Source: Mesonia sp. K7
GTDB taxonomy: Bacteria; Bacteroidota; Bacteroidia; Flavobacteriales; Flavobacteriaceae
Length of the DNA stretch: 64,000 nt
Assembly: GCF_003233725.1 (NCBI RefSeq)
Contig: NZ_QKQV01000011.1
Location: 1-64,000, forward strand
Direction of reading: 5' to 3'
Below are positions 1 through 64,000 of the stretch, piece by piece. Made by a program: the position numbers and the translations under genes. The stretch's first letter is position 1. Every line of letters starts with the position of its first letter. The notes under the pieces are model-generated. The model did no database searches, was not told the origin of the DNA, and saw only the letters and a program-made list of their open reading frames with translations.

Positions 1-1
1 A

Positions 2-3000
2 AATGTATTCTTCCTTGATGTGAATGGAGATGGATTGATAGATTTGGTTTTTTGGGATAAAGACAATGATACCTATAGTTATCACCTCAACAATGGCAGT
101 AGTTTTGATATCATGCCCCATTCATTTGGCTCTGGGAGCCCGATCGAGGATTTTTCTTTAGGAGGAAATGCTTATTTTACATTTACGTTTGGAGTTGCCT
201 TTTCTATTTTTGGCTTTAATTTGAAATTTATCGGTACCCCAAATGCAGGTGGGTCTCTGGGAATGAGCAAAACAAGATCAACTTTTAGGGATATAAATGG
301 TGATGGTTTACCTGATTTGTTAAGCGAAACTTCCTCTGGTATAGGGGCAAAATTAAACACGACAGACAAAACACACCTTCTTAAAAAGGTACATACCCCT
401 TTGGGAGGGTCTTGGGAAGTAGATTATCAGCGAATAGGCAATACCTATGATATGCCCCAAAGCAAATGGGTCTTGAATAAAGTTGAAACCAATGATGGGT
501 TTAATGGTGATAGTGCTTTTGGCCCTAACAACACCTTAACTGAGGTTTCTTACGAAAACCCTAAGTATGACCGTAGGGAAAGATCGTTCTTTGGTTTTGA
601 AAAAGTAACCGTTGCACAAAAGGATGTAACGCAATCGGGCAATCCTACCTACCGTTATTCAGAAACCGAATACCACAACGACAACTACTATTTAAAAGGA
701 GCTCCAAAATCTGTAAAAACATTTGATGGCACAGGTAATATATTAAGCTCTAAAGAAACGAAGTACAACCTTTTGAATCCTGATGCTCCACAAGTAGATT
801 TAAATGCCAACCTCAGTACTTTCTATATTGAATCTACTCTTGCCACCACCAATAATCCTGAAACGTTGATTGATAAATCCCGCTTATTTGTAGTGCCTGT
901 CAAAACCATAAACAGAAATTACGAAAACTCACAATATATTGAATCTATTGAAGAATTCCTAAAGTATAGTGAATTTGGAAATTTAGAGGTATATACAAAT
1001 TATGGCGAGGGAGGAGATGATATATACACCACAGAAATCAATTACCACCCAATGATTAATAACACGGGAATAGATATTAATAATGATGAATATTGTCCTG
1101 GCTATCCTAGCATGGTCCGTGTCTTAAAAGGGGTTAGTGGCACTGGCACTCTAATGAGAGAGCGTAGTGCTGAGTATAACCAAGGAAAAATAATTGAGGT
1201 ACGTACAAAGCTTAATGGTAATGATGAGAATACTATCAATTTTGAATATGACATTTTGGGCAATTTAACTAAGGTTATTGCACAAGACAGTAAAGAAGAT
1301 TATGGCAATCCTTCTTCTCCATCTTTTACAAAAGATATAACCTATGATACTGAAGTAAAAACCTATCCCATCAAAGTGGAGAATTCATTTGGAGAGTTCT
1401 CGGAAATGGAATACAATTATCTCTTTGGGGTTCCAGTGCTCACGAAAGAAGTTAATAACAATAAAATCAGAACACGTATAGATGATCGAGGGAGAGTCAT
1501 TGAAATTTCAGAACCTATACAAGGGAATCATTCATTTGGTGAAGATAATTGGATCATTCGTATGGAATACAAAGGAGAGGATCCTCTGGAGGGAACAATA
1601 GGAACCAATACCTCTTCTTATCTTTTTAATGCTAAAGGAAGTTTTGAGGCCAATATACCCTATTCATTGGCTGTCTCTAATAATAACGAACATTATGCGG
1701 TGACAAGACATTTAGAGAAAAAATTGGACTATAATTATCCTTGGAGTAGTAATTTTAATTTACAAAATGAATTGCTTACCATCAGTATTGTAGATGGATT
1801 AGGCAAGGGTATTCAAGTTAAAAAAACACACCAATATTCTACCAATAATACTTTGGGTTGGCAAGTAAGTGGTAAAAACAAAGTAGATGCCTTTGGTAGG
1901 GTGATAGAAAGTTATCTTCCTACTATACAATCACCTAATAATATCATCAATCCCACGGGGACAGACTTGGAATATGATAATAGCATTCCGCCATCTATAT
2001 ATCCTCCTTTAGAAATGAAATATGATGAAAAAGACCGCAAGACTGCAATTACCCAGCCTGGAGAAACAACTGCTGCAACCCTGCTATATGAAGTAGAGAA
2101 CGGCATGCTCAAACAAACCCTGATCAACGAGGCTGGACAAACCAACAGTACTTATATAGACAACCGTGGTAGAAAAAGAAAAACAGTACAAAATGATGAG
2201 ATTACGACCACTTTTGACTATAATGCAATAAACGAACTTGTTAAAGTCACCAATACTATGGGCTATGTCACCAATAGTATCTATGATATGGCTGGTAGAA
2301 GAACCGAAATACAACACCCAGACCAGGGAGTTACCAAGTTAAAGTATGATACTGCTGGAAACTTGATTGAACGGGAATCTTCCAATTTGCTGGCAGGTGA
2401 AAACCCCGGTAAGATTACCTATGACTATACCTATAATAGGTTATTGGGCATTAATTACCCCAATAATCCAGAAAACAACGTAAGGTATGTCTATGGAGAC
2501 GATGGAACTTCTGGCGTCAATTACGCAGAAAACTCTATCGGAAGAGTAGTTGTTCAAAAAGATGCGTCGGGATTACAGTATTTCCAATACGACAAATTGG
2601 GGAATGTTATTGAAGTTTCCAGAGTAGTAAATGTGGCCGGAAGAAGAGGTGTATGGTTTCGGACTCGATGGACATATGACAGTTGGAGTAGAGTACACGA
2701 GATACAATACCCTGATGATGAAGAAGTTAAATATTATTATAATGACGCTGGAAAATTATATAAAGTAACCTCTGATGTTAAGAATAGTGGTTTGCATAAT
2801 ACTGTAGAAATTGTTAGCAATATCTATTATAATCAATTTGGCGAACGCGAACGGATTGAATACGCCAATGGTACGTTTACCAATTATGATTATGATATCC
2901 GTAGAAGATTAGATGAGGTAGAGCATACTTTCTCAGGCGGAAACCAAAACATCAAAAAACTATATACTTATGATGTTCTTTCCAATATTACCGACATCAC

Positions 3001-5164
3001 TACTTCAAACCCAGGCAATACCTTACCTGGTTTAGGACAATTGGGAGGTCCAGGGGAGCATCATTATACCTATGATAATTACAATAGATTGATGGCGGCC
3101 TATGGATTGTATGTAGGTCCTAATGACGGAAACCTGGGAAGTAATGACTTTCTTGCCCAGGAATACACCTTACAGATGGAATATGACAAAAGCCATAACA
3201 TCATCAGCAAGACACAACAACATTATTATGACGGGGTACCATCCTATTATTATCTTGACCCTAATACTGCTTCTCTCAACAAACCAAACTCTTATGGGCT
3301 AAGTTATCAAGAATATGCACAAGGAGCCTATGTAGCGGGAGATAATTATGGTTATGTACAGCCTCATGCTCCTAGAAGAATTGTAGAAATGCCCGATGGT
3401 GGTTATGATCCCAATACAAACGATGGTGACCCCAACATAAAACACAAAACCATAGAATACGACCATAACGGTAACCAAACCATCATCAAACAAGAACTGG
3501 TAAGAGATGAAGAGGAGATTGTATTACGGGAACACCTATGGGATGAGGAAAATAGATTGACGGCCGTAGATCTTGACCCGGAAAACGAACATATGCATCC
3601 TGTAGCGGTATATGTGTATGATGCCAATGGGGAACGTATCATCAAGTACAATGAGGATCGTATAGATGCTTACTCCAATGCAGAAGACCGTCAGCTGGCA
3701 GACCGAAGAAATATCATGATTTACCCGAGTGGTCTGGTAGTCGCCAAGGTTTTACCGCCTGCTGAAAACCCTGAAGAAGGTCCAAATCCTTTGCTAAAGT
3801 ATACCAACTATTATTATATAGGTAGTGAACGTGTAGGGAGTCGTTTGGGAACCAGTCAAGAAATGCTTGGCTATAACAGATGGCATGGTTTGTTGTATAT
3901 TGACGTATATGACCAAACTCAGTCGATGCTCATTACCGAATATGCGGATCTCTTTCTGATGGGAGATGCTAGCCTTATCGTTACCAAAGCCTACCAGAAG
4001 TTTGGTCTTTCTAAAAGTTTACCTTCTGCCACAGGAACAGATGTGCCGGCTAGTATTCCTTCACACGGGGGCACCCCTAGTTATCCTGCACATATAGATG
4101 ACATTTCCGACCATGATTTGACCAACGTAGAGCGTTTTTATTTTCACCCCGACCATTTGGGAAGTTCGAGCTATATTACTAACTTAGCGGGAGACGTGAC
4201 CCAACATATGGAATATTTACCCTTCGGAGAGCTTTTGGTGGACGAACACCAAAACTCCAACAATACCCCGTTTAAGTTTAACGGAAAGGAGTTTGATGAG
4301 GAGACAGGGAATTATTACTACGGCGCAAGATACTACAACCCCAAATGGAGTATTTGGTTAAGTGTTGACCCGTTGGCGGAGAAGTATCCAAATTGGTCAC
4401 CTTTCGTATATGTTCATAATAATCCTGTTAATTTGATTGACCCAACAGGAATGGAAGCTGAGAGTTCTGGAAATGGTTGTGGTTGCCCTCCAGATTGTAC
4501 TTTTTGGGATCGATTAAAAAGTATCTTTACTGGGGACTTTCTAGGTATTAATGGACAACAGATGGTAGAAGACGCCAATACCTTAGCTGCTTCAGGTGGT
4601 GTTACTAATGAAGAGTCCTTACAAGCCTCTAATAGACTAGCAAGTCAATCTAAAAGAGTTGAAAAAGTTTCTCAAGCAGCTCAAGAGGGTATTCAAGTAA
4701 TGGAAGAATTGCATCCGTATGGAACAGAAGCCATGCTTTTAACGCATATAATGATGGAGGATTATGAAGGAGCTGGAAACTATAGTATAGAAAACTCTCC
4801 TTATTTATTAATAGGTTCATTACCCTTAATACCTAGTGGTCCATTAAAAGTAGCTTTAAAAGCTGGCCCTGCCAAGTTAACCCAAAATGCTTTACTACAT
4901 ATTTTAGATAGACACGCCTACAATAGTATAGCAGAAGGAGCTGGAAAATTTTCTAAAGGAACTTCTTTAAAACAATTGTTAAATCTTATCAACACTACCA
5001 CCACTGAAGGGGCTTTTAGACTTAATACAAGGGGCAGACCTGGGGTTATAGCAGAATATAATTTCGGGAGAGTAATTGGAACTAACATAAATGGAAATTC
5101 AGCCACAAACTTACGTGTAGTAATTAGTCCAAAAGGTGAAGTTATAACTGCATTTCCATTTTAA
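2..5164 (+). CDS. Rhs/YD-repeat polymorphic toxin, 5' end outside window
   Basis: Large secreted or surface Rhs protein; the frame is open through the left edge, so the start lies upstream (the GTG at 20 is internal). About 1,720 residues are visible. Two FG-GAP/VCBS-like NGDG motifs lie near residues 1-10 and 90-100, followed by a SpvB/TcdB-like middle and many YD repeats. The Rhs core runs from about residue 1374 (HPDHLGSS) through YYYGARYYNP to the DPTGM boundary near 1477, where related proteins cut themselves. The remaining ~237 residues are the variable tail. Its last ~100 (HILDRH, then a closing VISPKGEVITAFP) suggest a small RNase of the BECR superfamily; that is my inference. The tail is more AT-rich than the core. 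Immunity-like genes follow directly. Confidence 0.93.
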   Translation, partial: NVFFLDVNGDGLIDLVFWDKDNDTYSYHLNNGSSFDIMPHSFGSGSPIEDFSLGGNAYFTFTFGVAFSIFGFNLKFIGTPNAGGSLGMSKTRSTFRDINGDGLPDLLSETSSGIGAKLNTTDKTHLLKKVHTPLGGSWEVDYQRIGNTYDMPQSKWVLNKVETNDGFNGDSAFGPNNTLTEVSYENPKYDRRERSFFGFEKVTVAQKDVTQSGNPTYRYSETEYHNDNYYLKGAPKSVKTFDGTGNILSSKETKYNLLNPDAPQVDLNANLSTFYIESTLATTNNPETLIDKSRLFVVPVKTINRNYENSQYIESIEEFLKYSEFGNLEVYTNYGEGGDDIYTTEINYHPMINNTGIDINNDEYCPGYPSMVRVLKGVSGTGTLMRERSAEYNQGKIIEVRTKLNGNDENTINFEYDILGNLTKVIAQDSKEDYGNPSSPSFTKDITYDTEVKTYPIKVENSFGEFSEMEYNYLFGVPVLTKEVNNNKIRTRIDDRGRVIEISEPIQGNHSFGEDNWIIRMEYKGEDPLEGTIGTNTSSYLFNAKGSFEANIPYSLAVSNNNEHYAVTRHLEKKLDYNYPWSSNFNLQNELLTISIVDGLGKGIQVKKTHQYSTNNTLGWQVSGKNKVDAFGRVIESYLPTIQSPNNIINPTGTDLEYDNSIPPSIYPPLEMKYDEKDRKTAITQPGETTAATLLYEVENGMLKQTLINEAGQTNSTYIDNRGRKRKTVQNDEITTTFDYNAINELVKVTNTMGYVTNSIYDMAGRRTEIQHPDQGVTKLKYDTAGNLIERESSNLLAGENPGKITYDYTYNRLLGINYPNNPENNVRYVYGDDGTSGVNYAENSIGRVVVQKDASGLQYFQYDKLGNVIEVSRVVNVAGRRGVWFRTRWTYDSWSRVHEIQYPDDEEVKYYYNDAGKLYKVTSDVKNSGLHNTVEIVSNIYYNQFGERERIEYANGTFTNYDYDIRRRLDEVEHTFSGGNQNIKKLYTYDVLSNITDITTSNPGNTLPGLGQLGGPGEHHYTYDNYNRLMAAYGLYVGPNDGNLGSNDFLAQEYTLQMEYDKSHNIISKTQQHYYDGVPSYYYLDPNTASLNKPNSYGLSYQEYAQGAYVAGDNYGYVQPHAPRRIVEMPDGGYDPNTNDGDPNIKHKTIEYDHNGNQTIIKQELVRDEEEIVLREHLWDEENRLTAVDLDPENEHMHPVAVYVYDANGERIIKYNEDRIDAYSNAEDRQLADRRNIMIYPSGLVVAKVLPPAENPEEGPNPLLKYTNYYYIGSERVGSRLGTSQEMLGYNRWHGLLYIDVYDQTQSMLITEYADLFLMGDASLIVTKAYQKFGLSKSLPSATGTDVPASIPSHGGTPSYPAHIDDISDHDLTNVERFYFHPDHLGSSSYITNLAGDVTQHMEYLPFGELLVDEHQNSNNTPFKFNGKEFDEETGNYYYGARYYNPKWSIWLSVDPLAEKYPNWSPFVYVHNNPVNLIDPTGMEAESSGNGCGCPPDCTFWDRLKSIFTGDFLGINGQQMVEDANTLAASGGVTNEESLQASNRLASQSKRVEKVSQAAQEGIQVMEELHPYGTEAMLLTHIMMEDYEGAGNYSIENSPYLLIGSLPLIPSGPLKVALKAGPAKLTQNALLHILDRHAYNSIAEGAGKFSKGTSLKQLLNLINTTTTEGAFRLNTRGRPGVIAEYNFGRVIGTNINGNSATNLRVVISPKGEVITAFPF

Positions 5165-5174
5165 ATATTAAATT

Positions 5175-5633
5175 ATGTTTAAAATAAATTATACTATATC
5201 AAATTCTGAAAGAGAAAAAAAATCTCTTGAAGTTAATGATACTACTTTGAGATATTATTCATTTCAGGGGAGTGTTTTATTAAAATATAATAATTCTAAA
5301 ATTAATTTAGATTGGGGCTGGATACCTTTATTAGATTTTGCTTATACATTACTTCTTATCTGCGAAGACTTATTAAGCGAAGAATTCTCAAGGGAAGAAT
5401 TTGAATTTACTGAATCAGATGGGGTTTTATATTTTATTAGAAAAGAAAATTCAGTTGAAATCTCAACTTCTTTTTCAAATGAAATTTTAATAATGAGTAT
5501 TGTATCATTTCAAAAAGGAGTAAGTTATTTTTATTATGAATTAATAACCCAAGTAAAAAAAATTAATAAAGAAATAACCAACAACCCTAATTTTAAAGTC
5601 TTTGATGACAAGTTGCATAATTTAAACATATAA
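5175..5633 (+). CDS. Probable immunity protein for the Rhs toxin tail
   Basis: A 152-residue soluble, acidic protein with no signal peptide or membrane segment, beginning 10 bases after the toxin stop. A small cytoplasmic protein directly after an Rhs tail is the standard position for the cognate immunity protein, which would bind and block the tail in the producing cell and its kin. I do not recognise a named family; a WxPLLDFA stretch near residue 50 is the most distinctive element. The region is very AT-rich, like the toxin tail, as expected if toxin tail and immunity gene moved together. Function rests on position only. Confidence 0.7.
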   Translation: MFKINYTISNSEREKKSLEVNDTTLRYYSFQGSVLLKYNNSKINLDWGWIPLLDFAYTLLLICEDLLSEEFSREEFEFTESDGVLYFIRKENSVEISTSFSNEILIMSIVSFQKGVSYFYYELITQVKKINKEITNNPNFKVFDDKLHNLNI

Positions 5634-5640
5634 AATTATA

Positions 5641-5961
5641 ATGAAATACTTAAAAGTTTATATAGAGAATAGCATTAGTAAAGAAGGTTTACTATTTAAA
5701 CTCTATAGAAGATTGTTTTTAAACAGATGCAATGAGTTAATTAACTCTTGTAATGTTTGGATTCTTGAATTCGCTGAAGAAGGTTATATTAATCGTGAGA
5801 TTGGTTTGAATAAAGATTTAGAACCAGTAATTTCTATGCCCAATTCTAAATGTTATGGTTTTTTATCGGATACAAATATGACTTATGAAGATTTTTTATT
5901 TGAAAAATACAAATTTCAAAAAGTTAAACCTGAAACTTTTGAATCTTATTGGAATCCTTGA
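5641..5961 (+). CDS. Small hypothetical protein, possible second immunity gene
   Basis: A 106-residue protein, Lys- and aromatic-rich, starting 7 bases after the preceding stop, so very probably co-transcribed with the toxin. No signal peptide, no membrane segment and no family I recognise. It ends in FESYWNP. Its place in the toxin-immunity run suggests an accessory or orphan immunity protein left from an earlier tail, but it could be unrelated. Confidence 0.55.
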   Translation: MKYLKVYIENSISKEGLLFKLYRRLFLNRCNELINSCNVWILEFAEEGYINREIGLNKDLEPVISMPNSKCYGFLSDTNMTYEDFLFEKYKFQKVKPETFESYWNP

Positions 5962-6032
5962 TAAAAATATAAATAAATTGTAAAAAATTTATTAATAATT
6001 TTCAGTTTAGTAAAATATGGTTATAAAAATAG

Positions 6033-6758
6033 AAGTGTGATTATACAAAGTCAAAGGGTATAAATATAATATTTAAAAGAGTTACTAATTCAGCTAATCC
6101 TAAAATAATTGGTGTAAATAACGGAATATACCAAGTGGAATTAGATGAGAAAGATTTAGGAAACAAATACAACAATCTACTTACACAAGTGAACGTTGAA
6201 GAATTTTTAGAGCACAGAGACGAGATTTTCAATTTAGACATCACTTTGGAAGGCGAGTTATTGCCAAAAGCCAAAGTAACAGACCTAATGGGCTATACAC
6301 CTCGTTTTTTTGGTTTTCATTACTTGGTTAGCCAAAAAGTTGTAGACTGTTTGAAAGAAGAAAATGTATCTAAAGAAAAATATCGTTTGTTGAAAGTCGA
6401 GATAAAAGGAGTTGACGAGGATTATTACTTACTTTATGTTCCGTGGATAAATAAATCTGCAATTATTTTTTCGGAATCATTAATATATCGGACGTTTGAT
6501 GCTGATTCTTCTGATAAAGAATACTTCGAGATAAAGAATCTTAATGATTACATTGAGTTACAGGATAAAGAGCCTTTTAACTCTTTTGATAAAGTAGTTT
6601 TAAATAGTAGATATATAAAAAAACATATTATTTCAATTCAAGGAATTACCGAACTTTTCTTTTCAGATGCTATAGTTGACAAATTGCTTTCAAATAGCAT
6701 AACAAGTTTAGAAATCAAGAACAAAACTTTGCTTCATTTTTCTGAAAAAGATATTTAG
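6033..6758 (+). pseudogene. Imm43/DUF1629-like immunity gene lacking a normal start
   Basis: A continuous frame runs from just after a stop at 6030 to 6758. The part from GTG 6135 gives 207 residues, but the 34 codons upstream also read like protein (KIIGVNNGIYQVELDE leads into it), and no ATG, GTG or TTG is available there. An ATG at 6017 in another frame runs into TGA after seven codons, so a frameshift or 5' truncation is likely. The pattern (VSQKVVDCL, then a YYLLYVPWI strand, a hydrophobic SAIIFSESL segment and a C-terminal ITELFFSDAIVDKL) resembles DUF1629/Imm43-type immunity proteins; this is a weak family call. It may still be expressed from GTG 6135. Probably an orphan immunity gene displaced when the toxin tail was exchanged. 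Confidence 0.5.
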
Positions 6759-6964
6759 AGTAGTTTATATTTAAGTTATCAATCTTTTATAATTAAGATT
6801 ATACTTATATTCCATTAGCGCTTGCCAATTAAACCACTTAAAATGATTGTAGTGGTCTTTTTTTCCTGTTAAATTTGTGTTTGGTGCAATTTTTAGATCC
6901 TATGTAGACATAATAAAAAGGCGCATTTCTGCACCTTTTCATTTTCATCAAAAAAAATAGTTTT

Positions 6965-7243
6965 CTACATAATTGTCACTTTGTCACTGTTTTTAAAATA
7001 TTTGGTTATATCAATTGGGTGCTCCCTTCTTTGTAGTCTTGGAAATGCTCCCCATTCATTCCAATTTCCTCCTTTGTCATCCAAAAAGTAGTATTGATTG
7101 GCTAAATGAGTGCCCAACTGCTTTACAAATATTGCTGTAGGAGTTCCTTCAAATTGGTCAATTAAATGTTCAAACCACTCAATTTCACAAGGTCTATACC
7201 TATATTTACCTGTTTCGTTGCCACTTTCACCCCCTAGAATTGC
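6965..7243 (-). pseudogene. C-terminal remnant of DUF5131 (phage Gp37/Gp68) protein
   Basis: The minus strand encodes about 92 codons ending at the TAG at 6965-6967 and starting abruptly at the REP palindrome near 7243. The peptide contains GGESG, then RPCEIEWFEHLIDQ and FVKQLG, matching the C-terminal third of DUF5131/Gp37-Gp68 proteins (family pattern GGESG, RPMHPDWVRxLRDQ, FFKQWG). Full-length members have about 250 residues, so two thirds are missing. The missing part is not seen on the far side of the transposase, so insertion was accompanied by deletion. Not functional. Confidence 0.75.
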
Positions 7244-7273
7244 CCCGCTAGCGCTCGACTTAGTCGAGTGCTA
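7243..7273 (+). repeat. REP palindrome, left side of RAYT
   Basis: A GC-rich block (CCCCGCTAGCGCTCGAC... onwards) folding as CTCGACT/AGTCGAG. The same block occurs inverted at 7991-8019 and directly at 8190-8220, which marks it as the REP recognised by the neighbouring transposase. Confidence 0.8.
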
Positions 7274-7279
7274 ACTAAA

Positions 7280-7323
7280 CTCGTTTATCACGAGTGCTGT
7301 ACATATCGATAAAACTGTACAGC
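7280..7323 (+). repeat. Secondary hairpins at RAYT left end
   Basis: Two further inverted repeats follow the left REP: CTCGT/ACGAG (about 7280-7294) and a perfect 8-base pair of arms, GCTGTACA at 7296-7303 with TGTACAGC at 7316-7323. They sit between the REP and the transposase start, where Y1-type elements carry structured ends. Confidence 0.6.
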
Positions 7324-7423
7324 AAAAAGCAATAGATAGAAACTTATCGATCAGAAAGTTTAAATGCCACTAACAAAAAAACCACAGACTTAACAAAAAA
7401 ATTTTTTTTATTTTAGTGAGGCT

Positions 7424-7984
7424 ATGAGTAGGAAATATAAGTTTCACAACGAGTCAGGGTTATATTTTGTGAGTTTTGCAACCGTTTATTGGATAGATGT
7501 TTTTACCAGGCAGGAATATTTCGATATGATCACATCGAGTATTATCTATTGTCGTTCGAATAAAGGAATGGAGCTTTATGCCTATTGTATTATGCCGAGT
7601 CATATTCATTTTATCTTTCGCTCTTCTACCAACCAACCTATGGAACTTCTGCGTGATTTTAAAAAACATACCGCCAAAAAAGTAATTGAAGCGATTAATA
7701 ATAATGCTCAAGAAAGCAGAAAGGAATGGATGCTATGGATGTTTGAAAAAGCGGGAAGAAGACAAGGGAATATTAAAAACTATCAGTTTTGGCAACATCA
7801 TAATAAACCTATAGAGTTATGGAGTGAAAAGGTTATTTTGCAAAAAATAAACTATATTCACAACAACCCTGTAAAAAGCGGTTTTGTTTTACAACCAGAA
7901 GACTGGAAGTATTCTAGTGCAAGAAACTTTATAGAAGATCATACGGTTTTAAAAATTGATGACGCAGGTTTCTTGGGAATTTGA
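7424..7984 (+). CDS. REP-associated tyrosine (Y1/HUH) transposase, RAYT
   Basis: A 186-residue single-strand transposase of the IS200-like Y1 (TnpA_REP, Transposase_17) family. The HUH metal motif is visible as PSHIHFIF near residue 66, and the catalytic tyrosine is probably in INYIHNNPVKSGF near residue 145; both are family hallmarks. Length and the absence of a second ORF fit a stand-alone RAYT. Such enzymes nick single-stranded REP hairpins and are thought to spread them. REP palindromes in opposite orientations flank the gene, and the insertion cuts a DUF5131 gene. The reading frame is intact. Confidence 0.93.
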   Translation: MSRKYKFHNESGLYFVSFATVYWIDVFTRQEYFDMITSSIIYCRSNKGMELYAYCIMPSHIHFIFRSSTNQPMELLRDFKKHTAKKVIEAINNNAQESRKEWMLWMFEKAGRRQGNIKNYQFWQHHNKPIELWSEKVILQKINYIHNNPVKSGFVLQPEDWKYSSARNFIEDHTVLKIDDAGFLGI

Positions 7985-7990
7985 TAGTGG

Positions 7991-8019
7991 GCACTCGTTA
8001 TAAACGAGCGCTAGCGGGG
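7991..8019 (-). repeat. REP palindrome, right side of RAYT
   Basis: Inverted copy of the left REP (GCACTCGTT...AACGAGCGCTAGCGGGG). The inner stem differs from the left copy (CTCGTT/AACGAG instead of CTCGACT/AGTCGAG) but keeps base pairing, while the CGCTAGCGGGG foot is unchanged. Confidence 0.8.
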
Positions 8020-8135
8020 GATGATGTATTTGGTTTTGTGTTTATAGTCGGAGTATAGTTTTCTAAACTCCAAAAACCTTTGTCGTCCAATAGGTTTGTC
8101 CAATTACTGATGCTATTGAAATTTAATTTTTTATA

Positions 8136-8192
8136 GGTAGTATTGCTATATTAGCTTTTGTTTATCTCGACCAACCGCTTTACATACTTCCC
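8136..8192 (-). repeat. Duplicated 3' end of ribE (copy A)
   Basis: A 57-bp block repeating 8238-8294 with about three mismatches. On the minus strand it encodes GKYVKRLVEINKS and a stop, which is the end of riboflavin synthase with one conservative change (Ile for Val). It lacks an upstream coding part, so it is a detached gene end. Downstream the frame continues open for about 40 codons without a start; I regard that as non-coding debris. Confidence 0.85.
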
Positions 8193-8220
8193 CGCTAGCG
8201 CTCGACTTAGTCGGGTGCAT
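8190..8220 (+). repeat. Third REP palindrome between the two ribE ends
   Basis: A near-identical copy of the left REP (one base differs in the stem, AGTCGGG for AGTCGAG), in the same orientation as 7243-7273. It separates the detached ribE end from the end of the working gene. Confidence 0.8.
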
Positions 8221-8237
8221 GATTACCAACACTACTT

Positions 8238-8294
8238 GGTATTATTGCTATATTAGCTTTTGTTTACCTCTACCAACCGCTTTACATACTTCCC
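8238..8294 (-). repeat. 3' end of functional ribE (copy B of the 57-bp repeat)
   Basis: The working gene's last 14 codons plus about 15 bases after the stop, repeated at 8136-8192. The 102-bp offset contains the third REP. Confidence 0.85.
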
Positions 8295-8846
8295 AATTAC
8301 ATCAAACTCAAGGTTGACGACATCATTTTCTTTTAAATACTTAAACGTAGTATTTTCTAAGGTATAAGGGATAATCGCTACGCTAAATTCATTTTTTTGG
8401 CTGTTCACCACGGTAAGACTCACCCCATTCACGGTAATCGAACCTTTTTCGATGGTGATGTTGTGCAGGCTTTCGTCATAAGTAAAGCTAAAAATCGTGC
8501 TTCCGTCTTGTTGTTCTATCTGTTTACAAACGGCGGTTTGGTCTACGTGGCCTTGTACAATATGCCCGTCAAGCCGAGCACCCAATTGCATGCCCCTTTC
8601 GAGATTGACCACGTCGTCTTTTTGTAGGTTACCCAGGTTGGTTTTTTGTAGCGTTTCTTCAATAGCCGTGACTTGGTAGGTATCGTTTTCGATATCCACG
8701 ACGGTCAAACAAACACCGTTATGCGCCACACTTTGGTCGATTTTGAGTTCATGGGTAAAGTTACAAGACACATATAAATGGAGGTTTCCACCTTCTTTTT
8801 CTATGTTTTTTACCTTTCCCAGGGTTTCGATGATTCCTGTAAACAT
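8253..8846 (-). CDS. ribE: Riboflavin synthase, alpha chain
   Basis: 197 residues, normal for the family. Catalyses dismutation of two 6,7-dimethyl-8-ribityllumazines to riboflavin plus a pyrimidine. The N-terminus MFTGIIETLGKV is the family signature, and the two homologous lumazine-binding barrels are visible, each with a NGVCLTV or NGVSLTV motif (near residues 43 and 139) and GHIVQGHVD at about 94-102. A C-terminal helix (YVKRLVEVNKS) closes it. Divergent from pdxA, with a -7 box between. The 3' end is duplicated next to a REP but the gene is intact. Confidence 0.97.
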   Translation of the reverse strand: MFTGIIETLGKVKNIEKEGGNLHLYVSCNFTHELKIDQSVAHNGVCLTVVDIENDTYQVTAIEETLQKTNLGNLQKDDVVNLERGMQLGARLDGHIVQGHVDQTAVCKQIEQQDGSTIFSFTYDESLHNITIEKGSITVNGVSLTVVNSQKNEFSVAIIPYTLENTTFKYLKENDVVNLEFDVIGKYVKRLVEVNKS

Positions 8847-8875
8847 CTTCCTGATTATTTATTACCTTTACCCTG

Positions 8876-8883
8876 CAAAAATA
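8876..8883 (-). promoter_or_regulatory. -7 box for ribE
   Basis: On the minus strand this reads TATTTTTG, matching the Bacteroidota TAnnTTTG element, 29 bases before the ribE start. A TTTTG 23 bases further upstream (8907-8911) could be the -33 element but lies inside pdxA. Confidence 0.4.
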
Positions 8884-8894
8884 GAGATTATTTT

Positions 8895-9944
8895 ATGAAA
8901 AAGGCTCAAAACATTCGAGTAGGGATTAGTATAGGCGATTTAAACGGTATAGGCAGCGAAATTGTTCTCAAAACTTTTGAAGATAGTAGAATGTTGGATT
9001 TTTGTACGCCCGTGATTTTTGCCAATAACAAATTGCTCTCTTTCTTTAAAAAGCACTATAATTTGAGTTTGAATTTTCAAGGGGTCAATAGTCTCGACAA
9101 AATCATCGATGGGAAAATTAATGTCATCAATGTCTGGAAAGAAAATGTCAAGATCAATTTCGGAGAAGAAGATAAAAGTATAGGAAAATATACCTTGCTG
9201 TCTTTACAGTCGGCGGTCAAAGCCTTAAAAGAAAACCAAATTGATACCTTGGTAACGGCTCCCATCAATAAAAATGTAATCCAATCCGACGAGTTTAAAT
9301 TTCCGGGGCATACCGATTACCTCGCGCAAGAGCTCGGTGACGGAAAAAGCTTGATGTTTATGGTAAGCAAAGACTTACGCATTGGGTTATTGACCGATCA
9401 CGTTGCCGTAAAAGACGTAGCCGGAAAAATCACGCCTCGACTCATCGAGGATAAGATCGCCATGATTACCCATTCGCTGAAAGCAGATTTTAAAATACGC
9501 AAACCAAAAATCGCCATGTTGGGCATCAATCCGCATAGTGGTGATAACGGGGTCATTGGCAAAGAAGACGATGAGGTGTTAAAGCCTACCATCAAAAAAC
9601 TGACCGAAAAAGGACAATATGTATTTGGACCTTATGCGGCCGATAGCTTTTTTGGAAGTAAAAACTATCAGAATTTTGACGCCATTATCGCGGCTTATCA
9701 CGACCAAGGCTTGATCCCTTTTAAAACCCTTGCTTTTGGAAAAGGCGTCAACTTTACAGCAGGTTTGAGCAAAGTGCGTACTTCACCCGATCACGGAACC
9801 GCTTATGAAATTGCAGGAAAAAACGAAGCCGATTTTACGTCGTTTAGAGAAGCGGTGTATACTGCGATAGCCATCTATAAAAACCGAAAAGAGTATAAAA
9901 AACTGACCAAAAACCCACTGAAAAAGCAGTCTAGAAAATTATAA
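8895..9944 (+). CDS. pdxA: 4-hydroxythreonine-4-phosphate dehydrogenase
   Basis: 349 residues, oxidising 4-phosphohydroxy-L-threonine in the DXP-dependent pyridoxal 5'-phosphate pathway. I chose ATG 8895 (MKKAQNIRVGISIGD) because the frame upstream to 8778 runs antisense into ribE and has no family similarity. Motifs: GDLNGIG near residue 14, metal-ligand histidines in FPGHTDYLA (~139), AYHDQGL (~268) and SPDHGTAYEIAG (~300). A cytoplasmic metal-dependent homodimer in known members. Confidence 0.96.
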   Translation: MKKAQNIRVGISIGDLNGIGSEIVLKTFEDSRMLDFCTPVIFANNKLLSFFKKHYNLSLNFQGVNSLDKIIDGKINVINVWKENVKINFGEEDKSIGKYTLLSLQSAVKALKENQIDTLVTAPINKNVIQSDEFKFPGHTDYLAQELGDGKSLMFMVSKDLRIGLLTDHVAVKDVAGKITPRLIEDKIAMITHSLKADFKIRKPKIAMLGINPHSGDNGVIGKEDDEVLKPTIKKLTEKGQYVFGPYAADSFFGSKNYQNFDAIIAAYHDQGLIPFKTLAFGKGVNFTAGLSKVRTSPDHGTAYEIAGKNEADFTSFREAVYTAIAIYKNRKEYKKLTKNPLKKQSRKL

Positions 9945-9987
9945 ACATTTTTTGTTGATAATTTTAGAGTTAATACATTAAATTTTA

Positions 9988-9995
9988 TATATTTG
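9988..9995 (+). promoter_or_regulatory. -7 box upstream of yceD-rpmF
   Basis: TATATTTG, a full match to TAnnTTTG, 22 bases before the yceD start and outside pdxA. No clear -33 TTG at the expected distance. Confidence 0.4.
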
Positions 9996-10017
9996 CACGC
10001 TCGAAACTGATGATGAA

Positions 10018-10557
10018 ATGAAGAATTTGAATGAATTTAAAATCCCTTTTGTAGGATTAAAGCTGGGGAAACATCATTTTGAGTATCAAGTTGATAATAA
10101 GTTCTTTGCGTTTTTTGAGTACGACGATTTCAATAAAGTTGACGTTAAAGTAGATTTGGAATTCGAAAAAAAATCTACGATGTTGGAGTTAAATTTTCAT
10201 ATCAAAGGCACGGTCAATCTCAATTGTGATGTGACCAATGAGCCTTATGACGAAGCGATAGAAAACAATCTTTCGTTGGTAGTGAAGTTTGGTGAAGCCT
10301 ATAATGACGAAAACGAAGAGTTGTTGATTATCCCACACGGAGAATACCAACTCGAAGTACAACATTACATTTACGAGGCGATTGTATTGGCAATTCCTTT
10401 TAAGCGAATTCACCCAGGGGTAGAAGACGGTACCTTAGAATCAGACATACTCGATAGATTAGAAGAGTTACAACCAAAAATAAAAGAAGAAAAAGACAAC
10501 GAAGAGGAAACAGATCCTCGTTGGGATAAATTAAAAAACTTATATAACGATAAATAA
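10018..10557 (+). CDS. yceD: DUF177/YceD family protein
   Basis: 179 residues of the DUF177 family, whose members are needed for normal 23S rRNA accumulation in other organisms and nearly always precede rpmF. The family's CDVTNEPYDEAI region is visible near residue 70, here with one of the cysteines typical of DUF177, and the acidic C-terminus (DPRWDKLKNL) is typical of Bacteroidota members. It lies 9 bases before rpmF and shares its promoter and terminator. Confidence 0.9.
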   Translation: MKNLNEFKIPFVGLKLGKHHFEYQVDNKFFAFFEYDDFNKVDVKVDLEFEKKSTMLELNFHIKGTVNLNCDVTNEPYDEAIENNLSLVVKFGEAYNDENEELLIIPHGEYQLEVQHYIYEAIVLAIPFKRIHPGVEDGTLESDILDRLEELQPKIKEEKDNEEETDPRWDKLKNLYNDK

Positions 10558-10566
10558 TACTTAGCA

Positions 10567-10764
10567 ATGGCACATCCTAAGAGAAAAATATCTAAGACAA
10601 GAAGAGATAAAAGAAGAACACATTACAAAGCAAAGTCACCACAAATTGGTGTAGATGCAACAACAGGTGAAGCTCACTTATACCACAGAGCGCACTGGCA
10701 CGAAGGAAAACTTTACTACAGAGGTCAAGTACTTATCGACAATACTGAAGAAGTAGAAGCGTAA
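10567..10764 (+). CDS. rpmF: 50S ribosomal protein L32
   Basis: 65 residues, standard L32 size, with the N-terminal [17 protein letters not shown] signature. No zinc-binding CxxC pair is present, so this is the cysteine-free form. Structural protein of the large ribosomal subunit. Order yceD-rpmF-fabH is the widely conserved link between ribosome and lipid synthesis. Confidence 0.98.
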
Positions 10765-10785
10765 AAAAGGTTCATTTAGAATTGA

Positions 10786-10820
10786 AACTCTCACCAAAAA
10801 AGTGAGGGTTTTCTTTTTTA
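10786..10820 (+). terminator. Intrinsic terminator after rpmF
   Basis: CTCTCAC/GTGAGGG stem with an A-rich loop, followed by TTTTCTTTTTT. It separates rpmF from fabH, which then has its own promoter. Confidence 0.75.
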
Positions 10821-10874
10821 GACCAAGGTTTAGTTTCTAAAATTTCAAAATTTGCAAATGTTAACGATAATTAG

Positions 10875-10904
10875 TTGATAAAGTGCTAAAAACGTTTTAC
10901 TTTG
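10875..10904 (+). promoter_or_regulatory. Probable fabH promoter
   Basis: TTG at 10875, 19 bases, then TTACTTTG at 10897-10904, which is one mismatch from TAnnTTTG with ideal spacing for a Bacteroidota sigma-A promoter. The fabH start follows after 75 bases. Confidence 0.45.
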
Positions 10905-10979
10905 CATATATTTTTAGAATAAAACGTCGATTTTGTTCTTTAAATATAGATTTTTTACTTTTTTTGAAATAAAATATTT

Positions 10980-11975
10980 ATGAGTAATATAAAAGCAGCA
11001 ATTACTGCTGTGGGTTCATATGTTCCAGACCATGTCTTAACCAACAAAATGTTAGAAAGCATGGTAGATACCAACGACGAATGGATTACTACCAGAACGG
11101 GTATCAAAGAACGTAGAATTTTAAAAGAAGAAAACAAAGGTTCTTCTTACCTCGGGATCAAAGCCGCACAAAACCTTATCGAAAAAGCAAATGTAAACCC
11201 TGCCGAAATAGACATGGTTATTTTTGCCACCGCTACACCAGATATGCCAGTAGCTTCTTCGGGTGTTTATTTGGCTTCACAAATTGGTGCCGTCAATGCA
11301 TTTTCTTACGATTTACAAGCAGCATGCTCTAGTTTCCTTTACGGAATGTCTACAGCGGCAAGGTATATTGAATCAGGAAGGTATAAAAAAGTATTGTTGG
11401 TCGGTGCCGATAAAATGTCATCGATTATCGATTACGAAGACAGAGCCACTTGCATCATCTTTGGAGATGGCGGCGGAGCAGTACTTTTCGAACCCAACAC
11501 CGAAGGTTACGGTTTACAGGATGAGTATTTACGAAGTGATGGTATTGGAAGAGAGTTCTTAAAAATTGACGCGGGAGGTTCGATCATGCCACCAAGCGAA
11601 GTGACGGTTGCCCAAAAATTACACTACGTACAACAAGACGGAAAAACCGTATTTAAGTTTGCCGTTTCGAATATGGCAGATGTGAGTGAGAAAATCATGA
11701 AACGTAATGATCTAGATAAGGATTCGGTAAATTGGTTGGTAGCACATCAAGCCAACAAAAGAATCATCGACGCCACCGCAAAAAGAATGGGCTTAGAGGA
11801 AGAAAAAGTCTTGATGAACATCCAACGCTACGGAAATACCACCTCAGCAACATTACCTTTATTACTTAGCGATTACGAAAAACAACTTAAAAAAGGAGAT
11901 AACATCATATTTGCCTCATTTGGTGGAGGATTCACTTGGGGTTCTATTTACCTCAAATGGGCATACAATTCATAA
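10980..11975 (+). CDS. fabH: 3-oxoacyl-ACP synthase III (KAS III)
   Basis: 331 residues. Condenses acetyl- or branched acyl-CoA with malonyl-ACP to start fatty acid synthesis; branched-chain starters are usual in flavobacteria, though not provable here. The catalytic triad is complete: Cys in AACSSF (~115), His in VAHQANKRI (~256) and Asn in YGNTTSATLP (~286). The glycine-rich FASFGGGFTWGS C-terminus is canonical. It is followed after 32 bases by accB, so fabH-accB-accC probably form an operon ended by the terminator at 13943. Confidence 0.97.
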   Translation: MSNIKAAITAVGSYVPDHVLTNKMLESMVDTNDEWITTRTGIKERRILKEENKGSSYLGIKAAQNLIEKANVNPAEIDMVIFATATPDMPVASSGVYLASQIGAVNAFSYDLQAACSSFLYGMSTAARYIESGRYKKVLLVGADKMSSIIDYEDRATCIIFGDGGGAVLFEPNTEGYGLQDEYLRSDGIGREFLKIDAGGSIMPPSEVTVAQKLHYVQQDGKTVFKFAVSNMADVSEKIMKRNDLDKDSVNWLVAHQANKRIIDATAKRMGLEEEKVLMNIQRYGNTTSATLPLLLSDYEKQLKKGDNIIFASFGGGFTWGSIYLKWAYNS

Positions 11976-12007
11976 CAACAAACAATCAGACTTAAAAACT
12001 TTTATTT

Positions 12008-12493
12008 ATGGACATAAAGGAAATACAAAATCTAATCAAATTTGTTGCAAAATCAGGAGCAAGCGAAGTTAAATTAGAAATGGATGATATCAAAATCACC
12101 ATTAAAACAGGAACAGGTAGCGATAAAGAAACCACGATTGTTCAGCAGATTCCAATGGGCAATATGCCACAGGCTCCAGTAGCAGCTCAACCAGCAGCTC
12201 CTGCCGCAGAAACTCCAGCGGCTCAACCTGAGAAAAAAGCAGAAGATAGCAACCTTGTGACCATCAAGTCTCCAATTATTGGTACTTTCTATAGAAAACC
12301 ATCTCCAGACAAACCCGTGTTTGCAGAGGTAGGAGATAGCATTAGTGTTGGTGATACTGTATGTGTAATCGAGGCTATGAAGCTTTTCAACGAAATCGAA
12401 AGCGAGATTTCAGGAAAAATCGTAAAAGTATTGGTAGATGACGCTTCTCCTGTAGAGTTCGATCAGCCTTTATTTTTAGTAGAGCCAGCATAA
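12008..12493 (+). CDS. accB: Biotin carboxyl carrier protein of acetyl-CoA carboxylase
   Basis: 161 residues: a short N-terminal domain, a flexible Ala/Pro-rich linker (about 55-78), and a C-terminal biotinyl domain. The biotin attachment lysine is in EAMKLFNEI at ~125. It carries CO2 from AccC to the carboxyltransferase. Size and linker are normal for the family. The 82-base gap to accC contains one of the window's short palindromes (12522-12541). Confidence 0.96.
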   Translation: MDIKEIQNLIKFVAKSGASEVKLEMDDIKITIKTGTGSDKETTIVQQIPMGNMPQAPVAAQPAAPAAETPAAQPEKKAEDSNLVTIKSPIIGTFYRKPSPDKPVFAEVGDSISVGDTVCVIEAMKLFNEIESEISGKIVKVLVDDASPVEFDQPLFLVEPA

Positions 12494-12521
12494 GAAATTT
12501 TAAATCGACAGCTTTAAAAGA

Positions 12522-12541
12522 GATTTCGCTTAAAGCGGATT
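12522..12541. repeat. Short intergenic palindrome (TTTCGCTTAAAGCGGA type)
   Basis: Palindrome CGCTT-A-AAGCG flanked by ATTT and GATT, between accB and accC. Related copies occur at 33161, 34162, 46121 and 50611. Confidence 0.6.
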
Positions 12542-12575
12542 AAAATTTAGAATTCAACATTTAAAATTTCACGAG

Positions 12576-13934
12576 ATGTTTAAAAAAATATTAATTGCCA
12601 ATCGAGGAGAAATTGCCCTACGTGTCATCAGAACATGCAAAGAAATGGGCATCAAAACCGTAGCGGTTTACTCCAAAGCAGATCAAGACAGCTTGCATGT
12701 GCGTTTTGCCGACGAAGCTGTTTGTATTGGTCCTGCACCAAGTAGTGAATCTTACCTTAAAATACCTAACATCATTTCGGCAGCAGAAATCACTAATGCC
12801 GATGCGATTCATCCCGGTTACGGATTTTTATCTGAAAACGCTAAATTTTCAAAAATCTGTGAAGAGCACGAGATTAAATTTATTGGAGCTTCCGCGGAAA
12901 TGATTGAAAAAATGGGGGATAAAGCCTCAGCTAGAGAAACGATGATGGCAGCTGGCGTACCTTGTATTCCGGGGTCAGATGGTTTACTCGAAGATTATGA
13001 CGAGTGTTTAAAAACAGCTAAAAAAATGGGCTTCCCGGTTATGCTAAAAGCTACAGCTGGAGGTGGCGGAAAAGGAATGCGTGCGGTTTGGAAAGAAGAA
13101 AATCTTGAAGACGCTTGGAACTCTGCTCGTCAAGAAGCTGGTGCTGCCTTTGGAAACAACGGAATGTATATGGAAAAACTGATCGAAGAGCCTCGCCATA
13201 TCGAGATACAGATTGTAGGTGATAGCACTGGAAAAGCATGTCATCTTTCTGAAAGAGACTGTTCGGTACAACGTCGTCATCAAAAGCTGACCGAAGAAAC
13301 CCCTTCGCCTTTTATGACCGATGAATTACGTGAGAAAATGGGTGAAGCAGCGGTAAAAGCGGCAGAATACATCAAGTACGAAGGAGCAGGAACCGTAGAA
13401 TTTTTGGTAGACAAACACCGTAATTTCTACTTTATGGAAATGAACACCCGTATTCAGGTAGAACATCCAATAACAGAGCAGGTAATCGATTACGATTTAA
13501 TTCGAGAGCAAATATTAGTTGCTGCAGGAGTGCCTATTTCAGGAAAGAATTATTTCCCTAACCTACACTCAATCGAATGCCGTATCAATGCAGAAGATCC
13601 GTATAATGGGTTTAGACCTTCCCCAGGTAAAATTACCAACTTACATGCGCCAGGAGGTCACGGTGTACGAATCGATACACATGTGTATAGTGGTTATTCA
13701 ATTCCACCAAACTACGATTCGATGATTGCCAAGTTGATTACGACCGCGCAAACACGCGAAGAAGCGATCAATAAAATGAAACGTGCTTTAGACGAGTTTG
13801 TCATCGAAGGAATTGCAACGACCATACCTTTCCATAGACAATTGATGGATCATCCCGATTATATAGCGGGTAATTATACCACCAAATTTATGGAAGACTT
13901 TGTGATGGACGAAAAGTATAAAGACCAAGCATAA
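12576..13934 (+). CDS. accC: Biotin carboxylase subunit of acetyl-CoA carboxylase
   Basis: 452 residues, matching bacterial AccC. ATP-dependent carboxylation of the biotin on AccB. Visible are the N-terminal [29 protein letters not shown] (~85), the ATP-grasp glycine loop [12 protein letters not shown] (~160), SVQRRHQKL (~235), and the active-site [11 protein letters not shown] (~290), followed by the C-terminal domain. Last gene of the fabH-accB-accC run. Confidence 0.98.
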
Positions 13935-13942
13935 TTTTATTG

Positions 13943-13968
13943 ACCCTCGATTTTTCGAGGGTTTTTTT
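13943..13968 (+). terminator. Intrinsic terminator after accC
   Basis: Perfect stem ACCCTCGA/TCGAGGGT with a short T loop, followed by seven T. It ends 12 bases before the next gene's start codon. Confidence 0.9.
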
Positions 13969-13980
13969 ATCTCTTTTTAT

Positions 13981-15111
13981 TTGAACAAATCATTATCATA
14001 TTGGGAACTCAAAACCTATTTCACACAGGTAGATTTTACCATTATTGGTAGCGGAATTACGGGCTTAAACTGTGCTTTACGCTTACGCGAAAATTTCCCA
14101 AAGGCGAAGATATTGGTTTTAGAAAAAGGGGTTTTACCTGAAGGTGCGAGTACTAAAAATGCGGGTTTTGCTTGTTTTGGCAGTGTTTCAGAACTATTAG
14201 ATGACCTTAAAACCCAATCGGAAGGAGAAGTTGCCCATTTAGTGGCAAAACGTTATCAAGGGTTACAGCAGCTCAGAAATAACTTAGGAGATAAAAACAT
14301 TGGGTATAAAAATTATGGGGGTTATGAAGTTTTTACCGAAAACCATACGGCACTTTACGAAGAATGCTTTTCTAGGGTAGAAGAAATCAATCGTTTGTTG
14401 CAACCTATTTTCAGCGAAAAGGTATTCCGTGAAAGTGAGAATAAATTTAGTTTTGGTAAGGTGCTTCCGAAATTCATTTACAATGCTTTCGAAGCGCAAA
14501 TTGATACCGGCAAAATGATGCATTGTCTTTTACGAAAGGCGGTTCAAAATGATATTCTGATCCTCAATCATTGCCATGTGAAAGCTCTTGAAGACACTCA
14601 AAACGGAGTAGAAGTAATCTTAGACAGTTTTAGCTTTCAAACGCAAAAAGTATGCATTGCGACCAACGGTTTTGGCCAACAACTCGGCATCGAAAAAGTA
14701 AATCCGGCAAGAGCGCAGGTTTTAATTACAAAACCTATAGAGAATTTACAGTTCAAAGGTACTTTTCATCTCGAGCAAGGCTATTATTATTTTAGAAATA
14801 TAGACAACCGAATTTTATTGGGCGGTGGTAGAAACCTTAACGTGCAAGGCGAAACGACAACGGAATTTTCGACAACCGAACAAATTCAAAATCAGTTAGA
14901 CAAATTGTTGAGCGAAGTGATTTTACCCCACCAAAAAGCAGAAATAGAACATCGTTGGAGCGGAATTATGGGCGTGGGCAAAACCAAGAAACCCATTTTA
15001 AAACAAGTTTCAAATAACGTATATTGTGGCGTCAGATTGGGCGGAATGGGAATTGCCATTGGTACTTTTGTAGGACAACAATTAGCAGATTTAACCAACA
15101 GAAACGGATGA
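13981..15111 (+). CDS. FAD-dependent oxidoreductase, DAO/glycine oxidase family
   Basis: 376 residues, TTG start. An N-terminal Rossmann dinucleotide site (FTIIGSGITGLNCALRLREN, ~19-38) is followed by GASTKNAGFACFGS (~58), a flavin contact in this family, and a C-terminal GxGxTKKP/GVRLGGMGIAIG segment that closes on the FAD. Members oxidise D-amino acids, glycine or sarcosine; the substrate here is unknown. No ATG is available near the N-terminus, and the upstream frame runs into the accC terminator, so TTG is the best start. Its stop overlaps the mtgA start (ATGA), implying coupled translation. Confidence 0.85.
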   Translation: MNKSLSYWELKTYFTQVDFTIIGSGITGLNCALRLRENFPKAKILVLEKGVLPEGASTKNAGFACFGSVSELLDDLKTQSEGEVAHLVAKRYQGLQQLRNNLGDKNIGYKNYGGYEVFTENHTALYEECFSRVEEINRLLQPIFSEKVFRESENKFSFGKVLPKFIYNAFEAQIDTGKMMHCLLRKAVQNDILILNHCHVKALEDTQNGVEVILDSFSFQTQKVCIATNGFGQQLGIEKVNPARAQVLITKPIENLQFKGTFHLEQGYYYFRNIDNRILLGGGRNLNVQGETTTEFSTTEQIQNQLDKLLSEVILPHQKAEIEHRWSGIMGVGKTKKPILKQVSNNVYCGVRLGGMGIAIGTFVGQQLADLTNRNG

Positions 15112-15782
15112 AAAGGTTTTTCAAATTCATATTAAAAGGGATACTTTATTTTTTTGTATTTACCATTTTATGGGTGTTGCTCTATAAATGGGTTCCCGTC
15201 CCTGCGACATCTTTGATGGTCATTCGTTATTTTGAGCAACCATCAGAAGAGCGAGAATTGTGGTCACATGATTGGAAGCCGATTGAAGAAATTTCACCTT
15301 ACCTACATTTAGCCGTGATTTGTAGCGAAGACCAAAACTTCCAAAAACACAATGGGTTTGATTACGAAGCGATCGAAAAAGCTATTCAGAATAATAAAAA
15401 AGGTAAACGCTTACGCGGAGCCAGTACCATTAGTCAGCAAACCGCTAAAAATGTGTTTTTATGGCCAGGTAGGACTTGGCTTAGAAAAGGGCTTGAAGTG
15501 TATTTTACCTTTTTGATCGAGACTTTATGGAGTAAAGAACGTATTATGGAAGTGTACCTCAACAGTATCGAAATGGGCAAAGGGATTTACGGTGCAGAAG
15601 CAGCATCCCAATATTGGTTTAAAAAATCGGCGAAGAACCTGAATAAGCACGAAGCTGCAGCCATTGCCGCAGTATTACCCAACCCGTTGCGGTATAAAGC
15701 TAATCCAGCGAGTAGTTATATACAAAGTCGTAAAAATTGGATCGTTCGCCAAATGGTGTATTACGGGCCGTATAAATATTAA
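15108..15782 (+). CDS. mtgA: Monofunctional biosynthetic peptidoglycan transglycosylase
   Basis: 224 residues from ATG 15108, which overlaps the previous stop by ATGA; a longer frame reaching back to 15024 lies inside the oxidoreductase. One N-terminal membrane segment (about 5-27) anchors a periplasmic GT51 domain. Catalytic Glu is in VICSEDQNFQKHNGFD (~73), followed by RGASTISQQTAKNVFL (~105) and KERIMEVYLNSIEMG (~145), all GT51 motifs. No transpeptidase domain. Polymerises lipid II into glycan strands, alongside PBP1A at 52.4 kb. Confidence 0.96.
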   Translation: MKRFFKFILKGILYFFVFTILWVLLYKWVPVPATSLMVIRYFEQPSEERELWSHDWKPIEEISPYLHLAVICSEDQNFQKHNGFDYEAIEKAIQNNKKGKRLRGASTISQQTAKNVFLWPGRTWLRKGLEVYFTFLIETLWSKERIMEVYLNSIEMGKGIYGAEAASQYWFKKSAKNLNKHEAAAIAAVLPNPLRYKANPASSYIQSRKNWIVRQMVYYGPYKY

Positions 15783-15829
15783 CGCGTACATCCTAGATGT
15801 TCTTTTGATGATGACCCAACCCTTGCGTA

Positions 15830-15879
15830 TGTCAGTTCGAGTAATCCCGAGCACTCGGGATTGTATCTAGAACTAGACA
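15830..15879 (+). repeat. Flanked-palindrome intergenic repeat, copy 1
   Basis: Conserved left arm TGTCAGTTCGAGT, inner perfect palindrome ATCCCGAG-CA-CTCGGGAT, right arm GTATCTAGAACTAGACA. The arms pair imperfectly with each other. Same family as 32449-32490 and 32510-32555, but with a different inner palindrome. Confidence 0.7.
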
Positions 15880-15955
15880 TAACTAATAAAGTGATAGGAA
15901 TAAAATATACCTCTCGATACATTTCGTTGTGCGAAACATTAGGGGAGATAACATT

Positions 15956-16948
15956 TTATGACTGGGAAGAAGAGGCATTTAACAATCTTGTCAGCAAGCC
16001 TTGATCTTTAAAATCTATTCGAATCATTTCGTTGACACGAAATTTATGATCGTGCCAAAACAGAATTTTTTGCTCTGTTTCTTTAGTGATACTTTCAATC
16101 AGAGACTCTTTTTTACCAGGATAATTCTGAAGTACTTTAGCTTTGATTTTTCCATTTTCCGCGAAAGCGAAATCCGAAACGTAGGCTAAAAGGTTTTGGT
16201 TAGAATTGGGTTTCCATAACTGTTGTGAGATGGTGTTCACTTCTTCAAAAAGGGAAGAAATGTAAAAATCTTCTCGTGCTTCGTATAGATTTTTTGGGGT
16301 GTTGTTGGCAAGAAGTTTTCCGTCCTTTAACACCAAAGCCGTGTCGGCATAAGCAAACATATCTTCACTATCGTGAGTGGCAAAAAGACAAGCAATACTT
16401 TCTTTTTTCATGTAGTTAAAAAGGTTCCGCCGCAGTTTGTTTTTCCTAAAATTATCGATGAAATTAAAAGGCTCGTCTAAGAGCAAGAGTTGTGGTTCTT
16501 TTGCTAGCGCTTGTGCAATAGCAACACGTTGTTTTTGTCCGCCGCTGAGGTTTTTAACCTTTCTGTGATTAAAACCCACCATATCGATGACCTCTAAAAG
16601 CTCATCACAACGCTGTTGGCTTTTTTCAGGATACTGACGACTCAGATATTTTTTGATGTTTTCTTCCACCGAAGTGTAAGGCATCAATTCGGCTTCTTGG
16701 GCTAAATATTTGAGCTTTTGATGTCCCGGAATCAGTTGAAATGCTGGCCCTAAAATTTTATCGTTGTTCCAAAAGATTTCGCCTTGAGCGATGTCAATCA
16801 AACCGTAAACTGCTTTTAACAGTGTGCTTTTCCCACAGCCGCTTTCACCAATCACACAAACGTGTTCGCCTTTTTCAACACGAAACGAAATATTTTGTAA
16901 GGTAGGTTGATCGTAATAAGAGAAATGTAAGTTTTTGACATGTAGCAT
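15956..16948 (-). CDS. ABC transporter ATP-binding protein
   Basis: 330 residues from ATG 16948 (MLHVKNLHFSYYDQ). The 43 extra upstream codons overlap the divergent peptidase gene and do not look like protein. Walker A is GESGCGKST (~34-42), the signature NLSGGQKQRVAIAQAL (~133) and Walker B LLLLDEPF follow, then His switch ATHDSED. A C-terminal TOBE-like extension (about 235-330) suggests the importer class of the spermidine/iron/molybdate type. No permease or binding protein is adjacent, so the substrate is unknown. Confidence 0.88.
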   Translation of the reverse strand: MLHVKNLHFSYYDQPTLQNISFRVEKGEHVCVIGESGCGKSTLLKAVYGLIDIAQGEIFWNNDKILGPAFQLIPGHQKLKYLAQEAELMPYTSVEENIKKYLSRQYPEKSQQRCDELLEVIDMVGFNHRKVKNLSGGQKQRVAIAQALAKEPQLLLLDEPFNFIDNFRKNKLRRNLFNYMKKESIACLFATHDSEDMFAYADTALVLKDGKLLANNTPKNLYEAREDFYISSLFEEVNTISQQLWKPNSNQNLLAYVSDFAFAENGKIKAKVLQNYPGKKESLIESITKETEQKILFWHDHKFRVNEMIRIDFKDQGLLTRLLNASSSQS

Positions 16949-16983
16949 AAGTTCAAAAATAGAATAATCTAAGCGATGATTTG

Positions 16984-16991
16984 TATATTTG
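16984..16991 (+). promoter_or_regulatory. -7 box upstream of M28 peptidase
   Basis: TATATTTG matches TAnnTTTG, 15 bases before ATG 17007 and between two divergent genes. No convincing -33 element. Confidence 0.35.
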
Positions 16992-17006
16992 GGAAAACTT
17001 TGTTTG

Positions 17007-17909
17007 ATGAAACCATCACTTTTAAGCATATTATTTTTCTTGTTTGCTTTCCATCTTTTTTCCCAAGAAGAAATCACCGAAAAAGAAATCTATGGCCATA
17101 TTCATTTTCTAACTTCCGAAAAATTAGCGGGTCGATATCCTGGAACAAAAGCCAACGATTCGGTGGTAGTATATATCTTCAACGATTTTACTGCAAACGG
17201 AATTACAGTACTCCAGCAAGAGTTTGAAGCCATGATGCGAAAAGACAGTAGTACAGTAAAAACCTTTAATGTGATTGGACTTATCAAAGGAAATGATCCT
17301 ATTTTAAAAGATGAGTTTATTGTTTTAGGAGCTCATTACGACCATCTCGGGAAATCTGGAGATAGTATTTATTACGGTGCTGACGATAACGCGAGCGGAA
17401 CGGCTTCATTGTTGGAAATAGGAGAGAAGCTCTCCTTGAACAAGGAAAAACTTAAGCGGAGTATGATTTTGATTGCTTTTGGAGCCGAAGAACAAGGTTT
17501 GTTGGGGAGCAAATTTTTTGTAGAAAATCCACTCTTCCCACTGGAGCGAATTAAAATGATGATTAATTTAGATATGGTGGGTAGACTCAACGAACAGCAA
17601 CAAATTTTTATGGGCGGTGCAGGCACTTTTCCTTACGGAGTAGAACTGATGAAATCTTTAGGAAAAAGAAGCAACTTGAATCCAGTCGTTCATGTTGGTT
17701 CGGTGGGCGGCTCAGACCATGTTTCATTTTACAAAAAGAAAATCTCGGTGTTAGGTTTACATACGGGAGGACACCCACAATACCACCAAACGACCGATAC
17801 CCTAGATTTAATCAATCTCAAGGGGCAAGTAAAAGTGTCAAATTATGTTTATGATACCATCGTTGCCCTTTCTAATTTTGAGGAGCTGTTTTTTATCTAT
17901 CAGAAATAA
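17007..17909 (+). CDS. Secreted M28 family zinc peptidase
   Basis: 300 residues from ATG 17007; a TTG six codons earlier is less likely because the signal peptide starts cleanly at MKPSLLSILFFLFAF with cleavage near FSQ. Zinc ligands of family M28 are in order: GAHYDHLG, YGADDNASGTA, GAEEQGLLGS (Glu base and ligand), NLDMVGRL, and a C-terminal His in HTGGHPQYHQTTDT. M28 members are aminopeptidases or related amidases; the protein is exported to the periplasm or beyond and probably supplies amino acids. Confidence 0.92.
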   Translation: MKPSLLSILFFLFAFHLFSQEEITEKEIYGHIHFLTSEKLAGRYPGTKANDSVVVYIFNDFTANGITVLQQEFEAMMRKDSSTVKTFNVIGLIKGNDPILKDEFIVLGAHYDHLGKSGDSIYYGADDNASGTASLLEIGEKLSLNKEKLKRSMILIAFGAEEQGLLGSKFFVENPLFPLERIKMMINLDMVGRLNEQQQIFMGGAGTFPYGVELMKSLGKRSNLNPVVHVGSVGGSDHVSFYKKKISVLGLHTGGHPQYHQTTDTLDLINLKGQVKVSNYVYDTIVALSNFEELFFIYQK

Positions 17910-17910
17910 A

Positions 17911-17936
17911 AAAAGCCTCAAATTTCGAGGCTTTTT
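17911..17936. terminator. Bidirectional terminator between M28 and prolyl oligopeptidase genes
   Basis: AAAAGCCTC-AAATTTC-GAGGCTTTTT, with A and T tracts on both sides, located between convergent genes. Confidence 0.88.
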
Positions 17937-17957
17937 AAATTATAATAGTGAATGGTA

Positions 17958-20138
17958 TTAACTCTTCGGCATATTTTTGATGCCCATATTCCATAAAGTA
18001 AAGCCATAAATATCGGCGTATTGCTCGATGGTTTTACTTACGGGTGTACCTGCACCGTGACCGGCATTGGTTTCAATACGAATCAAAGTAGGGTTATTTC
18101 CAGCTTGTTTATCTTGCAGTTCTGCAGCAAATTTAAAACTATGTGCAGGAACTACTCGATCGTCGTGATCGCCTGTCGTTACTAAAGTTGCTGGATATTC
18201 TGTTCCTTCTTTGACGTTGTGAACTGGAGAATAGCTTTTTAAGTAGTTAAACATTTCTTGGTTATCTTCAGCAGTTCCATAATCGTAAGCCCAACCTGCT
18301 CCAGCGGTAAACGTATGGTAACGCAACATGTCTAAAACTCCAACTGCAGGTAAAGCCACTTGTACCAATTCGGGTCGCTGTGTCATGGTTGCTCCCACTA
18401 AAAGACCACCGTTTGAACCACCACGAATTGCTAAATAATCACTTGAGGTATATTTTTGATCGATCAAATATTCCGCAGCAGCGATAAAATCATCAAAGAC
18501 GTTTTGTTTTTGCATTTTGGTACCGGCATCGTGCCAAGTTTTACCGTATTCGCCGCCACCACGTAAATTGGCAACTGCGTATACACCGCCCATTTCCATC
18601 CAAACAGTGTTGGCCACGCTAAAACTAGGAGTGAGACTGATGTTAAAACCGCCGTAACCGTAAAGTATGGTTGGGTTTTTTCCGTTGAGTTCGATCCCTT
18701 TTTTGTGGGTAATGATCAGCGGAACTTTCGTACCATCTTTAGAAGTGTAAAACACTTGCTTGCTTTCGTATTGGCTCGTATCAAAATCTATTTTTGACTT
18801 TCTAAAAAGGGTAGATTTTCCGCTTTCGATATCGTATTTATAAATATTACCCGGAGTTACATAATTGGTAAACGAATAGTACAACTCTTTTTCTTCTTTT
18901 TTAGCACCAAAACCGCCAATACTTCCAACGCCAGGCAATTCGACATCACGCACCAAATTTCCGTCAAGGTCATATTGTTTTATGGTAGAAACCGCATCTT
19001 TCATATACTCAGCAAAGATGTAACCACCACCCGTTGATGGGCTTAAAACGTTCTCTGTTTCAGCAATAAAATCTTTCCAGTTTTCTTCGGAAGGATTATT
19101 GGCATCTACCGTTACTATTTTTTTGTTTGGTGCGTTTTTGTTGGTGACCAAATAAAGTTTTGAACCTTTGTTTTCTAATAAATACGTATCGGTTTCGGTA
19201 TGACCAATTATTGTTTTAAGCGGTGCATTTGGTTTTGACAATTCTTTTAAGAAAAGTTTGTTGCCAGAGGTTGAGGTTCTTGCACTTATAAGTAAATATT
19301 GGTTGTCTTCGGTTACATTTCCGCTTACGTAGCGATGCTTTTCGGCGTCAGTTCCTCCAAAAACAAGCTGATCTTCGTTTTGTTTGGTGCCTAGTTTATG
19401 ATAATAAAGCTTATGCTGATCGGTTTTAGCAGAAAGTTCACTGCCTTTTGGCTTGTCATAACTTGAGTAATAAAAGCCTTCTTTGCCTTTCCAAGACATT
19501 CCGCTAAATTTTATATCAACGAGTGTGTCTTCTATAATTTCTTTGGTTTCTGCATCTAGAACAATTACTTTTCGCCAATCGCTTCCGCCTTCTGAGATAG
19601 AATAGGCTAAAATTTTTCCGTTTTTAGAAAAACTCATTCCGCCTAATGAAGTCGTACCATCATCGCTAAATTTATTCGGATCTAAAAAAACCTCTGCATC
19701 GGCTTCATTACCTCCTTTTTTATAACGGTAAATCACCGATTGGTCTTGTATACCTTCATTTTTACTGAAATAAGTATAATCACCTTCGTGGTAAGGCGCT
19801 CCTATTTTTTCGTAATTCCAAATTTCTTCTAACCTGTTTTTGATAGAATCACGGTAAGGAATCTGGTCTAAATATCCAAAAGTAACCTCGTTTTGTGCCT
19901 TAACCCAAGCCTCGGTTTCGGCGCTGCGATCATCTTCTAACCAACGATAAGGGTCTTTTACTTTGGTACCAAAATAAGTATCTATCGTATCTACTTTTTT
20001 GGTTTCAGGATAGGTTACTGCCATCTCTTTTTCTTCTGTTTTTTCTTCTTTTTCCTGGCAAGCAACTATTGCTAAGACAGAAAATAATACAACTAATTTT
20101 TTCACAAGTATAAATTTTTTAGTTATGAGCATATTCAA
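17958..20138 (-). CDS. Prolyl oligopeptidase (S9A), predicted lipoprotein
   Basis: 726 residues. The N-terminus carries a lipoprotein signal ([17 protein letters not shown]), so the enzyme is likely anchored in an envelope membrane. The N-terminal seven-bladed propeller region (about 40-440) is followed by the alpha/beta hydrolase domain with the Ser in RGGSNGGLL (~574), Asp in GDHDDRVVP (~659) and His in NAGHGAG (~695). Cuts short peptides after proline. Start could be the second Met (20132). Convergent with the M28 peptidase; both may work on exogenous peptides. Confidence 0.95.
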
Positions 20139-20198
20139 ATATACAAAAGCATTGTAAATAAGAATAATAGTTTTAGTAGAGGGTTGTTGATAAAAACA

Positions 20199-20243
20199 AG
20201 AGGCTAAACTTCTTGTATTCTAAACTGTGGTTTTAGCCTCTTT
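20199..20243 (-). terminator. Terminator after the metal-locus lipoprotein gene
   Basis: Long stem GAGGCTAAA/TTTTAGCCTC around a roughly 20-base loop, with TTGTTTTT following on the minus strand. Confidence 0.65.
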
Positions 20244-20260
20244 GTTTTTTCTGCGTTTGA

Positions 20261-21052
20261 TTATAGAATATCAAAATGTGCTCCCTCTGCGTGGGAGTTA
20301 CCATCTAGATCAACGACAACAATAGTTACATGGTATTCTCCAGGAGCCGCATTGGCAGGAACAGGAATACTTTCGTGAAATTCTACTGAAGTTCCACTAT
20401 AAGTGGTATACGTCTCGTCAAAATCCCATTCTACTTGACCACCTGTTGGGGTTACATCTTCTCCGTGAATGTTTATAGAGATAGACTGAATACCATGCTC
20501 TGCTTCTACATCGGCGTGCGGGTGTAAGGTTCCTCCAGCAGCGACATTATCAATCATGATGTTTTGAATGGTGATATGCTCTTCACCGCTATGAACTTCC
20601 CCTAAAATAAACTCTGCAACCGCTTCACTTTGGTTCCCAGCAGTATCGATGGCAAAAATTTCCAAATGGTATTCGCCTTCAAGTACATCAGCAGGAATAG
20701 CTATCATCTCAAGAACAGAATAAGAAGTTTTGCCCGCCTCAATTTCAAAAGTTTGGGAATATGACCATGGCTCTGAAGCATTTGTCACATTTGAGGATCT
20801 GTCATGCGTGTGTCCGTCAAAATTATTATGAACTTCCACTTTATAAGAAGCAAGTTCTACATTGTCTTCTAATTCTATGTCTAGGTGTAATTCACTACCC
20901 AACTCAAAAACTTGATCTGTGGTAGGCTCATGAATTTCTATGGATGGTGCTTGATTGTCTAATCCGCTATCGTCATCACTACTACAAGCATAAAAAAAGA
21001 GGCTTAAAATGGTGATGAAGGTATATATTTTATAATTTTTCATTTTGTTCAA
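20261..21052 (-). CDS. DUF4625 lipoprotein, probable metal-locus partner
   Basis: 263 residues. Lipoprotein signal with lipobox LFFYACSS (Cys ~23) followed by an acidic SDDDSG stretch typical of Bacteroidota surface-exposed lipoproteins. Two Ig-like DUF4625 repeats follow (about 35-150 and 155-263). It is rich in histidine pairs: HNNFDGHTH (~85), HPHADVEAEHG (~177) and SHAEGAHFD at the end. Downstream of the TonB receptor and the small His-rich protein in the same direction. I infer metal binding or delivery at the cell surface; the family has no proven function known to me. Confidence 0.8.
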   Translation of the reverse strand: MNKMKNYKIYTFITILSLFFYACSSDDDSGLDNQAPSIEIHEPTTDQVFELGSELHLDIELEDNVELASYKVEVHNNFDGHTHDRSSNVTNASEPWSYSQTFEIEAGKTSYSVLEMIAIPADVLEGEYHLEIFAIDTAGNQSEAVAEFILGEVHSGEEHITIQNIMIDNVAAGGTLHPHADVEAEHGIQSISINIHGEDVTPTGGQVEWDFDETYTTYSGTSVEFHESIPVPANAAPGEYHVTIVVVDLDGNSHAEGAHFDIL

Positions 21053-21121
21053 TTTATATATTTATAATTTTTTAAAAAGGTTGCAAGTACTTTTTTATAA
21101 GTTAACTTGCTTTATGATTGT

Positions 21122-21460
21122 TTAGGTTATAGGAAATTGAGGTGGACCCCGATTATCAAAAGCTTTTATTTGCCTTGGTTGAAAAGGTTTATGATAATTT
21201 GAATGTTGATAAACCCATATTAAATCAATAAAAAGAGATGAATACATTTCTTTAGGAAGAAAAGATTCATAAAACTTAATATGAAAATATTCACAATGAT
21301 GATCGGCGATCGATGTGTCGGGTTGGATTTCAACTTTATACTTTGCTATGCCAATAACATGGTGATGAGTGGTCCAAACATAATGTATAGCCGTAGTTAA
21401 CTGCACACTTATAAAAGCAACAGCGACTACAAAACTTATATGTTTTTTATCTATTCTCAC
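21122..21460 (-). CDS. Small His-rich membrane protein coupled to TonB receptor
   Basis: 112 residues with a GTG start that overlaps the receptor's stop (GTGA), so translation is probably coupled. One N-terminal membrane segment or signal (about 8-27) followed by WTTHHHV and a DHHCEYFH cluster (~53-60), and a C-terminus RGPPQF. The layout (membrane segment, H/C cluster, terminal PP-F) is shared with the protein at 24040. I do not recognise a named family. The histidine/cysteine cluster and the neighbours suggest a metal-handling accessory factor. Confidence 0.72.
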   Translation of the reverse strand: MRIDKKHISFVVAVAFISVQLTTAIHYVWTTHHHVIGIAKYKVEIQPDTSIADHHCEYFHIKFYESFLPKEMYSSLFIDLIWVYQHSNYHKPFQPRQIKAFDNRGPPQFPIT

Positions 21461-23847
21461 GCTTGGTTTCCAAATGGGATGGTGATATTTAACTGAATAT
21501 TTCTGCCCATTTCTGGGATATGTAATCTTCGATAAAAGCTGGTGTGGTTAAAGTATTGTGTATTCAACAAATTGGTAACTTGTAAATTGATATTACTTTT
21601 AAATTTTTTAAAATGTAATTCACCACTTATACCCATTCCAAAAAGAGCGTAGCCCGGAGTTGTTATTTCGCCTTGAGCGATTTGGTTTTGATCCATAGCT
21701 AAGCGGGAATTAATATAAATTTCAACTGCTTCAAGGCGTTCACTTTCCTTAAAAAGTCTGTAACCTGTTTCTAAAAACAGATTATTGGCAGGCGTAAAAG
21801 GCAGTGGATAATTTCTGGAAGCATCGCCAGTGATTTGTTTGTTATGTAATACTTCGCCTATCATTAAGGTTCTTAGTTTTTCGAAAAAGACTTTTTGTAC
21901 TTCAATTTCTAATCCTGAGAGTAAGGCTTCAGACTCGGTGTATTCAAACAATTGCCCTGCATGGGGAAGTAGCGAAAAAACACCTGTAGGTTTTAAGAAA
22001 ATATAATTGGTAAAATAGTAGGCATACGGATTGGCAGAGACTGAAAAGTCCTTGTCTTCAAAAGTAACTTTCACATCAGCTACAAAGCCTTTTTCAGGAT
22101 TGAGGTTGATATCTCCTTGCTCATGCCTAAACGAACCGTGATGAATACCATTGGCACCAAGCTCTATGGCCGTAGGAATTCTAAAATTGGTTCCGGCGTT
22201 GGCGTTAAGCTGCCATTTAGGAGAAAACTCATAAAGCATACCTGCCATAAAATTAAAACTGTCAAAACTTTTTTCTGCCTCAGGACTTCTTTCAGCGTAA
22301 GCGTTAGCCTGTTCTTGGGTTTGGCCATTGCCAATTAAATAATTGTATAAAATAGGGTCGTAATAACGAGAGATATCAATATGGTTGTGGTCGTACCTCA
22401 TTCCTAAGCTGTAAAGTGCTTTTTGTGAAGGTCTATATTCGTGGGTAATAAAGCCAGCAATGTTTCGACTGTTGTATTTTGGGAGTAAAAAATTAAAACC
22501 ATCGATGGTATTTTCTTGCGATTTGAGTTGAAGACCAATACTGCTTTTATGTTCAGTAGAAAAACTTTTGTTGAATTTGAATTGCGCATCGTAAGTGTCT
22601 AACTGAAAACCTAATTCTAAATTAGGGTTTTGTATAGGTGGTGTCTGACCCGCATAATGGGTATGAAACAAACTCCACTCTTGTCTTAAATTGCGTTGAT
22701 AACCCAGTAAAATATCTAAACTTGCTTGGTTAAAATAAATGCTGTTGTTATTAATAAGCTTAAAATGGGTAGCTCTTTGGTAAGGAAATTCGATATTTCG
22801 CTCACTACCGTCAGGACGAACACGGTCGATAGAAGGAATACCATGAGCTCCAGGGAAAAACCCAGATTTTTGATAAACTTGACTCACACTGACCAATGAT
22901 TTGAACTTCTCACCAGTATAACCAAACTGTGTATACCAATCGAGTTCTTTACCAGCCGTATTTTTAAGCTTTTCGTTATAAATAGGAATGTTGAAGTTAA
23001 GATAGTTAATCGTATCTGCGGGTAAACTGTAGTCACCATACTCTAAGCCAGTTAACTTTACTTTGTAAAAGAATTTGGGCGTTTTGTAATTGAGATTTAA
23101 GGAACTACCAATAGTGTTATTAACAGATTTCCCTAAAGCAGTTAAACTTCCTGAAAAACCTTCGTATTCTGGTGCTTTGGTGTTGTCTACTTTGATGACT
23201 CCACCAATGGCATCGCTACCATACTCTATAGCTCCAACACCTTTTAATACTTCGAGGTTTTCTACTGCCAAGGCATCTAATTCTAAACCGTGATCGGCTC
23301 CCCATTGCTGCCCTTCTTGCTTGATGCCGTTTTCTGCTACAGCCACACGATTGAGGCCTAATCCTCTAATAATGGGCTTTGAATTTCCTGCACCAATTTC
23401 CATTGCGTTTACGCCAGGTAATTTTTCTAAACTCTTCGCCAAAGAACCCGCAAACTCTTTTTGGATATAGGTTTGTTCTACAACTTCTTTGCTAGCGGTA
23501 CTTTTCTCTATCGCAGAGGCAGAAATGACAACTTCTTGAAGAGATGAGGTCTCCGGAATGAGTTTTATAGGTAAATGTATATTTTGCGATACATTTATGA
23601 TGGTGTCAAACGTAATATAACCAATATAAGACGCTGCGAGGTAATAACTCCCTTTTTCTATAGCCCGAATGCTAAAACGACCATCAGGTTCACTTACTGC
23701 ATACTTTTCTTCAATATGGATATGTGCTTCTGCAATAGGTTTACCGATAGAGTCGGTTACAATTCCTGAAACAGAAAAAGTTTGACTATAGGTAGTTGAC
23801 GAATATAAAATGAGAAATGTTATAAAACATTTTATTAAAAATCTCAT
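21457..23847 (-). CDS. TonB-dependent outer-membrane receptor, ZnuD-like metal uptake candidate
   Basis: 796 residues from ATG 23847 (MRFLIKCFITFLILYSS), which begins a normal signal peptide; the upstream frame adds nothing useful. After cleavage near YSQ comes a carboxypeptidase-regulatory-like domain (about 25-105), a plug domain (about 115-225, with RGLGLNRVAVAENG and GSDAIGGVIKV), and a 22-strand barrel ending in the aromatic-rich C-terminus. The QQWGADHG plug motif is one I associate with zinc/heme-type receptors. Histidine-containing loops occur. Neighbouring His/Cys small proteins make metal uptake the best guess; substrate unproven. Confidence 0.88.
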   Translation of the reverse strand: MRFLIKCFITFLILYSSTTYSQTFSVSGIVTDSIGKPIAEAHIHIEEKYAVSEPDGRFSIRAIEKGSYYLAASYIGYITFDTIINVSQNIHLPIKLIPETSSLQEVVISASAIEKSTASKEVVEQTYIQKEFAGSLAKSLEKLPGVNAMEIGAGNSKPIIRGLGLNRVAVAENGIKQEGQQWGADHGLELDALAVENLEVLKGVGAIEYGSDAIGGVIKVDNTKAPEYEGFSGSLTALGKSVNNTIGSSLNLNYKTPKFFYKVKLTGLEYGDYSLPADTINYLNFNIPIYNEKLKNTAGKELDWYTQFGYTGEKFKSLVSVSQVYQKSGFFPGAHGIPSIDRVRPDGSERNIEFPYQRATHFKLINNNSIYFNQASLDILLGYQRNLRQEWSLFHTHYAGQTPPIQNPNLELGFQLDTYDAQFKFNKSFSTEHKSSIGLQLKSQENTIDGFNFLLPKYNSRNIAGFITHEYRPSQKALYSLGMRYDHNHIDISRYYDPILYNYLIGNGQTQEQANAYAERSPEAEKSFDSFNFMAGMLYEFSPKWQLNANAGTNFRIPTAIELGANGIHHGSFRHEQGDINLNPEKGFVADVKVTFEDKDFSVSANPYAYYFTNYIFLKPTGVFSLLPHAGQLFEYTESEALLSGLEIEVQKVFFEKLRTLMIGEVLHNKQITGDASRNYPLPFTPANNLFLETGYRLFKESERLEAVEIYINSRLAMDQNQIAQGEITTPGYALFGMGISGELHFKKFKSNINLQVTNLLNTQYFNHTSFYRRLHIPEMGRNIQLNITIPFGNQA

Positions 23848-24039
23848 AATTGGGGATTTGGTAAAATATTTATAAAGCACTTTTCGAGTACTTTACACAA
23901 AAAACTTCAAATGATATAGTGTCCTTTTAAGTATATTTATTGACCACAAATTATGATAGCAAAAGTTACTCAAAACGAGCATGTGTTTTTGCTATAAGTA
24001 AGTATTATAAAGAGAAAATGGGTAAAATGTACTTTAGGA

Positions 24040-24345
24040 CTACAACAAAAAAGGAGGAGGTTTGTTATAATGTTTTCCCGAAAGGCCTTTAGGAATAAAC
24101 ACCCTAGCATATAAATTTTGGACTTTTGGGGTTTGCTCGAACTCGAAATAGGTGATTTCTATGGTCGCCGAACTGTCGTTGATAAGTGGTTTGGTTTGAT
24201 CTGTCGTTGCGATGATACACCATTCGCATTCTTGTTGCGGGTTGTCATCATCGTGTAAAAAACTATGCAAACCAATGCCTTTGATTGCCAAAAAAGCAAC
24301 CAATAAAATTCCTAAAATGGTATTTTTTAAAAACTTAGCAGGCAT
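24040..24345 (-). CDS. Small membrane protein with CEWC motif
   Basis: 101 residues from ATG 24345 (MPAKFLKNTILGILLV); the longer start at 24405 would overlap asd. Membrane segment at about 8-27, then GLHSFLHDDD, an ECEWC motif (~38), a variable middle and a C-terminal NKPPPFLL. Same layout as the protein at 21122. It lies 19 bases after asd and 160 bases before the TonB receptor, all on the minus strand. Probably part of the metal-uptake set; CxxC-like and HD residues could bind a divalent cation. No named family. Confidence 0.68.
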   Translation of the reverse strand: MPAKFLKNTILGILLVAFLAIKGIGLHSFLHDDDNPQQECEWCIIATTDQTKPLINDSSATIEITYFEFEQTPKVQNLYARVFIPKGLSGKHYNKPPPFLL

Positions 24346-24364
24346 GATTGCAAATATAGTCTTT

Positions 24365-25375
24365 TTATACAAACGCTTTTTGTGGTGTGATAATATTCTT
24401 TTCAATCAGTTTTTCGGCAATTTGTACTGTGTTGGTTGCAGCGCCTTTTCTCAGGTTATCGGCGACAATCCATAAATTGATGGCTTTCGGGTGCGTGTGA
24501 TCTTTTCTTATTCTACCTACAAAAACATCGTTTTTACCTTTCGCATACAATGGCATTGGGTACGTATTGGTAATGGGGTTGTCTTGTAGGGTAATTCCGT
24601 TAAAATCGTTTAAGGTTTGTTTGATTTCTTCGATGGTAAAATCGTTTTCAAACTCGATGTTGACCGACTCACTGTGACCGCCAACCACAGGAATTCTTAC
24701 CGCTGTCGCGGAAACCAAAACGCTATCGTCACCCAATATTTTTTTGGTTTCGTTGGTGAGCTTCATCTCTTCTTTGGTGTAATCATTGTCTAAAAACACG
24801 TCACAATGTGGTAAAGCGTTTTGGTGTATTTGATACGGGTACGCCATTTCCCCTTTTTGGTTGTTGGCTTCATTTTCCAATTGTTGAACGGCTTTTACAC
24901 CGGTACCTGTAATCGATTGGTAGGTAGAAACAATTACTCTTTTGGCTTTAAACTTATCGTGTAAGGGTTTTACTGTCATTAAAAGCTGTATCGTAGAACA
25001 GTTAGGATTGGCAATAATTTTATCATTTTCGGTAAGTAAATCACCGTTGATTTCTGGGATGATGAGCTTTTTATCGGTATCCATACGCCAAGCTGAAGAA
25101 TTGTCGATGACAAATGTCCCTGCTTCAGCAAATTTTGGAGCCCATTCAAGTGAAGTTTCGCCGCCAGCGGAAAATAAAGCCACATCGGGTTTGGCGTTTA
25201 CGGCATCTTGTAGGCTTACAATTTTGTAGTTTTTCCCTTTAAAGGAAATCTCTTTTCCTACAGATTTTTCTGACGCTACGGGTATAAACTCAGAAATCGG
25301 AAGATTTCTTTCTTCTAAAACTTCTCGCATCACTTCGCCAACCATTCCGGTGGCACCAACAACGGCTAATTTCAT
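24365..25375 (-). CDS. asd: Aspartate-semialdehyde dehydrogenase
   Basis: 336 residues, standard length. Reduces aspartyl phosphate to the semialdehyde for lysine/diaminopimelate, threonine and methionine synthesis. NADP site GATGMVGEVM at 7-16, catalytic Cys in IANPNCSTIQ (~128) and His in GGHSESVNIEF (~240). Monocistronic or leading the small protein at 24345. Confidence 0.97.
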   Translation of the reverse strand: MKLAVVGATGMVGEVMREVLEERNLPISEFIPVASEKSVGKEISFKGKNYKIVSLQDAVNAKPDVALFSAGGETSLEWAPKFAEAGTFVIDNSSAWRMDTDKKLIIPEINGDLLTENDKIIANPNCSTIQLLMTVKPLHDKFKAKRVIVSTYQSITGTGVKAVQQLENEANNQKGEMAYPYQIHQNALPHCDVFLDNDYTKEEMKLTNETKKILGDDSVLVSATAVRIPVVGGHSESVNIEFENDFTIEEIKQTLNDFNGITLQDNPITNTYPMPLYAKGKNDVFVGRIRKDHTHPKAINLWIVADNLRKGAATNTVQIAEKLIEKNIITPQKAFV

Positions 25376-25424
25376 TCTTTTTCAATTTGGGATTTTAACA
25401 GCCGTAAAGATATTTATTTTTAAT

Positions 25425-25452
25425 AAAAAAGCCTCGAAAATATCGAAGCTTT
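25425..25452 (-). terminator. Terminator after mscL
   Basis: AAGCTTCGA/TCGAGGCTT stem (one mismatch) followed on the minus strand by TTTTTT, between mscL and asd. Confidence 0.75.
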
Positions 25453-25463
25453 ATCACTTGGTT

Positions 25464-25889
25464 TTATGAGTTTTGCTTTTTCAGCTCATCTCTAATTTGG
25501 ATAAGCAATTCTTCTTGCGTTGGCCCTTTTGGAGCTTCTGGAGCTGGCTCTTCTTTTTTCTTCGACTTTTCGTAAGCCTTTAAGAATAAATAGATAAACA
25601 AACCAACAATAATAAAGTTGATGATTGCCTGAATAAGGTTACCATACGTAATTACCGCAGCTTTGGCTTCTTGTGCTGCAGCAAGGCTTTCATAAGAGTT
25701 ACCATCTAGTGCAATAAACTTTTTGGTAAAATCTACGCCTCCTGTCAACATTCCGATAATAGGTGTAATAACATCTTTTACAACTGAATCGACAATAGTT
25801 TTGAAGGCTGCGCCAATTACAACAGCTGTTGCTAAAGCCACAATATCACCTTTAAGCAAAAACTTTTTAAAATCACTAAAAAATCCCAT
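25464..25889 (-). CDS. mscL: Large-conductance mechanosensitive channel
   Basis: 141 residues with two membrane helices (about 14-45 and 78-103). The pore helix [35 protein letters not shown] is classic MscL. The C-terminal helical bundle ([12 protein letters not shown]) is present after a short Lys/Glu/Pro linker. Releases solutes on hypo-osmotic shock. Member of the inner membrane. Confidence 0.98.
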
Positions 25890-25937
25890 TTCTATAAAAT
25901 TATTGATTAGTAAGTTACTAAAGTAGTAAAAACTTTT

Positions 25938-27044
25938 TTAGGAATTAATAATTTTTCTGTTTACGCGTTGAGATACCGAAGTTACCAGTTCATAGGAAAT
26001 TGTTCCGGCAGATTTAGCAAAATTTTCGGCACTGCGGTTCTTTCCGAATAGGATTACTTCGTCACCTTCTTGGCAATCGATACCGGTGATATCTACCATG
26101 ATCATATCCATACATACATTTCCCACAATCAAGGCTTCTTTCCCATTAATCAAAACACTACATTTTCCTTTGCCATAAATTCTATTGATGCCGTCTGCGT
26201 GACCAATGGGTAAAGTGGCTGTTTTGGTGTCTTTTTGAGCTGTAAATTGACGGTTATAACCTAAACTTTCTCCTTTTTTAAGGTGGTGAATCTGAGAAAT
26301 AATGGTTTTTAAGGTCGATATTGGAATGAGGTTTTGGTCTTCTTTTACGGAATTTCCAAAGCCATAAAGCCCAATTCCCGAACGTACGAGATCAAAATGA
26401 GCTTCGGGATAATTCAAAATTCCGCTGGTATTGCAGAGGTGAAAAAGTATTTTGTGATTTTGGAATTTCGCTTCTAGTGATTTTTTTACTTTTTGAAAAT
26501 GCTCGATTTGGTGCTGTGTAAAAGGTTTTTCTTCTACATCTTCGCTGGCGGCGAGGTGAGAAAAAGCACCTTCTATTTTTAGATAGGTTTGATTTTGTAA
26601 TAAATCAGCAACCAAATCGATTTCTGTTAGTGTCAATCCCAATCGGTTTAACCCAGTGTTGAATTTTAAATGTATCGGGTAATTTTTTAAGTTTAACCTT
26701 TGGGCATCTTCTAGAAAAGCCCGTATAACAAATTCGCTGTATAAACTTGGGGTCAAGTTGTATTTGGCAATTTCTTCGAAATTGGTGGATTGCGGATGCA
26801 ATACCAAAATAGGTTTTGTGATGCCGTTTTCTCTCAAACGAATACCTTCTTTGGTGTAAGCGACCGCCAAATAATCTGCTCCTAGTTCTTCCAGCTTTTT
26901 AGAAACTGCCACCGAATCACTTCCGTAGGCAAAAGCTTTGACTACCGGCATAAATTTGACTTGTGGGTGAAGCTTAGATTTCAAGTAATTGAAGTTGTGC
27001 TCTAAAGCTTTTAAGTCTATTTCTAAAACCGTTTCCCGTGTCAT
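25938..27044 (-). CDS. alr: Alanine racemase
   Basis: 368 residues. PLP-dependent interconversion of L- and D-alanine for peptidoglycan. The PLP lysine is in [11 protein letters not shown] (~36; family VVKANAYGHG), and the second catalytic Tyr is in SLGYNRQF (~255). The C-terminal [11 protein letters not shown] signature is present. Its ATG overlaps the tdk stop (ATGA), so the two genes are co-translated. Stand-alone, without the MurF fusion found in many other Bacteroidota. Confidence 0.96.
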
Positions 27045-27679
27045 GAGTCAGACTTTTTAGAGACTTCTTCGGCGTCTTTTACATTCATTTTATTTACCTT
27101 ATCACGCAACATTACTTTGTAATAAGCGGCCCTGCTCAATGGTTCGTATTCTTCGGTTTCGCCCAACAAGACTAATTCGTCGCTAGCTGCTTTACGGTAA
27201 CTGTATTGTGCGAGATTTCCTGTTCGGGTGCAAACCGCATGCACTTTGGTTACATATTCGGCAGTTGCCATCAAATTGGGCATCGGTCCAAAAGGATTTC
27301 CTTTAAAATCCATATCCAATCCTGCGACAATCACTCGAATGCCTTTGTTGGCTAAATCGTTGCAAACCGAAACAATTTCGTCATCAAAAAACTGGGCTTC
27401 ATCAATACCAACCACATCACAATCGTCGGCCAATAATCTGATGTTTGCTGCCGCGGGAACAGGAGTAGATCTTATTTCGTTTGCATCGTGCGAAATAACC
27501 ATTTCTTCGTTATAGCGCGTATCGATAGACGGTTTAAAAATCTCTACTTTTTGTCGTGCAAATTGAGCTCTTTTGAGTCTACGGATAAGCTCTTCGGTCT
27601 TTCCGGAAAACATACTTCCGCAAATTACCTCAATCCAACCAAATTGCTCTTTATGATTTACTGTATTTTCGAGAAACAT
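27041..27679 (-). CDS. tdk: Thymidine kinase
   Basis: 212 residues, type II thymidine kinase. P-loop [15 protein letters not shown] (~22-36), [11 protein letters not shown] (~92) with the catalytic Glu, and a C-terminal lasso region. Of the usual four zinc cysteines only a single one in AVCTRTG is visible, so the zinc site appears degenerate. Salvages thymidine to dTMP. Overlaps alr by 4 bases. Confidence 0.95.
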
Positions 27680-27769
27680 TTTGTAATTTTCAGAACTAAA
27701 CAGGAAAAACCCGAATTTAGGTAAAATTAATAAAATTATAGCGTTGTAATTAGGTAAAATAGTAAAGTT

Positions 27770-28609
27770 ATGAAAAAGGAATTAGAGGCTGAACTTATGA
27801 GTTTGGCACACAAGATTTTACAACTCAAAAATAAGACAGATATCCACGAACTCAAAAATGTTTGCGGGGTGTTGTACGAAAAAATGTCGGTGCTTTCTTA
27901 TGCCGAAAAACATTTTGGCGGTGCGCAACCAACCATTGGCAAAGCTGCTGTAGAAGAATCTTTGTCTTCAAATCCAAAAAGTGATGATGCAAGACCAGAT
28001 GGAACGCAGCACAGTACTGAAGAAATCACGGAACCAAATACCGAAAAAATAAAAGATATTGTGGCGCAAATGCCCCCAGAAAGCCAACAGGTAGATGAGG
28101 TGTTTGATGAAATTATTCCGAAAGAGGATAAAAAGGCCCAAGAAGATTTTTTAGGAATAGGGGGAATTCACTACGACGATTTACCTCAGTTTGAAGAAAA
28201 AGCTTCGGCTAAAAAAGAAACGCCAAAGGTAGAGACGAAAGAAAGTAAGAAACAAGAAGAGAACTCCTCTAAAACGGAAAAGAAGGAAACACAAAAAGAG
28301 GAAAACAACAGTGAAAACGACAAACAAGTAAAACACAACGAGAAGTTTTCTGGGAAATCCTCTTTAAACGATCGGTTGAAAAAAGGCATTCAGATTGGGT
28401 TGAACGATCGGTTGGCATTTATCAAACATCTGTTCGACGGTAATACCGAAGATTACAATCGGGTGATTTCGCAACTCAACACCATTGCAAGTACTGAGGA
28501 AGCAAAAAGCTTTATCGAAACTAATGTAAAGCCAGATTATAATGGATGGTATAACAAGGAAGAATACGAAAATCGATTTTTGGAAGTTATCGAAAATAAG
28601 TTTGATTGA
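27770..28609 (+). CDS. Conserved hypothetical protein with acidic/lysine-rich middle
   Basis: 279 residues, no signal or membrane segment. An N-terminal helical domain (about 1-50, [24 protein letters not shown]) and a C-terminal folded domain (about 195-279, containing [22 protein letters not shown]) are joined by a long Glu/Lys/Ser-rich linker. The stop overlaps the rsmI start (TGATG), so the two are likely coupled. I recall this gene only as an uncharacterised flavobacterial protein; its partner rsmI hints at a translation-related role but nothing proves it. Confidence 0.8.
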
Positions 28610-29280
28610 TGGGAAAATTATATGTGGTTCCTACGCCAATTGGCAATCTTGAAGATATGACTTTTCGCGCCATAAAAGTGTTGAAGGAAGTGGATTTTAT
28701 TTTAGCCGAAGACACGCGAACGAGCGGTAAACTGCTCAAACACTTTGAAATTGAGACATCAATGCACAGTCATCATATGCACAACGAACACAAAACAGTC
28801 GAAATGATTGTGAAGCGTTTGCAAAATGGCGAAAGTGCTGCTTTGATTTCCGATGCGGGAACACCAGCGATTTCAGATCCTGGGTTTTTGTTGACCAGAA
28901 ATTGTATCGAAAACCATATAGAAGTCGACTGTCTTCCTGGAGCCACAGCCTTTGTTCCTGCCTTGGTCAACAGTGGTTTACCTAACGATAAATTTGTATT
29001 TGAAGGTTTTTTACCTGTCAAAAAAGGCAGACAAACCCGCTTGAAAATTTTGGCAGAAGAAGCTAGAACCATGGTTTTTTACGAGTCACCACATAAAATT
29101 CTAAAAACATTAAAGGATTTTGGCGAATATTTTGGAAATGACAGAAAAGCCTCGGTAAGTCGTGAAATTAGTAAAATGCACGAAGAGACCATCCGCGGAA
29201 GCCTTGAAGAGGTAACCCACCATTTTGAAAAGACTCCCCCAAAAGGTGAAATAGTTGTGGTGGTTGAAGGAAAAAAATAA
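28609..29280 (+). CDS. rsmI: 16S rRNA 2'-O-ribose C1402 methyltransferase
   Basis: 223 residues from ATG 28609; a TTG one codon earlier is less likely. SAM-dependent methylation of C1402 in the ribosomal P site. Family motifs: VVPTPIGNLEDMT at 5-17, AEDTRTSGKLL (~35), SDAGTPAISDPG (~82) and GATAFVPALVNSGL (~110). Slightly short at the C-terminus compared with enterobacterial members, as common in Bacteroidota. Confidence 0.97.
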   Translation: MGKLYVVPTPIGNLEDMTFRAIKVLKEVDFILAEDTRTSGKLLKHFEIETSMHSHHMHNEHKTVEMIVKRLQNGESAALISDAGTPAISDPGFLLTRNCIENHIEVDCLPGATAFVPALVNSGLPNDKFVFEGFLPVKKGRQTRLKILAEEARTMVFYESPHKILKTLKDFGEYFGNDRKASVSREISKMHEETIRGSLEEVTHHFEKTPPKGEIVVVVEGKK

Positions 29281-29311
29281 GCGGTTTATTTTACCAGAAA
29301 CAAACCGCTTG
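29279..29311. terminator. Hairpin between convergent rsmI and ankyrin gene
   Basis: AAGCGGTTT/AAACCGCTT stem with a 12-15 base loop. T tracts are weak, so it may be a stabilising 3' hairpin for either transcript. Confidence 0.5.
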
Positions 29312-29331
29312 CCCTAAGAAGATTAAAAATT

Positions 29332-29730
29332 TTACTTTTTCTTGTGCTGTACAATAATTGCTAAAGCTTCTTTTGCATTAGAAAGTTCTGCAAACTTTTT
29401 TGCCGTAAATCTTTCTTTATCAGATTTAAGTGACAAATCTGCACCTTCTTTAATAAGTATTTCTAAAATTTCCGCTTTATTGTATCGAGCAGCATACATA
29501 GCAGGTGTTTTTCCCATCGATTTCTGATTTACATCTTCTCCAAGCTGTAACAATTGTTTTACCATTTCAACATCACCCTTGATCACGGCTTTACAAAAAG
29601 AACTCAAATCTACATTTTTAAGAATTAGATCCTCCGTTTTAGGGTTGTGGTCTTCTAAATTTTCATAATTGTTTGCGAATGTAAGTGTAGCAACGAATAC
29701 TAAACATACGGTTAAAATTGTTTTTTTCAT
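29332..29730 (-). CDS. Small exported ankyrin-repeat protein
   Basis: 132 residues. A clean signal peptide (MKKTILTVCLVFVATLTFA) targets the periplasm. Two ankyrin repeats follow: SFCKAVIKGDVEMVKQLLQLGEDVN (about 44-68) and KTPAMYAARYNKAEILEILIKEGADL (about 74-100), with a degenerate third. Ankyrin repeats bind proteins; partner unknown. Monocistronic. Confidence 0.85.
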   Translation of the reverse strand: MKKTILTVCLVFVATLTFANNYENLEDHNPKTEDLILKNVDLSSFCKAVIKGDVEMVKQLLQLGEDVNQKSMGKTPAMYAARYNKAEILEILIKEGADLSLKSDKERFTAKKFAELSNAKEALAIIVQHKKK

Positions 29731-29825
29731 GACGTTTTTTTTTGATTAATAAATTTGTAAGAGGTTTACTCTCATTATAATAGACTGCTCAAAAAAAAGT
29801 ATGTTACAAAAAAGTAATAAAAAAT

Positions 29826-29833
29826 TATCTTTG
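29826..29833 (+). promoter_or_regulatory. -7 box for recJ
   Basis: TATCTTTG matches TAnnTTTG; a TTA (one mismatch from TTG) lies 19 bases upstream at 29804. Start codon at 29845. Confidence 0.45.
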
Positions 29834-29844
29834 TAAGAAAACCT

Positions 29845-31536
29845 ATGCGTTGGAGCATCAAACCACAACCGGAAGAAAAACAAATCGAAGCTTTAGCAAA
29901 AGAACTAGGTGTTTCGTCAACGATTGCAAAGTTGTTGATACAACGTGACATCACAACCTATGAAGAAGCCAAAAACTTTTTCAGACCACAGATTACCGAT
30001 TTGCATAATCCCTTTTTGATGCGAGATATGCAATCTGCTGTCGATCGTATTTTGCAAGCCATCAAAAATGAAGAATACATTTTGGTCTATGGCGATTACG
30101 ATGTCGATGGCACCACAAGTGTCGCTTTGATGTATGCTTACCTGCTTACGATCACGCCAAATGTGACCACTTATATTCCTGATCGGTATGAAGAAGGTTA
30201 CGGTGTTTCTTATCAGGGAATTGATTATGCGCATGACAACAACATTAGTTTGGTTATAGCCCTTGATTGTGGGATTAAAGCCATTGATAAAGTAGCTTAC
30301 GCGAAAGAAAAAGGGATTGATTTTATTATATGTGATCACCATCGACCGGGAAAAGAAATTCCAGATGCGGTTGCGGTTTTAGACCCTAAACGGGAAGACT
30401 GTAAATATCCATACAAAGAATTATGTGGTTGTGGCGTCGGGTTTAAACTCATACAAGCCCTTCATCAGACCCAAGAAAAATCGATTACCGAATTATATCC
30501 TTATCTGGATTTGGTGGCTACAGCAATTGCGGCCGACATTGTTCCGATAACAGGTGAAAACAGAATTTTAGCTCATTATGGCTTAAAGATGATTAATGAA
30601 AAGCCACGAACAGGCTTGCAAGCTTTATTGGAAAATTTTAAACAAAAAGAATTTACGATTACCGATGTAGTTTTTAAAATCGCACCACGAATCAATGCCG
30701 CGGGAAGAATCAAACACGGTTTGCACGCCGTAGAATTATTGACCGAAACGAATCTTGAACAAGCAAAAATCTACGCTCAGGAGATAGAAACCTACAACCA
30801 AGACCGCAGAGATTTAGACGCCAATATCACGCAAGAAGCTTTGGTCCAGATTACAGAAAACAAAGAAGAAGAAAATTTTTCGACGGTGGTTTACCAAGAA
30901 AATTGGCATAAAGGTGTGATAGGTATTGTAGCTTCAAGGTTGATAGAGACCTATTACAAACCGACTTTGGTGTTTACCAAAAGTGGGGAGAAAATGGCGG
31001 CATCGGCAAGATCGGTCAAAGGTTTTGACGTTTATGAAGCTTTAGAAGCTTGTAGCGAATATATCGAGCAGTTTGGTGGACATAAATACGCTGCGGGTTT
31101 GACGATTTTAAGCGAAAACTATGTGCCTTTTCGGGAAAAGTTCGAAGAAGTGGTAAAAAACACTATTCTCGAACACCAAAAGATACCAGAGATCACCATT
31201 GATGCTGAGCTTGATTTTGATGAAATCACGCCTAAGTTTTACCGGATTTTAAAACAGTTTGCTCCTTTTGGACCGGGAAATATGCACCCCGTTTTTATGA
31301 CCGAAAATCTAAAAGACACAGGATTTGCCAGAAAAGTAGGTACGGAAGAAACTCACCTAAAATGCCAACTCCAACAAGAAAACAATCAAAACGTTTTTGA
31401 TGCCATTGGTTTTGGTTTGGGAGAAAAACTAAGCTTGATAGAAAATCAGCAAAAGTTTGCGATTGCTTATTCGTTAGACGAAAACGAATGGAACGGCAAT
31501 GTAAGTTTACAGTTAAGGTTAAGGGATATTCGATAA
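29845..31536 (+). CDS. recJ: Single-stranded-DNA-specific 5'-3' exonuclease RecJ
   Basis: 563 residues, normal for RecJ. DHH phosphoesterase motifs: VYGDYDVDGTTSV (~80), ALDCGIK (~138), ICDHHRPG (~160) and the DHHA1-like GGHKYAAG (~412), followed by the OB-fold (about 450-563). Degrades ssDNA during recombination and mismatch repair, with RecA, also in this window. Convergent with lpxH. Confidence 0.97.
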   Translation: MRWSIKPQPEEKQIEALAKELGVSSTIAKLLIQRDITTYEEAKNFFRPQITDLHNPFLMRDMQSAVDRILQAIKNEEYILVYGDYDVDGTTSVALMYAYLLTITPNVTTYIPDRYEEGYGVSYQGIDYAHDNNISLVIALDCGIKAIDKVAYAKEKGIDFIICDHHRPGKEIPDAVAVLDPKREDCKYPYKELCGCGVGFKLIQALHQTQEKSITELYPYLDLVATAIAADIVPITGENRILAHYGLKMINEKPRTGLQALLENFKQKEFTITDVVFKIAPRINAAGRIKHGLHAVELLTETNLEQAKIYAQEIETYNQDRRDLDANITQEALVQITENKEEENFSTVVYQENWHKGVIGIVASRLIETYYKPTLVFTKSGEKMAASARSVKGFDVYEALEACSEYIEQFGGHKYAAGLTILSENYVPFREKFEEVVKNTILEHQKIPEITIDAELDFDEITPKFYRILKQFAPFGPGNMHPVFMTENLKDTGFARKVGTEETHLKCQLQQENNQNVFDAIGFGLGEKLSLIENQQKFAIAYSLDENEWNGNVSLQLRLRDIR

Positions 31537-31556
31537 GAAAGATATTTCTTTTTTAT

Positions 31557-31625
31557 CGTCAACCTGAACTTGTTTCAGGTTCTCATTCTGATTATATGTG
31601 ATTCTGAAACAAGTTCAGAATGACG
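31557..31625. repeat. Inverted pair of CTGAAACAAGTTCAG-type repeats
   Basis: Left unit CGTCAACCTGAACTTGTTTCAG (two pieces: CGTCAACCTGAAC and TTGTTTCAG, 31557-31578) is inverted at 31604-31625. Each unit is itself an imperfect palindrome. It lies between convergent recJ and lpxH. A related unit is at 42873-42893. Confidence 0.65.
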
Positions 31626-31636
31626 TTTTTAATATT

Positions 31637-32395
31637 CTAAAACTCCTTCAACTCCAAGTTTTCTCCATCAAAAACCGCATAGGTATAGTAAGAAATCCAA
31701 TCACCCAGATTGATGTATTTAGCCTTGTTTTCGAGTTCGATTTCCAACGGTAAATGGCGGTGCCCAAAAATAAAGTAGTCGTAATGCTTTTCTGCCAATT
31801 TCCTTTTGGAATATTGTACCAACCATTCGTTTTCTTCGCCTAAAAACTTAGCATCGTCGTCGCCCGAAATGAGTTTATTTTTTACCGAAAGGTGTTTTGC
31901 CAAAGCCACACCTAAATCGGGATGCAACCAACGGAACAACCATTTGGAAAAAGGATTGGTAAATACTTTTTTCATGCGTTTGTAGCCTTTGTCGCCCGGG
32001 CCCAAACCATCACCGTGACCGATAAAAAACTGTTTTTTGGCTAATTGAAACACTTGTGGTTCGTGGTAAACCGTGATGTTAAGTTCTTCTTTAAAGTAGT
32101 CTTTCATCCATAAATCGTGGTTTCCTACAAAAAAGTAAATCGGGATTCCGCTGTCTGAAATTTCGGCAAGTTTACCTAAAGTTCGTACAAAACCCTTTGG
32201 TACCACGTGTTTGTATTCAAACCAAAAATCGAACAAATCACCCAACAGAAAAATAGCAGCGGCGTCTTTTTTGATTTCGTCTAACCATTGGATAAATTTT
32301 GTTTCCCGAGGGCGACTTTCTTCATAGGTTGGAGCACCCAAATGATTGTCGCTTGAGAAGTATATTTTTTTTCCTTCGGGAATGTTGATGTGCAT
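31637..32395 (-). CDS. lpxH: UDP-2,3-diacylglucosamine diphosphatase
   Basis: 252 residues from ATG 32395 (MHINIPEGKKIYF). The frame is open upstream to 32548, but that part consists of intergenic repeat units. Calcineurin-like phosphoesterase motifs: SSDNHLG (~15), LGDLFDFWFE (~53), GNHDLW (~90), IGHGDG (~127) and FGHRHLP (~210). Cleaves UDP-diacylglucosamine to lipid X in lipid A synthesis. Peripheral inner-membrane enzyme. Confidence 0.92.
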   Translation of the reverse strand: MHINIPEGKKIYFSSDNHLGAPTYEESRPRETKFIQWLDEIKKDAAAIFLLGDLFDFWFEYKHVVPKGFVRTLGKLAEISDSGIPIYFFVGNHDLWMKDYFKEELNITVYHEPQVFQLAKKQFFIGHGDGLGPGDKGYKRMKKVFTNPFSKWLFRWLHPDLGVALAKHLSVKNKLISGDDDAKFLGEENEWLVQYSKRKLAEKHYDYFIFGHRHLPLEIELENKAKYINLGDWISYYTYAVFDGENLELKEF

Positions 32396-32448
32396 TTTTA
32401 AGATTTCTATTCTAAAACCAAAGATAGTAAAGTTATGTTTCAAAATCT

Positions 32449-32490
32449 GTCTATTCGAGTGTTCTGATTTATCAGAATGTATCGAGCATA
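32449..32490 (+). repeat. Flanked-palindrome repeat, copy 2
   Basis: Arms TGTCTATTCGAGTG and TGTATCGAG around inner palindrome TTCTGAT/ATCAGAA. Directly followed by copy 3 in reverse orientation. Confidence 0.65.
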
Positions 32491-32509
32491 AGATTTTGAG
32501 TAACAAAAT

Positions 32510-32555
32510 CAGTTCTCGATACAATTTCGCTAAAGCGAAATCACTCAAACTGACA
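32510..32555 (-). repeat. Flanked-palindrome repeat, copy 3
   Basis: Read on the minus strand: TGTCAGTTTGAGTGA, inner palindrome TTTCGCTTTAGCGAAA, then TTGTATCGAGAACTGA. The arms match copies 1 and 2, while the core differs in every copy but remains palindromic. Confidence 0.7.
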
Positions 32556-32563
32556 GGTAAGTT

Positions 32564-33016
32564 TTAAAGATTATCGGTTGCAAACCATTGGGCGTAACTG
32601 GTTTCGGTCTCTTGTAGCTTTAAACTGTGCAACTGAATATTTTCGGGCAAACGTGCCTTAATTTTATGGGCAAAATCGATAATCATCATTTCGCTGGTCG
32701 GTTGGTAATCTACCAAAATAATGTTGTGGTCACGTTTTTGCAATTCGTGAGCCAACTCCAAATGTGGTGTGTTTTTATTGAGCACGGTTGCGTGATCAAA
32801 CCTATCGACAATCTCTTCCTTTACAATTTTCTTTAAGTCAGAAAAATCGATTACCATCCCGTATTTTACATTTTTTTGGTCTTCGATGGGTTGGCCAATA
32901 ACCGTTACATCCAATTTATAACTATGACCATGCACATTTTTACACTTCCCGTCGTAACCGTAGAGCGCGTGACCCGTTTCAAAATTAAACTGTTTGGTAA
33001 TTCTAATCGTGGCCAT
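32564..33016 (-). CDS. queD: 6-carboxytetrahydropterin synthase (QueD/PTPS family)
   Basis: 150 residues. Zinc histidines in FNFETGHALYG (~15) and NVHGHSYKL (~28-32), with the active-site Cys in DGKCKNVHGH (~25). Converts dihydroneopterin triphosphate to carboxytetrahydropterin for queuosine, or to pyruvoyl-tetrahydropterin. No other queuosine gene is in view. Its ATG overlaps the stop of a 32-codon gene upstream (TAATG). Confidence 0.92.
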   Translation of the reverse strand: MATIRITKQFNFETGHALYGYDGKCKNVHGHSYKLDVTVIGQPIEDQKNVKYGMVIDFSDLKKIVKEEIVDRFDHATVLNKNTPHLELAHELQKRDHNIILVDYQPTSEMMIIDFAHKIKARLPENIQLHSLKLQETETSYAQWFATDNL

Positions 33017-33114
33017 TATTTTTTTAGTTTTTGATACAATACAACGACAACCAATACAATTCCGAGAATCATATAAAGTCCGTAGCCGCTAAGAAATTGT
33101 AAGAATTCTTCCAT
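33016..33114 (-). CDS. 32-residue single-pass membrane protein
   Basis: ATG 33114 to TAA 33016-33018: MEEFLQFLSGYGLYMILG, then a hydrophobic valine run and YQKLKK. One membrane helix (about 11-27) with a basic C-terminus. The stop overlaps the queD start (TAATG), a classic coupling arrangement, and the gene fills the otherwise empty leader. No family recognised. The coding look (one clean helix, charged ends) makes chance less likely but not excluded. Confidence 0.55.
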   Translation of the reverse strand: MEEFLQFLSGYGLYMILGIVLVVVVLYQKLKK

Positions 33115-33160
33115 TGATAATTATTTTAACAAAGGTAAGTTTTTTTATGGCTTAAAAAAT

Positions 33161-33179
33161 TCCGCTTTAAGCGAAATTA
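33161..33179. repeat. Short intergenic palindrome
   Basis: TTCCGCTTTAAGCGAAATT, same family as 12522-12541, in the intergenic space before the oxygenase gene. Confidence 0.6.
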
Positions 33180-33230
33180 AAATGAAAAGCATTGATATAA
33201 AAGTTATTTTTACTTCATTATCTTTAAAAT

Positions 33231-33872
33231 ATGGCAGAGCAAGAATTATTTGAGCAGTTACATTATCAGGAAAATGAACAGTTTGAAAACATTATCACCG
33301 ATATTGCCACCCAAGGCTACAGTATTGTTGATGATTTTTTTCTGGATATCGAGGTTAAAATAATGCGCGAATGTTTGTTGGAGAAATATGAAGAAGATCG
33401 GTTTAAAAAATCTGCAATAGGAAGCAGAACCAATGAAGTCGTTGCCAAAACCATTCGGGGTGATTTTATTTTGTGGATCAACGAAACGGAAGCCAATCTT
33501 GCCGAACAAACTTTTTTTAATAAAATCAATGCCTTGGTCGATTACCTGAACAAAACTTGTTTTATGGGAATTTTGCATAAAGAGTTCCATTATGCGGTTT
33601 ATCCAGAAGGCACGTTTTACAAACGTCACCTCGACACGTTCCAGAACGACAAGCGTAGAAAACTTTCTTTTGTCTGTTACCTCAACGACGAAAATTGGCT
33701 AAAAACCAACGGAGGCGAATTGGTTATTTATAAACCCGATGGTTCTGAAGAAGTGATTTACCCGATGCCTAAAAGAGTCGTGATTTTTGAAAGTCAGGTT
33801 TTAGAACACGAAGTAAAAGAAGTAACAAACGACCAACGTTTGAGCATTACCGGTTGGTTGAAGACTCGTTAG
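33231..33872 (+). CDS. 2-oxoglutarate/Fe(II)-dependent oxygenase, prolyl hydroxylase-like
   Basis: 213 residues. Cupin-type Fe(II) site: His and Asp in FYKRHLDTF (~128-130), second His in VLEHEVKEV (~190), and the 2OG-binding Arg in QRLSITGWLKTR (~205). The P4Hc/EGL-9-like fold and GGELVIYKPDG strand fit the SM-20 group, which hydroxylates proline or other residues in proteins. Substrate unknown; ribosomal or translation-factor targets are known for relatives. Its end overlaps the convergent small gene. Confidence 0.85.
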   Translation: MAEQELFEQLHYQENEQFENIITDIATQGYSIVDDFFLDIEVKIMRECLLEKYEEDRFKKSAIGSRTNEVVAKTIRGDFILWINETEANLAEQTFFNKINALVDYLNKTCFMGILHKEFHYAVYPEGTFYKRHLDTFQNDKRRKLSFVCYLNDENWLKTNGGELVIYKPDGSEEVIYPMPKRVVIFESQVLEHEVKEVTNDQRLSITGWLKTR

Positions 33873-34065
33873 CATTCTGTTCGTCAATTCTCTTTTGGCG
33901 TTCCTGTTTTTTGTATTTTGAATACATCAAGACAATGGCACCAATCAAAATTACTGCGGTGACATAAAACCAATTGGTCATCAGAAATTCACCCAAGGTA
34001 TACCAGCCAAACTGTTGTTCTGTTCCTGTTTCTTCTGGATTTGGGATGTGGGTTTGTAACAACAT
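33847..34065 (-). CDS. Small single-pass membrane protein
   Basis: 72 residues. Soluble N-terminus, one membrane helix (about 31-49, FYVTAVILIGAIVLMY), and a basic tail (KYKKQERQKRIDEQN). The 3' end overlaps the oxygenase gene by 26 bases tail to tail. The strong helix followed by positive charges supports a real gene. No family recognised. Confidence 0.6.
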   Translation of the reverse strand: MLLQTHIPNPEETGTEQQFGWYTLGEFLMTNWFYVTAVILIGAIVLMYSKYKKQERQKRIDEQNANESSTNR

Positions 34066-34161
34066 AAGTTTTAGGTTTTTATAAAACTAACAAATTTTAG
34101 GAAGAAAAGAGAGTATTTTAGCAAGTGTTTAACCTATTTTCAAACTATTATTGTTTTTTAT

Positions 34162-34181
34162 AATTTCACTTAAAGTGGAAT
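34162..34181. repeat. Short intergenic palindrome, A-T pair variant
   Basis: AATTTCACTTAAAGTGGAAT. Compared with the CGCTT/AAGCG copies, both bases of one pair are changed (CACTT/AAGTG), so the palindrome is preserved. Confidence 0.6.
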
Positions 34182-34216
34182 AATAATTGACGTTGAAAAA
34201 CCAAATAAATGATTTT

Positions 34217-34759
34217 ATGACCAAATATGCATACTTATTTTTTGTCTTCTTGTTGGTTAGTTGTATTCCGCTAAAAAAAACTCCGAAAATAGAAAATTAC
34301 GAAATTATCAAAGCCAAGAAGTTTAAAAAAGGCTTACCTATTTTTAACGGATTTGTATTTGAAGACCCCAAAGATGCGAATGAGTTTTATAATTATGTCA
34401 ATACCAAATACGATTTAGGTCACGATGAGGTAGAAACCAATGTTCCAGTGATTATTGAAGGTAAAAAATACTATCTTTCTTTTTATGAAACCGACCAATT
34501 AACCAAAAAGCTAAATCTAATTCCTATTTTAATAGATACCGCAACGCACAATAGTGAGGTTGATACCGATTTGAGCAGGTTTTACAGCTCTCGTGAAGGC
34601 ACTTGGTATATCCTATTGATGGTAAGTGATGATAATATGCAAGATTGTTTGTCTGCCGATTATGAAAATCAAGAACGTGTGATCGAATATTTAGAGAAGA
34701 TGAAGAATGAATATTTAACGACTCAAAATTACATGGAGGCTTATTTTAGAAGAAAATAA
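34217..34759 (+). CDS. Hypothetical lipoprotein
   Basis: 180 residues from ATG 34217 (MTKYAYLFFVFLLVSC); a TTG 30 bases earlier would bury the signal. The lipobox is LLVSC, so the protein is probably a lipoprotein facing the periplasm or surface. The mature part is mixed alpha/beta with KKYYLSFYETD and GTWYILLMVSDDNMQDC. No family recognised. Convergent with the MATE gene, 2 bases apart. Confidence 0.75.
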   Translation: MTKYAYLFFVFLLVSCIPLKKTPKIENYEIIKAKKFKKGLPIFNGFVFEDPKDANEFYNYVNTKYDLGHDEVETNVPVIIEGKKYYLSFYETDQLTKKLNLIPILIDTATHNSEVDTDLSRFYSSREGTWYILLMVSDDNMQDCLSADYENQERVIEYLEKMKNEYLTTQNYMEAYFRRK

Positions 34760-34761
34760 GT

Positions 34762-36090
34762 TTATTTATTCAAATATTTCCGCCGGAATTTAATCACTAA
34801 CGCCAAGCTCCTTATCAACATCCAAACGGTAAAGGCAATCCAAATAGCATGCAGTTGTAACCCTAATTTATCAAACAGTAAAAGCGTAGGCCAAAACCCC
34901 AAAAACGTAGCAACCATCAATACATTTCGTAAATATTTGGCTTCGCCTAAACCTTTAAAAATTCCATCAAACATAAAAGCAATGGCGTTGATGGGTTGCA
35001 TCAGCAAAACTATCCAGAACACTGAAGAAAAAACAGCGAGCACTTGAGTTTCTTTGTTGAAAATCAACCCTATTTGCTCGTAAAAGGTAAAACAAATCGC
35101 CATCAAAATAAAAGCAATGATGATCGCATATTTCGAAATGTCTTTACTCAATAACCACAATTTTTGATAGGCTTTTTGTCCGAGCAACTTTCCGCTGATC
35201 GCGTTTCCAGCATTGGCATAACCATCAATAAAGAAAGAAAAAAACAACCAAATATTCATCAGAATACTTTGTGCGGCGATATAGTTTTTACCATAATCGG
35301 TGGCGTAAGCATTCGCCAAATATATGGCAAAATTGAGTGCTGCTGTGCGTAAGAAAAAATTGGCGGCCATCAACAACATCGGCTTTAGCTTTGGATTGAT
35401 TTTCTTACGGATTTTAAACCCGAAAGGTGTCCGTTTGATGTAAAAATAAGTGGCGATGCTTAACATGACCAACTGTGCCATCACACTCGCAATCGCAGCT
35501 CCTTTTAAATGTAGCGGTTCGATAAAGCCTTCGATTCCGTAAACCAAAGCAAAATCTAAAACCACGTTTACCACGGCACCAATCAAACTGCATTGCATGG
35601 CCCAAAGCGTATTTTGCAAACCTCTAAAAACACCAAACATCGAGAAGGTAAGCAAGGTAAAAGGTAAACCCATAGCCCTTATAAAATAATAATCTTTGGT
35701 ATAGGTAAGAATCAATCCGTTGGCATTGTAAGCTGTGAAAATGGCTTGCGCGAAAAAAGTAGTAATTCCAAAAATGAGTAAGCTCAACAAAAGGTTAAAC
35801 GCAAAAGCTTGAGGAATTAAAGTTTTAACGGCGTGAATTCTGTTGGCTCCCAAATGCTGGGAAACCATCGAAGAAATGGCCGTTTTGGTTTGTGCTAAAA
35901 TCCAGATAAGTGCCGAAAGAAAAGAACCTGCAATTCCTGCGGCTGCAAGCGCTTCTACAGGATTTTCGGTCACATTTCCGATAATAGCTATATCGGTAAG
36001 AGAAATCAAAGGTTCGGCAATTCCTGCAATGATCGCCGGAATAGCGAGTTGATTGATTTCTTTAAACGATACTTTTGGAATGACTGCCAA
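34762..36090 (-). CDS. MATE family efflux transporter (DinF-like)
   Basis: 442 residues with 12 membrane helices in two similar halves, as in the DinF branch of the MATE family. N-terminal FKEINQLAIPAIIAGIAEPLISLTDIAIIG is typical. Na+- or H+-driven export of organic cations or metabolites. It lies 47 bases after an M14/AstE-like gene in the same direction, so it may export a product of that cluster; this is inference, as MATE genes are often placed independently. Confidence 0.93.
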   Translation of the reverse strand: MAVIPKVSFKEINQLAIPAIIAGIAEPLISLTDIAIIGNVTENPVEALAAAGIAGSFLSALIWILAQTKTAISSMVSQHLGANRIHAVKTLIPQAFAFNLLLSLLIFGITTFFAQAIFTAYNANGLILTYTKDYYFIRAMGLPFTLLTFSMFGVFRGLQNTLWAMQCSLIGAVVNVVLDFALVYGIEGFIEPLHLKGAAIASVMAQLVMLSIATYFYIKRTPFGFKIRKKINPKLKPMLLMAANFFLRTAALNFAIYLANAYATDYGKNYIAAQSILMNIWLFFSFFIDGYANAGNAISGKLLGQKAYQKLWLLSKDISKYAIIIAFILMAICFTFYEQIGLIFNKETQVLAVFSSVFWIVLLMQPINAIAFMFDGIFKGLGEAKYLRNVLMVATFLGFWPTLLLFDKLGLQLHAIWIAFTVWMLIRSLALVIKFRRKYLNK

Positions 36091-36137
36091 GAGCTAAAAC
36101 TTTTAAACCACAAATTTCGGAAACCAAAAGCAAATAG

Positions 36138-37046
36138 CTAATATTTAACTTCTTTTATCACAAAAAAACCGTCGTTGCCTTGTGCTTGGTATAAAGGCAT
36201 AAAAATTCGGGCGTTCCATCGGCTCCGAACTTCTTCACCGTTCTGCATAGCGAGTAGTTCTCCTTTTTTTATTTCCTGAAAGTTCTGAAAGCCGGGTTGC
36301 ATTTTAAAAGCATCATTGTTTGTTAAACCATGTCGGTATTCGATTTCGAATGTTTTTTGTTCTGGGGCATTTTTTTCAGCGAAAGCTTCTACGCAATCAG
36401 GAAAAGTTTCTATGGTGTGCAGGTCAAGGCCACAAACTTTGTGAAGGGCAAGCCAGATCATACCCTCGTGGTTTTGCGCGGAAGCTTTACTGGTGTGTTG
36501 ACCCGCTTCGAAAACAAACCCGGTCATTCCTGTTCGGCTTAGGTAATGATCGATATCCCCAGTAATAATATCACTAAAACCCTTGACAATATAAGTGGGA
36601 AACTGGTGTGCAAAATCGTTGTTGTCGTTTACATCCTGCACCGACATATATGGCAAACTATCTGAAGAAGTGGTATGGCAATCGATAAAATACCGTTTTT
36701 TGAAACCTTGTTTGTTATATTTTTCCAACACCTCGATGATTTCATACATTTCTTGTTCTTCGTGGCTTTCTATATTTGCTTTTTCCAGGTTTTCTTCTGT
36801 CCAAGTGCGGTTGAGGTCTTCATCGATATAACGTTGGTTTCTATGCAAGGCTTCCTTATTTCCTGCCACGCCTAAAATAGTTCCTTTTATAGCGGGCTTT
36901 GTTTTATGTAGTTGCTTAAAGACCTCTTGCAAAGCGAGAACTCCACTGGGTTCGTTGCCGTGGATTCCCGCCGTTACAAAAAGCATAGGGCCTTTTTCTC
37001 CTGTACTATATTCCCCTATAATTCTTGAAATTTTCTCTTGCATCAT
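36138..37046 (-). CDS. Succinylglutamate desuccinylase/aspartoacylase-like M14 hydrolase
   Basis: 302 residues. Zinc motif TAGIHGNEPSG (~26-36), Arg/Asn pair in DLNRTW (~77), zinc His in YFIDCHTTSS (~120), and the catalytic Glu candidate in FVFEAGQHTSK (~175). This layout is the AstE/aspartoacylase branch of M14, which removes acyl or amino-acid groups from small molecules. 12 bases downstream of the ATP-grasp gene. Probable third step of an uncharacterised pathway with DUF1704 and ATP-grasp proteins. Confidence 0.88.
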   Translation of the reverse strand: MMQEKISRIIGEYSTGEKGPMLFVTAGIHGNEPSGVLALQEVFKQLHKTKPAIKGTILGVAGNKEALHRNQRYIDEDLNRTWTEENLEKANIESHEEQEMYEIIEVLEKYNKQGFKKRYFIDCHTTSSDSLPYMSVQDVNDNNDFAHQFPTYIVKGFSDIITGDIDHYLSRTGMTGFVFEAGQHTSKASAQNHEGMIWLALHKVCGLDLHTIETFPDCVEAFAEKNAPEQKTFEIEYRHGLTNNDAFKMQPGFQNFQEIKKGELLAMQNGEEVRSRWNARIFMPLYQAQGNDGFFVIKEVKY

Positions 37047-37058
37047 ATTTTTATGGGT

Positions 37059-38105
37059 TTATGCCATGGTTGCCAAAAACTTGTTGGAAAGGTGGTTACC
37101 ATGCATTTCTTTGTAAGCTATTTTTCTTTCGATGGCATCAATGACCTCATCGCCAAAATCGGGATAATCAATTTCATTAAAATAATCTAAACCACCTGGA
37201 CTTAATACATTTATTTCTATGAGTTTATCTTTTACGACGTCCAATCCTACAAAAAATAAACCGTCATTGATGAGTTTGGGTGCTACTACCTCGATGATTT
37301 TTTGAAAATCCTTGTTCATTTCGACAGCTTTTGCCGTGGCACCTTGCTTGAAATTGCTTCGGAATTCGCCTTTCCCCATTTTTCTTCTTATCATCGAGTA
37401 TTTGCCGTCACGTTCTATCACTTGCCCATTCATCAAGATAATCCGTACGTCACCATCTTTGACGTCTGGCAAAAATTCTTGGGCGATTACATAGCCTTGA
37501 TTGAGTAAGGTTTCAATAATTTGGTTGAGGTTTTTTTCGTTTTCATCGATGAGGTATACATCTTTACCTCCAGAACCTTCCAAAGGTTTAAGTACCATCT
37601 TTTTATTTTGTTTTTTAAAGAAATCCAAAATATCTTCTTTCTTTCGGGTAATGATAGAGTCTGGTTTTATGCTTGACGGAAGCTCTTCAAAATACAGTTT
37701 ATCTATAAAAGCGTGGGAAAGTGCATAGGCATCGTTAAGCACCAGCACACCCTCTTGTTGCATCATTTTACCAAAAGCAACTCCCGCATGTTCTGCCCAT
37801 TGGCGTTCTATTTCTTCGGTAGGATTATTTCTAATGAAAAGAACGTCTATGTTTTTGGCAGAAATCTTTTTCTTTTTGAGATTGGCTTTTTTTACGTCCT
37901 CAATAAATTTTTTGGCAGATTTGGTCTTAATGGATTTTGGGGTTTGTATGGCATGAATACTAAGTGGTTCGTCGTGCGTGAAATTAAAATCACCTACATC
38001 CATCATAAAAACGGTATGCCCTCTTTTATGGGCGGTATGCATCAAAACTACCGAAGTGTTGTAGTTTTCCTCTCGCACATTATTTAATACAAAACATATT
38101 CTCAT
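37059..38105 (-). CDS. ATP-grasp ligase, glutathione synthetase/RimK-like
   Basis: 348 residues. An N-terminal preATP-grasp domain (MRICFVLNNVREENYN) and an ATP-grasp domain with KPLEGSGGKDVYLID (~178), QEFLPDVKDGDVRIILMNGQVI (~215) and a metal-binding DVVKDKLIEINVLSPGG (~300). Joins an amino group to a carboxylate using ATP, as in glutathione or poly-glutamate synthesis. Start overlaps the end of the DUF1704 gene (ATGA). Alone it cannot be called gshB because no gshA is in view. Confidence 0.88.
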   Translation of the reverse strand: MRICFVLNNVREENYNTSVVLMHTAHKRGHTVFMMDVGDFNFTHDEPLSIHAIQTPKSIKTKSAKKFIEDVKKANLKKKKISAKNIDVLFIRNNPTEEIERQWAEHAGVAFGKMMQQEGVLVLNDAYALSHAFIDKLYFEELPSSIKPDSIITRKKEDILDFFKKQNKKMVLKPLEGSGGKDVYLIDENEKNLNQIIETLLNQGYVIAQEFLPDVKDGDVRIILMNGQVIERDGKYSMIRRKMGKGEFRSNFKQGATAKAVEMNKDFQKIIEVVAPKLINDGLFFVGLDVVKDKLIEINVLSPGGLDYFNEIDYPDFGDEVIDAIERKIAYKEMHGNHLSNKFLATMA

Positions 38106-39952
38106 GTGTTTATCATTTTTGAGATGGGCAAACCATCTCTGATTAATTGTAATCTTTCTTTTGCTTTTGGGTTGGTTAAATAACTGGGGCGTAATTTTGG
38201 AACCTGTAATACTTGTCTGTCAGTTAGTTCGCGTATTACCTCCAAGTGCTTTAAGCTAAACTTTCCTGCCAATAGTGGTTCATACTCACCACCTTCTTGC
38301 AAGTGTTTTCGGAGTAATACCAAGCCTTTTAAGTAGATGATATCTTTTATAAAACCACCGCCTTGAAAAATCCGGGAAGTGATATTAAAAGCCGTTTCTG
38401 GAGGAAAGCCTTTTTCCTGAACCAATAACCTAAAAATTTCCTGAAAGTTTCCCCCATCGATGAGAGCTTTTCCAGCAATTACACGTCCTGCCAAGGTCCG
38501 TAATCGATGTGGTGAGAGTCCGCCTATTAAATATTCAGACATTACGGCTAAACCTTCTTGTAAGGTATCATAATCGGCTAAGCCTACACTTAATTGCTGT
38601 AAAGGCTGTTTTATACCATTATAGTAGGTAAGCACATGGGTTCCTATCTCATGTTGGATAAGTGCATGGGCTTCAGTGATACTCATTTTATAATCTGCAG
38701 GAATGTATAATTCCCCTTGGGAAACCATCATGATATTTACATCGTCTCTTAAATGCACTTTGGAAGTAAAATTTTGATCTTGCTGCCGAAAAAAGTCAAA
38801 TTCTTGATGAGCCAAACTGCTAAAATGATTCGCGTCACAAATTTCTTCTCTTGAGGGCTCTGCAGGTTCGGAAACTTCTTGTAAAATTAAATTTGCCTGT
38901 TCGCACAAATCGCTATCAACTCCTTTGTATAGACGGATGCTATTGTAGAAAAAGTTCTTGGTCCCGCGTTCGTTAAGCATACTTATCTGATGATCTAATT
39001 CCTCGCGTTTTTCGTGAAAAATATAGGACATTGTAGGGTCGTTGATGTCTTCTATTTTCAGGTTGTAAAGTTTTCTTTTTAAAATATCTGGATCTATTGG
39101 AAGTAGGCGATAATGGTAATCGATTACTTTCTCGTAATTGCTTTCAAAAAACGTTTGTTTGATGTGTTGGATGTTTACTGGAGCAACTAACCATAAAAAC
39201 TGAAAGGATTTTTCGATTTTTGCGAGTTGGTTGTCAATTTCAAAGACTTTTTGCTTTAAACTCTTTCGCCCAAGTGCGTGATAAGTTAATATAGGGTCTT
39301 TGGTTTGAACTCTTATAAAATCGAAAACCGCCTTCTGCGCAGCATTGATGAGGTAATCTCTAAATTGTCTAAAGAAAATAGGATAGAGATGCTTGTTTTT
39401 ATCCCTAAAAACGGGAGGAATTTCCAAACCTACCCATAATGCTCCAGTCTTTTTGGCATCCTCTATGGAAATAAGTGGGCCAGCACCCACTGCTTGTCTT
39501 TCGTTTACATCTTGTATTTCCGCAGAAAGGTTGATACCTTGCGACAAACCTTTAGATTTTATGAGTTCTTCCTTAAGAGTTTCTAGGGTGGAAGTAATTT
39601 TATCTGCGGGACCTTTGATATAGAACGTTCTACTATTGGCTTCTCCCAAGTACATTTCAAAAAGCATGAACGATCCAAATTTTGCGGCACGGCTGTGTGA
39701 AAGTGCTTTTATAAGTTTTTGGTATCCTTTAAAATTTTCGCTTCCAATAATGAGGTACGCACCTCCGCTGTTGATTATTTTTTGAATGCCGGTATCTTTG
39801 TTAACTTGTCTGTAAACAATGAGGTAAGGGAGGTTATCTTGAACATGCATCCAACCATTGCCGGGAAGCATGGCGTTTACTTCAGATTTTTCCTCAAGCG
39901 AGGAAAGAATCTTTTCAATAGCTTTTTTTGAAAACCTTGAAATAGTAAGCAT
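38102..39952 (-). CDS. DUF1704/QEGLA-motif putative metallopeptidase
   Basis: 616 residues. The gluzincin-like motif HEIGTHVLTYYNG is near residue 436 and TLQEGLAVMSEYL near 465; these are the marks of DUF1704 (flavohemoglobin expression-modulating QEGLA proteins), the family that includes the eukaryotic tubulin tyrosine carboxypeptidases MATCAP1/2. Both Zn His and the second Glu are present, so it should be active. The N-terminal ~330 residues are an additional domain found in bacterial members. First gene of a tightly packed set with ATP-grasp and M14 genes. Confidence 0.9.
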   Translation of the reverse strand: MLTISRFSKKAIEKILSSLEEKSEVNAMLPGNGWMHVQDNLPYLIVYRQVNKDTGIQKIINSGGAYLIIGSENFKGYQKLIKALSHSRAAKFGSFMLFEMYLGEANSRTFYIKGPADKITSTLETLKEELIKSKGLSQGINLSAEIQDVNERQAVGAGPLISIEDAKKTGALWVGLEIPPVFRDKNKHLYPIFFRQFRDYLINAAQKAVFDFIRVQTKDPILTYHALGRKSLKQKVFEIDNQLAKIEKSFQFLWLVAPVNIQHIKQTFFESNYEKVIDYHYRLLPIDPDILKRKLYNLKIEDINDPTMSYIFHEKREELDHQISMLNERGTKNFFYNSIRLYKGVDSDLCEQANLILQEVSEPAEPSREEICDANHFSSLAHQEFDFFRQQDQNFTSKVHLRDDVNIMMVSQGELYIPADYKMSITEAHALIQHEIGTHVLTYYNGIKQPLQQLSVGLADYDTLQEGLAVMSEYLIGGLSPHRLRTLAGRVIAGKALIDGGNFQEIFRLLVQEKGFPPETAFNITSRIFQGGGFIKDIIYLKGLVLLRKHLQEGGEYEPLLAGKFSLKHLEVIRELTDRQVLQVPKLRPSYLTNPKAKERLQLIRDGLPISKMINT

Positions 39953-40144
39953 CTTCCTAAAGTGATTTTTATCTTTTTTTATCTTTTATTGAACAGGGAA
40001 AATCAAAATATTGATTTCTAACCCATTAAATTAGAAATAAAAGGGCGTTTAAGGAAGTTAAAAAGTAACTTTGACGTTTCTTTATGATTAAGAAAGGTTT
40101 CCTTAAGTTTTTCTTTAGAAATTTTTGCTTTTGAAAGCAGGCAA

Positions 40145-40654
40145 TTAAGTGAAAAGTGCTTTTAGCTCGGTCGCCTCTGTCGGTTTCATTTTACCCGCTA
40201 ACACCAAACTGAGTTGTTTTCGGCGTAAAGCCGCATTATACCTTTCTTTTTCTTGCTCAGTTTCAGGAATCAATTCTGGCACAGGAACAGGCATTCCTCT
40301 TTCGTCTACAGCAACAAACGTATAAATGGCATCGTTGGCTTTGCTGCGCATTCCGCTTTCGCGATCTTCTACCCAAACGTCTATAATTACTTCCATAGAT
40401 GAGTTAAATGCGCGAGATAGATTTGCTTCTACCGTAACAACGCTTCCCAAAGGAATCGATTTCTTGAAGGCTACGTGATTGACAGAAGCAGTAACGACAA
40501 TTCTTCTGCTGTGACGACGTGCAGCAATACTCGCTGCTCTGTCCATTCTGGCAAGTAATTCGCCACCAAATAAATTATTTAAAGGATTGGTTTCACTCGG
40601 CAAAACCAAATCGGTAAGTATCGTTTTAGAGTCTTTTGGAAATTTTGGTTCCAT
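40145..40654 (-). CDS. Acyl-CoA thioesterase (hotdog, YciA/ACOT type)
   Basis: 169 residues. Hotdog fold with catalytic Asp in NPLNNLFGGELLARMDRAAS (~25-40) and ASVNHVAFKKSI (~60), the pattern of YciA/BFIT thioesterases. Hydrolyses acyl-CoAs to free acid and CoA. Monocistronic in this view. Confidence 0.92.
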   Translation of the reverse strand: MEPKFPKDSKTILTDLVLPSETNPLNNLFGGELLARMDRAASIAARRHSRRIVVTASVNHVAFKKSIPLGSVVTVEANLSRAFNSSMEVIIDVWVEDRESGMRSKANDAIYTFVAVDERGMPVPVPELIPETEQEKERYNAALRRKQLSLVLAGKMKPTEATELKALFT

Positions 40655-40698
40655 CTTATTTTTTTGGCAAAGATAAGATTTCGTTTGTTAACGAAGTT

Positions 40699-41673
40699 TT
40701 AAAGTTCTTTTACTAAAAGCCAAGCCTCTGGATTTGAGGTTTTTTTGATCTCATAAAGTTTTCTTATAGCTTCAGCACGGGTTTCAAAACTTTGGTAAAT
40801 CACTTGGTGTAAACCATAATTGTTGACACCTATTTCTCTTGGACTAAAACCTTGATCTTTAAGCTGGTTCACTTTTTTTACTGCGTTTTCTTTTTCGCGA
40901 AAAGCACCAGCAACCACGTGGTATTTACCAACTTGTTTTTCGATTTCGAAAACTACTTTTGGCAAAGGGTTTTGAATCACAAAGGTCGCTTCTTGGATTT
41001 CTTGTTCGACCAATTTATTGGCTTTTTGCTGCTCAACAAGGTTGTGTGATTGAATGTCTTCTAAATATTTTCTTGTACCTACAAAACCGGCAATTCCGAG
41101 AGCAAGTAAACCAACCGCAGCATATTTTAGATAAGGTTTTGAAGTTGACTTTTTAGCTTTTTCTTCATTTTGTGGTAAAGCAATAACAGGTGTTTTTTCT
41201 TCTAAATCAGATGCTTCTGTGGGTTCCGCCTTTACTGTTTTTTCCGCTTCACGAGCGATAGAAACTACACCAAATGTTGACAAACCAAAAGAATCGGTCA
41301 AATAGTTTTCTTGGGTTTGTGGTAAAAACAATACTTTGTCGTTTTGCTCGTAAAACTTCCCAAAATTTTCTAACGAAACTTCTTGGTGTTTTTTAATACT
41401 TTCTGAAAGTTGATAAGCAAAAGTGCTTACTTTTTCTTGTGCTTCTGCGTATGAAATTTTTTCCGCTTTAGCGATATAACTTATCAAAACCCCATCATTG
41501 GAAGTAAGGTGATGATTAAAAAGAATATTCTTTTTTGGGGGATAAAACTCGTTGGTCGAGTGGTTGATTTCTGCCGGAACACGTTGTGAAATAAAACCTC
41601 CAAACTCAGGAATAACAACACACTCGTAACGATATAATAGTTCTTTTATGTAGCTTTCAATGTTCATAGACAT
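40699..41673 (-). CDS. HU-CCDC81 and SPOR domain protein
   Basis: 324 residues. Two N-terminal HU-CCDC81-like domains (about 5-60 and 65-125, MNIESYIKELLYRYECVVIPEFGGF), a linker, a membrane segment (about 180-196, YAAVGLLALGIAGFVG), and a C-terminal SPOR domain (about 245-322, GKYHVVAGAFREKENAVKKV). SPOR binds denuded peptidoglycan at division sites; the cytoplasmic HU-like part may link to DNA. Typical of Bacteroidota. Start may be the third codon Met (41667). Confidence 0.93.
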   Translation of the reverse strand: MSMNIESYIKELLYRYECVVIPEFGGFISQRVPAEINHSTNEFYPPKKNILFNHHLTSNDGVLISYIAKAEKISYAEAQEKVSTFAYQLSESIKKHQEVSLENFGKFYEQNDKVLFLPQTQENYLTDSFGLSTFGVVSIAREAEKTVKAEPTEASDLEEKTPVIALPQNEEKAKKSTSKPYLKYAAVGLLALGIAGFVGTRKYLEDIQSHNLVEQQKANKLVEQEIQEATFVIQNPLPKVVFEIEKQVGKYHVVAGAFREKENAVKKVNQLKDQGFSPREIGVNNYGLHQVIYQSFETRAEAIRKLYEIKKTSNPEAWLLVKEL

Positions 41674-41762
41674 ACAAATTTAGTTATTTTTTGTGGCTAA
41701 ACTCAACTCGATTTTAAAAAATATTAAATTTTCTTTTCTTATTTTTAAAGCAAAGCCTTTTG

Positions 41763-42866
41763 ATGATGACCGACAACGAAATTTTGTGTTTACTTGCGCT
41801 GCAATCGGTGCCAAATATTGGTGATATTTCTGCCAAAAAGTTGTTACGTCACTTTGGCTCGGCAAAAGCTATTTTTGACACTTCGGCCAAAGAAATTACC
41901 CAACTCGAAGGTTTTGGAACCTTAAAGGCAAAGGCACTTCATTTAGAAAATTATTTAGCTGCCGCGGAAAAAGAGTATGATTTTATTGAAAAGAACAACA
42001 TTCAACTGCATTATTTTGAAGACAAAACCTATCCGTATTTTTTAAAACAATGTATAGACGCACCGATTTTACTGTTTTCTAAAGGAAACATTTCTATCGA
42101 AAATCAACCTATTATTAGTATTGTAGGGACAAGAAATGCTACCAAAAGCGGTATCGAAAATTGCGAAAACCTTATCGAAAGCTTAGTGCCTTACAACCCA
42201 ATTATCGTTTCAGGTTTTGCATACGGCATCGATATTTGTGCTCACAAAGCTGCGGTAAAACACAACTTACAAACCATTGCCTGTTTGGCTCATGGTTTTG
42301 ATACCATTTATCCGAAAGTGCATCGCAAGTATGAAAAAGACATTTTAGCTCAAGGCGGATTTTTTACTGACTTTTGGAGCGACTGTAACTTTGATCGAAA
42401 AAATTTTCTGAAACGAAACCGAGTCATTGCAGGTTTGAGCGAAGCAACCATTGTGATAGAAAGTGCAGAAAAAGGAGGTTCGTTGGTCACTGCCAATATT
42501 GCCAATTCGTATAATCGGGAGGTTTTTGCATTTCCTGGAAGAATTGACGATAAATATAGTAAGGGCTGTAACCACCTTATCAAAACCAATCAAGCGAGAT
42601 TGCTCGAAAATGTTGAAGATTTGGTTTATATTCTCAATTGGGATGCTAAAGAACAACCTGCTAAACAACCCGAGCTTTTTGTTGAACTTACCCAAGAAGA
42701 AGAACATATTTACAGCATTTTGAAGCCTTTGGAAACGGCAAGCCTTGATGAATTGGCTCTCGCTTGTCAAATTCCGACCTATCAAATGCTACCCGTTTTA
42801 TTGAATTTAGAACTCAAAGGTTTGGTTAACCCGATGCAAGGAAAAATGTTTAGGGTTGTGAAATAA
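41763..42866 (+). CDS. dprA: DNA-processing protein DprA
   Basis: 367 residues from ATG 41763 (a second Met follows at once; the TTG before it is less likely). N-terminal SAM-like HhH domain (VPNIGDISAKKLLRHFGSAKAIF), Rossmann core with VGTRNATKSG (~120), SGFAYGIDICAHKAAV (~152) and VIESAEKGGSLVTANIA (~230), and a C-terminal winged helix (DLA-like). Loads RecA on incoming ssDNA during transformation. RecA is at 47.6 kb. Confidence 0.97.
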   Translation: MMTDNEILCLLALQSVPNIGDISAKKLLRHFGSAKAIFDTSAKEITQLEGFGTLKAKALHLENYLAAAEKEYDFIEKNNIQLHYFEDKTYPYFLKQCIDAPILLFSKGNISIENQPIISIVGTRNATKSGIENCENLIESLVPYNPIIVSGFAYGIDICAHKAAVKHNLQTIACLAHGFDTIYPKVHRKYEKDILAQGGFFTDFWSDCNFDRKNFLKRNRVIAGLSEATIVIESAEKGGSLVTANIANSYNREVFAFPGRIDDKYSKGCNHLIKTNQARLLENVEDLVYILNWDAKEQPAKQPELFVELTQEEEHIYSILKPLETASLDELALACQIPTYQMLPVLLNLELKGLVNPMQGKMFRVVK

Positions 42867-42872
42867 TACTTC

Positions 42873-42893
42873 ATTCCAAACTTGATTTGGAAT
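42873..42893. repeat. Imperfect palindrome of the CATTCCAAACTTGATTTGGAAT type
   Basis: ATTCCAA/TTGGAAT stem with a six-base loop after dprA; shares the outline of the 31557-31625 units. Confidence 0.5.
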
Positions 42894-42916
42894 CTCATTA
42901 GATTTAATTTTTAAGA

Positions 42917-43243
42917 CTATTTTTTTAAAGGGTAATCATAAAGATTGCTTGTTAGGTAAAACTTCCAATTCCAAAATTTAAGAGGATTTCTTTTAAATTT
43001 TCTGTAAATAATAGTGTCTTTAGTTTGCGGATTTTCTTCAAGGAATTTTAGGAATTTATTTTCCATAAATTCAATACTTAAGCCCTTGCTTGGACAAGCA
43101 ACATACTCAAATTCAGAATTTTCAGTTTCATAGGGATAAGGAATAATAACTCCTTCTATAAATAACCTTAAAGGAAAAAGGTTGCTTAAAAGAATAATTG
43201 CTATAACTGTTATAATTGTTAATTGAACTTTCTTTTGAAGCAT
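42917..43243 (-). CDS. Hypothetical membrane-anchored protein
   Basis: 108 residues. An N-terminal hydrophobic segment (about 8-28) followed by a mixed region with VACPSKGLSIEFMENKFLKFLEENP. It ends in a basic YPLKK. No family recognised. It lies 17 bases after trpS on the same strand and is more AT-rich than its neighbours. Confidence 0.6.
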   Translation of the reverse strand: MLQKKVQLTIITVIAIILLSNLFPLRLFIEGVIIPYPYETENSEFEYVACPSKGLSIEFMENKFLKFLEENPQTKDTIIYRKFKRNPLKFWNWKFYLTSNLYDYPLKK

Positions 43244-43260
43244 AATATCAATCTTAAGAG

Positions 43261-44229
43261 TTAATACCCTAATTTCTTCCTTACCTTTTCCAAAACCTTA
43301 TCCGCGACTTGTTGGGCTTTTTGGGCACCTACTTCAAGCGCAGCATCTATTTCGGCAAGGTTATTCATATAATAATGGTACTTTTCACGTTGTGTGCCAT
43401 ATTTTTCGATAAGCACGTCATAAAGTGCTTGTTTGGCATGACCATAACCATAATTCCCGCCTTTGTAATTGGCTCTCATTTCTGCAATTTGTTCCGCGGA
43501 AGCGACTACTTTATATAAGTTAAACACGTTGCAGGTATCTGGATTTTTAGGTTCTTCCATTGGTGTGCTATCGGTTTCGATACGCATCACTTGCTTACGT
43601 AATTTTTTGTCGGTTTCGAAAAGGTTAATAATATTGCCACGGGATTTACTCATTTTTTCGCCATCGGTTCCCGGAATGTATTTGGTGTCTTCCTGGACTC
43701 TCGCTTCGGGAACCACAAAAGTTTCGCCCATTTGAGCGTGAAAACGATTGGCGACATCACGGGTCATCTCGATATGTTGTAATTGATCTTTCCCTACAGG
43801 AATAATTTCTGCATCATACAACAAAATATCAGCAGCCATCAACATTGGGTAGGTAAACAACCCAGAATTGACATCCGCAAGACGATCTGCTTTGTCTTTA
43901 AACGAGTGCGCCAAGGTAAGACGTTGATAAGGAAAAAAGCAGCTTAAATACCAAGAAAGCTCTGTTACTTGTGGGATATCACTTTGTCTGTAAAACACAG
44001 ATTGGTTGATATCAAGCCCAAAAGCAAGCCAAGTTGCCGCCACAGAATAAGTGTTTTCTCTTAAAATAGAAGCGTCTTTTATTTGGGTAAGCGTATGCAG
44101 ATTGGCAATAAACAAAAACGAATCGTTTTTAGTGTCGTTTGCCAATTCTATCGCCGGAATAATTGCGCCCAAAAGATTTCCTAAATGTGGAGTTCCTGTA
44201 CTTTGGATTCCTGTGAGTATTCTTGCCAT
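43261..44229 (-). CDS. trpS: Tryptophanyl-tRNA synthetase
   Basis: 322 residues, standard bacterial class I enzyme. HIGH-type motif TGTPHLGNLLGA (~12-20), GKDQLQHIEMTRDVANRF (~145) and KMSKSRGN (~195). Charges tRNA-Trp. Confidence 0.98.
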   Translation of the reverse strand: MARILTGIQSTGTPHLGNLLGAIIPAIELANDTKNDSFLFIANLHTLTQIKDASILRENTYSVAATWLAFGLDINQSVFYRQSDIPQVTELSWYLSCFFPYQRLTLAHSFKDKADRLADVNSGLFTYPMLMAADILLYDAEIIPVGKDQLQHIEMTRDVANRFHAQMGETFVVPEARVQEDTKYIPGTDGEKMSKSRGNIINLFETDKKLRKQVMRIETDSTPMEEPKNPDTCNVFNLYKVVASAEQIAEMRANYKGGNYGYGHAKQALYDVLIEKYGTQREKYHYYMNNLAEIDAALEVGAQKAQQVADKVLEKVRKKLGY

Positions 44230-44299
44230 GAATAAATAAATTTTTGGTAAAGGTAAATTTTTTATTCAATTTCGCATGGGCATTCGCTAAATTTGGTTA

Positions 44300-45037
44300 A
44301 TGAAATTTCTGAAAAACACGGCAAGATTTTTTTGGCGCATTTGGTTTTACATCGTAATGGGAGTTCCTATTATTGTAATGTTTCCAATCTTGTTGGTACT
44401 CACTTCGCGTGAAAAGTTTTACCCACAGTTTTTTGTTGTGGCTCGTTTTTGGGCAAGAATCATTATTTACGGAATGGGCTTTTATGTAGTTGCCAAAAAA
44501 CTGGAAAAACTAGATTACCATAAAAGTTATATGTTTATTGCCAATCATACCTCTATGCTCGATATTATGCTGATGTTGCATTTGGTGAGAAATCCGTTTG
44601 TGTTTGTGGGTAAAAAAGAGTTGGTAAAGATTCCTATTTTTGGTTTTTTCTATAAACGCACTTGCATTTTAGTAGATAGAAGTAGTGTAAAAAGTAGAAA
44701 TGAAGTTTTTGAACGCGCTCAAAGAAGGCTTAATCAAGGTGTGAGTATTTGTATTTTCCCTGAAGGTGGAATCCCTGAAGACATGAATTTGGTGCTGGAT
44801 CAGTTTAAAGACGGAGCTTTTCGTTTGGCAATCGAACACCAAATTCCAGTAGTACCCATGGTTTTTTATGACAATAAAAAACGCTTTCCATATGAATTTT
44901 TTAAAGGAAATCCAGGAAAAATGCGAGCGACTATTTTCCCTGTAAAGGAAACCAAAAACCTAACTCATAATGATAGGCAATCGCTAAAACAAGCATGTTT
45001 TGATTTAATGTACAAAGAGCTTCAAACGAAGGCATAA
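44300..45037 (+). CDS. plsC: 1-acyl-sn-glycerol-3-phosphate acyltransferase
   Basis: 245 residues. One N-terminal membrane region (about 10-35), then NHTSMLDIM (~78, HX4D variant), KRTCILVDR (~115), FPEGGIPEDM (~150) and VVPMVF (~185), the four acyltransferase blocks. Makes phosphatidic acid in the inner membrane from fatty acids started by FabH and AccBC. Confidence 0.94.
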   Translation: MKFLKNTARFFWRIWFYIVMGVPIIVMFPILLVLTSREKFYPQFFVVARFWARIIIYGMGFYVVAKKLEKLDYHKSYMFIANHTSMLDIMLMLHLVRNPFVFVGKKELVKIPIFGFFYKRTCILVDRSSVKSRNEVFERAQRRLNQGVSICIFPEGGIPEDMNLVLDQFKDGAFRLAIEHQIPVVPMVFYDNKKRFPYEFFKGNPGKMRATIFPVKETKNLTHNDRQSLKQACFDLMYKELQTKA

Positions 45038-45066
45038 AAAAACTGCCTCTTCAAAAAAAGAGACAG
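45036..45066 (-). terminator. Terminator for the sigma/anti-sigma operon
   Basis: Stem CTGTCTCTT/AAGAGGCAG (one mismatch) followed on the minus strand by TTTTTTA; also lies just after plsC. Confidence 0.7.
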
Positions 45067-45102
45067 CTCACTTGGTCATCATTGCAAATAACCACAATCA
45101 AA

Positions 45103-46551
45103 CTAAAACTTAAAATTTAATCCGGTATAAACCCCAAAATTGTAGGGTTTAAAACCGTTGGTACTTTCAGAAAAAGTGTTGAGCTGATATTTAAAAATAG
45201 GTTCCAGATTAAGATTGATTTTCTTAGAAAGATCATAATCAAAACCAAGACCTATATTGGTGCTAAAGCTTACGTTGTTAAGGTTGTTGGCTTCGCCAAC
45301 TTCGGTAGTTCCGTTGGTAGATTCTATGGCCACGTGATTATTGTTTAAAAATAACGAACTCGCCCCACCAATTACGTTAATGCCAAACTTTTTATCGAGT
45401 AAACTGTATTGTAATTCCACAGGAACTTCAATAAAACCAATTTGTTGTTGCAACACCCCATTTTGAGTAGGATTTAAAGGTCTATTATCTAATTGAGATG
45501 AAGAAGTAACCATAAAATCAAGATTTTCAGAAGTGTTAATAGGCGTTACATTACGCAAAGCAACAGGATTTACGGAGGAGCTAAAAGCAATATCGTGTGT
45601 TTCGTAACGGAGGTTAATTTTATTTACCCCAGTACGAACTTTAAGTTTCTCTGAAATCACATAGGCAAAATTCACCCCATAAGACATTGACATTTTTCCA
45701 TCACCTGCATTGTTACTAAAATTGGGATCTAAGGTATTTCCAGAACTACTCAAATTACCATAATAAATAGAAGAGATCATAGGTTTTACTTCAAATTTTG
45801 AAGTGTTTTCGGTTGTTTTTTTGTCTTTTTCGTCGTTTTCTTTCTCTTCGTTTTTCTGTTTTTCAACAAGCGCTAAGGCATTTTCACTTTCTACAATTTC
45901 TTCTTCAAGCTCGTTTTCGGCGTTATTTTCTGAAGAAACAGCAGTAATATTTTCTGTGATTTCATTTTTGCCTTCGATTGGTTCTTTAAGATTGCGGTTT
46001 GCTATTCTCTCTTTTTTGGTTTCAGAGAAAATTTGTTCTTTGTTTTGATTGTTAGCAAGCTTATGGTTTACATCTTCACTTTGGGTAAAGCTCTTTATAG
46101 ATTTTTGGTTTGTGGTATTTTTTTCGCTTAAAGCGGAATTTTTTGCATTCGCTTTTTCGGAAACTATAGTTGAACGCTCATTTGAAGTTGAAACTTTTTC
46201 TGAGGTGTTTTCTTCAAAAACGATATTGTTTTGCTCCTCTTCCAAAACCGAATTTTGAGTAGTTTTTACTTCAGAATTTGTTTTGTTTTGCCTTTCTTCA
46301 ATAAGCTTTTTGCCGTTTTCTTGGTTCACCACTTGGGCTTCTTTAGAACTAAAAAGGATATTACCCGCTATAAACAATAAGGCGATGAGTGCTGCAACTC
46401 CAGCAATTTTATACCAAAAAGGAATCACACGACGTTTTTTCTTTTGATTTAATTCTGCTTCGATGTTTTTCCATACTTTTCCAGAAGGTGTCATTTCAAA
46501 ATCTTTAAACTTCTCCTGAAATAAACGGTCTATGTTCTTTTCTTCTTTCAT
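45103..46551 (-). CDS. Anti-sigma-like protein with C-terminal barrel-type domain
   Basis: 482 residues. A short cytoplasmic N-terminus (NIDRLFQEKFKDFEMTPSGKVWKNIEAEL), one membrane helix (about 45-64), a long low-complexity Glu/Asn/Ser/Thr linker (about 68-255), and a C-terminal outer-membrane-type beta-barrel domain (about 265-482, alternating strands ending GVYTGLNFKF). The N-terminal part resembles Bacteroidota anti-sigma proteins. Three bases after the ECF sigma gene, so it is likely its regulator. A single chain that could span the periplasm. A short palindrome copy (46121-46144) lies within the linker coding. Confidence 0.8.
   Translation of the reverse strand: MKEEKNIDRLFQEKFKDFEMTPSGKVWKNIEAELNQKKKRRVIPFWYKIAGVAALIALLFIAGNILFSSKEAQVVNQENGKKLIEERQNKTNSEVKTTQNSVLEEEQNNIVFEENTSEKVSTSNERSTIVSEKANAKNSALSEKNTTNQKSIKSFTQSEDVNHKLANNQNKEQIFSETKKERIANRNLKEPIEGKNEITENITAVSSENNAENELEEEIVESENALALVEKQKNEEKENDEKDKKTTENTSKFEVKPMISSIYYGNLSSSGNTLDPNFSNNAGDGKMSMSYGVNFAYVISEKLKVRTGVNKINLRYETHDIAFSSSVNPVALRNVTPINTSENLDFMVTSSSQLDNRPLNPTQNGVLQQQIGFIEVPVELQYSLLDKKFGINVIGGASSLFLNNNHVAIESTNGTTEVGEANNLNNVSFSTNIGLGFDYDLSKKINLNLEPIFKYQLNTFSESTNGFKPYNFGVYTGLNFKF
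46121..46144. repeat. Short palindrome inside coding sequence
   Basis: TTTTCGCTTAAAGCGGAATTTT within the linker of the anti-sigma gene, where it encodes part of a low-complexity stretch without breaking the frame. Confidence 0.55.
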
Positions 46552-46554
46552 TTT

Positions 46555-47097
46555 CTATACCGATTGCGAACTATTATGCTCTTGATTTTCTTCTATTCTC
46601 TGTTTTAATATTTTTCTAGCTCTAGCTAAGTTAGACTTTGAAGTTCCTATAGAGATTTTCATCATTTCTGAAATCTCTAGATGTGAAAAACCGTCTAATA
46701 CATAGAGGGTAAAAACCATACGATACCTGTCGGGCAATTGCTGTATGATTTTTAAGAGAAACTGTAAACTAACATCACTTTCATTTATCACAATATTTTC
46801 TTCTTCTACAATTTCTTCGTTTATGATTTCAAAAACATGTTGCTTTCTATATTTTTGAAGCGATGTGTTAATGACAATCCGTTTCATCCAACCTTCAAAA
46901 GAACCTTTATGCTTGTACTGATTTATTTTTTTATATATTGTAATAAATGCGTCTTGTAGGTTGTCTTCTGCTTCTTCATAATTACGAGCATATTTTAAAG
47001 CAATAGAAAACAGTTTTTGGCTGTATAAATGATAAAGTTTCTCTTGTGATACAAGATCATTTTTTTTACATTTTTCTATTAACTTTTTAAGACTCAA
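46555..47097 (-). CDS. ECF-type RNA polymerase sigma factor
   Basis: 180 residues. Region 2 (YHLYSQKLFSIALKYARNYEEAEDNLQDAFITIYKKI, ~22-58) and region 4 (LPDRYRMVFTLYVLDGFSHLEISEMM, ~120-147, then GTSKSNLARARKIL) give the sigma-70/ECF pattern. Three bases before an anti-sigma-like gene. Directs RNA polymerase to a small regulon, released on an envelope signal. Confidence 0.95.
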   Translation of the reverse strand: MSLKKLIEKCKKNDLVSQEKLYHLYSQKLFSIALKYARNYEEAEDNLQDAFITIYKKINQYKHKGSFEGWMKRIVINTSLQKYRKQHVFEIINEEIVEEENIVINESDVSLQFLLKIIQQLPDRYRMVFTLYVLDGFSHLEISEMMKISIGTSKSNLARARKILKQRIEENQEHNSSQSV

Positions 47098-47111
47098 GTG
47101 TTTTTTTTGGT

Positions 47112-47525
47112 TTATTCAATCATCACAGGCACCTGTTTTGTAATGTATTGATTTTCATTATTTTCATTTGTACCAGTGTAAAAATTAAAGATGTAAAAAT
47201 CACTACGTGTTGGAGTGAAGTCAAAACTTTCTTCTTTAATTTCTTCAATATTTTCACAGTCATCTCTTATCACACGACTATTAATTACTGCAAAATAGAG
47301 GTTGTTTTCATCTTTATTGTAATCAAATCCGACAAAAGCTTGACAAGTAGAACTTCTTTGATAAGTTACCAAAATTTCAGCATTTTGATGGAGGTATAAG
47401 GTATCAGGTATATCAACGGTCACAGTAGGAACGATTTCATAGGTAAACTCATTATCTATACCATCATCTAATGAACAGCTAAAGAACATTGCCGCAATAA
47501 ATCCAATTAACCATGCCTTTTTCAT
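47112..47525 (-). CDS. Hypothetical lipoprotein
   Basis: 137 residues from ATG 47525 (MKKAWLIGFIAAMFFSC). Lipobox MFFSC, followed by SLDDGIDNEF. The mature part is beta-rich with two cysteines (STCQAF, RDDCENI) that may pair. It ends 14 bases before the sigma gene, in the same direction, so it may be the first gene of the sigma operon. No family recognised. Confidence 0.75.
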   Translation of the reverse strand: MKKAWLIGFIAAMFFSCSLDDGIDNEFTYEIVPTVTVDIPDTLYLHQNAEILVTYQRSSTCQAFVGFDYNKDENNLYFAVINSRVIRDDCENIEEIKEESFDFTPTRSDFYIFNFYTGTNENNENQYITKQVPVMIE

Positions 47526-47579
47526 AATTTGAGCCTTTTCTTTAGAAGATACAAAAAACACAAAAAGGTTGCGTATAAA

Positions 47580-47605
47580 AAACCTCGTTTTGTAAAAACG
47601 AGGTC
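47580..47605 (-). terminator. Terminator after recA
   Basis: ACCTCGTTTT/AAAACGAGGT stem followed by TTTTTT on the minus strand, 25 bases after the recA stop. Confidence 0.88.
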
Positions 47606-47629
47606 TTAAAAATCAAAGTAAATTTACTT

Positions 47630-48643
47630 TTAGCTTTTTGAAATTTTGATAGCCTCTACAATTTTAGTTTCGATTTCTTCCATCAGTTCCGGATTATCAA
47701 GTAGTAAGGTTTTTACGGCATCCCGACCTTGTCCTAATTTGGTATCTTCGTAACTAAACCAAGAACCGCTCTTTTTTACGATTTCGTAAGCAACCCCAAT
47801 ATCTATGATTTCACCAATTTTAGAAATTCCTTCACCGTACATAATATCAAATTCTGCAGTTTTGAAAGGTGGTGCCACTTTATTTTTAACCACTTTTACA
47901 CGTGTTTTATTACCTACCACATCGCTATTGCTATCTTTTATTTGTGTTGCTCTACGAATGTCTAGTCTTACGGAAGCATAAAACTTTAAAGCATTTCCTC
48001 CAGTAGTTGTTTCTGGGTTTCCGAACATGACACCAATTTTCTCCCTCAATTGATTGATGAAAATAACCGTACAGTTGGTCTTGCTTATAGAAGCGGTAAG
48101 TTTTCGTAATGCTTGTGACATCAAACGTGCGTGAAGTCCCATTTTAGAGTCTCCCATTTCACCTTCAATTTCACTTTTTGGGGTTAATGCAGCAACCGAG
48201 TCAATTACAATAATATCGATTGCACCCGAACGAATTAAATTATCGGCAATTTCTAAAGCTTGTTCACCATGATCGGGTTGAGAAATGATAAGGTTCTCAA
48301 TGTCAACACCTAGTTTTTCAGCATAAAAACGATCAAAAGCGTGTTCTGCATCAATAAAAGCTGCAATGCCACCCTCTTTTTGTGCTTCTGCAATAGCGTG
48401 AAGGGTTAAAGTAGTTTTACCTGAAGATTCTGGCCCGTAAATTTCAATGACACGACCTCTCGGATAACCGCCAACACCTAAAGCTAAATCTAACCCAAGC
48501 GAGCCTGTAGAAATGGCATCGACATCTTGCGTCGCTTGATCGCTCATTTTCATCACTGCACCTTTTCCGTAAGTTTTATCTAATTTATCTAAAGTAAGTT
48601 TTAAGGCTTTTAATTTGGCTTCTTTTTCGTTGTTTTTGCTCAT
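47630..48643 (-). CDS. recA: Recombinase RecA
   Basis: 337 residues from ATG 48643 ([16 protein letters not shown]). The frame is open 32 codons further but that stretch is not RecA-like. Walker [11 protein letters not shown] (~68), [13 protein letters not shown] (~120), [19 protein letters not shown] (~145), L2 loop with [19 protein letters not shown] (~205). ATP-dependent strand exchange and SOS control. Confidence 0.98.
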
Positions 48644-49001
48644 TATTTCTAGCTTTCTATATTTATATGAAGAGTGGTAAAAATACAATATGTTTTTATC
48701 TATTTCAATCTTCGACGCAACCTTTTTTATTTTTTGCATCTACTAAGAAAGCAAAGTGAACATATTTTGAATGAAATATCTCAAAAGAAATATGATTTTT
48801 GATGTCAGCAACACATATACCACACAAGCTTGTGTGAGTATTTGTGGGGTTGATGGTGGTTAGCGTTATTAAAAAATTTTTAGGAATGATAAAAATTTAA
48901 TCAATAACGAATTAGCCCAAAAAATACTTCTACTTACTAGGAGTATTTTTTTTATTACCTTTGCGGTCAAACTTTTGTATAACTTAATAAATTAGTATAG
49001 C
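48644..49001. other. recA-trhO divergent leader region
   Basis: Divergent 358-bp spacer with no credible ORF. It contains a perfect 16-bp palindrome at 48821-48836 (CACACAAGCTTGTGTG) and a strong A/T-edged hairpin at 48919-48950 (AAAATACTTC/GGAGTATTTT). The recA promoter is not obvious; no LexA-type box that I recognise. Confidence 0.6.
48956..48963 (+). promoter_or_regulatory. -7 box for trhO
   Basis: TACCTTTG matches TAnnTTTG, 38 bases before the trhO start. The hairpin 48919-48950 occupies the expected -33 region. Confidence 0.45.
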
Positions 49002-50054
49002 ATGCAACTGTACAATAAACTAAGTGCACAAGAGAGAGCAGAATTATTAGAAAAAGCTGGCGAAGATCGCCTTACGCTCTCTTTTTACCAGTACGCCAAG
49101 ATTGGCAATCCAGAACTTTTTAGAAATCATTTGTTTGTTCATTGGGACGAAATGGGTGTTTTAGGGCGTATTTATGTTGCTCATGAAGGCATCAATGCAC
49201 AACTTTCTATTCCAGCAAAAAACTTCGAAACCTTCAAAAGCTTCCTTGACGGAATTTATTTCTTGGAAGGCGTTCGCCTAAATATTGCTATCGAGCACGA
49301 CACCAAATCTTTCTTAAAGTTAAAAGTAAAAGTAAGGGAAAAAATCGTTGCCGATGGTTTGAATGACGAAACTTTTGATGTTAGAAATATAGGGGTTCAC
49401 GTAGACGCACAACGTTTTAATGAATTGTCGGAAGACCCAAATACCGTAATCGTTGATATGCGTAACCATTACGAAAGCGAAATAGGTCATTTTAAAGGAG
49501 CGGTGACACCAGATGTAGATACGTTTAGAGATTCTCTAGATATTATTGAACAAGACTTAAAAGAACATAAAGAAGATAAAAACCTGGTCATGTATTGTAC
49601 GGGTGGAATTCGTTGTGAAAAAGCCAGTGCTTACTACAAGCACAAAGGTTTTAAAAATGTATATCAGCTTGAGGGCGGAATTATAGAATATGCCAGACAA
49701 GTAAAAAACCAAGGTATAGAAAATAGATTTATAGGTAAAAACTTTGTGTTTGACCATCGCCGTTCAGAACGAATCTCTGAAGATGTGATTGCACAATGTC
49801 ACCAATGTGGCGAAGCTTGTGATACCCATGTAAATTGTGAGAACGAAGCTTGCCATTTGCTGTTTATACAATGTGAAAAATGTGCTCAAAAAATGGATAA
49901 TTGCTGTTCTGATGAGTGTAAAGAAGTGAATGCTTTACCTTACGAAGAACAAAAAGCATTGCGTAAAGGCAAACACAACAGCAACAAAATCTTTAAAAAA
50001 GGAAGGTCGGAAGTGCTCACTTATAAAAAAGGCGTGAGTGTAGTTAGTTCATAA
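49002..50054 (+). CDS. trhO: Rhodanese-like tRNA uridine hydroxylase TrhO
   Basis: 350 residues of the YceA/TrhO family: an N-terminal acylphosphatase-like domain (~15-110), a rhodanese domain with catalytic Cys in MYCTGGIRCEKA (~198), and a C-terminal cysteine-rich part (CHQCGEACDTHVNCENEAC, ~262-285). Oxygen-dependent 5-hydroxylation of U34 in tRNA. The conserved CTGGIRC loop is intact. Confidence 0.95.
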   Translation: MQLYNKLSAQERAELLEKAGEDRLTLSFYQYAKIGNPELFRNHLFVHWDEMGVLGRIYVAHEGINAQLSIPAKNFETFKSFLDGIYFLEGVRLNIAIEHDTKSFLKLKVKVREKIVADGLNDETFDVRNIGVHVDAQRFNELSEDPNTVIVDMRNHYESEIGHFKGAVTPDVDTFRDSLDIIEQDLKEHKEDKNLVMYCTGGIRCEKASAYYKHKGFKNVYQLEGGIIEYARQVKNQGIENRFIGKNFVFDHRRSERISEDVIAQCHQCGEACDTHVNCENEACHLLFIQCEKCAQKMDNCCSDECKEVNALPYEEQKALRKGKHNSNKIFKKGRSEVLTYKKGVSVVSS

Positions 50055-50077
50055 GCTTTCGCGAAAGCAAAAACAAG

Positions 50078-50115
50078 CCTCAATAACTTTTTTGTGATTG
50101 AGGTTTTCTTTTTTA
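50078..50115 (+). terminator. Terminator after trhO
   Basis: CCTCAAT/ATTGAGG stem then TTTTCTTTTTT. A 14-base palindrome GCTTTCGCGAAAGC (50054-50067) precedes it. Confidence 0.8.
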
Positions 50116-50149
50116 TGTTTAACAACACATTGATTTACAATTAAATAGG

Positions 50150-50452
50150 ATGAGTCTAAGTAAAATAAATTACAAGCTTATTTCAGGAATTATCCTATTT
50201 ACAATTCCGTTAGCTCTCATGCTTTTTTGGATTAAAACTTTTAACAGCAGTGATTCATTTACTGTTGCAAAAAATGCTTACGCAGACGTTATTCCAGCTT
50301 TTTTAGCAAATGCATGGATGAACATATTATTGCTTTTGGTTTCAATAATTTTATTTGTTAAAAGCTTAAATTCTTCAAATAAAATTATAGTTTCAATTCT
50401 CATCTGTCTTGCAAGTTTACTCTTATTGTGGCAGTTTTGGTCACTAATGTAA
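50150..50452 (+). CDS. Small membrane protein, three helices
   Basis: 100 residues with hydrophobic segments at about 9-27, 52-70 and 78-97. No signal cleavage site, no family recognised. Stand-alone gene with AT-rich surroundings. Function unknown. Confidence 0.65.
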   Translation: MSLSKINYKLISGIILFTIPLALMLFWIKTFNSSDSFTVAKNAYADVIPAFLANAWMNILLLLVSIILFVKSLNSSNKIIVSILICLASLLLLWQFWSLM

Positions 50453-50610
50453 TTTTTCTTTTTCATCATTACGTACGTGCATGGTGACAGCCAAAGCTTT
50501 ATGTAGAATTCTATTTTTTATAATTTACAAATCAGGATGAGAACCTAAAATAACTTCAGATTGATAAATCTCACTTCAAAGCAATAATTCTCATGATTTG
50601 CTCTGCGAAA

Positions 50611-50632
50611 AAATCCACTTTAAGTGAAATTT
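50611..50632. repeat. Short intergenic palindrome, A-T pair variant
   Basis: AAATCCACTTTAAGTGAAATTT: same paired change as 34162-34181 (CACTT/AAGTG). Confidence 0.6.
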
Positions 50633-50735
50633 TATAAGTAGCGTTTAAAATATTGGTATATTTACCCTAAAATAAAATAATTATCATCAATATGCAGTTT
50701 TAAAAGTAAACTGACATATTTCAATATATAAAATT

Positions 50736-51926
50736 ATGGCGTGTGCAAGTTGCTCGACCGGCAAAGACGGTCAGCCGAAAGGATGTAAAAATAACGGCAC
50801 TTGCGGAACAGATAGTTGTAATAAACTTACAGTTTTTAATTGGCTCTCTAATATGGAGCTTCCGCAGGAGCAAGAAGAATATAAAATAGTAGAAGTCCGT
50901 TTTAAAAACGGAAGAAAACACTATTACAGAAATACAGAAAATTTATCACTTAGTATAGGAGACATTGTTGCTGTCGAGGCTTCACCTGGTCACGATGTTG
51001 GTGTGATAACCCTTACAGGAGAACTGGTTAGAGTTCAGCTAAAGAAGAAAAAAATTAGTGAAAAATCTAACGAGATCTACAAAATTTACCGCAAAGCTTC
51101 ACAACGAGATATAGACGTTTGGCAAGAAGTAAGAGACAAAGAAGAAAAAGTAAAAGTAAGAGCCAGACAAATTGCGATTAGACTTCAATTGCAAATGAAA
51201 ATAAGTGATATCGAATATCAAGGCGATGGCTCGAAAGCTACTTTTTATTACACCGCAGAAGAACGAGTAGATTTTAGACAACTCATCAAAGAATATGCAC
51301 AAGAGTTTAAGGTACGTATCGAGATGAAACAAGTTGGTTTTAGGCAAGAGGCAGCTCGCTTAGGCGGAATTGGTTCTTGTGGTAGAGAATTGTGCTGCTC
51401 GACTTGGCTTACCGATTTTAGATCGGTTTCTACATCGGCAGCAAGGTATCAGCAATTGTCGCTCAATCCTCAAAAACTAGCGGGACAATGTGGTAAACTC
51501 AAGTGTTGTCTCAATTATGAGTTAGATTCCTATTTAGACGCCTTAAAAGATTTTCCGAAGCAAGATGTAAAGCTAAAAACCAAAAAAGGAACAGCCGTTT
51601 GTCAGAAAATAGATATTTTTAAAGGGTTGATGTGGTATGCTTATGAAGGCGAATGGATGAATTGGCACCAGCTTACCACCGAGCAGGTAAAAGACATCAT
51701 TAAAGAATCCGAAAAAAACAATACCGTAGCGAGTTTGGAAGAATTTGTTTTTGAGGATATCAACACCAGCAATAAAAACAATTTTAGTGATGTTGTCGGT
51801 CAAGATAGCTTAACCCGATTTGACCAACCGAAAAGTAAAAAGCGCAGAAAAAATAAGCGTAGAAATAAAAAACATAGAAATAACAAACCACAGTCAAAAT
51901 CACAAAAGCCAACCAAAAACAATTAA
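50736..51926 (+). CDS. RicT/PSP1-domain protein
   Basis: 396 residues. N-terminal Cys-rich segment (MACASCSTGKDGQPKGCKNN), PSP1 domain (about 45-260) with GGIGSCGRELCCSTWL (~210) and AGQCGKLKCCLNYE (~250) Cys pairs that bind an Fe-S cluster in relatives, and a basic Lys/Arg/Asn tail (~370-396). In Bacillus RicT acts with RNase Y; the role in Bacteroidota is unproven. Followed by gldH after 13 bases. Confidence 0.9.
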   Translation: MACASCSTGKDGQPKGCKNNGTCGTDSCNKLTVFNWLSNMELPQEQEEYKIVEVRFKNGRKHYYRNTENLSLSIGDIVAVEASPGHDVGVITLTGELVRVQLKKKKISEKSNEIYKIYRKASQRDIDVWQEVRDKEEKVKVRARQIAIRLQLQMKISDIEYQGDGSKATFYYTAEERVDFRQLIKEYAQEFKVRIEMKQVGFRQEAARLGGIGSCGRELCCSTWLTDFRSVSTSAARYQQLSLNPQKLAGQCGKLKCCLNYELDSYLDALKDFPKQDVKLKTKKGTAVCQKIDIFKGLMWYAYEGEWMNWHQLTTEQVKDIIKESEKNNTVASLEEFVFEDINTSNKNNFSDVVGQDSLTRFDQPKSKKRRKNKRRNKKHRNNKPQSKSQKPTKNN

Positions 51927-51939
51927 TTTTTTGAAAGAA

Positions 51940-52428
51940 ATGAAACAAAAACTCTTCATTTTTTCTATTTTGGGACTTATATTTTGCAGTTGTAGCAACA
52001 ACCAAGTACAAGATCAGTATAAGGTGATGCCCAACAAACAGTGGCATAAAGACTCGATTGTTAGTTTTAAAATTAACGAAGTTGACAGTATCTCTAAATA
52101 TAATCTCTTTCTGAATATAAGAAATACGACCGATTATGAGTTTAGTAATATATACCTTATTTCGAGCATCAATTTTCCCAACGGAAAAGTGGTGACCGAT
52201 ACCTTAGAATATGAGATGGCAAATTCAGACGGAAGTTTTATAGGAAAAGAATTTGGTGGTGTAATAGAGAATAAACTGTGGTATAAAGAAAACGTTCAAT
52301 TTACAGAAGAGGGCGATTATGTGCTAGAACTTAAGCAAGCTGTTCGCGAAAACGGAGCTATAGACGGGCTAAATACCCTTAACGGAATACAAGAAATAGG
52401 TTTTAGAATAGAAAAAGTAAATCCATAA
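51940..52428 (+). CDS. gldH: Gliding motility lipoprotein GldH
   Basis: 162 residues from ATG 51940; the frame upstream overlaps the RicT tail and lacks a signal. Lipobox GLIFCSC, then a beta-sandwich mature domain with HKDSIVSFKI and NLFLNIRNTTDYEFSNIYL. GldH is needed for the type IX secretion/gliding machinery of flavobacteria. The ricT-gldH-pbp order is typical of the class. Confidence 0.93.
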   Translation: MKQKLFIFSILGLIFCSCSNNQVQDQYKVMPNKQWHKDSIVSFKINEVDSISKYNLFLNIRNTTDYEFSNIYLISSINFPNGKVVTDTLEYEMANSDGSFIGKEFGGVIENKLWYKENVQFTEEGDYVLELKQAVRENGAIDGLNTLNGIQEIGFRIEKVNP

Positions 52429-52432
52429 CAAT

Positions 52433-54754
52433 ATGGCTAAAACACAAAACAAAAAAAACACATCAGAAACTTCAAATAGGAAGTATATTCTTTGGTTTTG
52501 GAAGATTTTCGGAATCGGATTGTTACTTATCGTCTTCATGTTTTTGCTGGCTGGTTGGGGCGCATTTGGCGAAATGCCAACCTTTGAAGAGTTGGAAAAC
52601 CCAGAAACCAATCTCGCTACAGAAGTGATTTCTTCAGACGGAGAGACCTTAGGAAAATATTACAACGAAAATAGAACTCCTGTAAGATTTGAAGATTTAC
52701 CACAACATTTGGTTGATGCTTTAGTAGCGGTAGAAGATGTGAGGTATTATAAGCATTCAGGAGTAGATGCCCGTGGAACCATTCGTGCCGTTGCTTTTAT
52801 GGGCACAAAAGGTGGCGCAAGTACACTTTCTCAACAACTTGCAAAACAATTATTTCATGGCGAGGGTTCAAAAAACATTCTACAAAGGGTGATTCAAAAA
52901 ATGAAAGAATGGGTCATTGCCACACGATTAGAACGCCAATACACAAAGAATGAAATACTGGTGATGTATTTCAACATCTATGATTTTAATAACAATGCGG
53001 TAGGGGTAAGATCGGCGTCTAGAATTTATTTCGGTAAAGAACCAAAAGAACTAAAAATAGAAGAAGCCGCTGTTTTAGCTGGAATGTTTAAGAACTCATC
53101 TTTGTATAACCCTAGAAGAAACCCAGAAGGAGTTACCAACAGAAGAAACCTTGTCTTAACGCAAATGGAAAAGGCAGATTTTATCACTGAAGCAGAAAAA
53201 GATTCACTTCAAGCCTTGCCCTTAAAGATAGATTACCATCCTGAGAGTCATCAATCGGGCATTGCCACTTATTTTAGAGCTTATTTGCAAGGATTTTTAA
53301 AAGATTGGGCAAAAGAAAACCCGAAAGAAGACGGAGAAGAGTATAACATTTACCGTGACGGTTTAAAAGTTTACACCACTATCGATTCTAAAATGCAACA
53401 ATATGCTGAGGAAGCGGTAGAAGCACATATGAAAAACCTGCAAGCCGCTTTTGATAAACAAAATAAGAAAAATAAAACGGCTCCTTTTAGAAAAATATCA
53501 CAAGAGGAGATCGATAGAATCATCAACCGAGCTATTAAAAATAGTGATAGGTATCGAAAAATGAAGGCTAAAGGAATTGATGAAGAAAAGATTTTAGCTT
53601 CTTTTGATAAAAAAACCGAGATGTCTGTTTTTACTTGGGAAAACAAAGAACGTTATAAAGATACAATCATGACACCAAGAGATTCTATCTATTATTACAA
53701 GTCTTTTTTAAATACTGGAATGATGTCTATGGTACCACAAACAGGTGAGATAAAAGCTTGGGTTGGAGGAATTGACTTTAAATACTTTAAATACGAACAT
53801 GTACAACAGGCCAAACGTCAAGTTGGTTCGACATTTAAGCCTTTTGTTTATGCTACCGCGATTGATCAGTTGCATTTATCACCTTGCTATAAATTATCAA
53901 ATACACCGCATACGATTCCTGCAGGTAAACATGGGGTGACCAATGACTGGACTCCTAAAAATTCTGGAGGTCAATACGGCGGAATGGTGACTTTAAAACA
54001 CGCCTTGGCCAATTCATACAATACAGTAACTTCAAGATTAATTGATAAAACAGGCCCAAAGCCGGTAATAGACTTACTAGAAAAATTGCATGTTGACACC
54101 GAAAATATAGACCCTGTTGCTGCCATTGCTTTGGGTTCAGTAGATATTAGTGTATACGACATGGTTTCTGCATACAGTACCTTTGCCAATAAAGGAGTAT
54201 ATGTAAAACCAGTGATTGTTACCCGTATTGAAGACAAAAACGGAACGTTGTTGTATCAAAATGTTCCAGAGAGCAAAGATGTAATTAGTGAGGAGACAGC
54301 CTATGTTACCATTAGTTTAATGGAAGGGGTTACTCAAAGTGGTTCAGGACAACGTCTAAAAACCACTTGGTCACCAGGATACTATAAAAATTTAGTTACG
54401 GGCCATCCTTACGGTTTTACCAATGCAATTGCCGGAAAAACCGGAACCACTCAAAATCAAAGTGACGGTTGGTTTATGGGAATTGTACCTAATTTGACCA
54501 CTGGAGTTTGGGTTGGTGCAGAAGATAGGTCGGTTCATTTTCCAGGGATCACTTACGGTCAAGGAGCCACGATGGCTTTGCCTATTTGGGGAACTTACAT
54601 GAAAAAAGTCTATGCCGATGGTGACTTAGATGTTTCAAAAGAAAATTTTGAAAGACCAGAAGAACTCAGCATCATTGTAAATTGTGAGGAGTATGAAGCT
54701 ACCGAAGGCGAAGGCGGAGAAGACAGTCAAATTTCAGAAGAAATAGAATTATAA
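52433..54754 (+). CDS. Class A penicillin-binding protein 1A
   Basis: 773 residues. One N-terminal membrane helix (about 20-40), GT51 domain with catalytic Glu in VEDVRYYKHSGVD (~103) and GGASTLSQQLAKQLF (~125), and transpeptidase with Ser in GSTFKPFVYA (~465), SYN in ANSYNTVTS (~527) and AGKTGTT (~668). Makes and cross-links peptidoglycan. Four bases after gldH, so probably co-transcribed. Complements MtgA. Confidence 0.97.
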   Translation: MAKTQNKKNTSETSNRKYILWFWKIFGIGLLLIVFMFLLAGWGAFGEMPTFEELENPETNLATEVISSDGETLGKYYNENRTPVRFEDLPQHLVDALVAVEDVRYYKHSGVDARGTIRAVAFMGTKGGASTLSQQLAKQLFHGEGSKNILQRVIQKMKEWVIATRLERQYTKNEILVMYFNIYDFNNNAVGVRSASRIYFGKEPKELKIEEAAVLAGMFKNSSLYNPRRNPEGVTNRRNLVLTQMEKADFITEAEKDSLQALPLKIDYHPESHQSGIATYFRAYLQGFLKDWAKENPKEDGEEYNIYRDGLKVYTTIDSKMQQYAEEAVEAHMKNLQAAFDKQNKKNKTAPFRKISQEEIDRIINRAIKNSDRYRKMKAKGIDEEKILASFDKKTEMSVFTWENKERYKDTIMTPRDSIYYYKSFLNTGMMSMVPQTGEIKAWVGGIDFKYFKYEHVQQAKRQVGSTFKPFVYATAIDQLHLSPCYKLSNTPHTIPAGKHGVTNDWTPKNSGGQYGGMVTLKHALANSYNTVTSRLIDKTGPKPVIDLLEKLHVDTENIDPVAAIALGSVDISVYDMVSAYSTFANKGVYVKPVIVTRIEDKNGTLLYQNVPESKDVISEETAYVTISLMEGVTQSGSGQRLKTTWSPGYYKNLVTGHPYGFTNAIAGKTGTTQNQSDGWFMGIVPNLTTGVWVGAEDRSVHFPGITYGQGATMALPIWGTYMKKVYADGDLDVSKENFERPEELSIIVNCEEYEATEGEGGEDSQISEEIEL

Positions 54755-54766
54755 AATCAACTAAAA

Positions 54767-55468
54767 ATGATTAATAAAAAAGTAAATGATGTAGCAGAAG
54801 CTCTGCAAGGTGTTGAAGACGGAATGACTTTTATGCTTGGCGGATTTGGACTTTGCGGAATTCCCGAAAATGCCATTTCGGAACTGGTCAAGAAAAATAT
54901 CAAAGATATTACTTGTATTTCTAACAATGCCGGTGTCGATGATTTCGGATTGGGACTATTATTGCATAAGAAACAAATCAAAAAAATGATTTCGTCTTAT
55001 GTGGGTGAAAATGCAGAATTCGAAAGACAAATGCTTAGCGGTGAGCTGGAAGTAGAACTAACACCTCAAGGAACTTTAGCGGCAAAATGCCAAGCGGCAC
55101 AACAAGGCTACCCAGCGATTTATACGCCAGCTGGTTTTGGTACCGAAGTAGCCGAAGGTAAAGAAACACGAGAATTTGATGGTAAAATGTATGTATTGGA
55201 AAAAGCTTTTAAAGCTGATTTTTCTTTCGTAAAAGCCTGGAAAGGTGACGAGGCAGGAAACCTTATTTTTAAAGGAACGGCACGTAATTTTAATCCTTGT
55301 ATGTGCGGATCAGCAAAAATTACTGTAGCTGAAGTTGAAGAGTTGGTTCCAGCAGGAGAATTAGACCCCAATCAAGTGCATATACCCGGAATTTTTGTGC
55401 AGCGCATCTTCCAGGGAAAAGATTATGAAAAAAGAATAGAGCAGAGAACAGTTCGACCAAAAAAATAA
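54767..55468 (+). CDS. scoA: 3-oxoacid CoA-transferase subunit A
   Basis: 233 residues. SCOT alpha subunit with MLGGFGLCGIPENAI (~20-34) and GGFG-type glycine loop; C-terminal RTVRPKK. With ScoB transfers CoA from succinyl-CoA to acetoacetate. Three bases before scoB. Confidence 0.96.
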   Translation: MINKKVNDVAEALQGVEDGMTFMLGGFGLCGIPENAISELVKKNIKDITCISNNAGVDDFGLGLLLHKKQIKKMISSYVGENAEFERQMLSGELEVELTPQGTLAAKCQAAQQGYPAIYTPAGFGTEVAEGKETREFDGKMYVLEKAFKADFSFVKAWKGDEAGNLIFKGTARNFNPCMCGSAKITVAEVEELVPAGELDPNQVHIPGIFVQRIFQGKDYEKRIEQRTVRPKK

Positions 55469-55471
55469 ACT

Positions 55472-56128
55472 ATGGCTTTAGATAAAAACGGAATAGCACA
55501 ACGTATCGCCAAAGAAGTAAAAGACGGATATTATGTCAATCTTGGGATTGGAATTCCTACTTTGGTGGCCAATTTTGTACGTGACGATATACAAGTAGAA
55601 TTTCAGAGCGAAAACGGAATTCTCGGAATGGGACCTTTCCCTTTTGAAGGTGAAGAAGACGCCGATTTGATCAACGCGGGAAAACAAACCATTACCGCAA
55701 TGAAAGGAGCTAGTTTTTTTGACTCAGCAACCAGCTTTGGGATGATTAGAGGGCAACATGTCGATTTGACCATTCTTGGTGCGATGGAAGTAGCTCAGAA
55801 TGGAGATATTGCCAACTGGAAGATCCCAGGAAAAATGGTCAAAGGAATGGGCGGAGCAATGGATTTGGTAGCTTCTGCGGAAAATATCATTGTGGCCATG
55901 ATGCACACTAATAAGGCAGGCGAGTCAAAATTGCTTAAAAAATGCAGTTTACCGCTAACTGGGGTAGCATGCGTCACTAAAATCGTTACTAATTTGGCAG
56001 TACTTGAGGTGGTTGATGGCAAATTTAAATTACTGGAAAGAGCTCCAGGCGTAAGCGTAGAAGAAATTCAGCAAGCGACCGAAGGCGAATTAATTGTTGA
56101 AGGCGATATTCCAGAAATGGTTTTATAA
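55472..56128 (+). CDS. scoB: 3-oxoacid CoA-transferase subunit B
   Basis: 218 residues. Catalytic Glu in QSENGILGMGPFP (~47), preceded by NLGIGIPTLV (~23) and followed by GAMEVAQNGDIANW (~108). Forms the heterotetramer with ScoA for ketone-body or 3-oxoacid use. Confidence 0.97.
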   Translation: MALDKNGIAQRIAKEVKDGYYVNLGIGIPTLVANFVRDDIQVEFQSENGILGMGPFPFEGEEDADLINAGKQTITAMKGASFFDSATSFGMIRGQHVDLTILGAMEVAQNGDIANWKIPGKMVKGMGGAMDLVASAENIIVAMMHTNKAGESKLLKKCSLPLTGVACVTKIVTNLAVLEVVDGKFKLLERAPGVSVEEIQQATEGELIVEGDIPEMVL

Positions 56129-56159
56129 TCCATTTGCTTAAAGCGTAAAGGAAATCATT

Positions 56160-57029
56160 CTATTCTATTTCCTTCTTACTTTTTTCCAAGTTATCAGGCG
56201 AAGCAAATAAAATAGCGACAGCCTCTTTTACATTGTCGGCTTCTTTCATGTTGCGAAAGATGTCTGCCCATACGTGAAAAACCAGTTTTATAGGGTTGTA
56301 ATGTTTGGGCTGTTCTATGATTCCGTAAATGGCTTGTTCATCTTCTTTCTGAAAAGTGCCGAAAATGCGATCCCAAATTATAAAAGTAGAACCATAATTT
56401 TTATCAAGGTAATGTGCATTTTTTCCATGGTGCACACGATGGTGGGAAGGCGTTACAAAAAAGAAGCGTATCCATTTGGGTAAAGTTCTTATCAATTCAG
56501 TATGTATCCAAAACTGGTATAAAACTGCAATTTGGTGGCATATTAAAAAAACCAATGGGTGAAACCCCATCAAACTTACCGGGATAAAGAAAACCACCTT
56601 AATTTGTTGTGTCCATGAAAGCCGAAAAGATGTCGAGAGGTTATATTTTTCTGAATTGTGATGTGTCACATGGGTAGCCCAAAACAGATTGGTTTCGTGA
56701 CCCAAACGATGCGCCCAATAACGGCAAAAATCCAAGACAAAGAAACAGGCAATAGAAGTGAGCCAATTTACAGGAATACTCCAAGAAATTGAATTATACG
56801 CCCATAAAACCAATCCAAACATTAAGGATTTTGTAAATAAACTTTGCAGTATATAGACTAATCCAATGGTTAGCGATGCTAGAAAATCTTTCTTTTCGTA
56901 AAGCTCTTTTTTGTTTTTCCAACTAAAGTAAAATTCTGCTAAAGCTAAAGCAATTAAAATAGGTGCGGCATAAAGAATTAGATCTGGTGCGTTTGAGATT
57001 ACTTTTTCTAGCGTGATTTTTTCTTTCAT
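56160..57029 (-). CDS. Sterol desaturase/fatty acid hydroxylase superfamily membrane protein
   Basis: 289 residues, four or so membrane helices. Diiron histidine boxes: HRLGHE (~108), HVTHHNSE (~121), HRVHHGKN (~200, HxxHH). The substrate is a lipid or alkyl chain; not identified. Stand-alone on the minus strand just before the ABC gene (4-base gap), so possibly co-transcribed with it. Confidence 0.9.
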   Translation of the reverse strand: MKEKITLEKVISNAPDLILYAAPILIALALAEFYFSWKNKKELYEKKDFLASLTIGLVYILQSLFTKSLMFGLVLWAYNSISWSIPVNWLTSIACFFVLDFCRYWAHRLGHETNLFWATHVTHHNSEKYNLSTSFRLSWTQQIKVVFFIPVSLMGFHPLVFLICHQIAVLYQFWIHTELIRTLPKWIRFFFVTPSHHRVHHGKNAHYLDKNYGSTFIIWDRIFGTFQKEDEQAIYGIIEQPKHYNPIKLVFHVWADIFRNMKEADNVKEAVAILFASPDNLEKSKKEIE

Positions 57030-57032
57030 AAA

Positions 57033-58724
57033 TTATATTCCTTTCGGGATTGCTTCGATAAGTTTTTGTGTATATGCTTTTTCTGGATTGTCGTACATTT
57101 TGTCAGCGTCACCTCGTTCTACAATTTCACCTTGGTGCATAACCAGAAGTTGATCTGCCATATATTTTACGACAGCCAAATCATGCGAAATAAAAATATA
57201 GGTGAAACCATAGTTTACTTTAAGTCGGTTGAGTAAATTGAGCACTTGAGCTTGTACAGAAATATCCAAGGCAGAAACCGATTCGTCACAAATAATGAGT
57301 TTGGGGTTTACTGCAATTGTCCTTGCAATGCCAATACGTTGGCGTTGCCCGCCACTAAACTCATGCGGATAACGGTAAAAATGCTCTTCTTCAAGTCCAA
57401 CTTCTTTTAAAAGTTCTAAAGCTTTTTGTTCCCTTTCTTTTTTTGTCGGATAAATATTGTGAACTTTCATGGGTTCCATAATTGCATTTCCTACAGAAAT
57501 TCTAGGGTTTAAAGAAGCAAATGGATCTTGAAAAATCAATTGGATTTCTTTCCGCAACGCTCGTAAACTTTTAGAGTCTAGTTTTGTAATATCTTCTCCT
57601 CGGTATTTTATTTTTCCGCCATTGAGAGGTGTCAGTTTTAAAATCACTTCACTTAATGTAGATTTCCCACAACCCGATTCGCCCACCAAACCGAGTGTTT
57701 CACCTTCATAAATCTTAAAACTTACTGCATTTACCGCTTTAAAGCTTTCTTTTTTCTGAAATAAGCCTGTATTGTTAAAGTAAATTTTTTCTACGTTTTC
57801 TACTTCCAACAATGGAGGTTGACTATATATTTTTTGATGTCTTTTGGCTCGTTCTTGTTGTGTTTCGATCTCAAATTTTTTTCTCTCTCCTAAAAAATCT
57901 TTAACGGTTGGCAGTTTTTTTAAACGCTCTTTGGTGGTTGGTTTTGAAGCCAACAAAGCTTGCGTGTACTTTTCTTTTGGATGTTCAAAAAGTTCTTTTG
58001 TTGTGTTTATTTCTACAATTTTACCTTGATGCATCACCATAATTCTATCTGCAATTTCAGAAACCAAAGATAAATCATGGGTAATGAATAAGATACTCAT
58101 TTTATTTTTGGTTTGCAACTCTTTCAGTAACAAAATAATCTCATTTTGTACGGTTACATCCAAAGCTGTGGTAGGTTCGTCGGCAATGAGTAATTTGGGT
58201 TCACAGGCAATTGCCATGGCAATCATTACGCGCTGTTTCTGCCCTCCACTTATTTGGTGCGGATAAGACTCATAAATATGTTCGGGTCGAGGTAATTTTA
58301 CTTGTTTAAAAAGCTCGATGGTTTTTGCCTTGGCTTCTTTTTTGGTTTTGTTGAGGTGTCTGATTATAATCTCATCTACTTGTTTTCCGCAAGTCATCGA
58401 TGGGTTGAGCGAACTCATAGGTTCTTGAAAAATCATTGATATTTCATTTCCGCGTATGGGATGCATTTCCTTGGAAGGGAGCTGAAGTAAGTCTTGATTT
58501 TCAAAAATGATTTCACCAGAATTTATGATTGCATTTTTTGGTAAAAGCTGAAGAATAGAAAGCGAAGTGAGCGATTTTCCAGAACCCGATTCACCAACAA
58601 CACCTAAGATTTCATTAGGATAAATCTCAAAAGTTATATTTTTTAAAACTTCTCTGGTCAACTTCCCTTCAGGAAAAGCAATAGAGAGATGATTTATTTT
58701 TATGATATTTTTAGTTTTTATCAT
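57033..58724 (-). CDS. Fused oligopeptide/dipeptide ABC transporter ATPase
   Basis: 563 residues with two complete ABC domains in one chain: Walker A GESGSGKSL (~38) and GESGCGKST (~345), signature ISGGQKQRV and FSGGQRQRIGIA, two Walker B sites. This corresponds to OppD and OppF (YejF/GsiA layout) joined. Powers uptake of peptides or similar. No permease or binding protein gene is adjacent. A fused form is known for the family. Confidence 0.94.
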   Translation of the reverse strand: MIKTKNIIKINHLSIAFPEGKLTREVLKNITFEIYPNEILGVVGESGSGKSLTSLSILQLLPKNAIINSGEIIFENQDLLQLPSKEMHPIRGNEISMIFQEPMSSLNPSMTCGKQVDEIIIRHLNKTKKEAKAKTIELFKQVKLPRPEHIYESYPHQISGGQKQRVMIAMAIACEPKLLIADEPTTALDVTVQNEIILLLKELQTKNKMSILFITHDLSLVSEIADRIMVMHQGKIVEINTTKELFEHPKEKYTQALLASKPTTKERLKKLPTVKDFLGERKKFEIETQQERAKRHQKIYSQPPLLEVENVEKIYFNNTGLFQKKESFKAVNAVSFKIYEGETLGLVGESGCGKSTLSEVILKLTPLNGGKIKYRGEDITKLDSKSLRALRKEIQLIFQDPFASLNPRISVGNAIMEPMKVHNIYPTKKEREQKALELLKEVGLEEEHFYRYPHEFSGGQRQRIGIARTIAVNPKLIICDESVSALDISVQAQVLNLLNRLKVNYGFTYIFISHDLAVVKYMADQLLVMHQGEIVERGDADKMYDNPEKAYTQKLIEAIPKGI

Positions 58725-58789
58725 TTTTTGTTATTCAAACCATAATTATTTACCTAAAAAAGTTCTAATATTATTTGGATTGTATTGCT

Positions 58790-58797
58790 TAAATTTG
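58790..58797 (+). promoter_or_regulatory. -7 box for the candidate small RNA
   Basis: TAAATTTG matches TAnnTTTG on the plus strand; no clear -33 at 19 bases. Confidence 0.35.
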
Positions 58798-58802
58798 TTT
58801 CT

Positions 58803-58932
58803 TCGTTATGTAAGCATAATTGTTTACATCTAACATTGGCTTTCGGGCGGTGTTTACAGCTGATTTAAGAACTTAAGCGTAAACATCTTTTTTTCATATG
58901 GGTAAAGCTCGGTGAGAACCGAGCTTTTTTTA
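58803..58932 (+). ncRNA. Candidate small RNA ending in an intrinsic terminator
   Basis: No ORF on the plus strand. After the -7 box comes GC-richer sequence (GGCTTTCGGGCGG), then a stem GTTTAC...GTAAAC with inner TTAAG/CTTAA (about 58852-58889), and a perfect terminator AAAGCTCGG-TGAGA-CCGAGCTTTTTTT (58904-58932). No plus-strand gene precedes it, so the terminator needs a transcript of its own. Alternatively the hairpin serves the minus-strand exonuclease gene, but its T tract points the other way. Confidence 0.4.
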
Positions 58933-59643
58933 TATCCTAACAATATCATTTTCTTTTAATAAGTTTTGTTGTCTTAGTTTAAGAATAATCTGAGCTATAG
59001 CTACGACATCATTTTCGCAATAGGTAACAATACGTTGCAAATCTTCTTCTTCGTAAAAAACACGACCTACATCACTTCCTGAAATATCGGTTTTTGGGGA
59101 AGGAATGTCGAGAATATGCGTCAGTAATTCTAAAGAAGTATAGTGTTTGTAATCGCCAAATTTCCATAAATCTAAGGTGTCGAGATGGCTAATTTCCCAA
59201 GGTTTTTTTCCGAATAGATTGAGTTTTTCAGGTAGAGAAATATTGTGTATCAACATTCTTCTGGCGATATAAGGAAAATCAAACTCTTTGCCGTTATGTG
59301 CACAAAGTAAGTGTTGAGCACCGTTAAAATAATTGTCGATAAGGTCTTTAAAACTATTTAAAAGCTCGACTTCATCTCCAGAAAAAGAGGTGATTCTAAA
59401 GGTTTGTTTATCAACTACCTTTTTAAAAAAACCAACGGAAATACAAACAATTTTCCCAAATTCTGCCCAAATTCCAGCGTTTGGGTAAAAGTCTTCCGGA
59501 GTTTCACTTTCTGTTCTTCGATAACGTGTTTTGTGGTCCCAAAGTTGTTTCTCTTTTTCAGATAAATCATCAAAACTTCGATGCATCGGAACTGTCTCGA
59601 TGTCGAGAAAAAGAATGTTTTCGATGTTGAGTTTTTGTAGCAT
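58930..59643 (-). CDS. PolB-like predicted 3'-5' exonuclease (DNA_pol_B_exo2)
   Basis: 237 residues. DnaQ/RNase H-like exonuclease motifs: ILFLDIETVPM (ExoI, ~10), LLCAHNGKEFDFPYIARRM (ExoII, ~112) and IVTYCENDVVAIAQIILK (ExoIII, ~208). The family is the stand-alone exonuclease relative of polymerase B. Probably a DNA repair or proofreading-type nuclease. Confidence 0.9.
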   Translation of the reverse strand: MLQKLNIENILFLDIETVPMHRSFDDLSEKEKQLWDHKTRYRRTESETPEDFYPNAGIWAEFGKIVCISVGFFKKVVDKQTFRITSFSGDEVELLNSFKDLIDNYFNGAQHLLCAHNGKEFDFPYIARRMLIHNISLPEKLNLFGKKPWEISHLDTLDLWKFGDYKHYTSLELLTHILDIPSPKTDISGSDVGRVFYEEEDLQRIVTYCENDVVAIAQIILKLRQQNLLKENDIVRI

Positions 59644-59670
59644 GGTAAGCGATAAGCTACTCTAAAAGTA

Positions 59671-59678
59671 CAAATTTA
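59671..59678 (-). promoter_or_regulatory. -7 box for the exonuclease gene
   Basis: TAAATTTG on the minus strand, 27 bases before the start at 59643. Confidence 0.35.
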
Positions 59679-59729
59679 TTTACTTATGAGTTTCTTGAAG
59701 TCTATTTTTTCGCTTTCTAATAGGTTTTG

Positions 59730-60839
59730 CTATTCCTGGTTTTCCTCATCTTTATTGGCCAAACCAATTAAGCCAAGTCTTTTGGCTCTTCGCTCCCAGT
59801 TTTTGCGAGCGAGCAATTGCATATCTTCAATGCTGTCGCTTTCATCCATAATTTCCATACCGAGAAGAGTTTCGATAATGTCTTCCATCGTAATGAGACC
59901 AATGGTGTTTCCGAACTCGTCGTTGACCATTGCAACGTGAGCTCTTTTTTCTACAAAAAGCTCAAACAATTCTGGAATTGGTGTGTCAGAATTTGCCATC
60001 AAGACTTCACGTTTTAGCGAAACCAGACTGTCGCTACCCTTTTCATCGATCATGTGTTCAAGAATATCGTCTTTTAACACAAAGCCCGTAATATTATTGG
60101 GTTTTCCTTGATAGATAGGAATGCGCGAAAACTTAAGGTTTTTATTGGCTTCGATAAAACTTTCGATGGTAGTGTTTTGGTCTTCGATAACGGCAACCGA
60201 AAACGGAGTCATCACGTCTTTGGCCGTAATTGATTTAAAAATGAGCAAATTTCGAATAAAAGTAGACTCATTATCGGCAAAAACACCTTCTTTTTCTGCA
60301 GCATCGGTTATGGCGATAAACTCTTCCCTACTCATGGCTGTTGCATGAGCCGACTTACCGATAAGTTTAGTCGTGAGTAATAAAATCCATAAAACCCCTG
60401 TGTATTTTAGAGGAAAAATAATGATTTTAAGCAGAGTTGCTGTAAAACTACCAAGTGATTTCCAGTAACTTGCTCCAATAGTTTTCGGAATAATCTCTGA
60501 AAGCACCAAAATTAAAATGGTCATAATTGTAGAAATGATTCCGACAAAATTTATGCCCATTATAGAATACTCATACCCGCTTTCGATAGCGAGTTTTGCA
60601 GCTTGATTACCTACTAAAATTGCTCCAACGGTATGTGCAATGGTATTTAAAGTTAAAATAGCGGTTAACGGAACATCGATGTTTTTTTTATATTCTGTAA
60701 GTACTTTCGCGTAAGCTTTCCCTTCTTTAGTTTTAACTTTGAGAAAAGTAGGTGTAAAACTTAACAGAGCAGCTTCTAAAATAGAACATAAAAACGAAAA
60801 GAAAATAGATATAATGGCGTAAAGAATAAGTAAGGTCAT
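59730..60839 (-). CDS. CNNM/CorC-type membrane protein (DUF21 and CBS pair)
   Basis: 369 residues. Four membrane helices of DUF21 (about 1-155) and a pair of CBS domains (about 205-335; FRNLLIFKSITAKDVMTPFSVAVIEDQ). Without a clear CorC_HlyC domain at the end. Such proteins are linked to Mg2+ or Co2+ transport and toxin-resistance; the precise ion is unknown. Confidence 0.9.
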   Translation of the reverse strand: MTLLILYAIISIFFSFLCSILEAALLSFTPTFLKVKTKEGKAYAKVLTEYKKNIDVPLTAILTLNTIAHTVGAILVGNQAAKLAIESGYEYSIMGINFVGIISTIMTILILVLSEIIPKTIGASYWKSLGSFTATLLKIIIFPLKYTGVLWILLLTTKLIGKSAHATAMSREEFIAITDAAEKEGVFADNESTFIRNLLIFKSITAKDVMTPFSVAVIEDQNTTIESFIEANKNLKFSRIPIYQGKPNNITGFVLKDDILEHMIDEKGSDSLVSLKREVLMANSDTPIPELFELFVEKRAHVAMVNDEFGNTIGLITMEDIIETLLGMEIMDESDSIEDMQLLARKNWERRAKRLGLIGLANKDEENQE

Positions 60840-60927
60840 TCTCTTTTTTAGTTTTTAATTTTGTTAAAAATACAAAGGTTTTATCGCTTTATATCAATTT
60901 TATACAAATTCTAACAAAAATTGTTAG

Positions 60928-61914
60928 TTACAACAGCTTAACAACATCTTTTGCAAAGTAACTTGCTATTAGGTTTGCACCAGCTCTTTTTATGGCTAAG
61001 GTTTGTTCGAGCATAACGTTATCGTGATCGAGCCATCCTTTTTCTGCTGCTGCCTTGAGCATAGCGTACTCTCCAGAAACTTGATACACAGCAATAGGAG
61101 TCGTTACGCGGTCTTTTAACTCTCTTACAATATCCAAATAACACAACCCTGGCTTTACCATTACAATATCGGCACCTTCTTCGATATCCAGCAAGGTTTT
61201 TTTGATAGCATCTGTACGATTTGCCGGATCTATTTGATAGGTTTTTTTGTCTTTTGGGATATCCTGAATGTCTTTTGGAGCAGAATCTAATGCATCTCTA
61301 AAAGGGCCATAAAATGCCGATGCATACTTTGCCGAATAGCTCATAATGCCAGTGTTGTGAAACCCTTCATCTTCGAGTAGTGAACGGATTTCAAAAATTC
61401 TGCCATCCATCATATCACTTGGCGCTACAAAATCGGCTCCTGATTGAGCGTGCGACAAGCTCATTTCTGCTAAAACAGCATTAGTTTCATCGTTCAAAAT
61501 GCGTCCTTCATAAACAATACCATCGTGTCCGTAAGAAGAATATGGATCTAAAGCAACATCGGTCATTACCAGCATTTCTGGGCAAGCATTTTTTACGGTT
61601 TTAATGGCACGCTGCATCAAGCCATCAGGGTTAAGGGCTTCGCTTCCTGAATTGTCTTTTAAATTTTCAGGCACTTTTACAAAGAGCAAAATAGCTTTTA
61701 GTCCTAGTTTGTAGAGCGTTTTTACTTCCTTTTCTAGATAGTCTAAGCTATAACGAAAATAATTGGGCATCGATGCGATTTCTTCTTTTACATTTTTGCC
61801 TTCTACTACAAACATTGGTACGATAAAATCGTTGGGAGTAATGGTTGTTTCTCTTACTAAACTTCTTATGGCTTCGTTGGTTTTAAGCCTTCTATTTCGT
61901 TGTAATGGATACAT
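60928..61914 (-). CDS. hemB: Porphobilinogen synthase (delta-aminolevulinic acid dehydratase)
   Basis: 328 residues. Schiff-base lysines in SYSAKYASAFYGPFRDA (~198) and ADIVMVKPGLCYLDIV (~249). The metal-binding segment reads MTDVALDPYSSYGHDG with Asp instead of the Cys ligands of the zinc form, suggesting a Mg-type enzyme. Condenses two 5-aminolevulinates to porphobilinogen. 47 bases after hemF on the minus strand. Confidence 0.97.
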   Translation of the reverse strand: MYPLQRNRRLKTNEAIRSLVRETTITPNDFIVPMFVVEGKNVKEEIASMPNYFRYSLDYLEKEVKTLYKLGLKAILLFVKVPENLKDNSGSEALNPDGLMQRAIKTVKNACPEMLVMTDVALDPYSSYGHDGIVYEGRILNDETNAVLAEMSLSHAQSGADFVAPSDMMDGRIFEIRSLLEDEGFHNTGIMSYSAKYASAFYGPFRDALDSAPKDIQDIPKDKKTYQIDPANRTDAIKKTLLDIEEGADIVMVKPGLCYLDIVRELKDRVTTPIAVYQVSGEYAMLKAAAEKGWLDHDNVMLEQTLAIKRAGANLIASYFAKDVVKLL

Positions 61915-61961
61915 ATTTTGAATATTATAAGTCTAATGTTTTTATTGGGAATGGCTTAGAG

Positions 61962-62867
61962 TTAAACAACCCATTCTTTAGGATTTTTTAAAACGTTAAT
62001 CAATGCTTCTTCTCTGCTATTTTTTTCGGGTTCAAAATTATAAACCCATTGCACTTGTGGAGGTAAACTCATCAGGATACTTTCTATGCGTCCGTTTGTT
62101 TTTAAGCCAAACAAAGTGCCTTTATCGTGCACTAAGTTAAATTCTACATACCTTCCGCGACGTATTTCTTGCCAGTTACGCTCTTTTTCACCGTAAGGAA
62201 GATTTTTTCTTTTCTCAACAATTGGGAGATAAGCGTCTAAAAAATGATTTCCTACTTCGGTGACAAAAGCATACCAATCTGTCATTTGCTTTTCTTCAGT
62301 GGCTTTGCAATAATCAAAAAACAATCCGCCAATGCCTCGTGCTTCGTCGCGATGCGCGTTCCAAAAATAATTGTCACAAGCTTGTTTATACTTTTCGTAG
62401 AAACTTTTGTCGTGCTTGTCACAAACCGTTTTACAAATGCGGTGGAAGTGTGTAGCATCTTCTTCAAACAGATAATATGGCGTTAAATCTTGACCGCCAC
62501 CAAACCAACTATCAACTATTTTACCGTTTTTATCGTACATTTCAAAATATCGCCAGTTGGCGTGTACGGTTGGTACAAAAGGGTTTTTGGGATGAAGCAC
62601 TAAACTCAGGCCACAGGCAAAAAAATCGGCTTCTTCAACATTAAAGTATTGTTGCATCGTTTTGGGGAGAGCACCGTGAACAGCAGAAATATTTACGCCG
62701 CCTTTTTCGAAGACATTTCCTTTTTCAATAATTCTAGTTCTGCCACCACCGCCTTCTTTTCGTTTCCATAAATCTTCCCGAAATTTTGCTTTACCATCTG
62801 TTTTTTCTATGGTTGCGGTAATTTCATCTTGCAGGTTTTGTATGTATTGATAGAAGGTGTCTTTCAC
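61962..62867 (-). CDS. hemF: Oxygen-dependent coproporphyrinogen III oxidase
   Basis: 301 residues. HANWRYFEMY (~118) and DSWFGGGQDLTPYYLFEEDATHFHR (~135) are HemF hallmarks, with RRGRYVEFNLVHDKGTLFGL (~240). Converts coproporphyrinogen III to protoporphyrinogen IX using O2, so the organism respires aerobically. Starts 3 bases after nhaA, so likely co-transcribed with nhaA and hemB. Confidence 0.97.
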   Translation of the reverse strand: MKDTFYQYIQNLQDEITATIEKTDGKAKFREDLWKRKEGGGGRTRIIEKGNVFEKGGVNISAVHGALPKTMQQYFNVEEADFFACGLSLVLHPKNPFVPTVHANWRYFEMYDKNGKIVDSWFGGGQDLTPYYLFEEDATHFHRICKTVCDKHDKSFYEKYKQACDNYFWNAHRDEARGIGGLFFDYCKATEEKQMTDWYAFVTEVGNHFLDAYLPIVEKRKNLPYGEKERNWQEIRRGRYVEFNLVHDKGTLFGLKTNGRIESILMSLPPQVQWVYNFEPEKNSREEALINVLKNPKEWVV

Positions 62868-62869
62868 AA

Positions 62870-64000
62870 TTACTTTTTAAATTTTAAAATAATAAATCCT
62901 ATGATTGCTGAGATTAATGATCCTAATAAAATACCTATTTTGGCAGAATCGATATAAGCGAGTTCTTCAGCAAACGCTAAGCCGCCGATAAAGATAGACA
63001 TTGTAAATCCGATACCTGCCAAAAAGGAAACGCCTATGATATTCCACGTAGAAATATCTGATGGAATACTGATAAGCTTCACTTTATTGGCTAATAAAAC
63101 CAACGCTGTAATACCAATGCTTTTACCTAAAATCAAGCTGATAACAATAGTGGTTACTAAGTTAAGTTCTAGTGACTCTAAATTATTAATGACAACACCT
63201 GCATTGGCAAACGCAAAGACAGGAATAATTAAGTAAGCCACCCAATCGTGCAGGTTGTGTTCCATACGTTGTAAAGGCGATTGGTATTTGTATGTCCAAT
63301 CTTCTAAATCATCTATTTGTTGAATTTGTTCTTTCGATAAAATCGGCTTCTTAAGTATCGAAGCTTGCTTTATGCTATCGGTGATACGTACAAGACTTTC
63401 TATAAATTCTGAAGTATCTACTTTTTGTTTAATAGGAACAGAAAATGCCAATAAAACTCCTGCTAATGTTGGGTGTATCCCAGCTTTTAAAAAGAGTATC
63501 CAAACGACAACTCCTAAACAAATGGTTAAAAATTTTGAGTAATAACCTCTATAAGACAACAGGTATAAAAAGGCAAGTAAAGCCAAGGCTATACCAAGCA
63601 AGTATATTTTTATGGCTCCGCTGTAAAAAATAGCAATTACCAAAACAGCACCTAAGTCATCTACAATGGCAAATGCCGTTAAAAACACTTTTAAGCTTAA
63701 AGGAATACGACTTCCTAACGCGGTAAGTATGGCAAGAGAAAATGCAATATCAGTAGCCATTGGAATGCCCCATCCTTTTAGCGTTTCAGGGTTGTTGTTT
63801 AATAGAAAGAAACATAACACTGGAATTGCCATTCCGCCAAAAGCACCAACAAGCGGGAATCCTATTTTTTTGGGAGAATTAAGTTCGCCAATAAGAAATT
63901 CGCGTTTTATTTCAAGACCAATCAAAAAGAAAAATATGGCCATTAACCCATCATTAACCCATAAAATCAAAGGTTTGTTGAGTTCAAATCCTTCTGTAGA
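62870..64000 (-). CDS. nhaA: Na+/H+ antiporter NhaA, 5' end outside window
   Basis: The frame is open through the right edge; the TTG at 63970 is internal, as the codons before it (EGFELNKPLI) belong to the protein. 377 residues visible of about 400-440. NDGLMAIFFFLIGLEIKRE, GGMAIPVLC, GIPMATDIAFSLAIL and the twin aspartates in AIVDDLGAVL are diagnostic of NhaA. Exchanges internal Na+ for H+, suited to a saline habitat. Closest to the hemF gene, 2 bases apart. Confidence 0.96.
   Translation of the reverse strand, partial: STEGFELNKPLILWVNDGLMAIFFFLIGLEIKREFLIGELNSPKKIGFPLVGAFGGMAIPVLCFFLLNNNPETLKGWGIPMATDIAFSLAILTALGSRIPLSLKVFLTAFAIVDDLGAVLVIAIFYSGAIKIYLLGIALALLAFLYLLSYRGYYSKFLTICLGVVVWILFLKAGIHPTLAGVLLAFSVPIKQKVDTSEFIESLVRITDSIKQASILKKPILSKEQIQQIDDLEDWTYKYQSPLQRMEHNLHDWVAYLIIPVFAFANAGVVINNLESLELNLVTTIVISLILGKSIGITALVLLANKVKLISIPSDISTWNIIGVSFLAGIGFTMSIFIGGLAFAEELAYIDSAKIGILLGSLISAIIGFIILKFKK

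Follow-up and report, generated by a model that had tools for sequence, protein, structure and literature searches.

Results and discussion

A conserved three-gene unit

We describe here a three-gene unit, encoded in a 64,000-nucleotide stretch of the Mesonia sp. K7 genome (the window), in which a peptidase of the MATCAP/DUF1704 family is followed by an ATP-grasp ligase and an AstE-like deacylase (Table 1). The three genes form a real conserved unit, found together more than chance would allow, and we see an even chance that they encode a make-and-break cycle acting on an acidic amino acid or short peptide that carries an N-acyl group. An orphan MATCAP peptidase is thus tied to a cognate ATP-grasp ligase and deacylase, giving a candidate three-enzyme pathway that is open to in vitro reconstitution. 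It also places the family of the human tubulin detyrosinases/deglutamylases in a bacterial context.

Table 1. Features of the locus, with positions in the window
Feature	Position	Strand	Basis
Long-form MATCAP/DUF1704 (QEGLA), 616 aa, first gene of the unit	38102..39952 (complement 39952-38102)	-	Pfam and model profiles
Glutathione-synthetase-like ATP-grasp ligase, NF009110/PRK12458 subfamily, 348 aa	37059..38105	-	Profiles
AstE/AspA-family zinc deacylase, 302 aa	36138..37046	-	PF24827
MATE family transporter, 442 aa, TTG start; neighbour, judged outside the unit	34762..36090	-	PF01554, TIGR00797
Probable pseudo-FGase domain, MATCAP residues 1-233 (degenerate N-formylglutamate amidohydrolase-like, zinc-binding His lost)	39254..39952	-	hhalign, alignment, fold search
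HEIGTH zinc/catalytic motif, MATCAP residues 434-439	38636..38653	-	Sequence
QEGLA motif, MATCAP residues 465-469	38546..38560	-	Sequence

A preliminary description had reported four compactly spaced genes on one strand, and coordinates and translations agree with it throughout: the MATCAP stop and ligase start overlap by 4 bases (ATGA), 12 bases separate the ligase from AstE and 47 separate AstE from the MATE gene. Matches to sigma-70-like promoters and terminators at the locus, and to a Bacteroidota-type promoter pattern, were at chance level and so carry no evidence on transcription.

MATCAP, ligase and AstE occurred in this order in 79 of 80 named relatives, and at the 80th the contig ends. 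Upstream neighbours varied (53 clusters among 81 loci), and 72 of the 80 loci had only the three unit clusters in common with the window neighbourhood. When the search was started from AstE instead, all 34 close homologues adjoined MATCAP and the ligase, as did none of eight distant paralogues tested. The random neighbours that would have spoken against a functional grouping were therefore not seen. The unit is carried by marine flavobacteria and some of their relatives, and its AstE-type MATCAPs form a single clade (SH-aLRT 100, from a quick tree built on the C-terminal 400 residues of MATCAP).

The fourth gene, by contrast, does not belong. It encodes a MATE protein (136 bits against the MatE profile, cut-off 24.9), but adjoins the unit in only 4 of 80 relatives, all of which keep 16-18 of the window's gene clusters and thus its wider gene order. 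The compact set as originally drawn consequently holds for its first three genes and not for MATE. Since peptidase, ligase and deacylase form a conserved unit, a shared substrate, whether a peptide-like compound or a protein C-terminus, is a reasonable inference; this part of the pathway suggested earlier survives, helped by the invariance of the catalytic residues checked, whereas its export step falls together with MATE.

The peptidase, the ligase and the deacylase

The window MATCAP lies far above the Pfam gathering score of PF08014 (280.8 bits, cut-off 27) and misses the curated cut-off of TIGR02421, the QEGLA hypothetical equivalog (315.9 against 338.65 bits). Its AlphaFold2 model has a mean pLDDT of 89.7, and the best fold match in the PDB, the sole one at E <=0.001, is human MATCAP (7z6s, E 2.7e-08). 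The HEIGTH and QEGLA motifs, described earlier as intact, are indeed so: H434, E435, G437, T438, H439, Q465, E466 and G467 are invariant in all 36 aligned long MATCAPs, which were picked for diversity out of 81. These long forms thus share an HExxxH motif and a further glutamate (H434, E435, H439, E466); from the homologous EEG motif of the human protein (PMC10499314), we take E466 to be the third zinc ligand. In the same source, human and Tetrahymena members of the family have carboxypeptidase activity on acidic tails, and the human relatives cut off C-terminal Tyr and Glu. MATCAP/DUF1704 genes were present in 190 of 397 sampled genomes of the window genome's family and in 12 of 198 across the phylum. 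The only name given so far to the bacterial proteins is 'flavohemoglobin expression-modulating QEGLA motif protein'.

The ligase matches GSH-S_ATP (165.8 bits, cut-off 23) and exceeds the curated cut-off of NF009110 (PRK12458; 413.8 against 408). A profile of 13 ligases found E. coli glutathione synthetase (1gsa) as its nearest solved structure; RimK-type S6 ligases appeared as secondary matches, and the 12 positions chosen for inspection were invariant in all 24 aligned sequences. We rejected glutathione synthase as its identity, because the window ligase falls below both curated cut-offs for that function (TIGR01380, 195.1 against 299.05; NF003573, 208.6 against 272) and the GshA domains PF04107 and PF04262 had no match in the window genome, which is 99.89% complete. 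On these grounds the unit is not one of glutathione synthesis, and to call this genome's ligase a 'glutathione synthetase' is misleading.

The deacylase scores 72.4 bits against PF24827 (AstE_AspA_cat, cut-off 25), and its nearest solved structures are succinylglutamate desuccinylase and aspartoacylase. H29, E32, N79, R80, H124 and E180 are invariant in all 35 aligned sequences. It misses the curated AstE and aspartoacylase cut-offs (59.6 against 305.65, 65.2 against 170 and 65.4 against 180), and AstA (PF04958) was not found in the genome; an AstE of the arginine AST pathway was therefore rejected. As both AstE and the ligase score below the curated cut-offs of the function-specific models that they match, their substrates may differ from those of their namesakes.

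Relatives with another deacylase, and a probable dead enzyme domain

QEGLA/DUF1704 (TIGR02421) operons of Vibrionaceae, rhizobia and Bacteroidota resemble the window in having the MATCAP and GshB-like ligase families side by side, but differ in carrying an N-formylglutamate amidohydrolase (FGase) in the deacylase slot and a short MATCAP that lacks the pseudo-FGase domain. In other Bacteroidota, as well as in rhizobia and Photobacterium, the FGase either adjoins MATCAP or is fused to it; the fusion, seen in L016 and Photobacterium, suggests that the two enzymes act in consecutive steps. Sinorhizobium meliloti 1021 carries the FGase form on pSymB, near position 1,124,000. Across the 198 phylum genomes, nine had MATCAP and FGase, three MATCAP only (two of these AstE-type) and one FGase only, while FGase was found in none of the 80 AstE-type loci. 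FGase and AstE have collinear H, DLNR and DxH motifs, yet compared by hhalign they reached a probability of only 1.1%, so that the equivalence of the two rests on motifs and slot. Some related MATCAPs stand without partners: L177, L189 and L190 lack a ligase, the latter two also an FGase, the deacylase is not adjacent in L182-L185, and L013 (G186) has neither partner.

In the long MATCAP, residues 1-233 probably form a catalytically dead FGase. In hhalign this domain matched the linked FGases at 95.5% (E 1.4e-8) with a 17-row profile and at 77.4% (E 1.9e-5) with 33 rows, the larger alignment thus lowering the match, while controls with the 33-row profile gave 0.2% and 0.6%. Tyr or Phe stands at the position of FGase His155, and Glu at that of Asp153, in all 36 long MATCAP N-domains; at any one position His occurs in at most 19 of the 36, and the zinc-binding residues of FGases are not retained. 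Structure prediction, proposed earlier as a check on this domain, gave a fold class that fits FGase, although all TM-scores among the best 50 fold matches listed were below 0.5. The listed matches include M14 carboxypeptidases, YndL, FGase 2q7s and nucleoside phosphorylases, of which 2q7s had E 9.5e-4 and TM 0.44, other members of the fold ranking above it. Direct searches gave nothing of use: Pfam matched FGase in none of 17 N-domains (the best hit, at E 0.0069 in one of the 17, was to a family that is unrelated), a sequence search of the PDB with the N-domain gave no match, and neither did the FGase profile against PDB sequences at E 0.1.

If the domain is a dead FGase, as is probable, then AstE probably replaced FGase, with FGase the earlier and AstE the later occupant of the slot. 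This would be a likely case of a dead enzyme domain retained while its active counterpart was swapped for another family; the retained domain may serve in binding substrate or in regulation.

A proposed make-and-break cycle and its alternatives

In the cycle to which we give an even chance, the ATP-grasp ligase would spend ATP to attach an amino acid to the carboxyl terminus of its substrate, an N-acylated amino acid or short peptide; MATCAP, acting as a zinc carboxypeptidase, would take the C-terminal residue off again, and AstE would take off the N-acyl cap. The amide bond made and broken may involve an acidic amino acid, on an N-acyl substrate that is itself presumed acidic. Glu- or Asp-type substrates are used by the named members of the unit's enzyme families. 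In all 12 loci whose short MATCAP is a separate gene, a gene resembling sodium:dicarboxylate (SDF) symporters is located upstream, within about 2.6 kb, with the Pfam assignment checked for the L017 copy; this supports an acidic substrate, as does the removal of Tyr and Glu by the human relatives (PMC10499314). Against the cycle, an operon that encodes both a ligase and a carboxypeptidase would, without regulation, run a futile cycle, and the partnerless MATCAPs, the function-specific cut-offs missed by AstE and ligase, the poor AstE-FGase alignment and the low N-domain TM-scores also count.

Enzymes of these kinds also edit proteins: TTL/TTLL ligases, MATCAP and the M14-like CCP enzymes act on tubulin, and RimK with RimB on a ribosomal protein. 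AstE and FGase moreover fall in the broader M14-like fold class. It is conceivable, though unlikely, that the target is the C-terminus of a cellular protein, to which the ligase adds a residue that MATCAP takes away, while AstE or FGase strips a further group. The ATP-grasp family of the ligase and its secondary S6-ligase matches fit this, as do the animal and Tetrahymena relatives of MATCAP, which act on protein tails (PMC10499314), and the RimK/RimB precedent (PMC12239564). However, the closest relative of the ligase, glutathione synthetase, is a small-molecule enzyme, named AstE and FGase enzymes use small acyl-amino acids, and no gene for a candidate substrate is repeatedly found alongside the unit, most loci having only the three clusters in common with the window neighbourhood. 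A bolder version, which we regard as improbable, has acidic C-terminal tails edited by a bacterial writer-eraser cycle, in which the ligase would write, MATCAP erase, an M14-like deacylase (FGase, later AstE) act as second eraser and the dead FGase domain read the substrate. If true, the unit would be the bacterial equivalent of the eukaryotic tubulin-tail editing enzymes, and possibly where they came from.

Similarly improbable in our judgement is a glutathione-like thiol system working without GshA, whose ligase would complete a cysteine-containing peptide that the hydrolases recycle. The glutathione-synthetase fold points this way, together with three ligase arginines that align with the E. 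coli enzyme and are presumably substrate-binding, a rhodanese gene in four related operons (L017, L020, L179, L180) and the first ligase of the related L014, which passes NF003573 (279.7 against 272). The window ligase itself misses both glutathione-synthase cut-offs, however, rhodanese is found in none of the 80 AstE-type loci, and beyond the missing GshA domain of the window genome, PF04262 was absent from all 23 related genomes and PF04107 present in only three.

The LysX/LysW and PEARL pathways work by carrier loading, and we hold it very doubtful that the unit does likewise, the ligase loading an amino acid on a carrier C-terminus, where it is modified before MATCAP frees the product. The weak match of the ligase to LysX (46.7 bits, cut-off 275.6) and the releasing carboxypeptidase that such schemes would lead one to expect speak for it, but no carrier or modifying-enzyme gene recurs at the 80 loci, as called for ORFs of 70 aa and above. 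Export by MATE of a peptide made by the other three genes, suggested by the shared strand and close spacing, is largely refuted by the scarcity of MATE beside the unit and retains next to no probability.

Comparison with known systems

In our literature search, which covered few subscription journals, no title or abstract opening describing the unit was found. Related neighbourhoods may be described in the survey of amidoligases that Iyer and colleagues published in 2009. The words 'peptidase' and 'formylglutamate' are absent from PMC4431377.

By the kinds of enzyme involved, the proposed make-and-break cycle would work, probably on another molecule, like the animal NAAG (N-acetyl-aspartyl-glutamate) cycle, which comprises the RimK-like ligase RIMKL, the metallocarboxypeptidase glutamate carboxypeptidase II, of family M28, and aspartoacylase. 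Both would combine an ATP-grasp ligase, a zinc carboxypeptidase and an aspartoacylase-family deacylase, here by family assignment; the bacterial set differs in that its carboxypeptidase is a MATCAP (HExxxH), its ligase is glutathione-synthetase-like and its genes form an operon. The tubulin tyrosination/glutamylation cycle (TTL/TTLL, MATCAP/TMCP, CCP) shares the MATCAP family, by profile and fold, and an ATP-grasp ligase, whereas the unit has no tubulin and draws its ligase and deacylase from small-molecule families. RimK/RimB glutamylation and the rlo operon likewise pair an ATP-grasp ligase with a protease that cuts its product, but that protease is a retropepsin-like aspartic peptidase, there is no deacylase and the substrate is another (PMC12239564).

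The loci can finally be set beside an osmolyte operon. Their grouping of ligase and peptidase is like that of the N-acetylglutaminylglutamine amide 'trio', in which a ligase, a peptidase and an amide enzyme are kept together, although the families differ. AsnB lies upstream of six of our loci and was considered as an osmolyte amidotransferase; this was rejected, the copy scanned (L113) being an ordinary asparagine synthase B.

Conservation of the three-enzyme unit

Genes at the locus in the window, with Pfam/NCBIfam matches
Gene	Coordinates	Strand	Match
MATCAP/DUF1704	39952-38102	minus	PF08014
ATP-grasp ligase	38105-37059	minus	GSH-S_ATP with NF009110
AstE-like deacylase	37046-36138	minus	PF24827
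MATE exporter	36090-34762	minus	MatE
Putative lipoprotein ORF	34187-34759	plus	no match in Pfam or NCBIfam

The preliminary description placed a metallopeptidase (MATCAP), a ligase, a deacylase and a MATE exporter in one compact set. All four genes were indeed found in place on one strand with the spacing described (a four-base ATGA overlap, then gaps of 12 and 47 bases), and the HEIGTH and QEGLA motifs of MATCAP, read from the sequence, are both intact as claimed. The putative lipoprotein ORF (190 aa) meets the MATE gene end to end.

We scanned an alignment of the long form of MATCAP against named bacterial and archaeal genomes, took the best 80 of 379 relatives and clustered the ORFs around these loci and the window. 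MATCAP, ATP-grasp ligase and AstE followed one another on one strand in 79 of these best 80 loci; the 80th, L059, stops at a contig edge. Five of the 79 (L088, L093, L096, L098, L107) carry two tandem ATP-grasp genes ahead of AstE, the checked active-site residues being kept in both copies of L088, and in one other (L104) the ATP-grasp gene is broken into two ORFs. Neighbours of the unit fell into 53 clusters upstream (81 loci, the window included) and 37 downstream (79 loci), numbers inflated by short chance ORFs. Three gene clusters, which in the rows printed were the unit genes, were common to the window neighbourhood and 72 of the best 80 loci; three loci had four in common, one had two, and L054-L057 (Mesonia, Haloflavibacter) had 16-18. 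Among the best 80, only L054-L057 possess the MATE gene, which we therefore regard as local gene order outside the unit. Co-occurrence thus held for three of the four genes and failed for MATE (4/80): the three-enzyme unit is real and conserved, whereas its extension to MATE was wrong.

The five loci with double ATP-grasp genes are all titled Salinimicrobium. At L101 it is AstE that is broken into two ORFs; the split ORFs of L101 and L104 are possibly frameshifts or assembly errors. In six loci (L095, L099, L100, L113, L115, L128) asparagine synthase B, identified on the L113 copy, precedes the unit on its strand at a distance of 109-196 bases.

Searching from AstE instead, we found profile matches in 162 of 395 genomes of the family. 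Those listed comprised 34 strong matches, with E at or below 2.2e-125, and a weaker group starting at E 2.3e-84 and made up of longer frames, mostly of about 400 residues. All 34 strong matches (32 checked loci, L023 in genome G053, and the window) adjoin ligase and long MATCAP, whereas eight of eight hand-picked weaker matches had neither within about 5 kb (Fisher p 8e-9); this test and the MATCAP-first test are not independent, because their genome sets overlap in part. The weaker matches and L169-L176 represent a second AstE/AspA-like paralogue that is common in the family and, in the eight cases tested, unlinked to MATCAP. Neither MATCAP nor an AstE homologue was found in two genomes of the window's genus (G248, G461) in the family-genome profile searches, so the unit is accessory even inside the genus.

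AstE or FGase in the deacylase slot

In other lineages N-formylglutamate amidohydrolase (FGase, PF05013) occupies the slot beside MATCAP. On rhizobial plasmids FGase, long MATCAP and an NF009110-type ligase stand in consecutive order. In Photobacterium sp. DA100 a ligase gene precedes a fusion of FGase to MATCAP, a fusion also present at L016. By gene content, 32 loci were sorted into ligase 1 with FGase and short MATCAP (10); FGase, long MATCAP and ligase 2 (7, L134 and L136 included); both ligases with FGase and long MATCAP (4); long MATCAP and ligase 2 only (4); ligase 1 with the fusion (2); a symporter and short MATCAP only (2); and, once each, the fusion alone (L177), a solitary MATCAP-like gene (L013) and the AstE form (L023). 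Ligase 2 was present in all 16 long-MATCAP loci among these 32.

FGase was found in none of the AstE-type loci (best 80 of 379). It occurs in 8 of 34 AstE-type genomes, and all seven copies placed by coordinates adjoin a second, short MATCAP, the eighth copy being that of G390. Across 198 genomes of the phylum (two draws with agreeing listed handles, taken as one set), MATCAP was present in 12, FGase in 10 and both in nine (Fisher p 2e-12), a result whose informative part is the absence of FGase elsewhere, because the FGase profile was built from the nine co-occurring genomes. MATCAP stood without FGase in G000 and G053, both AstE-type, and in G186, and FGase without MATCAP in G128. In a quick tree built on the C-terminal 400 residues of 48 MATCAPs, with a mostly FGase-type outgroup set by hand, the 21 AstE-type rows formed one clade (SH-aLRT 100) whose sister held 10 FGase-type and 4 deacylase-less rows. 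The simplest reading of these sequences, though not a proof, would be that FGase was replaced once by AstE. The two enzymes have collinear H, DLNR and DxH motifs in common, but hhalign between them gave only 1.1%.

Four loci (L182-L185) have long MATCAP and ligase 2 with no deacylase adjoining. Genomes G208, G296 and G472 possess an operon with FGase at another site, and in G431 FGase adjoins a second MATCAP; these FGases could serve such loci in trans. The L177 fusion (7122-9113, Vibrio sp. HDW18 plasmid) has no adjoining ligase, and its zinc His seems to have been lost independently, because DMYAYN stands for the D[MI]HSYN of aligned FGases. The FGase-MATCAP operons L015, L017, L018 and L020 lie near a DGVCNLC (DCC-type) thiol-oxidoreductase-like gene, some also near MutS2-like and chorismate-synthase-like genes (named by eye).

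The N-terminal domain of long MATCAP

Residues 1-233 gave no meaningful match in Pfam. By hhalign, a 17-row profile of this domain matched the linked FGases at 95.5% over 208 columns (E 1.4e-8), and a 33-row profile restricted to AstE-type loci matched them at 77.4% (E 1.9e-5), against controls of 0.2% for AstE and 0.6% for the ligase. In 36/36 long-MATCAP rows the position of FGase D153 is E and that of H155 is Y or F; the AVHDGH and DLNR segments land in alignment gaps, and no domain position has His in more than 19 of the 36. The domain is also more variable than the catalytic part (13/233 versus 95/383 invariant positions). The structure prediction proposed in the preliminary description gave a confident model of whole long MATCAP (mean pLDDT 89.7), with human MATCAP as top PDB match, and a pLDDT of 87.3 for the domain alone. 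By fold the domain matched M14 carboxypeptidases, YndL (a poly-gamma-glutamate hydrolase) and nucleoside phosphorylases, and also FGase 2q7s, which ranked 11th with E 9.5e-4; no TM in the 50 rows shown reached 0.5. These profile and fold matches support the fold class well and make descent specifically from FGase probable, although not proven.

Possible function

Chosen active-site positions were invariant in MATCAP (36/36 rows), ligase (24/24) and AstE (35/35), with one exception, AstE R171, where 25 of the 35 rows have Arg. Neither a gamma-glutamylcysteine synthetase domain nor AstA was found in the window genome; among 23 related genomes PF04262 occurred in none and PF04107 in three. The window ligase scored below both glutathione-synthase cut-offs, and ligase 1 of L014 above one. 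Family knowledge suggests an acidic amino acid as the common factor of the named family members and the SDF symporter of short-MATCAP operons. The unit would best be explained as a make-and-break cycle that has an acylated acidic amino acid or peptide as its substrate, a proposal with an even chance of being right. The most interesting rival, a cycle acting on protein tails, strikes us as unlikely. Human TMCP/MATCAP enzymes remove C-terminal Tyr and Glu, with deglutamylase action, according to PMC10499314.

These are known families in a combination, with AstE in FGase's place, for which we found no assigned function; literature searches found no paper describing the three-gene unit. COG3930 we take to be the MATCAP/DUF1704 family. 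In a Vibrio vulnificus comparison, Table 2 of PMC3091676 has VV2_1203 (COG3930) and VV2_1204 (glutathione synthetase), both clade 2-specific, and VV1_0515 (COG3930) with no glutathione synthetase partner in that table. In PMC10308900, the consecutive Photobacterium damselae locus tags RS17020 (GshB) and RS17025 (QEGLA protein) were listed as 38.4-fold and 27.5-fold higher at 1% than at 3% NaCl, and these are probably a ligase and fusion as in Photobacterium sp. DA100.
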